From: Solobacterium sp. | GTDB taxonomy: Bacteria > Bacillota_I > Bacilli_A > Erysipelotrichales > Erysipelotrichaceae | Assembly (NCBI GenBank): GCA_017510405.1 | Contig: JAFWNG010000044.1 | Location: 1 to 34,072, forward strand | Length of the DNA: 34,072 nt | Direction of reading: 5' to 3' | Shown here: positions 1 to 34,072 of the stretch, piece by piece | Position numbering within the stretch: position 1 is the stretch's first letter | Layout of the letters: the number at the start of each line of letters is the position of its first letter | Position numbers and translations under genes: made by a program | Notes under the pieces: model-generated | Seen by the model: the letters and a program-made list of their open reading frames with translations, nothing else | The model's database searches: none | Told to the model about the DNA's origin: nothing

Positions 1-49
1 ATTCTCCTCCTCTGACTATTGCGTTTGACCACCAATAGTTTAGGAGAAT
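1..49 (-). promoter_or_regulatory. Long-range stem-loop over a ribosome binding site at the left edge
   Basis: ATTCTCC (1-7) is complementary to GGAGAAT (43-49), and inside it CTATTG (16-21) is complementary to CAATAG (33-38). In minus-strand RNA this nested hairpin would hold the AGGAGG-type Shine-Dalgarno of the off-window gene. Such structures can stop readthrough transcripts from being translated into transposase. That role is inferred; only the pairing is seen. Confidence 0.3.
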
Positions 50-141
50 CTATAGAATTATGTAACAGTGGCCGTTTTTCTTTGACTCAGATTGGTCAAA
101 ATTATCTGGCGCTGAGTGGTCACTTTAGTTTGGCGCTAACA
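1..141 (-). mobile_element. Probable end of an IS21-type insertion sequence (partial)
   Basis: Read on the minus strand, position 141 begins TGTTAGCGCC and is followed by two imperfect 24-base tandem units (plus strand 93-116 and 117-140, 16 of 24 identical). Each unit has TGGTCA at one end and TGGCGCT near the other. Multiple short terminal repeats behind a TGT tip are typical of IS21-family ends. A strong minus-strand Shine-Dalgarno (AGAGGAGGAG) lies at 3-12, so a transposase gene would start just left of base 1. The transposase is outside the window, so the family assignment is inference. Confidence 0.45.
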
Positions 142-444
142 CAGTATAAAAACTTTGATTATCTTTTTCATTGTGTTCTCCTGTAAAAATCTAATAATCC
201 AGCCTCAGGATCTGTAAAAACAAATTCTTATCTGTTTTGGAAAGGATTATTCAGAAACGGATAAATACCATTCCTGCCTCACAAACTAAAGCATAATAAA
301 AAACCCCTTTGAATTATTCGAAACAATTGTACGTATACCTACATAGAATTTATTTAATCCGACGGACAGTGTCAACGAAATCATAACTGTTTTTTTACTA
401 TATTCCCTTTGGTATATACTTTCAGATCAAAGCTCATGTCATGC
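142..444. other. AT-rich intergenic stretch without a recognisable gene
   Basis: About 300 bases between the putative IS tip and the terminator of the nucleoside transporter operon. The base composition is clearly more AT-rich than the coding DNA to the right. I see no reading frame with a ribosome binding site, no tRNA-like fold and no clear promoter. The short open frames that reach in from the right are shadows of the permease gene. Confidence 0.5.
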
Positions 445-474
445 AAAAAGACCGGCCATTGAATTAGCCGGTCT
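445..474 (-). terminator. Intrinsic terminator of the nucleoside transporter operon
   Basis: A perfect 8-bp stem AGACCGGC (449-456) / GCCGGTCT (467-474) with a 10-base loop is followed on the minus strand by a run of U (complement of 445-448). It lies about 20 bases past the stop codon of the last permease gene. Confidence 0.85.
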
Positions 475-493
475 CTGCGCATGATCAGAAAGC

Positions 494-1477
494 TTAACGC
501 TGTCCCTTGTCGTAAGGAATACCTTCCGCCTTCGGTGCTCTGGATTTGCCTGCTGAGAAAGCAAGGACGACGAGTACCGCGAGATACGGAATGATGTTGT
601 AGAAATACATCGGAAGTCCGAGATTCTTGGTAAATGCAAACTGGCTGTATACAACGCTCAGGCACTTCAGGAAACCGAACATCAGGGAACCCAGGGCAAT
701 GCCTGTCGGCGACCAGTTTCCGAAGATCATGATTGCCAGAGCAAGGAAGCCCATGCCCGCTACAGCGCCGGATGCCGTGCCGTTTGCGACAGTTGCGATA
801 TATACATATCCGCCCAGTCCTGCCAGCGCACCGGAGATCGTTGTGCCCAGGTATCTCATCTTGTGGACGTTGATGCCGACGCTGTCCGCTGCCTGCGGAT
901 TCTCACCGCACGCACGGATGCGCAGACCGGTCTTTGTCTTGTACATGAAGATGGACAGGACGATGAACAGAGCGATGCATACAAAGGTGGAAATGTATGT
1001 CTTATCGAAGAATATTTTCAGGAAATCCGGCAGACTTCCGTTTGTAATAACGTAGGAGAAGTCATGTCTTCCGCCGGCACTGTCGACTGCCATGCCCATT
1101 TCCAGCTGGTCTTTGGAAGTAAATACCTTGATCAGGAATAATGCGATGGCCGGAGCCAGCAGGTTCAGAGCAGTACCGCCGATCGTCTGGTTTGCCCGGA
1201 ACTTGATCGCCGATATGGACAGCAGAAGCGAGAAGACCGCACCCGCAGCCGCCGCGGCAAGCATGCAGGTGATAAACAGAAGCTGGTTATGATCCACAAA
1301 GAACGGAACACTCTTTCTCAGATTAAATGCCACTACCGCGCCGATGAAAGCGCCGAAGATCATAATACCGTCAAGAGCGATGTTGATGATGCCGCTTCTT
1401 TCCGCGAACATACCGGCAAGAGCGACAATCAGCAGCGGAATCGTGAAGATGAGTGTTTTCTGTAAGATGAATATCAT
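494..1477 (-). CDS. nupQ: Nucleoside ABC transporter, permease subunit NupQ-like
   Basis: This is an inner-membrane permease of 327 residues in the branched-chain amino acid/BMP-type permease family (BPD_transp_2), the size of B. subtilis NupQ. It is almost wholly hydrophobic, with about nine or ten membrane segments. The family cytoplasmic-loop signature lies around residues 190-230 (GLRIRACGENPQAADSVGIN), which contacts the ATPase. It ends in a short basic tail. The ATG at 1477 has AGGAGG eight bases upstream. It is the last gene of a bmpA-ATPase-permease-permease operon and would import purine or other nucleosides with its partner permease. The exact substrate is inferred from gene order and family. 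Confidence 0.9.
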   Translation of the reverse strand: MIFILQKTLIFTIPLLIVALAGMFAERSGIINIALDGIMIFGAFIGAVVAFNLRKSVPFFVDHNQLLFITCMLAAAAAGAVFSLLLSISAIKFRANQTIGGTALNLLAPAIALFLIKVFTSKDQLEMGMAVDSAGGRHDFSYVITNGSLPDFLKIFFDKTYISTFVCIALFIVLSIFMYKTKTGLRIRACGENPQAADSVGINVHKMRYLGTTISGALAGLGGYVYIATVANGTASGAVAGMGFLALAIMIFGNWSPTGIALGSLMFGFLKCLSVVYSQFAFTKNLGLPMYFYNIIPYLAVLVVLAFSAGKSRAPKAEGIPYDKGQR

Positions 1478-1495
1478 AGTCGTTCCTCCTCTTCC

Positions 1496-2641
1496 TTATT
1501 TTTCCTTCTTTTTCCGGCTTCGCATCATCAGCGTGATGTACTGGGCAAATCCGGAGAAGTATACGATCATGGCAATGATAAGCTGAGATACATACTCATT
1601 GAACGAAGTGTTCGCAGCCAGGTTGGATCCGCCGACATTGATGTATTTCAGGAACAGGGAGCTGAATACGACACCGATCGGATTGTTTGCACCAAGCAGT
1701 GCGACAACGATACCGTTGAAGCCGTCTGCCGGAAGTGTCTGGTAGGTATCCCATTTGAAGTCCTGATGACCGTTGAGGCACCACAGTGCGGCACCGGCAG
1801 CGGCCAGCGCACCGGCGATTGCCATAGCCAGGATGATGTTCCTGCGCTCGTTCATGCCGGCGTACTTGGATGCGTTCTTGTTAAAGCCGCACGCTTTCAG
1901 CTCGTAGCCGAATACGGTCTTGTTCATCATGATGTTGAGGCCGATGGCAACAAGGATTCCGATAAAGATACTGATATCGATATAGGACTTTACAGATCCG
2001 CCGGAGAACAGTCTGTCAAGACCCAGCGTTGCCGTCGCAATGTTGTTTGTTTCCGTCTTGACGATAAAGTTGATCTTTGTCTCGGCATAGTTGATGAACT
2101 TCGATCCGTTGAATACCCAGCTGACGACATTCGCTGCGATCCAGTTCGTCATGATGCATATAATGACTTCGTTGACGTTCAGCACAGCCTTGAAGAAGCC
2201 CGGGATCGCACCCCAGACTGCGCCGGCAAGCGCACCTGCCAGCAGTGCCAGGATCCAGATGATCACCGGCGGAAGAACAGAACTCGGGATGGAAAGTGCA
2301 ACCAGCAGGGACGTCATGGCACCCATCAGATACTGACCGGGAGCGCCGATATTGAACAGACCCGTCTTGAACGCGATCGCTACCGATAAGCCGGTAAAGA
2401 TCAGCGGTGTAGCGTTGAAGATCATGTTGCCCAGCTGGAACATTGCGTTCTTTCCGCTGGAGAACGGTCCGCCGAGGATGATGAGAATACCCCGGACTGC
2501 CTCGCCGAATGAAATATTCTTGGTAAATACAGATAATAATACCAGAACAAGGAATCCTACCACGATACCGCCGAGGATACACAGAAGAGATGCAATGATC
2601 TGCCGTGTGGATTCTTTTTCCAGGAAGCTTTTCTTTTCCAT
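1496..2641 (-). CDS. nupP: Nucleoside ABC transporter, permease subunit NupP-like
   Basis: This 381-residue integral membrane permease is the larger of the two BMP-system permeases and forms a heterodimer with the neighbouring NupQ-like protein. A single N-terminal membrane span (around residues 17-40) precedes the conserved permease core, and the ATPase-contact loop (YELKACGFNKNASKYAGMN) lies near residue 265. I chose the ATG at 2641 over an in-frame TTG at 2647: it starts two bases after the ATPase stop codon and sits at normal distance from AAGGAGGG. The near-overlap implies translational coupling with the ATPase gene. Confidence 0.9.
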   Translation of the reverse strand: MEKKSFLEKESTRQIIASLLCILGGIVVGFLVLVLLSVFTKNISFGEAVRGILIILGGPFSSGKNAMFQLGNMIFNATPLIFTGLSVAIAFKTGLFNIGAPGQYLMGAMTSLLVALSIPSSVLPPVIIWILALLAGALAGAVWGAIPGFFKAVLNVNEVIICIMTNWIAANVVSWVFNGSKFINYAETKINFIVKTETNNIATATLGLDRLFSGGSVKSYIDISIFIGILVAIGLNIMMNKTVFGYELKACGFNKNASKYAGMNERRNIILAMAIAGALAAAGAALWCLNGHQDFKWDTYQTLPADGFNGIVVALLGANNPIGVVFSSLFLKYINVGGSNLAANTSFNEYVSQLIIAMIVYFSGFAQYITLMMRSRKKKEK

Positions 2642-2643
2642 TG

Positions 2644-4230
2644 TCAACCCTCCTTACCCTGACGTTTCGCACCGGCCATATACAGACCGAGTTCCTGAAT
2701 ATCTGTCTTCTTCGGATCAAGTTCGCCGACGATCTCGCCTTCGTACATGACGAGGATGCGGTCGGACAGGTTCATGACTTCATCCAGTTCCAGAGAGATC
2801 AGAAGAACTGCTCTTCCTTCGTCACGCTTGGCAACGATCTCTTTGTGGATGAATTCGATCGCGCCGACATCAAGACCGCGGGTCGGCTGTACGGCGATCA
2901 GAATGTTGTGCTTGCGGTCGATCTCACGGGCAATGATCGCTTTCTGCTGGTTTCCGCCGGACATGGAGCGTGCGCGCGTGATGGCGCCCTGGCCGCTTCG
3001 CACATCGAACTCATCGATCAGTTTTTCACTGTAGGTACGGATATCGTTGAACTTGATGAAGCCGTTCTGCTGGAACTCCGGTTCGAAGTATCTCTGCAGG
3101 ACCATGTTCTCTTCCAGGGAATAATCCAGGACAAGACCGTGTTTGTGCCGGTCTTCCGGAATATGGCTTAAGCCGTGCGTATTCTTGAAGCGGATGGACT
3201 TGTGGGTGATATCTTCCATCTTGCCGTCGATCAGAAGTTCGACTTTTCCGGAAGAGATCGGTTCGAGGCCTGTCAGACCGAATACGAATTCACTCTGACC
3301 GTTTCCGTCGATACCGGCGATACAGACGATCTCACCGGCTCTGACATCCAGGGATACGTTGTGGACTGCATCCTTTTTATGGATGTGATCATAGACGCAC
3401 ATATCATGGATGGATAAAACTGTCTCGCCCGGTTTTGCCGGTTCCTTGTCGACAACGAATTTGACATCACGGCCGACCATCATGTTGGAGAGTTCTTCCT
3501 TGGTGGTGTCCTTGATATTAACTGTGCCGATGTACTTGCCCTTGCGAAGTACGGAGCAGCGGTCAGCCACTTCCATGATCTCATTCAGCTTATGGGAGAT
3601 GAACAGAATGGATTTTCCCTCTGCCGCAAGTCCCTTCATGATCGACATGAGTTCTTCGATCTCCTGCGGCGTCAGAACAGCGGTCGGTTCGTCAAAGATC
3701 AGGATCTCGTTGTCGCGGTACAGCATCTTCAGGATCTCAGTACGCTGCTGCATACCGACGGTGATATTCTCAACGAGCGCATCCGGGTCGATATTGAGAC
3801 CGTAGTTTTCCGACAGCTTCATGACCTTCTTCTTTGCTTCCCCGAGCGACAGGAAACCGTTTTTCGTCGTTTCCACACCCAGAATAATATTCTCAAGAAC
3901 TGTAAATACTTCTACAAGTTTGAAATGCTGGTGGACCATTCCGATTCCGAGAGCATTTGCGTCATTCGGGTCATTGATCTGAACGACCTTTCCGTTCTTG
4001 AGAATTTCTCCTTCTTCAGGCTGATACAGTCCGAAGAGGATGCTCATCAGCGTCGATTTGCCGGCGCCGTTTTCACCCAGCAAGGCATGGATCTCACCTT
4101 TGCGGAGCTGCAGGTTGATGTGATCGTTGGCAATGATACCCGGGAAGACTTTTGTGATATTGCGAAGTTCAATAATGTATTCGCTGTTTCCCGTGTTTTC
4201 ATTCACGGTCTTTGCTTCTAAATTGTCCAT
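2644..4230 (-). CDS. nupO: Nucleoside ABC transporter, double ATP-binding protein NupO-like
   Basis: The protein has 528 residues with two fused ABC domains, as in RbsA/YufO-type ATPases. Domain 1 has Walker [10 protein letters not shown], a signature region VGMQQR and Walker [10 protein letters not shown]. Domain 2 has a degenerate Walker A (GIDGNGQSE, lysine replaced by glutamine), an intact MSGGNQQK signature and a degenerate Walker B region ([10 protein letters not shown]), the usual asymmetry of this family. An in-frame start 90 bases further upstream exists, but the ATG at 4230 has AAAGGAG eight bases before it and begins the conserved protein, so I use it. It energises the two downstream permeases. 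Confidence 0.92.
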
Positions 4231-4287
4231 ATGGCCTACTCCTTTCCTTCCACCTTCCTTATTTTTATAAACAATAGCACTTGTCTT

Positions 4288-4313
4288 ATAAAAATAAGGA
4301 CGTGAAGTCCTTA
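4288..4313 (-). terminator. Terminator-like hairpin inside the nucleoside transporter operon
   Basis: TAAGGAC (4295-4301) pairs with GTCCTTA (4307-4313) around a five-base loop, and minus-strand RNA continues with UUUUUAU. It lies between the lipoprotein gene and the ATPase gene, so it would be a partial terminator that lowers expression of the membrane components. The effect is inferred. Confidence 0.55.
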
Positions 4314-4320
4314 ATACCAT

Positions 4321-4346
4321 AGGAATGACGGTCTCCCGTCATTCCT
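4321..4346 (-). other. Perfect 11-bp hairpin after the lipoprotein gene
   Basis: AGGAATGACGG (4321-4331) is exactly complementary to CCGTCATTCCT (4336-4346) with a four-base loop. It follows the BMP lipoprotein stop codon by about 20 bases and has no U-run of its own on the minus strand. It fits a 3'-end stabilising or processing hairpin placed just before the weaker terminator at 4288-4313. Confidence 0.6.
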
Positions 4347-4366
4347 ACAGTTATTTGGTTTGTGAA

Positions 4367-5485
4367 TTATTCGAATTCAACAGTCACGTGAGCGATGCCC
4401 TTGAGCCAGTCGCCGTTGTTTGCGTCAGCCGGTACGTCAGCGCTCGGTGTGAGTGTGCCGTTTGCGACCTTCTCGAACAGTGCATTATAATCATCAACAC
4501 TGAACTTTGTCATGGACCATGTGTCAGTCGGTAAGCCTGTACCGTTGTCGGAAGCACCGAGGTTCTGAGCTACATCGGACAGTTCAGCATCCCACTTGCC
4601 GTCATAGATCTGACCGAGAACCTGCTCAACAGAAGCGGACAGACCCTTCATAGCAGATGTGATGACCTTGGAGGATTCACCGCTCTGGTCAACGTCGACA
4701 CCGATGATCTTTGCATCTTCATATTCAGCAGCTGCAGATAATACAGACTGGAACATGGAACCGCCGCATGCGAATACGACTTCTGTTCCGTTTGCATACC
4801 AGCCGGCGATCTGTGTCTGAAGTTCTGTGGAAGCACTGAATGTTTCACCATACTTGTAGGAATACTTGATCGTTACATCAACGCCTTCTTCTTCAGCTGC
4901 TGCAGAAGCGCCCTGAACGAAGCCGTAGCCATAACGGTTAACAGCCGGGTTGGCTCCGCCGCCGCCGCCTGTGAAACCGAGCTTTGTGTATCCTTCTTTA
5001 ACTGCCGCATAACCTGCGAAGTAGCCGGATTCCTGCTCTTTGTAAACGATTGCTGTAACGTTCTTGATGCCCATTGCCCAGCCGTCAACGAAGACGAACT
5101 TGACATCCGGGTTCTCTTTAGCGACTGCTTCGATCGCAGTAGCCTGTAAGAAACCAGGAGTAACGATGACTTCGGCACCGTTTTCGATTGCCTGCTTCAT
5201 TGCATCGATACGGTCGTTGTCTGTAGCGTCAGAGCCGTTTGCCGGCTGGTAGTACTTCATCGGGATTTTGTTTGCTTCAGCATATGCCTGAGCGCCTTCG
5301 TATGTTCCCTGGTTGAAGCCCTTGTCCATCAGCTGACCTACGTCAGTAACAACAGCGATCTTGTAACCGGAATCGCCTGCCGGTGCTGCAGAGGAACCGC
5401 TGCCAGCTGCGGAACCGCCGCCGCTGCATGCTACAAGTCCGAATGCCATCGTACCTGCGAGAAGTGTTTTAACGATTTTCTTCAT
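4367..5485 (-). CDS. bmpA: BMP-family nucleoside-binding lipoprotein
   Basis: This is the extracytoplasmic substrate-binding lipoprotein of the importer, 372 residues. A lipoprotein signal peptide covers residues 1-20 with lipobox LVAC, so Cys20 would be lipidated. A Gly/Ser/Ala-rich linker to about residue 36 follows, then the BMP periplasmic-binding fold. The start matches the family: IAVVTDVGQLMDKGFNQGTYEGA-type segment near residues 43-65, with the typical DKGFNQ motif. PnrA/BmpA and NupN relatives bind purine nucleosides. It is the first gene of the operon, with AAGGAGGG just upstream of the ATG, and its following hairpins suggest it is made in excess over the rest of the system. Confidence 0.93.
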   Translation of the reverse strand: MKKIVKTLLAGTMAFGLVACSGGGSAAGSGSSAAPAGDSGYKIAVVTDVGQLMDKGFNQGTYEGAQAYAEANKIPMKYYQPANGSDATDNDRIDAMKQAIENGAEVIVTPGFLQATAIEAVAKENPDVKFVFVDGWAMGIKNVTAIVYKEQESGYFAGYAAVKEGYTKLGFTGGGGGANPAVNRYGYGFVQGASAAAEEEGVDVTIKYSYKYGETFSASTELQTQIAGWYANGTEVVFACGGSMFQSVLSAAAEYEDAKIIGVDVDQSGESSKVITSAMKGLSASVEQVLGQIYDGKWDAELSDVAQNLGASDNGTGLPTDTWSMTKFSVDDYNALFEKVANGTLTPSADVPADANNGDWLKGIAHVTVEFE

Positions 5486-5545
5486 ATACCCTCCTTCGGT
5501 AAATAACCGTCATTTTTATTTTAAAATTTGCGGAAACTTAATGCA

Positions 5546-5574
5546 ATAATCCTTCTGTGAAACATTCCGTGCAA
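5546..5574 (-). promoter_or_regulatory. Promoter of the nucleoside transporter operon
   Basis: On the minus strand TTGCAC (complement of 5569-5574) is followed after 17 bases by GATTAT (complement of 5546-5551). This leaves a leader of about 55 bases. I see no purine riboswitch in that leader. Confidence 0.5.
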
Positions 5575-5682
5575 ATAGATGTAAATTCCTTATTTTTTTG
5601 TTTCATCGTTCATTAATGCTTTCCATTCCGCACTTCCGCCGGGAATCTGCTATGATAAAGACTGATTGTTCAGGAGGCTAGG

Positions 5683-7080
5683 ATGGTATTCAGCAGTCTT
5701 ACATTTTTGTTTGCCTATCTGCCGGCGGTGCTGCTTGTGTATTACGCTGTTCCGCGGCGGTTCCGCAATCTGGTGCTGCTTCTCGTCAGCCTGTTTTTCT
5801 ACGGCTGGGGAGAACCGGTATATGTACTGTTGATGATCGCCTCCATCACATTCAATTATTTCTTCGGCAGAGAGATTGGAAAATACCGGGACAGCGACCG
5901 GGAAAAAGCCCGGAAGTATCTCATTGCGTGCATCGCGTTGAATCTTCTTCTGCTGGGATTCTTCAAATACTGGGATTTCCTGGCCGGCAACCTGAACGCG
6001 CTGGGTCTGAAGTTCCTGAAGCCCCTGCACCTCGGTCTGCCGATCGGCATCAGCTTCTATACGTTCCAGACGATGTCGTATCCGATCGATCTGTACCGGC
6101 ACGATACCGATCCGCAGAAGTCGTATATCAGCTTCGGTTCGTATGTCACGATGTTCCCGCAGCTGATCGCCGGACCGATCGTGCGCTACCGGGACATTGC
6201 GAAGATGCTGGAAGAGCGGAAAGAGAATATCGATCAGTTCTATGCCGGCGTGCTGCGCTTCACGGCAGGTCTGGCCAAGAAGGTCCTGCTGGCCAACAGT
6301 GCCGGGCAGATTTGGGAGAGCATCAATGCCCTGCCCGCTTCCGAAACGAGCGTATTAACGGCATGGATCGGCATCCTGTGCTTCACATTCCAGATCTACT
6401 TCGACTTCAGCGGCTATTCCGACATGGCGATCGGCCTCGGCCGGATGTTCGGCTTTGAATTCCTGGAGAACTTCAACTATCCGTATATCTCCGCTTCGAT
6501 CACGGAGTTCTGGCGGCGGTGGCACATGTCCCTGTCCTTCTGGTTCCGCGACTACGTCTATATTCCGCTCGGAGGAAACCGGAAAGGTCTTCCGCGGCAG
6601 ATGCTCAATATCATGATCGTATGGCTGCTCACTGGCTTCTGGCACGGCGCGTCCTGGAACTTTGTCCTGTGGGGCGTATTCTACGGCATCGTGCTTCTCA
6701 TCGAGAAGCTGTTCCTGCTGGATGTGCTGAAGAAAGTGCCGAAGTGGATCCGGCATGTCTATACGATGTTCGTGGTAATGCTGGCGTGGGTGGTATTCGC
6801 CCATACGGATCTGTCCGTCGCCCTGCATTATGTAACCATGCTGTTCGGCAATGCGTCCGCCTTTGCCAACTCAGCGACTCTGTTCTACCTGCGCAATAAC
6901 ATCGTGCTTCTGATCGTGTGCGCCATTGCCTGCACACCGGTCGTAAAGAAGGCAGACAGTCTCTTCTCACGTGAGAAGCTGCGTCCGTTCTATCCCGCAC
7001 TGATCCTTATAGGACTGCTTGTATGCACGGCATTCATCGTGGATGCCTCCTACAACCCGTTCCTGTATTTCCGCTTCTAG
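5683..7080 (+). CDS. MBOAT-family O-acyltransferase (AlgI/DltB type)
   Basis: This polytopic membrane acyltransferase has 465 residues, the usual length for bacterial AlgI-like MBOAT proteins. Conserved features in order are the N-terminal FLFAYLPAVLLVYYAVPRR segment, FFKYWDF, PIGISFYTFQ, FSGYSDMAIG, EFWRRWHMSLS, the loop DYVYIPLGGNRKG and the catalytic-histidine segment GFWHGASWNF near residue 322. Such enzymes move acyl, usually acetyl, groups across the membrane onto extracellular glycans or wall polymers. AGGAGG sits five bases before the ATG. The next gene encodes a DHHW protein, the standard AlgJ/AlgX-like partner, so the pair probably O-acetylates a surface polysaccharide. The glycan substrate cannot be told from this window. 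Confidence 0.93.
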   Translation: MVFSSLTFLFAYLPAVLLVYYAVPRRFRNLVLLLVSLFFYGWGEPVYVLLMIASITFNYFFGREIGKYRDSDREKARKYLIACIALNLLLLGFFKYWDFLAGNLNALGLKFLKPLHLGLPIGISFYTFQTMSYPIDLYRHDTDPQKSYISFGSYVTMFPQLIAGPIVRYRDIAKMLEERKENIDQFYAGVLRFTAGLAKKVLLANSAGQIWESINALPASETSVLTAWIGILCFTFQIYFDFSGYSDMAIGLGRMFGFEFLENFNYPYISASITEFWRRWHMSLSFWFRDYVYIPLGGNRKGLPRQMLNIMIVWLLTGFWHGASWNFVLWGVFYGIVLLIEKLFLLDVLKKVPKWIRHVYTMFVVMLAWVVFAHTDLSVALHYVTMLFGNASAFANSATLFYLRNNIVLLIVCAIACTPVVKKADSLFSREKLRPFYPALILIGLLVCTAFIVDASYNPFLYFRF

Positions 7081-7088
7081 GAGACCGT

Positions 7089-8195
7089 ATGAAGAAACGA
7101 TTACCGGAACTGATAACGATCGGGATCTTCCTGGTCTTCCTGTTTGCCTTCACAGCAGGAAACATCTTTGCGGAAAAGAAGGATTTCTCAGAGAACGAGA
7201 ACCGGTCTCTGGCGCCGTTTCCTTCCCTGAGCGCCGCGAATATATTCGGCGGCGACTTCGATACCCAGTTTGAGTCCTGGTTCAGCGATCACTTCGTCGG
7301 CCGCGACGGCTGGATCGAAGCGAAGGCGCTCACCCGCAAAACACTGGGCGCCATCGAAAACAACAACGTCTACTTTGCAAAAGGAAGCCGGCTCATCCAG
7401 CAGTTCGCTTCCTATGATCCGGACCGCTTCCAGAATAATATCGAGTATATCGAAGAGTTCTGTACGGATACCGGAAGGACCGGAAACATCCTGATCATTC
7501 CCGATGCCTGTTTCGGAGCAGAGAAAGCCCTGCCTTTCGGCGCCTGGAATATCGATGAGAACATCCTGCTGGATGTTGTCGCAGACACCGTGCAGGGACA
7601 GAATGTGATCGATCTCAGAGAGATGCTGAACGATCCCCACTACTACTTCCGCACCGACCACCACTGGAACGCGTCCGGCGCATACCAGGGCTACAAGGCG
7701 ATCTGCGCTCAGGTGCTGGCCACAGAGCCGAAGCGCTTCATGATGACGCCGGTGACTGCCGAATTCCGCGGCACGATGTTCTCCCGCTCCGGCGCTTTCT
7801 GGTCACGGGGCGAAGCACTCGAGAGGATCGACTGCGAACAGCCGTTCAACGCCGCGCTCGTATTCGAAGACGGTTCGGTCATGTATTCCCTCTACAATGA
7901 GGAGCGGCTGAAGACCAAAGACAAATACACCTACTACATTGACGGCAACCACGCGTTTACCGAGATCCATACGGACTGCGGGACCGGCCGGTCTGCCGTG
8001 ATCGTCAAAGATTCCTACTCGCACATCCTCATGCCGTATCTGGCTGCTGAATACAGCACGATACGCCTGGTGGACCTGCGGTATTATCAGGGAGCGGTAT
8101 CTTCCCTTCTGGAAGAAGATCCGCAGGCAGATCTGTACTTCATCTACTCCCTGAACACACTTGTGACAGATTCCAGCCTGGGAATGCTGTGGTGA
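7089..8195 (+). CDS. DHHW family protein (AlgJ/AlgX-like SGNH acetyltransferase partner)
   Basis: The 368-residue exported or membrane-tethered protein has an N-terminal hydrophobic segment (about residues 9-28) and then an extracytoplasmic SGNH-like domain. The segment FRTDHHWNASG near residues 190-200 carries the family-naming DHHW motif, and VKDSYSH near residue 305 is the conserved KDS block. In alginate-type systems this partner completes transfer of the acetyl group received from the MBOAT protein. I chose the ATG at 7089 over an upstream in-frame ATG, because TAGGAG lies five bases before it and the gene then starts eight bases after the MBOAT stop. The two are clearly co-transcribed. 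Confidence 0.9.
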   Translation: MKKRLPELITIGIFLVFLFAFTAGNIFAEKKDFSENENRSLAPFPSLSAANIFGGDFDTQFESWFSDHFVGRDGWIEAKALTRKTLGAIENNNVYFAKGSRLIQQFASYDPDRFQNNIEYIEEFCTDTGRTGNILIIPDACFGAEKALPFGAWNIDENILLDVVADTVQGQNVIDLREMLNDPHYYFRTDHHWNASGAYQGYKAICAQVLATEPKRFMMTPVTAEFRGTMFSRSGAFWSRGEALERIDCEQPFNAALVFEDGSVMYSLYNEERLKTKDKYTYYIDGNHAFTEIHTDCGTGRSAVIVKDSYSHILMPYLAAEYSTIRLVDLRYYQGAVSSLLEEDPQADLYFIYSLNTLVTDSSLGMLW

Positions 8196-8201
8196 TGAAT
8201 T

Positions 8202-9509
8202 ATGAAAGTTGAATTTGTAAAACTCGGCATCAACGGGGAAGGCATCGGATATGTCGATCATAAGCCGGTCTTCTGCCCCGGCGTACTGCCCGGCGAGACT
8301 GCAGAAGTCCGCATTACGGAGCGCCGCCCCTCCTACTATAAGGCGGAATGTGAAAAGATACTGAAACAGGCGAAGTCCAGGCGCAAAAGTTCCTGCGGCG
8401 TACAGCAGTACTGCGGCGGCTGCGCACTCATGCACATGGACTACCACGAACAGCTGGTATGGAAAAAGCGTCTGCTCGAAGAAGCGCTGTTCAAATACGG
8501 CAACGTCAAGCGCACACTGATCCGCGACATCCATCCGTCTCCGGACTGGCTCGGTTACCGGAACCAGTGCAAGATCCCGCTCGGCACCTCCGACGGAAAA
8601 CTGGTGGGAGGCATGTATCAGCCCGGTTCCAACCGCTTCCAGACGGTCCATGACTGCCGGATCCACGATCCGCTGGTCGAGGAAACGAAAAAGCGTGTAC
8701 TGGATGTGCTCAACGAACACGGCTGCACCGCCTATGACCGCAGTAAGGAGACCGGCATGCGCTTCCTGGTCATCCGCTCCGTCGACGGAAAGTCACAGGT
8801 CACGCTTGTGACCGGACGTGACCGCCTGAGCGATTCGCTCGTACAGGATCTTACCCGGATCCCGTCGGTCGTATCGGTCATGCAGTCGGTCAATACCGAC
8901 CGCAGCGCCCTCGGCATCTTCGGCACGGCGTGCAGATGCCTGGCCGGCGAACCGGTGCTTGCGTTTGAACAGAGCGGTCTGTCGCTCACCCTTTCACCGG
9001 AAGCGTTCTTCCAGCTCAACCGCAGAGCCGCAATGGAGCTCTACGCCATGGCCGTCAGTAAGATCGATAAGTGCGATACGCTGGTGGAGGCCTACGCCGG
9101 GATCGGTCTGATGTCCATGATGGCAAAAGACAAGGCAAAGCAGATCTGGGGAATCGAATCTGTCCCCTCCGCGGTCACCGACGCGAAAAGGATCGCCGAA
9201 GCAAACGGCATCACAAATATCCGCTGGCTGTCCATGGACGCCGCCGACGGTCTGAAGCGCATCTCTCTGAACGAGACGATCGACGCACTCCTGGTCGATC
9301 CGCCGCGCTCCGGCATGGACGACGCAATGCTGGAAGCCATCGCCTCAATACAGCCGAAGAAGATTATCTACATCTCCTGCAACCCGGCGACTCTCGGAAA
9401 GAATCTGAAAGAACTGAAGCATCATTACCAGGTGCGCACTGTGATCCCGTATGACCTCTTCCCCATGACGCCGCATGTGGAAAGCATTACCGTTCTCGAA
9501 CGCGGATAA
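8202..9509 (+). CDS. rlmD: 23S rRNA (uracil-C5)-methyltransferase RlmD/RlmCD family
   Basis: The 435-residue S-adenosylmethionine-dependent RNA methyltransferase has a short N-terminal TRAM domain (residues 1-55), then a [4Fe-4S] cysteine set (CGVQQYCGGC at about 67-76 plus the Cys of VHDCRIHD near 150). The C-terminal Rossmann methyltransferase domain shows YAGIGLMSMM (SAM site), LLVDPPRSGM and the catalytic cysteine in YISCNPATL. In Gram-positive bacteria one such enzyme can make both m5U747 and m5U1939, so RlmCD is possible. It begins six bases after the DHHW stop, so it shares that transcript, but a functional link with acylation is unlikely. Confidence 0.92.
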   Translation: MKVEFVKLGINGEGIGYVDHKPVFCPGVLPGETAEVRITERRPSYYKAECEKILKQAKSRRKSSCGVQQYCGGCALMHMDYHEQLVWKKRLLEEALFKYGNVKRTLIRDIHPSPDWLGYRNQCKIPLGTSDGKLVGGMYQPGSNRFQTVHDCRIHDPLVEETKKRVLDVLNEHGCTAYDRSKETGMRFLVIRSVDGKSQVTLVTGRDRLSDSLVQDLTRIPSVVSVMQSVNTDRSALGIFGTACRCLAGEPVLAFEQSGLSLTLSPEAFFQLNRRAAMELYAMAVSKIDKCDTLVEAYAGIGLMSMMAKDKAKQIWGIESVPSAVTDAKRIAEANGITNIRWLSMDAADGLKRISLNETIDALLVDPPRSGMDDAMLEAIASIQPKKIIYISCNPATLGKNLKELKHHYQVRTVIPYDLFPMTPHVESITVLERG

Positions 9510-9559
9510 GAACATTTTCGCAGCACAGAGCGGTCATCCAAAAAAAATGTAAAAAAGTA

Positions 9560-9587
9560 TTGCATTTTCAGAAAATAGTGATATAGT
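9560..9587 (+). promoter_or_regulatory. Promoter of the structured RNA
   Basis: TTGCAT (9560-9565) and TATAGT (9582-9587) are spaced by 16 bases, predicting transcription from about 9594-9596. It lies after the rlmD stop, and the only thing downstream on the same strand is the RNA at 9596-9856. Confidence 0.6.
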
Positions 9588-9595
9588 ACTTTCTT

Positions 9596-9856
9596 GTACA
9601 GTGATACGTACAAGTCATAACGGTACAGCGGGTCCGACTCCCGCAATGACACTGGGCGAAAGCCCGATTCGCGATATGGTATACGTAAACGCCCGGATGG
9701 ATGATTCGATCCGGAGATAAACAGGCAGGATTTGCAATAAGGACGGCAAGAATCGTCTCAGCAGAATACTGTGTCCGGGGAAACGGTCCGGATTGCGGCC
9801 GGCGGTATACAGGCGAACAAAATCAGGAAGAGCATCTCACCGCTCTTCCTTTTTTT
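9596..9856 (+). ncRNA. Free-standing structured non-coding RNA, possibly raiA-motif RNA
   Basis: A stretch of about 260 bases has its own promoter and a strong terminator and no credible reading frame. Visible helices include GUCAU (9614-9618)/AUGAC (9646-9650), which encloses a hairpin GCGGG-UCCGACU-CCCGC (9628-9644) whose seven-base loop resembles a tRNA T-loop. Others are GGGC-GAAA-GCCC (9654-9665), CCGGAU/AUCCGG (9693-9714) and GACG/CGUC (9742-9757). Two copies of the self-complementary GUAUAC (9679-9684 and 9805-9810) could close a long-range helix. Size, compact multi-helix fold and Bacillota setting fit the raiA motif, whose cellular role is unknown. I assign that name from memory and cannot confirm it. 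It is not recognisably tmRNA, RNase P, SRP or 6S RNA. Confidence 0.6.
9825..9856 (+). terminator. Terminator of the structured RNA
   Basis: AGGAAGAGC (9825-9833) pairs perfectly with GCTCTTCCT (9842-9850) around an eight-base loop and runs into seven T (9850-9856). Confidence 0.9.
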
Positions 9857-9864
9857 CGTTCTGT

Positions 9865-9899
9865 AAAAAACCTATCAGAGGCAGCTGCTCTGACAGGTT
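9865..9899 (-). terminator. Terminator of the flavin reductase gene
   Basis: A 12-bp stem (9869-9880 with 9888-9899, one G-U pair) with a seven-base loop is followed on the minus strand by six U (complement of 9865-9870). It faces the terminator of the structured RNA, so the two units are well insulated. Confidence 0.85.
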
Positions 9900-9925
9900 A
9901 TCTGTTGCCGTGACCGACGAAACGA

Positions 9926-10501
9926 TCACTGCTTTTTCATGAGATCTTTGCCGGCGTTCCATGCCTGGCCGACTTTCTCTCCCGCTGTGTAGTACCCGCT
10001 GCGGAACTGGTCAAACATCAGGGCATGCAGTCTGGCGGGATCGACTTTCCCTCTCTCGTCAAGAACGCTTTCCTCCGCCTTCACATTGACGATCCGCCCG
10101 ACGATGCCGGATACATATTCATCCTTCAGATGCTCAAGCAGCTCGCATTCCATAACGACCGGGAATTCCTCGATCACCGGGGCGTTGACCATGTCGCTCT
10201 TCACGGCATGATAGCCGGTACGCTCGAATTTATCATCGATCCGGTTTCCGGAAGCGATGCCGAAGAAGTCTGCCGCGTCCATATGCGCTTCGTCTGCCAG
10301 CGCTACAGTGAACGCCTTGGAAGCGAGGATATTGAGCCATGTCTTCTTTCCTTCGCCGATAAAGAGAATGATCTTGTCATCATCACAGATCTGTCCCCAG
10401 GCAACATTCATGACATTCACTTTTTCATTTTCATCATATGCCGCCACCATGAGCACCGGCATCGGATATACTGCCGCAACTACACCGATATTCTTTTTCA
10501 T
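9926..10501 (-). CDS. Flavin reductase-like, FMN-binding split-barrel protein
   Basis: The 191-residue cytoplasmic protein belongs to the flavin reductase/flavoredoxin family. The N-terminus MKKNIGVVAAVYPMPVLMVAAYDENEK-like segment, then the MNVAWGQICDDDKI region and the SKAFTVALAD segment near residue 65, are the typical FMN-phosphate-binding split-barrel elements. Relatives in anaerobes pass electrons between NAD(P)H or ferredoxin and flavins. A GGAAAGGAAAT ribosome binding site precedes the ATG. It is transcribed divergently from an HxlR regulator, a common arrangement for redox-responsive flavoproteins. A second member of the family lies at 19964-20521. Confidence 0.88.
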   Translation of the reverse strand: MKKNIGVVAAVYPMPVLMVAAYDENEKVNVMNVAWGQICDDDKIILFIGEGKKTWLNILASKAFTVALADEAHMDAADFFGIASGNRIDDKFERTGYHAVKSDMVNAPVIEEFPVVMECELLEHLKDEYVSGIVGRIVNVKAEESVLDERGKVDPARLHALMFDQFRSGYYTAGEKVGQAWNAGKDLMKKQ

Positions 10502-10574
10502 ATATTTCCTTTCCGGGAAAGATTCCCTTGCATATCTGTTAACCGAAAAATATCATTTATGTAGTTGATTCGAC

Positions 10575-10601
10575 AAGTACCTACATTATTGTCAGGTACT
10601 T
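10575..10601. promoter_or_regulatory. Inverted repeat, candidate HxlR operator
   Basis: AAGTACCT (10575-10582) and AGGTACTT (10594-10601) form perfect 8-base arms separated by 11 bases. The centre-to-centre distance is 19 bases, about two helical turns, which suits a dimeric winged-helix protein. It lies in the 109-base gap between the flavin reductase and HxlR genes, so it could control both. The GTAC core resembles known HxlR/YodB-type sites; binding by this HxlR is inferred. Confidence 0.5.
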
Positions 10602-10610
10602 ACCAAGCAT

Positions 10611-10946
10611 ATGACAAAGAAAGACATTGAGACCGCGGATTTCACTTCGACCGGATACAGCTATACCCTTTCCCTGATCGCCGGAAAATACAAACCGGTC
10701 ATCCTGTACTGTCTGATGGAGTATGAACCGGTGCGTTTCAATGAGATGCAGAGATATCTGAAAAACGTTGCGGACAAGACTCTCAGCCAGAATCTGAAAG
10801 AACTGGAACGGGACGGTCTGATCGTACGGACGGTCTATCCGCAGATCCCGCCCAAAGTGGAATATACGCTGACAGAGCGGGGAAAGTCGCTGATGAGCGT
10901 ACTGGACAAACTGTGCGACTGGGGCAACGAAAACAGGCCGGCATAA
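10611..10946 (+). CDS. HxlR-family winged-helix transcriptional regulator
   Basis: The 111-residue DNA-binding protein is the normal size for the family. The HxlR core follows a 20-residue N-terminal extension: IAGKYKPVILYCL, then FNEMQRYLKNVADKTLSQNLKELERDGLIVRTVYPQIPPKVEYTLT-type helix-turn-helix and wing (about residues 45-90). The conserved cysteine of redox-sensing relatives near the N-terminus is absent from the first 25 residues; Cys34 lies in the first core helix. The ATG has no strong Shine-Dalgarno; the inverted repeat ends ten bases before it. It probably represses the divergent flavin reductase and itself. The inducer is unknown. Confidence 0.9.
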   Translation: MTKKDIETADFTSTGYSYTLSLIAGKYKPVILYCLMEYEPVRFNEMQRYLKNVADKTLSQNLKELERDGLIVRTVYPQIPPKVEYTLTERGKSLMSVLDKLCDWGNENRPA

Positions 10947-10947
10947 G

Positions 10948-10971
10948 AAAAAGACCGGATCTCTCCGGTCT
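10948..10971 (-). terminator. Terminator after the glutaredoxin-like gene
   Basis: AGACCGG (10952-10958) / CCGGTCT (10965-10971) with a six-base loop is followed on the minus strand by UUUUU. It abuts the stop codon of the minus-strand gene and ends the convergent pair. Confidence 0.75.
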
Positions 10972-11276
10972 CAGCACCCTGTTCCGTCGAGACGGCAAGC
11001 CGTCCCCGCAGCCGGTGTCCTGTGTTCTTCTTTAAACTGGGATTCGTAATCCAGCGTGATCGTTCCGTCTTCCAGGATCAGCGTGGGAATACCGACGCCG
11101 CCTGCTTCTTTTACGGAATCATATAAAGCATTCGTATCGCGCAGTTTCAGGAATTCCTTAAGATTTGCCATGGAACCGGTGATATCGATGAATTCGTAGG
11201 CAGTGCCTTCGGCGTCGAAGCCTTCTTTGCATGCCACGCAGTCCGGACAGAGCGGACTTCCGTATACTTTGATCAT
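10971..11276 (-). CDS. Glutaredoxin-like thiol redox protein
   Basis: The 101-residue protein starts MIKVYGSPLCPDCVACKE: a beta strand and then a CPDC redox-active motif at residues 10-13, with an extra Cys at 16. The cis-proline segment GVGIPTLILEDG lies near residues 61-72, as in glutaredoxin and thioredoxin folds. The last 17 residues (ending CRLDGTGC) add two more cysteines and go beyond the fold. It probably reduces or shuttles disulphides in the cytoplasm; the partner is unknown. It starts 13 bases after the PurF-like gene, so the two are co-transcribed. A link to that enzyme's cysteines is only a guess. Confidence 0.8.
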   Translation of the reverse strand: MIKVYGSPLCPDCVACKEGFDAEGTAYEFIDITGSMANLKEFLKLRDTNALYDSVKEAGGVGIPTLILEDGTITLDYESQFKEEHRTPAAGTACRLDGTGC

Positions 11277-11289
11277 ATTTGTATACTCC

Positions 11290-12705
11290 TTATTCTTTGC
11301 CGGTCCAGCAGTAGGTGCAGAGATGATCCACCGGATGGCCGGTCGCTTTTACCATGTCATCGAGACGGGTGAAGCTGAGTGTCGTAAAGTTCATCTTCTG
11401 ACGCATATTTTCGAGCATTGCGGCATACCGCTGGGAATCGGGATTCGCGTAGTCATCCAGAATGACGCGGTCGACGTTCTCACCCTCTTCTTCGGCGATA
11501 ATGCGGCGGGCGATCAGTTCCATGTCCGAAGTCGCACGGGAGAAGTTGATGAACTTACAGCCAAACATGATCGGCGGACATGCCGGACGCACATGGACTT
11601 CCTTCGCACCGGATTCGTACAGGAACTCGGTGGTCTCACGCAGCTGTGTGCCGCGGACGATGGAGTCGTCGATCAGCAGCAGTTTCTTGCCGTCGATCAG
11701 TTCATTGACCGGGATCAGCTTCATCTTCGCGATCAGGTCACGCTTGGACTGCATGGTCGGCATGAAGGAACGCGGCCAGGTCGGCGTGTATTTGATAAAC
11801 GGACGGGAGAACGGAATACCGGATTCGTTGGAATAACCGATCGCATGGGCGATACCGGAATCCGGTACGCCGGCAACGGTATCCACGTCATCACGCGTCA
11901 GTCCGTCGCGCTCAGCCATGTACTGTCCGCATTTGTAGCGCATATCTTCCACCGTCGTGCCTTCATAGTGGCTCGGCGGATATCCGTAATAGGTCCAGAG
12001 GAAGGTGCAGATCCTCAGGTGCTTGCCCGGAGAAGCGAGCTGCTGCACGCCGTCCGGTGTCATGACAATGATCTCGCCCGGACCAAGTTCCATATAATCC
12101 TGGTAGCCGAGCTTCAGGTACGCAAAGGATTCAAACGAGGCGCAGAAGCCTTCCGGCTTTCGGCCGATCAGGATCGGGGTGCGGCCGACGCGGTCACGGG
12201 CACAGTAGATCCCTTTCGCCGTCAGCAGCATGATCGACATGGATCCTTCGATCATCCGCTGCGCATACTGGATGCCTTCCACCAGATGATCTCTCTGGTT
12301 GATCAGAGCCGCCACCAGTTCCGTCTTATTGATCTCACCGCCGCTCATTTCCAGGAAGTGCGTCTGTTTGCGGTCAAACAGTTCATTCAGGATCCGGTCG
12401 GTGTTGTTGATCTTTCCGATCGTTGCGATTGCGTAGGTACCGTGATGGGAGCGCACGAGAAGCGGCTGCGGATCATAGTCTGAGATACATCCGATTCCCA
12501 TATTTCCTTCCATCTCTGTGACTTCCATCGAAAACTTGGTCCGGAACGGTGAGTTCTCGATGTTGTGGATCGCCCGGTTGAAACCGTCTTTGCCGAATAC
12601 GGCAAGTCCGGCACGGCGCGTTCCGAGATGGGAATGGTAGTCTGTTCCGTAGAACAGGTCGAAGACACAGTCTTCCTTCAATGCTGCGCTGAAGAAGCCA
12701 CCCAT
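11290..12705 (-). CDS. purF: Amidophosphoribosyltransferase (PurF) homologue lacking the glutaminase cysteine
   Basis: The 471-residue protein has PurF architecture: an Ntn-glutaminase-like domain (about 1-235) and a phosphoribosyltransferase domain (about 255-471). The PRPP-binding loop is intact (LLIDDSIVRGTQ, residues 343-354), as is GVPDSGIAHAIGY near 279-291. The N-terminus, however, is MGGFFSA and not the usual Cys-Gly-Ile/Val exposed after processing, and the glutamine-site AHNGN block reads ATIGK (94-98). The glutaminase therefore looks dead. Canonical PurF makes phosphoribosylamine from PRPP and glutamine; this one could use ammonia or act on another substrate. Cysteines at 463 and 466 recall the iron-sulphur ligands of Bacillus-type PurF. 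GAGGAGG precedes the ATG, and no upstream Cys-containing start is available. Confidence 0.85.
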   Translation of the reverse strand: MGGFFSAALKEDCVFDLFYGTDYHSHLGTRRAGLAVFGKDGFNRAIHNIENSPFRTKFSMEVTEMEGNMGIGCISDYDPQPLLVRSHHGTYAIATIGKINNTDRILNELFDRKQTHFLEMSGGEINKTELVAALINQRDHLVEGIQYAQRMIEGSMSIMLLTAKGIYCARDRVGRTPILIGRKPEGFCASFESFAYLKLGYQDYMELGPGEIIVMTPDGVQQLASPGKHLRICTFLWTYYGYPPSHYEGTTVEDMRYKCGQYMAERDGLTRDDVDTVAGVPDSGIAHAIGYSNESGIPFSRPFIKYTPTWPRSFMPTMQSKRDLIAKMKLIPVNELIDGKKLLLIDDSIVRGTQLRETTEFLYESGAKEVHVRPACPPIMFGCKFINFSRATSDMELIARRIIAEEEGENVDRVILDDYANPDSQRYAAMLENMRQKMNFTTLSFTRLDDMVKATGHPVDHLCTYCWTGKE

Positions 12706-12732
12706 AGCACATCCTCCTCTAACAATGTGGGA

Positions 12733-12738
12733 ATTATA
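12733..12738 (-). promoter_or_regulatory. -10 element upstream of the PurF-like gene
   Basis: A consensus TATAAT (complement of 12733-12738) lies 28 bases before the start codon on the minus strand, in the 110-base gap after galM. The -35 region is weak. It suggests the PurF-like/glutaredoxin pair has its own promoter. I see no PurR-type box with confidence. Confidence 0.45.
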
Positions 12739-12815
12739 TCATATCGGCACTGAATGAGAACAAAAAAATGAATGCTTGTCTTTCTGACACCATCCATTTT
12801 CCTCCTGTTCAAAGA

Positions 12816-13835
12816 TCAGCCCTGGCTTCTTTCCCGCGGGCGGAGCCGGAAGCGGATATGATAGGCATAGTTCTCGTCCGGTTCTATGATCGGCTTTTTC
12901 GTTTCTTCCGGATAGTTTACAGCGTTGGGGCGGAAGCTTGCCTCAAGCGCCACGGCACTGCGCGGTACGAGCGTCTCGCCGTATTTGCCGGTCTCATCCG
13001 TGAACCAGTTGGATGTATATACGTGGATGCCCGGCATATCGGAAGAAACGATCAGTTCCAGCTTACTGCCGGAAAGCACTGCCATCTCGCGCATGCCGCT
13101 GCCGCCGATGGGATACCAGTGGTCGTAGCCTCTTGCGACAAGAAGCTGCGGATCTGCTTCATCGATGCGTTCGCCGATCAGATGCGGCGTACGGAAGTCA
13201 AACGGTGTGCCTTCCACCGGCACGTTTTCGCACAGGGTGACGTTGGTATCGTCCTGCGGCGAATATACATCGCTGCGTACGCACAGCTGCTGGTTCAGCA
13301 CCGAGGTACTGTTGTCGGCGTTGAAATACGCATGGTTGGTATAGGCGAACAATGTGCGCGCGTCGCTTTCCGCTTCGGCGGTAATGGTGATGCCGTTGCC
13401 GTCCAGGGCATAGGTTATGGAAGCGTTCATCGCTCCCGGGAAGCCCTCTTCCCCGTCTTCGAACCGTCTTGTGAATATTACGGCAGAAGCGGATACTTCC
13501 GTATCCCAGAGGACATAGGAGAAACCTTTCAGGCCGCCGTGGTTGCAGTTGGGACCGTTATTGATCGGCAGTTGATAGGTCTTTCCGTCCAGCGTAAAGC
13601 GGCCGTTTTTGATCCGGTTGGCGGTACGACCGACCGAAGCGCCGAGATAGGCATTGGCTTTTACATATTCCTCGCCGGTCTTATATCCCTTCACAACGTC
13701 GATGCCGGTCTTCCTGTCGATGAAGGAAACAAGCGCCGCACCGAAGTTCGTCACTTTCATGATCAGATTTTCGTTCTCAATAGTCCAGAGCCAGATCGTC
13801 CTGCCCTCTTCCGTCTTTCCGAATACTTCTTTCAT
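12816..13835 (-). CDS. galM: Aldose 1-epimerase (galactose mutarotase)
   Basis: The 339-residue protein has the normal GalM length and interconverts alpha and beta anomers of hexoses such as galactose. Features in order are NFGAALVSF, LGASVGRTANRI, NHGGLKGF near residue 100, the histidine segment YTNHAYFN near 175 and the C-terminal VALEASFRPNAVNYPE, which carries the catalytic glutamate. I use the ATG at 13835, which has GGGAG five bases before it; an in-frame ATG ten codons upstream lacks this. The start overlaps the stop of the HAD gene by four bases, so the two are translationally coupled. Confidence 0.93.
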   Translation of the reverse strand: MKEVFGKTEEGRTIWLWTIENENLIMKVTNFGAALVSFIDRKTGIDVVKGYKTGEEYVKANAYLGASVGRTANRIKNGRFTLDGKTYQLPINNGPNCNHGGLKGFSYVLWDTEVSASAVIFTRRFEDGEEGFPGAMNASITYALDGNGITITAEAESDARTLFAYTNHAYFNADNSTSVLNQQLCVRSDVYSPQDDTNVTLCENVPVEGTPFDFRTPHLIGERIDEADPQLLVARGYDHWYPIGGSGMREMAVLSGSKLELIVSSDMPGIHVYTSNWFTDETGKYGETLVPRSAVALEASFRPNAVNYPEETKKPIIEPDENYAYHIRFRLRPRERSQG

Positions 13836-14632
13836 ACTTTCTCCCGCCGGTCCAGAAGCCGGCACACTGCTTTATAGAAGCCGTCGTTCTCAATGTCATC
13901 GCTGACAAAGTCCGCGGCCTGTTTTACTTCCTCACACGCATTTCCCATGGCGATCGAACAGCCGCACGCCGCCAGCAGGGACAGATCATTGGGTCCGTCG
14001 CCGATCCCGGCAGTCTCTTCTTTCGTCCAGCCGTAATACCGGCACGCTTCTTCCACCGCCCTGGCCTTGTCGCAGGATTCGTGGAACACATCGACCGCCA
14101 GTTGATTCCAGCGCGTATATTTGACATGCTTCAGCTTTTCCGCTGTTTTCTGCCACGTTTCTTCTTCCGCGTACGGAATGACCATGTATACCGGATGTTC
14201 CAGAGCCCGCCGGGGATCGCAGATCTCCGGCATCGGCGTATGGATGGCATCCTGCATTCTCTGCACCTCGTCATCATACCGGCTGATATACATCCTGTCC
14301 GCTTCCAGAAACATGCACGGATAGTCATATTCCCGGCACGCGGTCACAAACGTCCGCACATCTTCCGGGTCCAGAGCACACCGGTAAACGAAGCCGTCTT
14401 CGGCGAAACTGTACGCGCCGTTCATCGTCAGCCAGCCGTCCAGTTCCACTGAGCGCATGTTCATATCCCGGATCTCCGCCATACATCTGCCGGTGCACGC
14501 AAATACGCGCACGCCCGCTTCCTTCAGCATCCGCAGTGCTTTCACAGCCGATCCGGGAACGGAGTCCGTCACGTGCGAATACAGGGTCCCGTCGATATCT
14601 GCGAATACCGCCTTGAGCGACTGTCTTTTCAT
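13832..14632 (-). CDS. Cof-type HAD-superfamily phosphatase
   Basis: The 266-residue cytoplasmic hydrolase is probably a sugar- or nucleotide-phosphate phosphatase. Motif I is AVFADIDGTLYS at residues 8-19 with both nucleophilic aspartates; motif II lies in VFACTGR; a type IIB cap fills the middle; motif IV is GIGDGPNDLSLL, followed by the Cof signature CGCSIAMGNA and a C-terminal ENDGFYKAV. I take the ATG at 14632 because family members begin a few residues before motif I, though no good Shine-Dalgarno precedes it. Starts at 14650 or 14692 would add a hydrophobic leader not expected in this family. It overlaps galM, suggesting a sugar-phosphate role. Confidence 0.85.
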   Translation of the reverse strand: MKRQSLKAVFADIDGTLYSHVTDSVPGSAVKALRMLKEAGVRVFACTGRCMAEIRDMNMRSVELDGWLTMNGAYSFAEDGFVYRCALDPEDVRTFVTACREYDYPCMFLEADRMYISRYDDEVQRMQDAIHTPMPEICDPRRALEHPVYMVIPYAEEETWQKTAEKLKHVKYTRWNQLAVDVFHESCDKARAVEEACRYYGWTKEETAGIGDGPNDLSLLAACGCSIAMGNACEEVKQAADFVSDDIENDGFYKAVCRLLDRREKV

Positions 14633-14710
14633 AGATACATTATTATGCATTCCGGACAAAAAGAAAAGAATCGCAAAAAGGTAATCTGTCATGAATTTAT
14701 ACCCCCGAAT

Positions 14711-14739
14711 TTGCATTTCCGTCCGGATATGCGTATTCT
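14711..14739 (+). promoter_or_regulatory. Promoter of the SEDS/PBP operon
   Basis: TTGCAT (14711-14716) and TATTCT (14734-14739) are separated by exactly 17 bases. The start codon of the SEDS gene follows 25 bases after the -10. Confidence 0.5.
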
Positions 14740-14764
14740 TTCATAGATAAGGAGGAAAGACGAT

Positions 14765-16180
14765 ATGCTGTTTTTTAAAAGCAAAACGGACGAATTCGAA
14801 TCTGCAGAAGCTGCCGAAGCAGTGGATCACAGTGACCGTTATGTCGTCACTTCGATCCTTCTGGAGGTACTGTACGCCGGGATCCTGTTCTTAAAAGAAC
14901 CTTCCCTGGCTCTTACATATGTGTATGCGCTCATCCCGATGCTGCTGATCACTGCAGTCTTCGGCACGTATCTGTATAACCGGGACGCGGACATGAAGCT
15001 GTTCGGCGCCATAACCAAGCTTTCCGCTTCCGGCATTGCCCTGCAGATCCTGGTGGACAGCGTTTACCATCCGCCGACAACGTTCTCGCTGGTCAAGTAC
15101 GGCATCAGCTTTGTATTCCTGTTCTTCTTCCTGGTCTTCTACAACCTGCTGAAGAAACTGCTGAATCACCCGTTCATGGTATGGCTGACGCTGGCTGCTT
15201 CGGCAGCGGTCTACATCGTGCTGGCAGTATACGGCGTTGATCCCAACGGCTACGGCACGACCGCATGGATCCGGATCGCGGGATATACCGTGCAGCTTAC
15301 GGATCTGACCAAGATCTGCGCCGTCCTGTTCTATGCCGCGCTGTTCTCTTCGAAGCACGAATATACCGACGCCGGCATTCTGAAGATCTCTTCCCTGTTC
15401 TTCTTCGTGAACCTGCTCGGTTCCCTGTGGATCAAAGAGATCGGTTCGTTCTTCATTCTGTATTTCCTGCATCTGTCCATTCTGCTGATCTTCATGGATC
15501 ACAATAAGACAAAGCGGATCTACATACTTGCAATTCTGGGAGCCAGTGTACTGGCAGTCGGTTCCGCCTTTGTCCTGTACAAATGGATGCTGCCGGCATA
15601 CAACGCCGGCACGCTGAATTCACTGCAGGCAATGATATGGCCGTATATCAAGAAGATCTATACGCGCTTCTCCATTACGGCAAATATCAATATGGATCCC
15701 TATGGTGCGGGATACCAGCTCTTACAGGCGAAGAAAGCGCTGTGGATGAGCGGACTGTTCGGAAACACCGTGAACTTTAATGCCCTGCCGATCGCCGAAT
15801 CGGATATGGCATATGTTGCCTTTGTATCCAATTTCGGATTTATCCTCGGCTTCTATCTGATTCTGCAGTTTCTGCGCATACTGCTTTCGGGAAGCGAACT
15901 GTCCCGTTCGCTGCTCCGCTTTGAGCGGCAGGATTCCCTCGTTGTCTACGGCATCACGGTCGTGATCTTCCTGCAGGCAATGATGGTGATCCTCGGTTCG
16001 TGCAACGTGATCCCGTTTGCCGGCCTGCCGATCCCGTTCCTGTCGCGCGGAAACACCTACCAGTCGATCGTATTCGCATTCAGCGGACTGCTTCTGCAGC
16101 TTTCCATGCATAAGAATCCGGTCGTAGAGGAAGGAGGCGATGTCCATGACGAACCGCCGGGACAACAACTCGCTGGCTAA
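14765..16180 (+). CDS. SEDS-family glycan polymerase (FtsW/RodA/SpoVE type)
   Basis: The 471-residue polytopic membrane protein has about ten to twelve membrane spans and is the peptidoglycan glycosyltransferase half of a SEDS/bPBP pair. The N-terminal 25 residues are acidic and cytosolic. The family blocks are present but diverged: WIRIAGYTVQLTDLTK replaces the usual QPSE loop (near 170-190), YQLLQAKKALWMSGLFGN is near 320, ESDMAYVAFVSNFG keeps the catalytic-aspartate position, and PIPFLSRGNTYQ stands where most members have a SYGGS loop. AAGGAGGA precedes the ATG. It overlaps the downstream PBP gene. Divergence suggests a specialised role rather than the main FtsW or RodA. Confidence 0.88.
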   Translation: MLFFKSKTDEFESAEAAEAVDHSDRYVVTSILLEVLYAGILFLKEPSLALTYVYALIPMLLITAVFGTYLYNRDADMKLFGAITKLSASGIALQILVDSVYHPPTTFSLVKYGISFVFLFFFLVFYNLLKKLLNHPFMVWLTLAASAAVYIVLAVYGVDPNGYGTTAWIRIAGYTVQLTDLTKICAVLFYAALFSSKHEYTDAGILKISSLFFFVNLLGSLWIKEIGSFFILYFLHLSILLIFMDHNKTKRIYILAILGASVLAVGSAFVLYKWMLPAYNAGTLNSLQAMIWPYIKKIYTRFSITANINMDPYGAGYQLLQAKKALWMSGLFGNTVNFNALPIAESDMAYVAFVSNFGFILGFYLILQFLRILLSGSELSRSLLRFERQDSLVVYGITVVIFLQAMMVILGSCNVIPFAGLPIPFLSRGNTYQSIVFAFSGLLLQLSMHKNPVVEEGGDVHDEPPGQQLAG

Positions 16181-17552
16181 AAGCCGTATCCGGATCGCGG
16201 AGCTTGCCGCCATGGCAATGTGTCTGCTGTTCACATGCGGCTTCGGCTGGAAGTACATTATCTCCCCTGCCGTTTCATCTTCGGCAAGAGGGACGAAGAA
16301 CACCATCACCTATGACGAAGTAAAAGGATATGCTTTTGAAGGCGATATCCTGGACTGCGACGGCGCGGTCATCATGAGCGGCTACGGCAATTCCCATACT
16401 GCCTATGCATATGAACCGGAATGCTACAGCTTCTCCTATCTGCTCGGCTATTACACAGTAGCCAACGGACGTGAGAACACGTACGGACTGCGCGGCTCGC
16501 TTGCCGACCGCCTGCTGTTCTATCTGGACGATGACAACAAAGGCGCGACAGTCAGCCTGACCATTGACAAAGGCCTGCAGAACTACGCGTACACCAGTCT
16601 GCTTGCCGGTCAGGAAGGCAGTATCACCGTGATCGACAACAAGACCGGTGCGATCCGCTGTCTGACATCCCGCAGTACGATCTCCTATGACGTCAATGAT
16701 CTGGAAAGTTTCCTTGCCAGTGATGTCCCGGGCGCCCAGTTCCGCCGCGGCACGTACGAAAACGATCCGCCGGGATCCACATTCAAGATCCTGACAGCGG
16801 CGGCGGCCATTGAAAAAGCCCAGCAGGAGAACCTGCCCGACGAATTCTTCCTGTTCAATGACGCCGGCACATATACGCCGGAAGGAAGCGACTGGATGAT
16901 CACCAACTGGAACGACGGCGTCTTCGGTGAGATCGATCTGGATACCGCGTTCAAAAACTCAGTCAACTGCTACTTTGCCGACCTCGGCATCCGCATCGGC
17001 CAGGAACGCCTGCTGAAGACAGCGAAGGCATTCCGCATCGGCACCGACATCGAGATCCCCTTCCTGTGCACGCTGCATTCAAAAACGGACCTCGGCGACG
17101 GTCAGCCGGTCACTATTGCCCAGACGGCATTCGGTCAGGGAAACACGGAGATCACACCGGTGCACCTGGCACTGATCGCCCAGGCAGTCGCAAACGACGG
17201 CGTCATGATGCATCCGTATGTCGTAAAATCCATCAACAGCGGCAATATGCCTCTGTACCGTCATATCAACAGCCGTATAGGCAGATGCATCTCTTCTTCC
17301 GTCGATGCCCGGCTGAAGGAACTCATGCACCAGGCGGCGGAAAACTACGGTCTGTACGAAGGCACATACGGCATGGTATACGCAAAGAGCGGTACAGCCG
17401 AATGCGCTAACGACCGTGTGCATACGTATATCGTCGGATTCACGGAGGACGCATCCTTCTGTGTTTCCATGAACAACGGCCATGCCAGTTCCGAACTCTA
17501 CTGGATCACCCAGGCACTGGTCGGCTATATCAATCAGATCTACGGCCGCTGA
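16146..17552 (+). CDS. Class B penicillin-binding protein (D,D-transpeptidase)
   Basis: The 468-residue bitopic protein has a membrane anchor (about residues 18-38), a short N-terminal domain with the family block GDILDCDGAVI, and a transpeptidase domain. The active-site motifs are all present: PPGSTFKIL (Ser of SxxK, near residue 213), KNSVNCYF (SxN) and AKSGTAE (KTG-type). It lacks the long pedestal of divisome PBPs and is close in size to actinobacterial PbpA. ATG codons occur at 16140 and 16146; AGGAGG at 16132-16137 gives good spacing only for 16146. It overlaps the SEDS gene by 35 bases and forms the crosslinking half of that pair. Confidence 0.92.
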   Translation: MTNRRDNNSLAKSRIRIAELAAMAMCLLFTCGFGWKYIISPAVSSSARGTKNTITYDEVKGYAFEGDILDCDGAVIMSGYGNSHTAYAYEPECYSFSYLLGYYTVANGRENTYGLRGSLADRLLFYLDDDNKGATVSLTIDKGLQNYAYTSLLAGQEGSITVIDNKTGAIRCLTSRSTISYDVNDLESFLASDVPGAQFRRGTYENDPPGSTFKILTAAAAIEKAQQENLPDEFFLFNDAGTYTPEGSDWMITNWNDGVFGEIDLDTAFKNSVNCYFADLGIRIGQERLLKTAKAFRIGTDIEIPFLCTLHSKTDLGDGQPVTIAQTAFGQGNTEITPVHLALIAQAVANDGVMMHPYVVKSINSGNMPLYRHINSRIGRCISSSVDARLKELMHQAAENYGLYEGTYGMVYAKSGTAECANDRVHTYIVGFTEDASFCVSMNNGHASSELYWITQALVGYINQIYGR

Positions 17553-17566
17553 GCAGGCAGAAAAAA

Positions 17567-17596
17567 ATCCGGACTTACAAAGTTCGGATCTTTTCT
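17567..17596. terminator. Bidirectional terminator between PBP and esterase genes
   Basis: ATCCGGACT (17567-17575) pairs with AGTTCGGAT (17581-17589) with one wobble pair. A T-rich run follows on the plus strand and seven A precede it, giving a U-run on the minus strand, so it can stop both convergent operons. Confidence 0.8.
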
Positions 17597-17597
17597 T

Positions 17598-18482
17598 TTA
17601 CAGGTATTTCCGGAAGAAATCGCATTCCTCGTCGTTGCACTGCTGTCCTTCGGGAAGACGGACATTGCAGTGGAAGACATGGGCAAGCGGGTTCTTCGCA
17701 TTGCCGTAGCGGCGGTATACGAACTCCACATCATTTTCTTCCAGCACCGGGATGATGTACTGCGTCTGCTCTTTGAGGAAATCACCGGGACAGGTCATGA
17801 AGAACACCGGCGGGAAATCCGGCGTGATGAAATTGACGCAGCTGATGCGGCGGAACTCCGCTTCTGTACCGCCTTCCGGCAGGAAGTCTTTCATCAGTGT
17901 CGATGTCATGTCAGCCGGATCATCTTTCGGCCACATTTTGTAGGCACCGCAGTTCAGCGCGATCGCTTTGAATGCGAAATGTTCCGGCAGCGCATAGCCT
18001 GCTTCCTCCGCGTAGGCAGGATTGGTCAGCGCGCAGCTGAACAGACTCAGCATATGGGCGCCGGCACTGTCGCCGACACCGAATATATGACCGGTATCGA
18101 AGCCGTAGGTCTCCGCGTTCGCAATGATCCACGAACATACCGCGGACGTATCTTCGAACGATGCCGGATACGTGTATTCCGGGGCGAGCCGGTAAGAATA
18201 GTTCACGACGGCGAAACCGCGCTGTGCCAGAGACATGCAGTACCACTGGTAGACATCCTTGTCGCCGTACACCCAGCCGCCGCCGTGCACGCTGACGATG
18301 ACCGGCAGTTTTCCAGCCGCGTTCTTCGGCCGGTACACATCCAGCATCTGCAGCTTCGCATCGTCCGTACCGTAGGATATGTTGTCAAATCGCTGTATAT
18401 CTTCCGGTGTTTTCAGTCCGGCATCCCGCTTCTGATCGCCTTCGCCGAACATTTTCCGGACCATATCACTCATTACACTCAT
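17598..18482 (-). CDS. Alpha/beta-hydrolase, HSL-like carboxylesterase
   Basis: The 294-residue cytosolic hydrolase belongs to the hormone-sensitive-lipase-like group. The oxyanion-hole motif VHGGGWVYGD is near residue 65, the nucleophile elbow GVGDSAGAHM near 137, the acidic residue lies in MTCPGDFL near 235, and the histidine in LAHVFHC near 270. It should cleave small acyl esters, possibly of imported or detoxified compounds. GGGGAG precedes the ATG by six bases. It is the last gene of the six-gene operon that starts at 23969. Confidence 0.87.
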   Translation of the reverse strand: MSVMSDMVRKMFGEGDQKRDAGLKTPEDIQRFDNISYGTDDAKLQMLDVYRPKNAAGKLPVIVSVHGGGWVYGDKDVYQWYCMSLAQRGFAVVNYSYRLAPEYTYPASFEDTSAVCSWIIANAETYGFDTGHIFGVGDSAGAHMLSLFSCALTNPAYAEEAGYALPEHFAFKAIALNCGAYKMWPKDDPADMTSTLMKDFLPEGGTEAEFRRISCVNFITPDFPPVFFMTCPGDFLKEQTQYIIPVLEENDVEFVYRRYGNAKNPLAHVFHCNVRLPEGQQCNDEECDFFRKYL

Positions 18483-18496
18483 GGTATTCTCCCCTG

Positions 18497-19960
18497 TCAG
18501 TTATCTGCTCTTGAGTAGCCGTTTTTCATTTCCACACTGGCTGTACGGAGGACAGCGTTCAGCGCTTTTGTCGTTTCTTCTTTTGCCATTGCGGCAAGTT
18601 TTTCGTTTGCTTCAGCGATCAGTGAATAATCCTTCGCTTCGGTCATTTTCCGGTCGTATTCGTTCAGGATGGCGCGGCCGCGGGCTGCGACAGCTCCCTG
18701 GTAGCGCTCGATCTGCTGGATGGATGCGCCGTAGTGCGGATCGGCAAGTGCGCCGAGCAGACGGCTTCCCCAGTAGAAGTTTTCTGTAGATACATCCAGT
18801 GTGACATCACTGAGATACTTCGGCATGACATCGGTCTGGGCATAGACAGGAAGCGCTGCGTTGAATGCATTGGAGCCGAAGCAGATCCATTCGATGCCCT
18901 GCAGCGGTTTCGGAACACCGTTCCGGATCTGCAGGATGCCGGTAACGCCGGTACGGCTGATGCCGATCGGACGGTAGATGCCCTTCTTCGGATTGTCGGC
19001 TTTGGCATACGGATTGTACGGCGTGCCCTGATAGTACGATGACAGAATGTATTTCACATCCTCGATCGTGATCTTTTTCTCCGGTACGAGTGACCACGGC
19101 AGGTCATCGCTTTCCGGTGTATAATCCGCGTTCTCACCGTCCCATCTGTATGTCTTCGGATTGAACCGGCGCAGCATATACCATGCCCGCGGCGTATTGT
19201 AGACATGGTCGGCGTCACTGCGGGAACCGAAGATACTGCGCGGATTCATCACGCCGTCGGTATTAAGGTCCAGATAGTTGTCCGCAATGAACTCCCGCAG
19301 GTCTTTCGAGCACATGTTCTCTTTCTGTTTTCCGAATGCGTCATCGAGATCAAAGCGGTCCAGTCCGAACTGGTTCGGCATGACGACATATTCGTCGTCC
19401 CTGACACGGCGGGCGATCCAGTGATGGCCGCCGATCGTCTCGAGCCACCAGATCTCTTTTTCATCGCTGAATGCGATGCCGTTGGGCTCATAGGTGCCGT
19501 ACTGTTCCAGCAGTGCGCCGAGGCGTTCGACGCCTTCCCTCGCAGAGCGGATATACGGAAGGACGATAACGACATAATCCTCTTCGCCAAGACCGCCGGG
19601 GATGTCCTTTTCCCCGCGCTTTTCCGCTTTCTTATAGCGGACATACGGATCGGCGCCGAGCACGCGGGCATTGGTGGTGATCGTTTCCGTAGCGGTCATT
19701 GCCACATTTGCTTCATTGATCCCGCAGGCTGCCCAGATGCCGTGCTTTTTACTGATGCTGGGAGACGCAGTATAGCGCATCGGATCATCCGGCAGCTGAA
19801 TCTCAAGATGAGAGATCACGCTTTTGTATTTTTCAGGCTGTTTCTTCGGAGAAACAACGATCAGTTTCTTTTCATCAAAGAAGCCGTCGTCTGTCCGGGC
19901 AATGATGGTAGAACCGTCATTACTGGCCTTGCGGCCGACTAGCAGTGTTGTGCAGGCCAT
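18497..19960 (-). CDS. pepD: C69-family dipeptidase
   Basis: The 487-residue Ntn-type peptidase begins MACTTLLVGRKASNDGSTI, the standard N-terminus of peptidase family C69 with the catalytic Cys at residue 3 and the RTDDG block just after. Lactobacillus PepD relatives hydrolyse a wide range of dipeptides. A segment SDEKEIWWLETIGGHHWIARR near 150-170 is also characteristic. It begins three bases after the flavin reductase stop, with GAGGTAG as ribosome binding site. Neighbouring genes (an ornithine-cyclodeaminase-like enzyme and two exporters) suggest amino-acid or peptide handling. Confidence 0.92.
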   Translation of the reverse strand: MACTTLLVGRKASNDGSTIIARTDDGFFDEKKLIVVSPKKQPEKYKSVISHLEIQLPDDPMRYTASPSISKKHGIWAACGINEANVAMTATETITTNARVLGADPYVRYKKAEKRGEKDIPGGLGEEDYVVIVLPYIRSAREGVERLGALLEQYGTYEPNGIAFSDEKEIWWLETIGGHHWIARRVRDDEYVVMPNQFGLDRFDLDDAFGKQKENMCSKDLREFIADNYLDLNTDGVMNPRSIFGSRSDADHVYNTPRAWYMLRRFNPKTYRWDGENADYTPESDDLPWSLVPEKKITIEDVKYILSSYYQGTPYNPYAKADNPKKGIYRPIGISRTGVTGILQIRNGVPKPLQGIEWICFGSNAFNAALPVYAQTDVMPKYLSDVTLDVSTENFYWGSRLLGALADPHYGASIQQIERYQGAVAARGRAILNEYDRKMTEAKDYSLIAEANEKLAAMAKEETTKALNAVLRTASVEMKNGYSRADN

Positions 19961-19963
19961 GGT

Positions 19964-20521
19964 CTACCTCAGCTTCATGCCGTCTTTGAAGGCATCTCCG
20001 ACGATCTCACCGATCACCCGGTATTTATTCATGGAAGAGTCGAACATGATCGGCTCCATTTTTCCCAGATCCACTTTGCCGTCCGTCAGGATCGATTCGT
20101 CCGCCGACATGTTCACAGTCTCTCCGATCAGGATATAGCCTTCTGTATCCGGCCGCAGTTCGACAACCCTGCATTCCAGCGTGAGCGGGTATTCCGCAAA
20201 TACCGGCGCGTTTACATATTCGCCCTCTTCGGCATGGAAGCCTGCCTTTTCGATCTTATTGACCTTTCGTCCGGTCTCGATGCCGAAGTAATCGGATTCA
20301 ACAGCAGTTTTCCTGGTGGCGAAGGAAACGGTGAATTCCCCGCAGCGTTCCAGATTATCCGTGGTCTTGTGCTTCGACAGGCTGACGACGATCTGATGCG
20401 CGTCGATCTGGCCTGCCCAGGCGGCGTTCATGGCATTGGGCACGCCGTTTTCGTCATACGTACCGAGGATGACGACCGGCAGCGGTGTGATAATGGTCTT
20501 CTTTCCGAAATTCTTTCGCAT
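19964..20521 (-). CDS. Flavin reductase-like, FMN-binding split-barrel protein (second copy)
   Basis: The 185-residue protein belongs to the same family as the product of 9926-10501. Shared features are PLPVVILGTYDENGVPNAMN near the start, SLSKHKTTDNLERCGEFTVSF near 50-70, the DYFGIETGRKVNKIEKAGF segment and a C-terminal half with LGKMEPIMFDSSMNKYR. It probably binds FMN and acts in electron transfer or reduction of a small molecule. AAAGGAAGG precedes the ATG. It is embedded between the TIGR00300 enzyme and the dipeptidase with gaps of 25 and 3 bases. The two copies differ throughout, so they are not a recent duplication. Confidence 0.87.
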   Translation of the reverse strand: MRKNFGKKTIITPLPVVILGTYDENGVPNAMNAAWAGQIDAHQIVVSLSKHKTTDNLERCGEFTVSFATRKTAVESDYFGIETGRKVNKIEKAGFHAEEGEYVNAPVFAEYPLTLECRVVELRPDTEGYILIGETVNMSADESILTDGKVDLGKMEPIMFDSSMNKYRVIGEIVGDAFKDGMKLR

Positions 20522-20546
20522 ATTCTTTTCCTTCTTTCCTTTTCTC

Positions 20547-21632
20547 TTATTGCATTCCCAGGTTCCTGGCGGTGATCACCGCAAAGTCCTGGACATTGGC
20601 AGTAATGGAGACGGCACTCAGAGTACCGCGGTCATGGAGCTTGTTCGTTACAAACTCGGAGATGTCCACACAGTAGATGTACAGCGGACGGACGATCCCG
20701 TTTACGACACGGAATGACGGCGTCATATTGCCGGATGCTATGGTATGAAGCTGGGTCGCAAGACATACGACCGTCGTTGCTCTGCGGATGATGTCACGCA
20801 TGGCGTCCTGGGCTTTCCGGGTATCCGTTATGACATCGGGAAGCGGTCCGTCGTCACGGATCGACCCGGCCAGTACGAACGGCACCTCATGCCGCACACA
20901 CGAAGCCATAATGCCGTCATGAAGATCATGATCGATGACAAAGTCACGCACAGAGCCGCTTGCCCGCACCCGGTTGATCACATCCAGATGGTTGTAATGC
21001 CCGAGCGGCGCCGATATGCCGGTATAGATATCCTGTCCGAGAGCAGTATGCAGATGGGCTGCCTCGAGATCATGTGTTGCCAGCGCATTGCCGGCGAGCA
21101 GACCGTTCACATAGCCGTTTTCGATCAGCCATGCGAAAGAGCGGCGGCTGTCATAGTCAAAGGAACAGGCCGGCCCCATGACCCATACGATATTGCCGTG
21201 GTCTTTTTCATAGCGCAGCAGTTCCACAAAGCGGTCATAGTCGCGGGAAAACGCGGTCTCCCGGCTCCGTCTCTGCCGGAATGCGAACACATCGCCGCTG
21301 CGTTCTTTTTCCGGGAATCCGCCGGCATGTACGTAAATACCTTCACTGCCGTCTTCTTCGCGGCCGAGAACGACGATATCCCCTTTTTTCAGACGGCGCG
21401 GCTCCGTAACGGCAAAGCTGTTTCCATTGAAGATGACACAGCAGTCCATGCGGCTTTCTTCTGCCAGGACCCACGTTCCGTCATGATGAAAATACTCCGG
21501 AAACATGGACGTGCTGTGGAAGTACTCCGGTGCCAGACCGTCCTCTTCACAGACCGCGGTCCGGATCTCCGGGGCATTGACAAAACATTCCTGCATAAAA
21601 TCAGGAGCGCTGTATGCGGGAAGTACAAACAT
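20547..21632 (-). CDS. TIGR00300 family protein, archaeal-type ornithine cyclodeaminase-like
   Basis: The 361-residue protein matches the LOR/SDH-type family (TIGR00300). Members include the ornithine cyclodeaminase of methanogens and the C-terminal part of the cyanobacterial arginine-degrading AgrE/ArgZ. An N-terminal domain (1-125) precedes a Rossmann domain. Highly conserved blocks are GLLAGNALATHDLEAAH, GHYNHLDVINRVRASGS, VPFVLAGSIRDDGPLPDV and TQLHTIASGNMTPS. The known reaction is NAD-dependent conversion of ornithine to proline plus ammonia. There is no guanidine-hydrolase domain here, so arginine would have to be converted elsewhere. AGGAGGGAG lies ten bases before the ATG. Its substrate in this organism is inferred. 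Confidence 0.82.
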   Translation of the reverse strand: MFVLPAYSAPDFMQECFVNAPEIRTAVCEEDGLAPEYFHSTSMFPEYFHHDGTWVLAEESRMDCCVIFNGNSFAVTEPRRLKKGDIVVLGREEDGSEGIYVHAGGFPEKERSGDVFAFRQRRSRETAFSRDYDRFVELLRYEKDHGNIVWVMGPACSFDYDSRRSFAWLIENGYVNGLLAGNALATHDLEAAHLHTALGQDIYTGISAPLGHYNHLDVINRVRASGSVRDFVIDHDLHDGIMASCVRHEVPFVLAGSIRDDGPLPDVITDTRKAQDAMRDIIRRATTVVCLATQLHTIASGNMTPSFRVVNGIVRPLYIYCVDISEFVTNKLHDRGTLSAVSITANVQDFAVITARNLGMQ

Positions 21633-21679
21633 ACTGTAATCTCCCTCCTGTATTCATAGATACAAATTTCCTGTATTGG

Positions 21680-22585
21680 TTATCTGTTATCCATTGTATC
21701 ATTTTCTGCCTGTTTCCGCTTTGATCGTGATGCGCTGATCCAGACGCCGAGCAGGATGACGGCACCGCCGGTCATCTGTTTCAGCGTGATCTGTTCGCTC
21801 AGGACCAGCACGGACAGCAGAACGCCGACGACCGGGATGAGATTCATCAGGGATGCTGCAAGCGAAGCCGGAATCTGACGGATCCCGCGGTTATACAGCA
21901 GCAGCGCCGCGACAGTGCAGCAGACGGAAAGATACGCCACTGCCAGCCATGCGGAAAGATCCGCGCCGGTGAATACCGGCTTCTCCAGCCATACCAGCGG
22001 CACAAAAGCCGCGGTACCGATCCAGATCTGCCGGCAGCTGATGCTTATTGGGTCCATGTCGGAAGAGATCTTCTGCATCGTATAGTTGTAATATGCCCAC
22101 AGAAAACCGTCCGCCAGCAGCATCATATTTCCGGCACCGCCTTCCGAAAGGCCGAGGCTGCTCCAGTCATTCAGCAGAAAGATACCGCATATGGCGATCA
22201 GGATGCCGGCAAGGATTCTTCCGGACGGCCTTTCCCGGTAAAACAGGATTCCTACAAGCGCTGTGATCGCCGGATAGGAAGCGGAGATCAGGGAGGCGTT
22301 GCCTGCTGTCGTCAGCTGCACGCCGATCGTTTCCAGCGCATAGTACACCGTGATCCCGGTCAGCGAAGTGACCGCAATATAGAATGCGTCTCTGCGTTTC
22401 GGACGGGCGGGACGCCAGCCGCCGAGGCAGAATACGCCAAACAGGAGCGACGAAACCGCAAAACGGACAAGGCACAGTAAAAGCGGCGTAAAACAGGCGC
22501 CGGCGATCTTCGTTGCAATAAACGAAGAACCCCAGAACACCACCGCCGCTGTGACCGCAATGATGGAACGCATCCTCTCATTCAT
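21680..22585 (-). CDS. EamA-family (DMT superfamily) transporter
   Basis: The 301-residue membrane protein has ten predicted spans in two repeated EamA halves. The first half holds VFWGSSFIATKIA and YYALETIGVQLTTAGNASLI; the second has the matching LLYNRGIRQIPASLAASLMNLIPVVGVLLSVL block near 245-280. DMT/EamA proteins export amino acids or metabolites. The start at 22585 has no good Shine-Dalgarno and sits 19 bases after the MATE stop, so translation may depend on coupling. In this operon it could export an amino acid made by the neighbouring enzymes. Confidence 0.88.
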   Translation of the reverse strand: MNERMRSIIAVTAAVVFWGSSFIATKIAGACFTPLLLCLVRFAVSSLLFGVFCLGGWRPARPKRRDAFYIAVTSLTGITVYYALETIGVQLTTAGNASLISASYPAITALVGILFYRERPSGRILAGILIAICGIFLLNDWSSLGLSEGGAGNMMLLADGFLWAYYNYTMQKISSDMDPISISCRQIWIGTAAFVPLVWLEKPVFTGADLSAWLAVAYLSVCCTVAALLLYNRGIRQIPASLAASLMNLIPVVGVLLSVLVLSEQITLKQMTGGAVILLGVWISASRSKRKQAENDTMDNR

Positions 22586-22604
22586 AATTATTTATATACT
22601 CGTA

Positions 22605-23969
22605 TCACTCGTTAATGTCCATACTGAGATCCGCTTTCATTTTCCGGTAGAAGTAAAGAGCCGTCATACACGCAAGAAGATCCGCACACGGAACCGCAGC
22701 CCATAAAAGATCCAGTTTCCCGGTGATCGCGGAAAGCAGCCAGAACAGTCCCGCCGGCAGAACAAAGCCGCGCAGAACATTGACCGCCAGTGTATACCGC
22801 GCATGATTCAGCGCCTGCATGGACGATGTCAGTATGATGCACGCGCCGCCGAATACAAGCGAAAGCACGGTAAAGCGCAGCGCCGTCACGCCGACCGCAC
22901 GCAGTCCTTCGGAAGCGCTGAACAGATCCAGCAGAACATTCGGGACACATTCAAAGATGACAGTCAGAACAGCCATCAGGCAGAGGATCGCCGTCAGCGA
23001 ATAGCGCAGCGTGCCCTGTACACGGTCGTAACGCTTCGCACCGTAGTTGTACGCCAGGATCGGCACCATGCCGTTGTTCATGCCGAACGCCGGCATAAAG
23101 CAGAAATTCTGCAGCTTCAGCCAGATGCCGTACACAGCTGTCGCCGTCGTGCTGTAGGCAAGCAGGACCTGGTTGATGCAGAAAGAACTCATGGAGGAAA
23201 GCCCGATCGTGATCATAGACGGGAAGCCGATCCGGAAGATCTCTTTTACCGCTTCCAGGCGCGGATGCACGATGTCTTTCACGGCAAATGTGATCGACGG
23301 ATTATATTTATGGTTGAACAGAAACGCCATGACCGCAGCCAGTACCTGTCCCAGCACCGTTGCCAGCGCCGCACCGGCGATGCCCATCTTCGGAAACGGT
23401 CCGATCCCAAAGATCAGAAGCGGATCAAAGATAATATTGAATATGGCACCGGAAGCCTGTGCGGTCATTGCCAGTGAGGCATATCCTCCCGCTGTCAGCA
23501 TCTTTTCAAACAGATTGCCGAAGAACGCGCCGGAACTGACGATCCATATGATCGACAGATACGTCGTTCCCCCGCTTACGATCTCCGGAACATCCGTCTG
23601 CATCACATAGAAACGGTGTGCAAAGAACAGACCGCACAGCAGGAAAACGACCGCATAGCACAGACACAGGAAAATGCCGGTATTCGCCAGATGATGAGCC
23701 TTTTCCGTCTTTTTCTGCGCCATTGCCCGCGGGATCGACGCACTGATGCCGACACCGGTGCCGACGCCGATCGCATTCATGATCTGCTGCATCGGGAACG
23801 CCAGCGATACCGCTGTCAGGGAATGCTCAGAGATCCGCGCCACAAACATGGAATCAATGATGTTGTACAGTGCCTGGATGAAGAACGACAGCATCATCGG
23901 CAGAGCCATGGAGATCAGCAGCGGTCCAACCGGCATGTCTGCCAGTTTATTACCTTTATGTTTTGTCAT
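22605..23969 (-). CDS. MATE-family efflux transporter
   Basis: The 454-residue membrane protein has twelve predicted spans, with paired MatE domains. It has LISMALPMMLSFFIQALYNIIDS near the N-terminus, ASIPRAMAQKK near residue 95 and the second-half copy IGFPSMITIGLSSMSSF near 255. MATE proteins expel cationic drugs or metabolites with a sodium or proton gradient. I use the ATG at 23969, which has AGAGG six bases before it, rather than an in-frame ATG 16 codons upstream. It is the first gene of the six-gene operon. The region before it has a candidate operator (23990-24017), consistent with a regulated efflux system. Confidence 0.9.
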   Translation of the reverse strand: MTKHKGNKLADMPVGPLLISMALPMMLSFFIQALYNIIDSMFVARISEHSLTAVSLAFPMQQIMNAIGVGTGVGISASIPRAMAQKKTEKAHHLANTGIFLCLCYAVVFLLCGLFFAHRFYVMQTDVPEIVSGGTTYLSIIWIVSSGAFFGNLFEKMLTAGGYASLAMTAQASGAIFNIIFDPLLIFGIGPFPKMGIAGAALATVLGQVLAAVMAFLFNHKYNPSITFAVKDIVHPRLEAVKEIFRIGFPSMITIGLSSMSSFCINQVLLAYSTTATAVYGIWLKLQNFCFMPAFGMNNGMVPILAYNYGAKRYDRVQGTLRYSLTAILCLMAVLTVIFECVPNVLLDLFSASEGLRAVGVTALRFTVLSLVFGGACIILTSSMQALNHARYTLAVNVLRGFVLPAGLFWLLSAITGKLDLLWAAVPCADLLACMTALYFYRKMKADLSMDINE

Positions 23970-23988
23970 AAAACCTCTTTTCTCACGT

Positions 23989-24017
23989 ATTGAAACACAT
24001 TTTTCTGTTCGTTTCAA
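23989..24017 (-). promoter_or_regulatory. Promoter region with inverted repeat before the MATE operon
   Basis: TTGAAAC (23990-23996) and GTTTCAA (24011-24017) form perfect 7-base arms 14 bases apart. On the minus strand the outer arm supplies TTGAAA as a possible -35 and the inner arm overlaps a weak -10 (TTCAAT) at 17-base spacing. A repressor binding here would block the promoter. No regulator gene is adjacent. Confidence 0.4.
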
Positions 24018-24020
24018 AAG

Positions 24021-24041
24021 AAAAAGACGGCTGGACCGTCT
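24021..24041 (-). terminator. Terminator of the secreted repeat-protein gene
   Basis: AGACGG (24025-24030) / CCGTCT (24036-24041) with a five-base loop is followed on the minus strand by UUUUU. The stem starts inside the stop codon of the gene at 24040. It separates this gene from the MATE operon. Confidence 0.7.
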
Positions 24042-25629
24042 ATTTTCTGCGTATGATCATCGTGATGACCGCAAGGATCATCACGCATGTTCCGGCGATC
24101 ATGCCGGAAACATTTCCGTTGGATACCGTATGATCCTCTTCCGGTTCCGGCGGTACCGGTACAGGCTCATCCTGTTCCTTTTCCCGTACCGATTCTTCAA
24201 AACGGGAACGGTCCGCAGTGAACGCAGACAGTTTTCCGGCTTTGGAAAAATCCGCTTCCCGAGCAAATGTCCCGCTGACATGCAGGGTGTAGTCACTGTT
24301 TCCGTAAACGACACGCTTGCCGCCGGCATAGATCGTGACAAGACGGTCTTCTTCGTCTGTGATCCGCGCGCCTTCCTGCAGATACAGGTCGCTCACTTCG
24401 CAGTCCCTGTTCATGATCCAGACAGAAGACGCATCCATGTACACGCGAATGTACGGAAGACTGTCTTCCTTCTCACCGGCTTCCGCTGCCGGCACACCGC
24501 CGTATACCGTTCCGTCGGTCAGATAGAGATCAAGAGAAGCACCGTCAGATGCCCGTATCGTTCCCTGCATCGCTTCACTTATAGCAGTGACACTGACCGC
24601 CGCGTTTTCGCCGGCAATGTTCAGCAGCGCCGCATCTGCCGTGTTGTAGGAAATATCGCTTTCGGAAAGGATCAGTGACGCCGGTGTATCAACGACAGAG
24701 ATCACAGCGCCGGAATCGATCGACGAAGTGATCGTACTGTTTACGATCTGCAGGACTGCCGTCTCCCCGCCTGTTCCGGTGATCTCAACAGCGTGGGCAG
24801 TACCGGTATATTCCGGTGTATTCTTCCATGTGCTGTCAAAGCGCACATGATCCATGCGCAGCGTGCTCCCCTCTTTCAGAGAAGCGATCGGACTGCCGGT
24901 GGCCGTGCCGGTCACATCTTTCAGTTCCATGAGACCGCTGACTTTCAGAAGCGGCGCCCCGCTTCCGTGTGTATACAGTTCGCTGTCTGCCAGGCTGACG
25001 GTACCGCCGCCCTTCCCGATCACAACTGCCGCCGCTTCATTGCCGGCAGCCGTCACTTTGAGACCGGCACCGAAGAGCGTGCCGCCGAATGCCGTCCGCA
25101 GGCCTTCCGCACCGATGCCGGTGGAAGATACGCTTACTTCTGCAGCATATACCGTTCCCGCGTCGGCCGCAAAGATCACCGGCGATTCCGCCGCCATGGA
25201 GCTCATGTCCGTTTTCGTGATCTGCACGAGGCTCTTCGGATTCACTGACGCGATCATACTGTTGATGCCGTAGTCTTTCTCACGGTCTTCACGTTCTGCG
25301 TCACCAGACTTCTGCAGCTTCATGCTTTCGGCATTAAGCATTCCGCCGTTTCTCGCGGCAAGGATGCACTGCGGGCTGGTGGATGACGAAATATTCTGTC
25401 CGGCGACAAACACCTGGGAAGCGTCCGCGCTCAGGATCCCGTTCAGTGATCCGTGGTAGTCATACCTTTCCGTTTCGTTTTCTTTGGTTATTTCACTTTC
25501 TCCGGCATTTTCTTCTTCCGTTTCCGTTGTTTCTTCTGTTTCCCCGGGTTTTTCGGTCTCCCCGTATACCGGAACAGGACATTTCAGAAACAGCAGCAGA
25601 GCAATGCCGGACGCAACGATTCGTTTCAT
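24040..25629 (-). CDS. Secreted, membrane-anchored beta-helix-like surface protein
   Basis: The 529-residue protein is of unknown function. It has a Sec signal peptide (residues 1-23, cleavage near VYGET), an acidic linker rich in Glu and Thr (24-50), and a long region of short beta-rich repeats with many small residues. These include recurring units such as GGTLFGAGLKVTAAGNEAA and ESDISYNTADAALLNIAGEN, which suggests a right-handed beta-helix adhesin-like fold. A proline-rich stalk (EQDEPVPVPPEPEED, near 490) and a C-terminal membrane helix with the basic tail IIRRK follow. No LPXTG sorting motif is present, so the helix itself is the anchor. It is monocistronic with its own promoter and terminator. 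The fold is inferred from composition; no catalytic motif is visible. Confidence 0.7.
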   Translation of the reverse strand: MKRIVASGIALLLFLKCPVPVYGETEKPGETEETTETEEENAGESEITKENETERYDYHGSLNGILSADASQVFVAGQNISSSTSPQCILAARNGGMLNAESMKLQKSGDAEREDREKDYGINSMIASVNPKSLVQITKTDMSSMAAESPVIFAADAGTVYAAEVSVSSTGIGAEGLRTAFGGTLFGAGLKVTAAGNEAAAVVIGKGGGTVSLADSELYTHGSGAPLLKVSGLMELKDVTGTATGSPIASLKEGSTLRMDHVRFDSTWKNTPEYTGTAHAVEITGTGGETAVLQIVNSTITSSIDSGAVISVVDTPASLILSESDISYNTADAALLNIAGENAAVSVTAISEAMQGTIRASDGASLDLYLTDGTVYGGVPAAEAGEKEDSLPYIRVYMDASSVWIMNRDCEVSDLYLQEGARITDEEDRLVTIYAGGKRVVYGNSDYTLHVSGTFAREADFSKAGKLSAFTADRSRFEESVREKEQDEPVPVPPEPEEDHTVSNGNVSGMIAGTCVMILAVITMIIRRK

Positions 25630-25647
25630 ATTTTCACTCCTGCTATA

Positions 25648-25676
25648 AGGATACCCTTTTCCCGGTATCTGTGCAA
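25648..25676 (-). promoter_or_regulatory. Promoter with palindrome in its spacer, for the surface protein gene
   Basis: On the minus strand TTGCAC (complement of 25671-25676) and TATCCT (complement of 25648-25653) are 17 bases apart. The spacer and -10 contain an inverted repeat GATACC (25650-25655) N8 GGTATC (25664-25669). This is a likely repressor site. Confidence 0.45.
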
Positions 25677-25736
25677 AGAAACTGTGAAGTCCCGTAAAAA
25701 TATCGTCATGTATACGCTTACATAAAAAATCTTATA

Positions 25737-25765
25737 TTGACCGAAGACGGCTGAAACGATACTAT
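25737..25765 (+). promoter_or_regulatory. Promoter of the uracil/xanthine permease gene
   Basis: TTGACC (25737-25742) and TACTAT (25760-25765) are spaced by exactly 17 bases. The leader of about 20 bases is too short for a PyrR attenuator or a riboswitch. Confidence 0.65.
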
Positions 25766-25793
25766 TTATCGGGAAAAAAAGGGGGTAGTACGT

Positions 25794-27158
25794 ATGAAAC
25801 TCGTCTACAATGTGGAAGACAGACCGCAGACCAATCAGCTTGTCGTCTTTGCCTTCCAGCAGGTACTGGCCATCATGGCTGCTACGATCGCTGTTCCGAT
25901 GATCATCGGCAACGGCATGAGTTCAGCCGCAGCACTGTTCGGTGCAGGTGTCGGTACACTGGTCTATGTCATGTTTACACAGCGCAAAAGCCCGGTGTTC
26001 CTGGGTTCTTCTTTTGCCTTTATCGGTTCAATGTCCGCAGCCTTTGCGGGTGCCGTATCCGTACAGGCCGGTTATGCCGGACTGATCCTCGGCGCGCTCT
26101 TTGCCGGTCTGGTCTATGTCGCTCTTGCTCTGACAGTCAAAGCAGTCGGCGTACACTGGGTCAACCGACTGATGCCGCCGGTCGTCATCGGACCGACCGT
26201 CGCGATCATCGGTCTTTCTCTGGCCGGAAACGCGGTCGGCGATCTGCAGACATCCAGCGCTACCGGTGAACCGACACAGTGGGCGATCCTGTGCGGTATC
26301 GTCGCTCTGTTCACAACAATGCTTGCCAGCACATACGGCAAGAAGAACGCCAAACTGATTCCGTTCATTCTCGGTATCGTCACCGGCTATATCGTCGCCG
26401 CAGTCCTCACGCTGATCGGCAATTCCACCGGCAACGCCGCAATGCAGATCATCAACTTCACGCCGGTCATGAAGCTTGTTGAAAACGGCGTGACATTATC
26501 TACCTTCTTCTCTGTTCCGGACTTCACATTCCTGACCGCAGCCAAGGGTCTTGCGGACATCGATGCAGGTTATATCGGAACGATCGCTGTTGCGTATCTG
26601 CCGGTCGCATTCGTCGTCTTCGCGGAACACATCGCCGACCACAAGAACATCTCCACGATCATCGAACGCGATCTGCTGGATGATCCGGGTCTCGACCGCA
26701 CCCTGCTCGGTGACGGTGTCGGTTCCATCGTCGGCGCATTCTTCGGCGGCTGCGCCAACACGACATACGGTGAATCCGTTGCCTGTGTTGCCATCACAAA
26801 GAACGCATCTGTCACAACGATCATCACCGCTGCGATCGAGTGCATCATCATCTCGTTCCTGGCACCGTTCGTTGCCTTCATCTCCAGCATCCCTGCCTGC
26901 GTCATGGGCGGCGTATGTATGGCATTATATGGATTCATCGCTGTCTCCGGTCTCAAGATGATCCAGAGACTTGACTTTGAAATGAACCGCAACGTCTTCG
27001 TTGTTTCCACGATCCTGATCTCCGGTATCGGCGGCCTGTCGCTGACATTCGGAAAGATCACGATCACTTCCGTTGCCTGCGCTCTGATCCTCGGCATCAT
27101 CGTTAATACGATCCTGCGCGGAGATCCGGAAGCTCAGGACAAACAGAACAAATACTGA
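25794..27158 (+). CDS. uraA: NCS2-family uracil/xanthine permease (UraA-like)
   Basis: The 454-residue nucleobase-cation symporter has 14 predicted membrane segments. It starts with NQLVVFAFQQVLAIMAATIAVPMI and has SSFAFIGSM near residue 70. The NCS2 core block FAEHIADHKN is near 277-286, with the substrate-site glutamate in that stretch, followed by GDGVGSIVGAFFGG and the NTTYGESVA segment with the second conserved glutamate. This resembles UraA/PyrP more than xanthine permeases, so uracil is the likely substrate. AGGGGG lies before the ATG. It is a single-gene unit. Together with the nucleoside importer at the left end it indicates reliance on base salvage. Confidence 0.92.
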   Translation: MKLVYNVEDRPQTNQLVVFAFQQVLAIMAATIAVPMIIGNGMSSAAALFGAGVGTLVYVMFTQRKSPVFLGSSFAFIGSMSAAFAGAVSVQAGYAGLILGALFAGLVYVALALTVKAVGVHWVNRLMPPVVIGPTVAIIGLSLAGNAVGDLQTSSATGEPTQWAILCGIVALFTTMLASTYGKKNAKLIPFILGIVTGYIVAAVLTLIGNSTGNAAMQIINFTPVMKLVENGVTLSTFFSVPDFTFLTAAKGLADIDAGYIGTIAVAYLPVAFVVFAEHIADHKNISTIIERDLLDDPGLDRTLLGDGVGSIVGAFFGGCANTTYGESVACVAITKNASVTTIITAAIECIIISFLAPFVAFISSIPACVMGGVCMALYGFIAVSGLKMIQRLDFEMNRNVFVVSTILISGIGGLSLTFGKITITSVACALILGIIVNTILRGDPEAQDKQNKY

Positions 27159-27166
27159 GAGCGTTG

Positions 27167-27201
27167 AAAAACCGTGTGCTGAACAGACTGCACACGGTTT
27201 T
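27167..27201. terminator. Bidirectional terminator between uraA and the DUF4214 operon
   Basis: AAAACCGTGTG (27167-27177) pairs perfectly with CACACGGTTTT (27191-27201) around a 13-base loop. The T-run after it on the plus strand and the A-run before it let it act in both directions. Confidence 0.85.
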
Positions 27202-27240
27202 CTTTTTGTCTTCTGAATTAAGGAAAGACGGTTCCTGTCC

Positions 27241-28614
27241 CTAGAGACCGTAGGATTTCATCAGAGCTTTGAACTCAGCACTGTCCGCAAACCCGCTGAT
27301 CACAAAGTCACGGGACGCACCGTTATTCAGATAATTCACCCAGAATGCCTTCCCGGCAGGATCCGGTTCACGATCCATGAACGTCCGGTAAAGGATCGTC
27401 ACAAAGTCGCTGTTGTTCAGTTTCCTGCTGTAGAATTCCTGGCTGTGGAAGAAACTCATTGCGGCTTCCTTCGGCGTCATTTTCCCGGTCAGGATCTGCT
27501 GACACCAGAAATTCAGGCCTGCCACATCAAACCCTCTGCCCAGTGCCCTGGTGTACAGGCGGGCAATGAATGCGGTCAGCCCCGGCTTCTGATCACGCGG
27601 TTCGGTCAGTTTGATCGTTCCCGGATCGATACCGTATTTCTTGCACAGATCTTTAAACTCCTGACTTGCCAGGAACATCTTCAGGATATAGTTGCGGGAC
27701 ACGCCCGTTGCCAGCAGATCCGTCCACGTCTTTTTCCCTGCTGCATCCGACGGACGGTCCATGATGGCGTTGTAGCAGAGCTCCACGAAATCGGCGTCCG
27801 AATAACTGATCTTGTTGAATTCGCTGCTGTTGAAGATGCCGTAGACGATATCTGCAGCTTTGGATGTCCGGTTCCGCAGACTTGTGGACCAGCCGGAATA
27901 TCCGGTCGGATCCGGTTCACGGCCGAGACACAGGATGTAGAGACGGCGGACAAAGGCTTCTACTTTATCATCGGTCTTGACTTTGAAAATAATCTTGATG
28001 CCTTCATCCGGCACCGTGTTCTTCGTATAGGATGCATCATAGCCGTTGATCGACACTTTCAGCGTTTCATTATAATAATTCAGGCCGTACATCTCATTCG
28101 GATAGATGTTTATTTCCGCCCAGTAGGTCTGGTTTTCCGCAAACTTTCCTGTATACGGCACCGTCGCGTCATACGTCTTCAGCCAGCGCATCGTATAGAT
28201 CCAGTACTTCGGATTCTGATCCATAATGGCAATATCCGGATACACAGCAGTCTGTCCGGCCAGCGGCCAGGTCAGCTTGAGGTTGATCGAATTGATCGCA
28301 TACGAATATGTAATATAAAGCGTTTTATTCTCAAATACCGACTCGTTGGGATCATATGGCGTATAAGACGTATTTTTGTAGAATGTCGGCATGCGGCCGC
28401 TGTCGTACTGGTTGATTTCCTCCAGATACTGCGGATACTGGTGGAACGTTTCCAGCAGACTGTCTCCCTGATAGACCTGGAAAGCCGTGATCTGGTATCC
28501 GCTCATATCCTTGATATAAACAGAGTAATAATGGGCGGCGCGCACTTTGAGCGGATTCAGAAATCCGGCAGCGAAAACCATGAGCGCAAGCAGACTTTTG
28601 AGAATTTTCTTCAT
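27241..28614 (-). CDS. Secreted DUF4214-domain protein, copy 3 of the array
   Basis: The 457-residue exported protein has a signal peptide at residues 1-26 (cleavage after VRA). An N-terminal beta-rich region (27-210) resembles Listeria-Bacteroides-type repeats. Two DUF4214 units follow (about 215-335 and 345-457). Each unit has the recognisable order VRRLYxxxLGREPDxxG..W, then FxxSxEF and a terminal FxxLxxxYG. LTEPRDQKPGLTAFIARLY links the units. The function of DUF4214 is unknown; it is common in secreted and cell-surface proteins. There is no anchor, so it is probably released. AAGGAGGG precedes the ATG. This is the most diverged of the three copies in its C-terminal half. Confidence 0.85.
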   Translation of the reverse strand: MKKILKSLLALMVFAAGFLNPLKVRAAHYYSVYIKDMSGYQITAFQVYQGDSLLETFHQYPQYLEEINQYDSGRMPTFYKNTSYTPYDPNESVFENKTLYITYSYAINSINLKLTWPLAGQTAVYPDIAIMDQNPKYWIYTMRWLKTYDATVPYTGKFAENQTYWAEINIYPNEMYGLNYYNETLKVSINGYDASYTKNTVPDEGIKIIFKVKTDDKVEAFVRRLYILCLGREPDPTGYSGWSTSLRNRTSKAADIVYGIFNSSEFNKISYSDADFVELCYNAIMDRPSDAAGKKTWTDLLATGVSRNYILKMFLASQEFKDLCKKYGIDPGTIKLTEPRDQKPGLTAFIARLYTRALGRGFDVAGLNFWCQQILTGKMTPKEAAMSFFHSQEFYSRKLNNSDFVTILYRTFMDREPDPAGKAFWVNYLNNGASRDFVISGFADSAEFKALMKSYGL

Positions 28615-28653
28615 GTGACCCTCCTTCTCATTGTCGTTTTTGTTTACCGTGTA

Positions 28654-30057
28654 TTATTTGATCCCATAGGATGCCATCAGTTTCGTGAACTCCGGACTGT
28701 AGGCAAAGCCATACAGTACCTGATCACGGCTCATTCCGTTCTGCATATGTTTGAGCCAGTCCGCAAATCCCTCCTGATCCGGTTCCCGGTTCAGGAATGT
28801 CCGGTACAGACGCTTCAGGTATTCCGAATTGGAATAATTGTGATTCTTGAATTCCGCACTGTGGAAGAACCCGTCGGACGCGGTTTTGATCGCTTCTGCC
28901 TTTTTGCTGGAAGCCGCAAGGATCTTTTTGCACCAGGTGTTCAGCCCCGGAACATCAAACGACCTGCCCAGTGCCTTCTTATAACAGCGGGCGACGAAGC
29001 TTGTTATTCCGTAGTTCTGATCACGCGGTTCCGTCAGTGTGATCGTTCCCTGCGCGATCCCGTATTTGGCGCACAGAGCTTTGAATTCATTACTGCCGAC
29101 AAATCCGCGCAAGACGAAGTTGCGGGAAACGCCGTTGTCGAGCGCGTCCAGCCAGTCATTCAGTCCCGGCAGATCGTATGCCCGGTTCATAAGCACTTCG
29201 TAGCAGGTCTCAACGAAATCCCGTTCCGAGAAACCGTTGTTCAGGAACTCACTGCTGTTGAAGAAGCCGTATACCGTCTGCGCAGCTGTAATGGTTTTGT
29301 TTTTCAGTTTTCCGCTCCAGGACTGAAAACCGGCAGGTTCCGGTTCCCGGAAAAGACACATATTGTACAGTCTGCGAACAAATGCCTGTACCGGATCATC
29401 TATTTTCACCGCATAGACAATACGGATGCCGTTCGAAGGAAATGGTTCTGCCGTGTACGAGGCCTGCCCGCCGTTGATATATGCTTTGAGCGTATTCCCG
29501 AACGTATAGAACCCGTACTGTTCCACCGGGTATAGATACGCTTCGAGATAATACGTCGCCCCCTGCTGGAATACTCCCGTATACGGCACTTTTGCGTCTG
29601 CCGTCTTCAGCCACCTGTAAGAGGAAGGATAATAGGCCGCATGATGCTCGGACGGATACAGGCCCGGGTTGCCGGCACTCTGCCCCGCTTTCGGCCAGAT
29701 CAGCCGCAGATTGATATCATTTATTGACCATACCGTACTGACGTACAGGATCAGGTCTTTTGTTACAGCAGAATTGGGATCATAGCGTACGGTACATGCC
29801 GCATTGGAATACAGAAGCGGGATACGCGATGTATCACCCCATGTCATATTTGCGTATTCCGACGGGTGCGCCTGGAGATACTTTTCCAGGCTGGACCCCT
29901 TTTCGATCGAATACGAGGTCACCTCTACGTCATTGGTATCCAGGATATGCAGGGTGTACTTCGTCTCCGCATGAATTCCGGACATCTGCAGCAGAAGGCA
30001 GATGACCGCCAGGATCACAGCGGCGGACCTGGCGATTCGTTCCGCTCTTTTCTTCAT
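28654..30057 (-). CDS. Secreted DUF4214-domain protein, copy 2 of the array
   Basis: The 467-residue protein has the same plan as its neighbours: signal peptide (1-31, cleavage near IHA), a beta-rich N-terminal region with VPYTGVFQQGATYYLE near 165, and two DUF4214 units (about 220-340 and 350-467). Its C-terminal unit is nearly the same at DNA level as that of the next upstream copy, with shared stretches such as NREPD and FFHSAEFKNHNYSN. This points to recent duplication or gene conversion. The ribosome binding site is weak (AAGAAG), and the gene starts 24 bases after the copy upstream, so it depends on that transcript. Confidence 0.85.
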   Translation of the reverse strand: MKKRAERIARSAAVILAVICLLLQMSGIHAETKYTLHILDTNDVEVTSYSIEKGSSLEKYLQAHPSEYANMTWGDTSRIPLLYSNAACTVRYDPNSAVTKDLILYVSTVWSINDINLRLIWPKAGQSAGNPGLYPSEHHAAYYPSSYRWLKTADAKVPYTGVFQQGATYYLEAYLYPVEQYGFYTFGNTLKAYINGGQASYTAEPFPSNGIRIVYAVKIDDPVQAFVRRLYNMCLFREPEPAGFQSWSGKLKNKTITAAQTVYGFFNSSEFLNNGFSERDFVETCYEVLMNRAYDLPGLNDWLDALDNGVSRNFVLRGFVGSNEFKALCAKYGIAQGTITLTEPRDQNYGITSFVARCYKKALGRSFDVPGLNTWCKKILAASSKKAEAIKTASDGFFHSAEFKNHNYSNSEYLKRLYRTFLNREPDQEGFADWLKHMQNGMSRDQVLYGFAYSPEFTKLMASYGIK

Positions 30058-30081
30058 ATACTTCTTATTCTGGACGTACTG

Positions 30082-31488
30082 TTACAGTCCGTACTTCGCC
30101 ATGATCTTGGCAAACTCAGTGCTGTACGCAAAGCCGTACAGAACCTGATCGCGGCTCATTCCGTTCTTCAAATAATTGAGCCAGTCGTTGAATCCCTCCG
30201 GATCCGGCTCCCGGTTCAGGAATGTCCGGTACAGACGCTTCAGGTATTCTTCGTTGGAATAATTGTGATTCTTGAACTCCGCACTGTGGAAGAATCCGTC
30301 GGATGCAGTTTTGATCGCCTCCTCCTTTTTATTGGAAGCTGCCAGGATCGTTTTGCACCAGCTGTTCAGGCCTGGAACATCAAACGATCTGTCCAGTGCT
30401 TTTGTATAACAGCGGGCCACGAAACTGGTTATTCCGTAGTTCTGATCGCGCGGTTCCGTCAGTTTGATGGTACCCGGTACGATGCCGAACTTATTGCACA
30501 GGTCAATGTACTCCTTACTGCCGACGAATCCCGCCAGAACGTAATTCCGCGAAACACCGTTTGCCAGATACTCCAGCCAGAGTTTTTTGCCCGGCGCATC
30601 AGCGGCACGGTCAAACAGCGCTTTATAGCACTTATCAAGGAACGGGCCGTCTTTGTAATTATGAGCGAGGAATTCCGGACTGTTGAAGAACCCGTGGACC
30701 AGCGTAGTAGCCGGCTCCTGCGATATTTTCAGCATTCCGTACCAGAAGTTAAAGCCCATGCTGTCTGGGTTTCTGTCGAGACATTCCTCATACATTCTGC
30801 GGATAAACGCCTGTACATTATTGTCCAGGCTGATCGGATACTTGATATTGACGCCAAGACCAAAGTTCATATCGTAGTATACTTCTGCCCCGTCGATGAG
30901 CACCGTCAGTATCCGGGTAAACCCGTTCATTGCAAATCCGTTTTTCCCTCTTACAGAGACATCCAGCCAGTAAATCTTTCCTTCCTGGAACTTCCCGGTA
31001 AACGGGACCTGATCGTCCCGGTTCTCGAGGAAAGCCACGCTTGTGATCGTATAATTCGCCGGTCCAACGATACTGACATTCGGCGTAACGGTGCCGTATT
31101 CTCCTATCACCGGCGGCTTGAACGTCAGATTCACTTCATTGACCGGTTTGTATGTCTGCCGGTAAAGCGTAACGTTGCTGTTGATCTTGTCTTCCAGGAA
31201 GATCGGTGTACTGCCGGCTTTGTCCAACGTCCACACTGTCATCTTATTCTCTGTGTCTTCCAGCTCCGGATAATTGTACTGATAGTATTTGAATGCGTCT
31301 TTGAACGACGTTCCGGCCAGGATATCATTCATGTTATCCGGGAGATTAGCGATCTGTGATCCGTCTTTATTCCGGAAATGAATGTAGTAATAGGTCGGTC
31401 CGGCTTTTACTGTATTTGCATTGAACGGCAAGCACAGCAAAGCGATCATACAAGCGAGAATAAAACGAAAAAACCTTTTGAATTTCAT
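30082..31488 (-). CDS. Secreted DUF4214-domain protein, copy 1 of the array
   Basis: The 468-residue exported protein begins at the ATG at 31488, chosen because AAGGAGAG lies eight bases upstream; an in-frame start 17 codons earlier has none. The signal peptide covers about 1-28 (cleavage after VKA). The N-terminal beta-rich region includes VPFTGKFQEGKIYWLD, and two DUF4214 units follow (about 215-335 and 345-468). The first unit is distinct (DRNPDSMGFNFWYG); the second closely matches copy 2. It is first in the operon and divergent from lysS. The role may be adhesion or host interaction, but this is inference from secretion and repetition only. Confidence 0.85.
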   Translation of the reverse strand: MKFKRFFRFILACMIALLCLPFNANTVKAGPTYYYIHFRNKDGSQIANLPDNMNDILAGTSFKDAFKYYQYNYPELEDTENKMTVWTLDKAGSTPIFLEDKINSNVTLYRQTYKPVNEVNLTFKPPVIGEYGTVTPNVSIVGPANYTITSVAFLENRDDQVPFTGKFQEGKIYWLDVSVRGKNGFAMNGFTRILTVLIDGAEVYYDMNFGLGVNIKYPISLDNNVQAFIRRMYEECLDRNPDSMGFNFWYGMLKISQEPATTLVHGFFNSPEFLAHNYKDGPFLDKCYKALFDRAADAPGKKLWLEYLANGVSRNYVLAGFVGSKEYIDLCNKFGIVPGTIKLTEPRDQNYGITSFVARCYTKALDRSFDVPGLNSWCKTILAASNKKEEAIKTASDGFFHSAEFKNHNYSNEEYLKRLYRTFLNREPDPEGFNDWLNYLKNGMSRDQVLYGFAYSTEFAKIMAKYGL

Positions 31489-31621
31489 ACAAACTCTCCT
31501 TCCGATTAACAGTGATCTGCAGCACACTAAAAGAAGCAAATGCTGCTTCTGATTTGTTTAAATTTTATCAGAATTCACAATCCTTAAAAAGTTACGCATT
31601 TGCCTATATTGTCACTCCTCA

Positions 31622-31649
31622 TTGCAAAGATTCGAAAACATGCTAGAAT
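31622..31649 (+). promoter_or_regulatory. Promoter of the lysS T-box transcript
   Basis: TTGCAA (31622-31627) and TAGAAT (31644-31649) are 16 bases apart, predicting a start near 31656, just before the T-box stem I. Confidence 0.6.
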
Positions 31650-31655
31650 TAAGCC

Positions 31656-31858
31656 GCTGACAATGACGGAGAATGGACTTGCAGGACATTGAGAGAGAGC
31701 TTCCGGCCGGTGAAAGGAAGTGAATGAAATGCATTTCGACAAGGCCTCCCGAGAACGCCGCAGTCCAGCGATACAGGCATGAATGAGGCAGCGAATGCTG
31801 TGAATTAGGGTGGTACCACGAACAAGCTCTCGTCCCTATGGAGGAGAGCTTTTATTTT
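31656..31858 (+). promoter_or_regulatory. T-box leader controlling lysyl-tRNA synthetase
   Basis: The T-box sequence AGGGTGGTACCACG lies at 31807-31820. The stem I AG-bulge (AGAGAG near 31692-31698) and the distal loop GGTGAAAGGAAG (31709-31720) are in place. The terminator stem is AAGCTCTC (31824-31831) / GAGAGCTT (31844-31851), then TTATTTT. Uncharged tRNA pairs its anticodon with the specifier and its 3' end with the T-box to favour the antiterminator. AAG at 31741-31743, a Lys codon on the 3' side of the predicted specifier loop, fits tRNA-Lys. The specifier placement is tentative because I folded it by eye. Confidence 0.9.
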
Positions 31859-31876
31859 GTTAGGAGGAAAATGATC

Positions 31877-33379
31877 ATGGCTGAAACAAAAGCAAAACTG
31901 TCCGATCAGGAACTGTCCCGCCGCAAGAAAATGGAAGACCTGCAGAATGCGGGCATCGATCCGTTCGGACACCGGTTTGACCGGACTCACCTTTCCGGTG
32001 AGATCAAAGCGCTGTATGGCGAAAAGACATTGGAAGAGCTCAATGAAACGGAATATCCTGTTTCTGTTGCCGGACGCATCAAGACAAAGAGACGGATGGG
32101 AAAACTCGGCTTTATCCATGTCCTGGATAAGGACGGCGAGTTCCAGATCGTTGTAAATAAGCGTGTTGTCGGCGACGAACTGTATGAACTGTTCAAGGCA
32201 AGCGACATCGGCGATATTATCGGTGTCAGCGGCCGTATGATCCGTACGCAGGCCGGTGAACTGTCGGTCGAGGCACATACGTATACGCATCTGACAAAGG
32301 CACTGCGCCCTCTGCCGGAGAAATTCCACGGTCTGACCGACAAGGAAGAACGGTACCGCAGACGCTACGTTGACCTGATCATGAACGAAGAGAGCCGCCG
32401 CGTAGCATTCATGCGTCCGGCAATACTTCGCTGCATCCGCAATTATATGGACAGCCAGGGCTTCACAGAAGTCGAAACACCGATCCTGTCTTCCCTGCTG
32501 ACCGGCGCATCCGCACGTCCGTTCGTGACGCACCACAATACCCAGGATATGGATATGTACCTGCGCATCGCGCTGGAGCTTCCGCTGAAGAGACTGCTCG
32601 TCGGCGGAATGGAAGCCGTCTATGAGATCGGCCGCGTATTCCGCAACGAAGGCATGGACCTCAACCACAATCCGGAATTCACCCTGATGGAAGCCTATCT
32701 TGCCTACAGTGATCTGGAAGGCATGATGGACCTCACAGAAGGCATGTACAAGTCCATCGCGGAAAACGTTGCCGGCAAATACACATTCAGCTACAAGGGC
32801 TACGACATCGATCTCAGCGGCAAATGGGCACGTGTATCCATGACTGACGCAATCAAGGAAAAGACCGGCATCGACTTCCGGGCAATCGATGATCTTGATG
32901 AATGCCTGCGTCTGGCGGAAGAACACCAGATCGAACTGCAGCCGCATGAGAAGCAGTACGGCCACATCATCAACAAGTTCTTTGAGAAGTATGTCGAAGA
33001 GACACTGATCCAGCCGACCTTCCTGTACGGCCATCCGCTGGAGATTTCCCCTCTCACAAAGAAGAATCCGGACGATCCCCGCTTCGTTGACCGCTTCGAA
33101 CTGTTTATCGGCGGCAGTGAATTCGCCAATGCCTATACGGAGCTGAACAATCCGATCGACCAGCTGGAACGCTTCGAGGAACAGCTGAAGGAAAAGAATC
33201 TCGGCAACGAAGAAGCTAACGATATCGATATGGACTTCGTTGAAGCTCTGGAATACGGAATGCCTCCGGCGGGCGGCATCGGATATGGTATTGACAGATT
33301 ATGCATGCTGTTTACTGAGCAGGAATCCATCCGTGATGTTCTTCTGTTCCCGACGATGAAACAGAGAGGAAACGACTAA
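31877..33379 (+). CDS. lysS: Lysine-tRNA ligase, class II
   Basis: The 500-residue class II synthetase charges tRNA-Lys. The N-terminal OB-fold anticodon-binding domain (about 50-150) includes VAGRIKTKRRMGKLGF. The catalytic domain has motif 1 near FMRPAILRCIRNYMDSQGF, motif 2 FRNEGMDLNHNPEFT and motif 3 GGIGYGIDRLCMLF near the C-terminus. ATGs at 31871 and 31877 are both possible; AGGAGG at 31862-31867 spaces properly only for 31877, giving MAETKAKL. Expression is set by the T-box leader. No other gene shares the transcript until the terminator at 33581. Confidence 0.97.
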   Translation: MAETKAKLSDQELSRRKKMEDLQNAGIDPFGHRFDRTHLSGEIKALYGEKTLEELNETEYPVSVAGRIKTKRRMGKLGFIHVLDKDGEFQIVVNKRVVGDELYELFKASDIGDIIGVSGRMIRTQAGELSVEAHTYTHLTKALRPLPEKFHGLTDKEERYRRRYVDLIMNEESRRVAFMRPAILRCIRNYMDSQGFTEVETPILSSLLTGASARPFVTHHNTQDMDMYLRIALELPLKRLLVGGMEAVYEIGRVFRNEGMDLNHNPEFTLMEAYLAYSDLEGMMDLTEGMYKSIAENVAGKYTFSYKGYDIDLSGKWARVSMTDAIKEKTGIDFRAIDDLDECLRLAEEHQIELQPHEKQYGHIINKFFEKYVEETLIQPTFLYGHPLEISPLTKKNPDDPRFVDRFELFIGGSEFANAYTELNNPIDQLERFEEQLKEKNLGNEEANDIDMDFVEALEYGMPPAGGIGYGIDRLCMLFTEQESIRDVLLFPTMKQRGND

Positions 33380-33397
33380 TCTACGTAAGTCTACGCC

Positions 33398-33535
33398 GCA
33401 ACAAGTTGTAAAAAGTTATAACGAGTTATATCAGGAAAATTGACTAGATTTTGCACATTTCGGATGGCAAAATACCCCTCGCGGGCCCAATTTGTCCCCA
33501 AAATGGCAATAAGTTGTAAGAATTTGTAACAACTT
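33398..33535. repeat. Cluster of 10-base-phased AGTTRTA repeats with inverted repeats
   Basis: AGTTGTA or AGTTATA occurs at 33404, 33414 and 33424, exactly ten bases apart. A second block has AGTTGTA at 33512 and ATTTGTA at 33522, again ten apart. Over 26 bases the two blocks (33398-33423 and 33506-33531) are about 80 percent identical, offset by 108. Between them are ATTTTGC/GCAAAAT (33448-33454, 33467-33473) and a GC-rich CGCGGGCCC. The second block also forms AAGTTGT/ACAACTT (33511-33517, 33529-33535). The region resembles the arm and core sites of a tyrosine recombinase or a regulator-binding array. No integrase is in the window. Confidence 0.5.
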
Positions 33536-33580
33536 ACTGGGCCTCAGACAGAGAAAACAGCATTAATATTACATGCAGCG

Positions 33581-33617
33581 AAGATCCTGTTTCAGTGATG
33601 AATCAGGATCTTTTCTC
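33581..33617 (+). terminator. Terminator downstream of lysS
   Basis: AAGATCCTG (33581-33589) pairs perfectly with CAGGATCTT (33604-33612), with further inner pairing TTCA/TGAA, followed by TTTTCTCTT. It lies 200 bases past the lysS stop, beyond the repeat cluster. Confidence 0.8.
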
Positions 33618-33666
33618 TTAAGTACATACAGTCTGATAGGCACTGTTACCCCGCTCATCCGGACTG

Positions 33667-33672
33667 TATAAT
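33667..33672 (+). promoter_or_regulatory. -10 element before the small unknown gene
   Basis: A consensus TATAAT lies only 16 bases before the ATG at 33689. Transcription would start near 33679, so the message would begin at or within its own Shine-Dalgarno (GAGG, 33679-33682). The -35 region (TGTTAC, 33644-33649) is weak. Confidence 0.45.
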
Positions 33673-33688
33673 ATTCTTGAGGTGGATC

Positions 33689-33892
33689 ATGGAAGGCAAG
33701 TATAAACCGGGACAGCATGTATTCTTAACGGGCGGCAATGCTCATCTGATCAAAGAAGCCACGGTGCAGAGATATGCCGGAGGCTTCTACACCATCATCT
33801 TTGAAAACGGTGGCGGTATTAAAGTAAGAGAATCCAGGATCTACCCTACTCGCAAGCAAGCAGAACAGGCGATCCTGAACAGAAAGAGATAA
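33689..33892 (+). CDS. Small hypothetical protein, possible SH3-like barrel
   Basis: The 67-residue basic protein is not recognised. It reads as a run of short beta strands: KYKPGQHVFLTGG, then ATVQRYAGGFYTIIFENGGGIKVRESRIYP and a C-terminal helix KQAEQAILNRKR. The pattern, with a turn-rich GQxV start and a strand pair FYTIIFENGGGIKV, is reminiscent of KOW/SH3-like barrels that bind nucleic acid or protein. An in-frame TTG at 33677 would add four residues, but GAGG spacing favours the ATG at 33689. It is followed after 26 bases by the next gene, so they may form an operon. Confidence 0.65.
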   Translation: MEGKYKPGQHVFLTGGNAHLIKEATVQRYAGGFYTIIFENGGGIKVRESRIYPTRKQAEQAILNRKR

Positions 33893-33918
33893 ACAAATCG
33901 ACATTTGTGAGGATGTTT

Positions 33919-34072
33919 ATGAAGGTTATGTTATGCGAGAATGCGGATTGGCTACTGTCAGAAGAAGCGTTTTCAATCTATGCTTCCTGTATGTATCATC
34001 CGACATACAAGGACTATAAAGGACAGATGGATGACCTGTTATGCGATCCGTCGACAAAAGTATTTGTATATG
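33919..34072 (+). CDS. Partial gene leaving the window, possibly a GNAT acetyltransferase
   Basis: The frame is open from the ATG at 33919 to the window end (51 codons), with GAGG six bases before it; an in-frame ATG at 33913 is less well placed. The visible N-terminus reads MKVMLCENADWL, then ASCMYHPTYKDYKGQMDD and ends in STKVFVY, a strand that in GNAT proteins leads into the first core hairpin. This is a weak resemblance only. No acetyl-CoA motif is reached. Other small cytosolic proteins are possible. Confidence 0.45.
   Translation, partial: MKVMLCENADWLLSEEAFSIYASCMYHPTYKDYKGQMDDLLCDPSTKVFVY

Follow-up and report, generated by a model that had tools for sequence, protein, structure and literature searches.

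A candidate RNA gene downstream of rlmD

The window (the whole 34,072-nt stretch of Solobacterium sp. DNA analysed here) forms part of a 3.27 Mb genome whose closest named relatives are Solobacterium sp. MAGs from the rumen and cattle gut. The intergenic region at 9510-9925 is bounded on one side by rlmD (8202-9509, + strand) and on the other by a Flavin_Reduct gene (9926-10501, - strand). Its + strand holds, across 9560-9857, a promoter-like block that is conserved, then a predicted RNA some 264 nt long, and finally an intrinsic terminator (Table 1). The original prediction had described a gene-free stretch of some 260 bases between rlmD and a convergent flavin reductase, flanked by a promoter and a strong terminator, and all of these were located. 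The promoter rests on a conserved block with an extended -10 element, though it is weak by consensus: the -35 hexamer is poor, and a strict sigma-70 consensus scan reported no promoter. The terminator scan returned two sites against 0.4 expected, which are one inverted repeat reported once per strand.

Beyond the flavin reductase, at 10971-12705 (- strand), a glutaredoxin-like gene adjoins an amidophosphoribosyltransferase-like gene (GATase_7 with a weak Pribosyltran match), and the sister species described below has kept both alongside the RNA locus. Three tandem paralogues of about 457-485 aa occupy 27241-31539 (- strand); they are apparently secreted and, as judged by eye, have repeat-like C-terminal stretches in common.

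Table 1 Features of the RNA locus, in positions of the window
Feature	Positions	Strand	Basis or remark
Promoter-like block: -35 TTGCAT (9560-9565), 16-nt spacer, TGA and -10 TATAGT (9582-9587; extended -10)	9560-9587	+	Sequence, conservation
Predicted transcript, about 264 nt	9594-9857	+	Deduced from promoter and terminator positions
H0 hairpin, UUGUAC/GUACAA	9594-9613	+	Fold; sister species re-forms the hairpin two bases earlier
tRNA-elbow-like module: P2 GUCAU/AUGAC (9614-9618/9646-9650), linker with conserved GG (9622-9623), T-arm	9614-9650	+	Elbow contact putative
T-arm-like hairpin, GCGGG-UCCGACU-CCCGC, C at tRNA position 55	9628-9644	+	Pattern search, comparison
H4 hairpin, GGGC-GAAA-GCCC	9654-9665	+	Loop is UGAA in sister species
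3' domain, closed by H5 UUCGC/GCGAA (9668-9672/9813-9817) and H6 GUAUAC/GUAUAC (9679-9684/9805-9810)	9668-9817	+	Fold; 94% identity
Arms of the 3' domain	H8 9693-9714; H9-H11 9725-9772; H12 9773-9793	+	H9/H10 uncertain
Intrinsic terminator, AGGAAGAGC-AUCUCACC-GCUCUUCCU and U-run	9825-9857 (stem-loop 9825-9850)	+	Terminator scan; comparison

A single homologue, in a sister species, among the genomes searched

The search for homologues covered 70 genomes from the genus, the full set of 315 available for the order, and samples of 395 genomes from the class and 392 from the phylum. The only one found in this set comes from a sheep-rumen Solobacterium MAG (G004, JAFYHC010000068.1), where the RNA is present as a single copy in the same place, after rlmD. 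The covariance-model score of this true pair is 278-281 bits, and matches of about 13-15 bits were taken as noise level. Two such matches lie inside protein-coding genes, one short-chain-dehydrogenase-like (G249/L042) and one pseudouridine-synthase-like (L032), and were discarded as noise; two others that we aligned (G263/L041 and G020/L040) score at the same level. BLAST matches at L055 (E 4e-4) and L056 (E 5e-3), with E values per genome over 395 genomes, were unsupported by the covariance model. Searches of phages, plasmids and viral contigs gave no homologue, and the single viral pattern match (L043) consists of 16 nt matching the RNA with no further similarity. The rlmD neighbourhoods of 28 congeners likewise held no relative of the RNA, and these analyses brought up no partner gene for it.

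Between the two species the 225-nt RNA body differs at 24 positions. Its core (9666-9818) is 94% identical and is the best-conserved 150-nt stretch within the 8.3 kb compared; neighbouring genes reach 82% (MBOAT), 73% (DHHW), 76% (rlmD), 78% (glutaredoxin-like) and 84% (amidotransferase-like), and the spacer immediately preceding the promoter (9510-9560) falls to 49%. Conservation runs from the -35 hexamer to the terminator. The promoter-like block is kept at 82% identity, with TTGCATTTTCAGAA identical, and the terminator stem is re-formed around a changed and shorter loop. Furthermore, the substitutions fall in loops or are mostly pair-preserving: the nine in the core break one pair of the fold predicted from the window sequence alone, against 4.2 expected at random (P=0.027). 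This comparative conservation appears to be the strongest evidence against a chance origin of the structure. That so constrained an RNA should nevertheless occur so narrowly suggests either its gain from an unsampled source or its loss elsewhere.

A predicted tRNA-elbow-like module and a separate 3' domain

The tRNA T-loop-like hairpin, the GAAA tetraloop hairpin and the long-range GUAUAC pairing had all been anticipated, and each was recovered, the first exactly at 9628-9644 and the last as part of the minimum-energy fold. The definition used for the T-arm-like hairpin is expected to be matched 0.00025 times per 225 nt, as estimated from shuffles, and the 34 kb window has no other instance, whichever strand is searched. 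The sister species differs there only at the variable position 59. P2, the GG linker and the T-arm stand in the order of a tRNA elbow, and an elbow contact between linker and loop is predicted. The base at position 55 is C rather than the U of tRNA, which counts against an elbow reading; with C in this position, Watson-Crick pairing with the loop becomes available to both G18/G19-like bases.

The loop of H0 (9600-9602) is predicted to be able to pair with 9651-9653 in a pseudoknot. One of its pairs, 9602/9651, is U-A in the window and A-U in the sister species, the sole compensatory pair change between the two sequences; alternatively, the new U in the sister species could extend P2.

Folding energy by itself is modest evidence for structure, with z = -3.05 when the terminator is included. 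Without the terminator we obtained z = -2.1 for 9594-9818 and -2.8 for the core at 9666-9818; a further value without the terminator was -1.45. Both sequences agree on H4, H5, H6, H8, H11, H12 and the T-arm (mean pair probabilities 0.68-1.0), and H7 and P2 are weaker (0.47-0.81). H9/H10 is unstable in the sister sequence, where a GCAG-NNNA-CUGU hairpin is possible instead, its loop containing the three changes found there. All 62 pairs of the shared structure hold in both species compared with 32-44% for slid controls, a difference that partly reflects how the structure was chosen. Covariation calculated from two sequences with one compensatory change is not significant, as 245 of 500 shuffles did as well. 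With this number of sequences and of compensatory changes, we regard the shared fold as supported rather than proven.

The RNA is very probably independent of its neighbours

The sister species lacks the flavin reductase and the adjoining regulator gene but retains the RNA, which is followed there by a convergent glutaredoxin-like gene. Neither species has a co-directional gene closely downstream, and the RNA is therefore not a leader, in keeping with the proposal that it is a stand-alone RNA with transcription signals of its own. Its position directly after rlmD in both species could still be read as that of a cis element, such as a relic riboswitch or attenuator, or the tail of the rlmD transcript. 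This is improbable given that the conserved promoter-like block separates rlmD from the RNA, that rlmD of the sister species has its own terminator ahead of the RNA promoter (L003:1446-1467), and that nothing closely downstream is transcribed in the same direction.

The longest open reading frame in the region starts at 9701 (9701-9913) and encodes 70 aa in the window; the corresponding frame of the sister species has no stop within the 79 aa examined. That it is open in both would be compatible with a small protein gene. However, the shared part has five amino-acid replacements and zero silent changes, the second half diverges completely, and the frame passes through the terminator. A frame that changes by replacement only and then diverges is therefore not a conserved protein, and we consider a coding function highly improbable. 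Since the RNA is conserved, its terminator is re-formed, the flavin reductase next to it has been lost and the reading frame shows this pattern, it is very probably a structured RNA with a gene of its own rather than a leader or an mRNA.

Comparison with known stand-alone RNAs

No Rfam 15 family matched at its gathering score, and relaxing the threshold to E≤10 gave only three meaningless sub-threshold matches. Two identities had been offered in the original prediction, a raiA-motif RNA or an unnamed class. When the Rfam covariance models were run, the raiA model (RF03072) did not match the window RNA at E≤10, and the reverse model comparison gave only noise. The order of helices also differs: in raiA an outer helix encloses the entire RNA, with a 5' arm and a two-armed junction inside it, and the window RNA folds as separate 5' and 3' domains. 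raiA is typically found near raiA/comFC-type genes, although this position is not obligatory; such genes are absent at the locus, where the neighbours are rlmD and the flavin reductase or glutaredoxin gene. The raiA reading accordingly fell away, and the unnamed class has survived every test made.

raiA was not found in the window genome, and the same RF03072 model detects a true raiA RNA in a congener with 185.6 bits. This is the only raiA RNA in the 70 genomes of the genus (L037:1501-1714, G026:C20). Its contig is 5 kb long, comes from a genome whose contamination is estimated at 7% and is possibly foreign, in which case the genus may lack raiA.

The original statement that the function of raiA is not known is out of date: in C. 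difficile this RNA, also named ModT, is a trans-acting factor that affects growth transition, sporulation and c-di-GMP (PMC11706538). The resemblance to the window RNA is general: both are stand-alone structured RNAs of about 200-260 nt from Bacillota, and raiA is trans-acting where tested (PMC11706538). Size, stand-alone position and the absence of raiA from nearly the whole genus would suit a very divergent raiA. This interpretation is nonetheless already contradicted by the failed match in either direction and by the helix order, and raiA occurs in some 2,500 species, the window RNA in two; we give it scarcely any weight.

The tRNA-like domain of tmRNA (RF00023) has a helix, a D-like linker and a T-arm in tRNA order, as does the window RNA. 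In contrast to tmRNA, the window RNA has no CCA end and no tag frame was found in it; neither Rfam nor ARAGORN gave a tmRNA match, and the tmRNA of this genome lies elsewhere (C40:355-711). 6S RNA (RF00013) is also stand-alone and of similar size, whereas the window RNA is not a single long bulged hairpin and has no Rfam match to 6S. A weak 6S candidate below the gathering score is found elsewhere in the genome (C43:58744-58905), and there is one such candidate in each of four congeners searched.

A proposed trans-acting RNA

Our preferred reading, to which we assign a probability of about 0.6, is that the RNA is structured, acts in trans and belongs to a class not yet described, its 5' module resembling a tRNA elbow and its 3' junction domain standing apart from it. 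Its own extended -10 promoter would give rise to an RNA of about 264 nt (9594-9857, + strand) ending at its own terminator. In the 5' module the T-arm would sit on a 5-bp helix with the GG linker where the D-loop would be, probably tied by the pseudoknot. The multi-branched 3' domain, closed by the UUCGC/GCGAA and GUAUAC/GUAUAC helices and with conserved unpaired stretches, would hold a partner or ligand, and the folded RNA would act in trans. The elbow-like module would most likely dock onto a surface, of protein or RNA, whose usual role is to read tRNA, its partner being a guess; that it contacts the tRNA-reading machinery as such we consider less likely than not. A bolder version, which we think rather unlikely, is that this is the first known member of a class in which the elbow-like module engages the tRNA-reading machinery and the junction domain senses or carries something, recently gained in one rumen Erysipelotrichaceae-type lineage.

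The main rival is an ordinary lineage-specific sRNA that base-pairs with mRNAs through its unpaired stretches (such as AGAUAAACAG and AAUAAG), its helices serving mainly for stability and termination. A spread over two sister species only is typical of base-pairing sRNAs, and a promoter and terminator of its own and conserved unpaired stretches fit as well. The constraint, however, spans the whole 153-nt core, stems included, rather than a short seed, and a multi-branched fold or a T-arm module is unusual among such sRNAs. On balance we judge base-pairing of this kind unlikely and keep to a trans-acting RNA of an undescribed class.

It is uncommon for a structured, stand-alone RNA to be missing from Rfam and to be better conserved than the protein genes around it, and distinct biochemical roles were later demonstrated for several orphan classes of this type. 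The spread over two species limits the reach of the finding unless metagenomes yield more members. Its defined borders, its independence from a downstream gene and its tRNA-like module make the RNA directly testable.

Y-type RNAs and TROVE genes in the genus

Bacterial Y RNAs of the YrlA type also use a tRNA T-arm as a module, and the T-arm in the window RNA could be accounted for if this were a Y-type RNA that is bound by Ro/TROVE and links that protein to RNA quality control. The genome does encode a TROVE protein with two Y-like RNAs, and the T-loop UCCGACU is common to the window RNA and the second of these. Against this, the T-arm is the only part that aligns between the window RNA and the two Y-like RNAs. 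The permuted tRNA order of Y RNAs (T-arm, acceptor hairpin, D-arm) and the Ro-binding terminal stem are absent from the window RNA: its T-arm is not immediately followed by an acceptor hairpin, it shows no clear D-arm, and it has no TROVE neighbour, the TROVE gene of this genome being on another contig. Moreover, TROVE was not found in the RNA-bearing sister genome (85% complete) and is present in two congeners that lack the RNA (G067 and G089). A Y-type identity is thus very unlikely.

The TROVE locus of the window genome lies on contig C2 (about 129159-131278; L064:3160-3560 and 3618-5279), where the TROVE (Ro-like) gene is directly preceded by a tandem pair of Y-type RNAs, each about 135 nt long. 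They comprise a Ro-like stem, a hairpin, a T-arm, an acceptor-like hairpin and a D-arm-like hairpin, that is, the permuted tRNA order. The first has a fold z of -3.9, and neither has an Rfam match at the gathering score. In the congener G089 (L065:1347-4399), tRNA-like genes identified by ARAGORN (Leu, Lys and Arg) alternate with other T-arm-bearing RNAs upstream of a clear Ro60-type gene. An RtcB-like gene, recognised by eye, follows downstream, and the locus has the appearance of an RNA-repair/Ro island.
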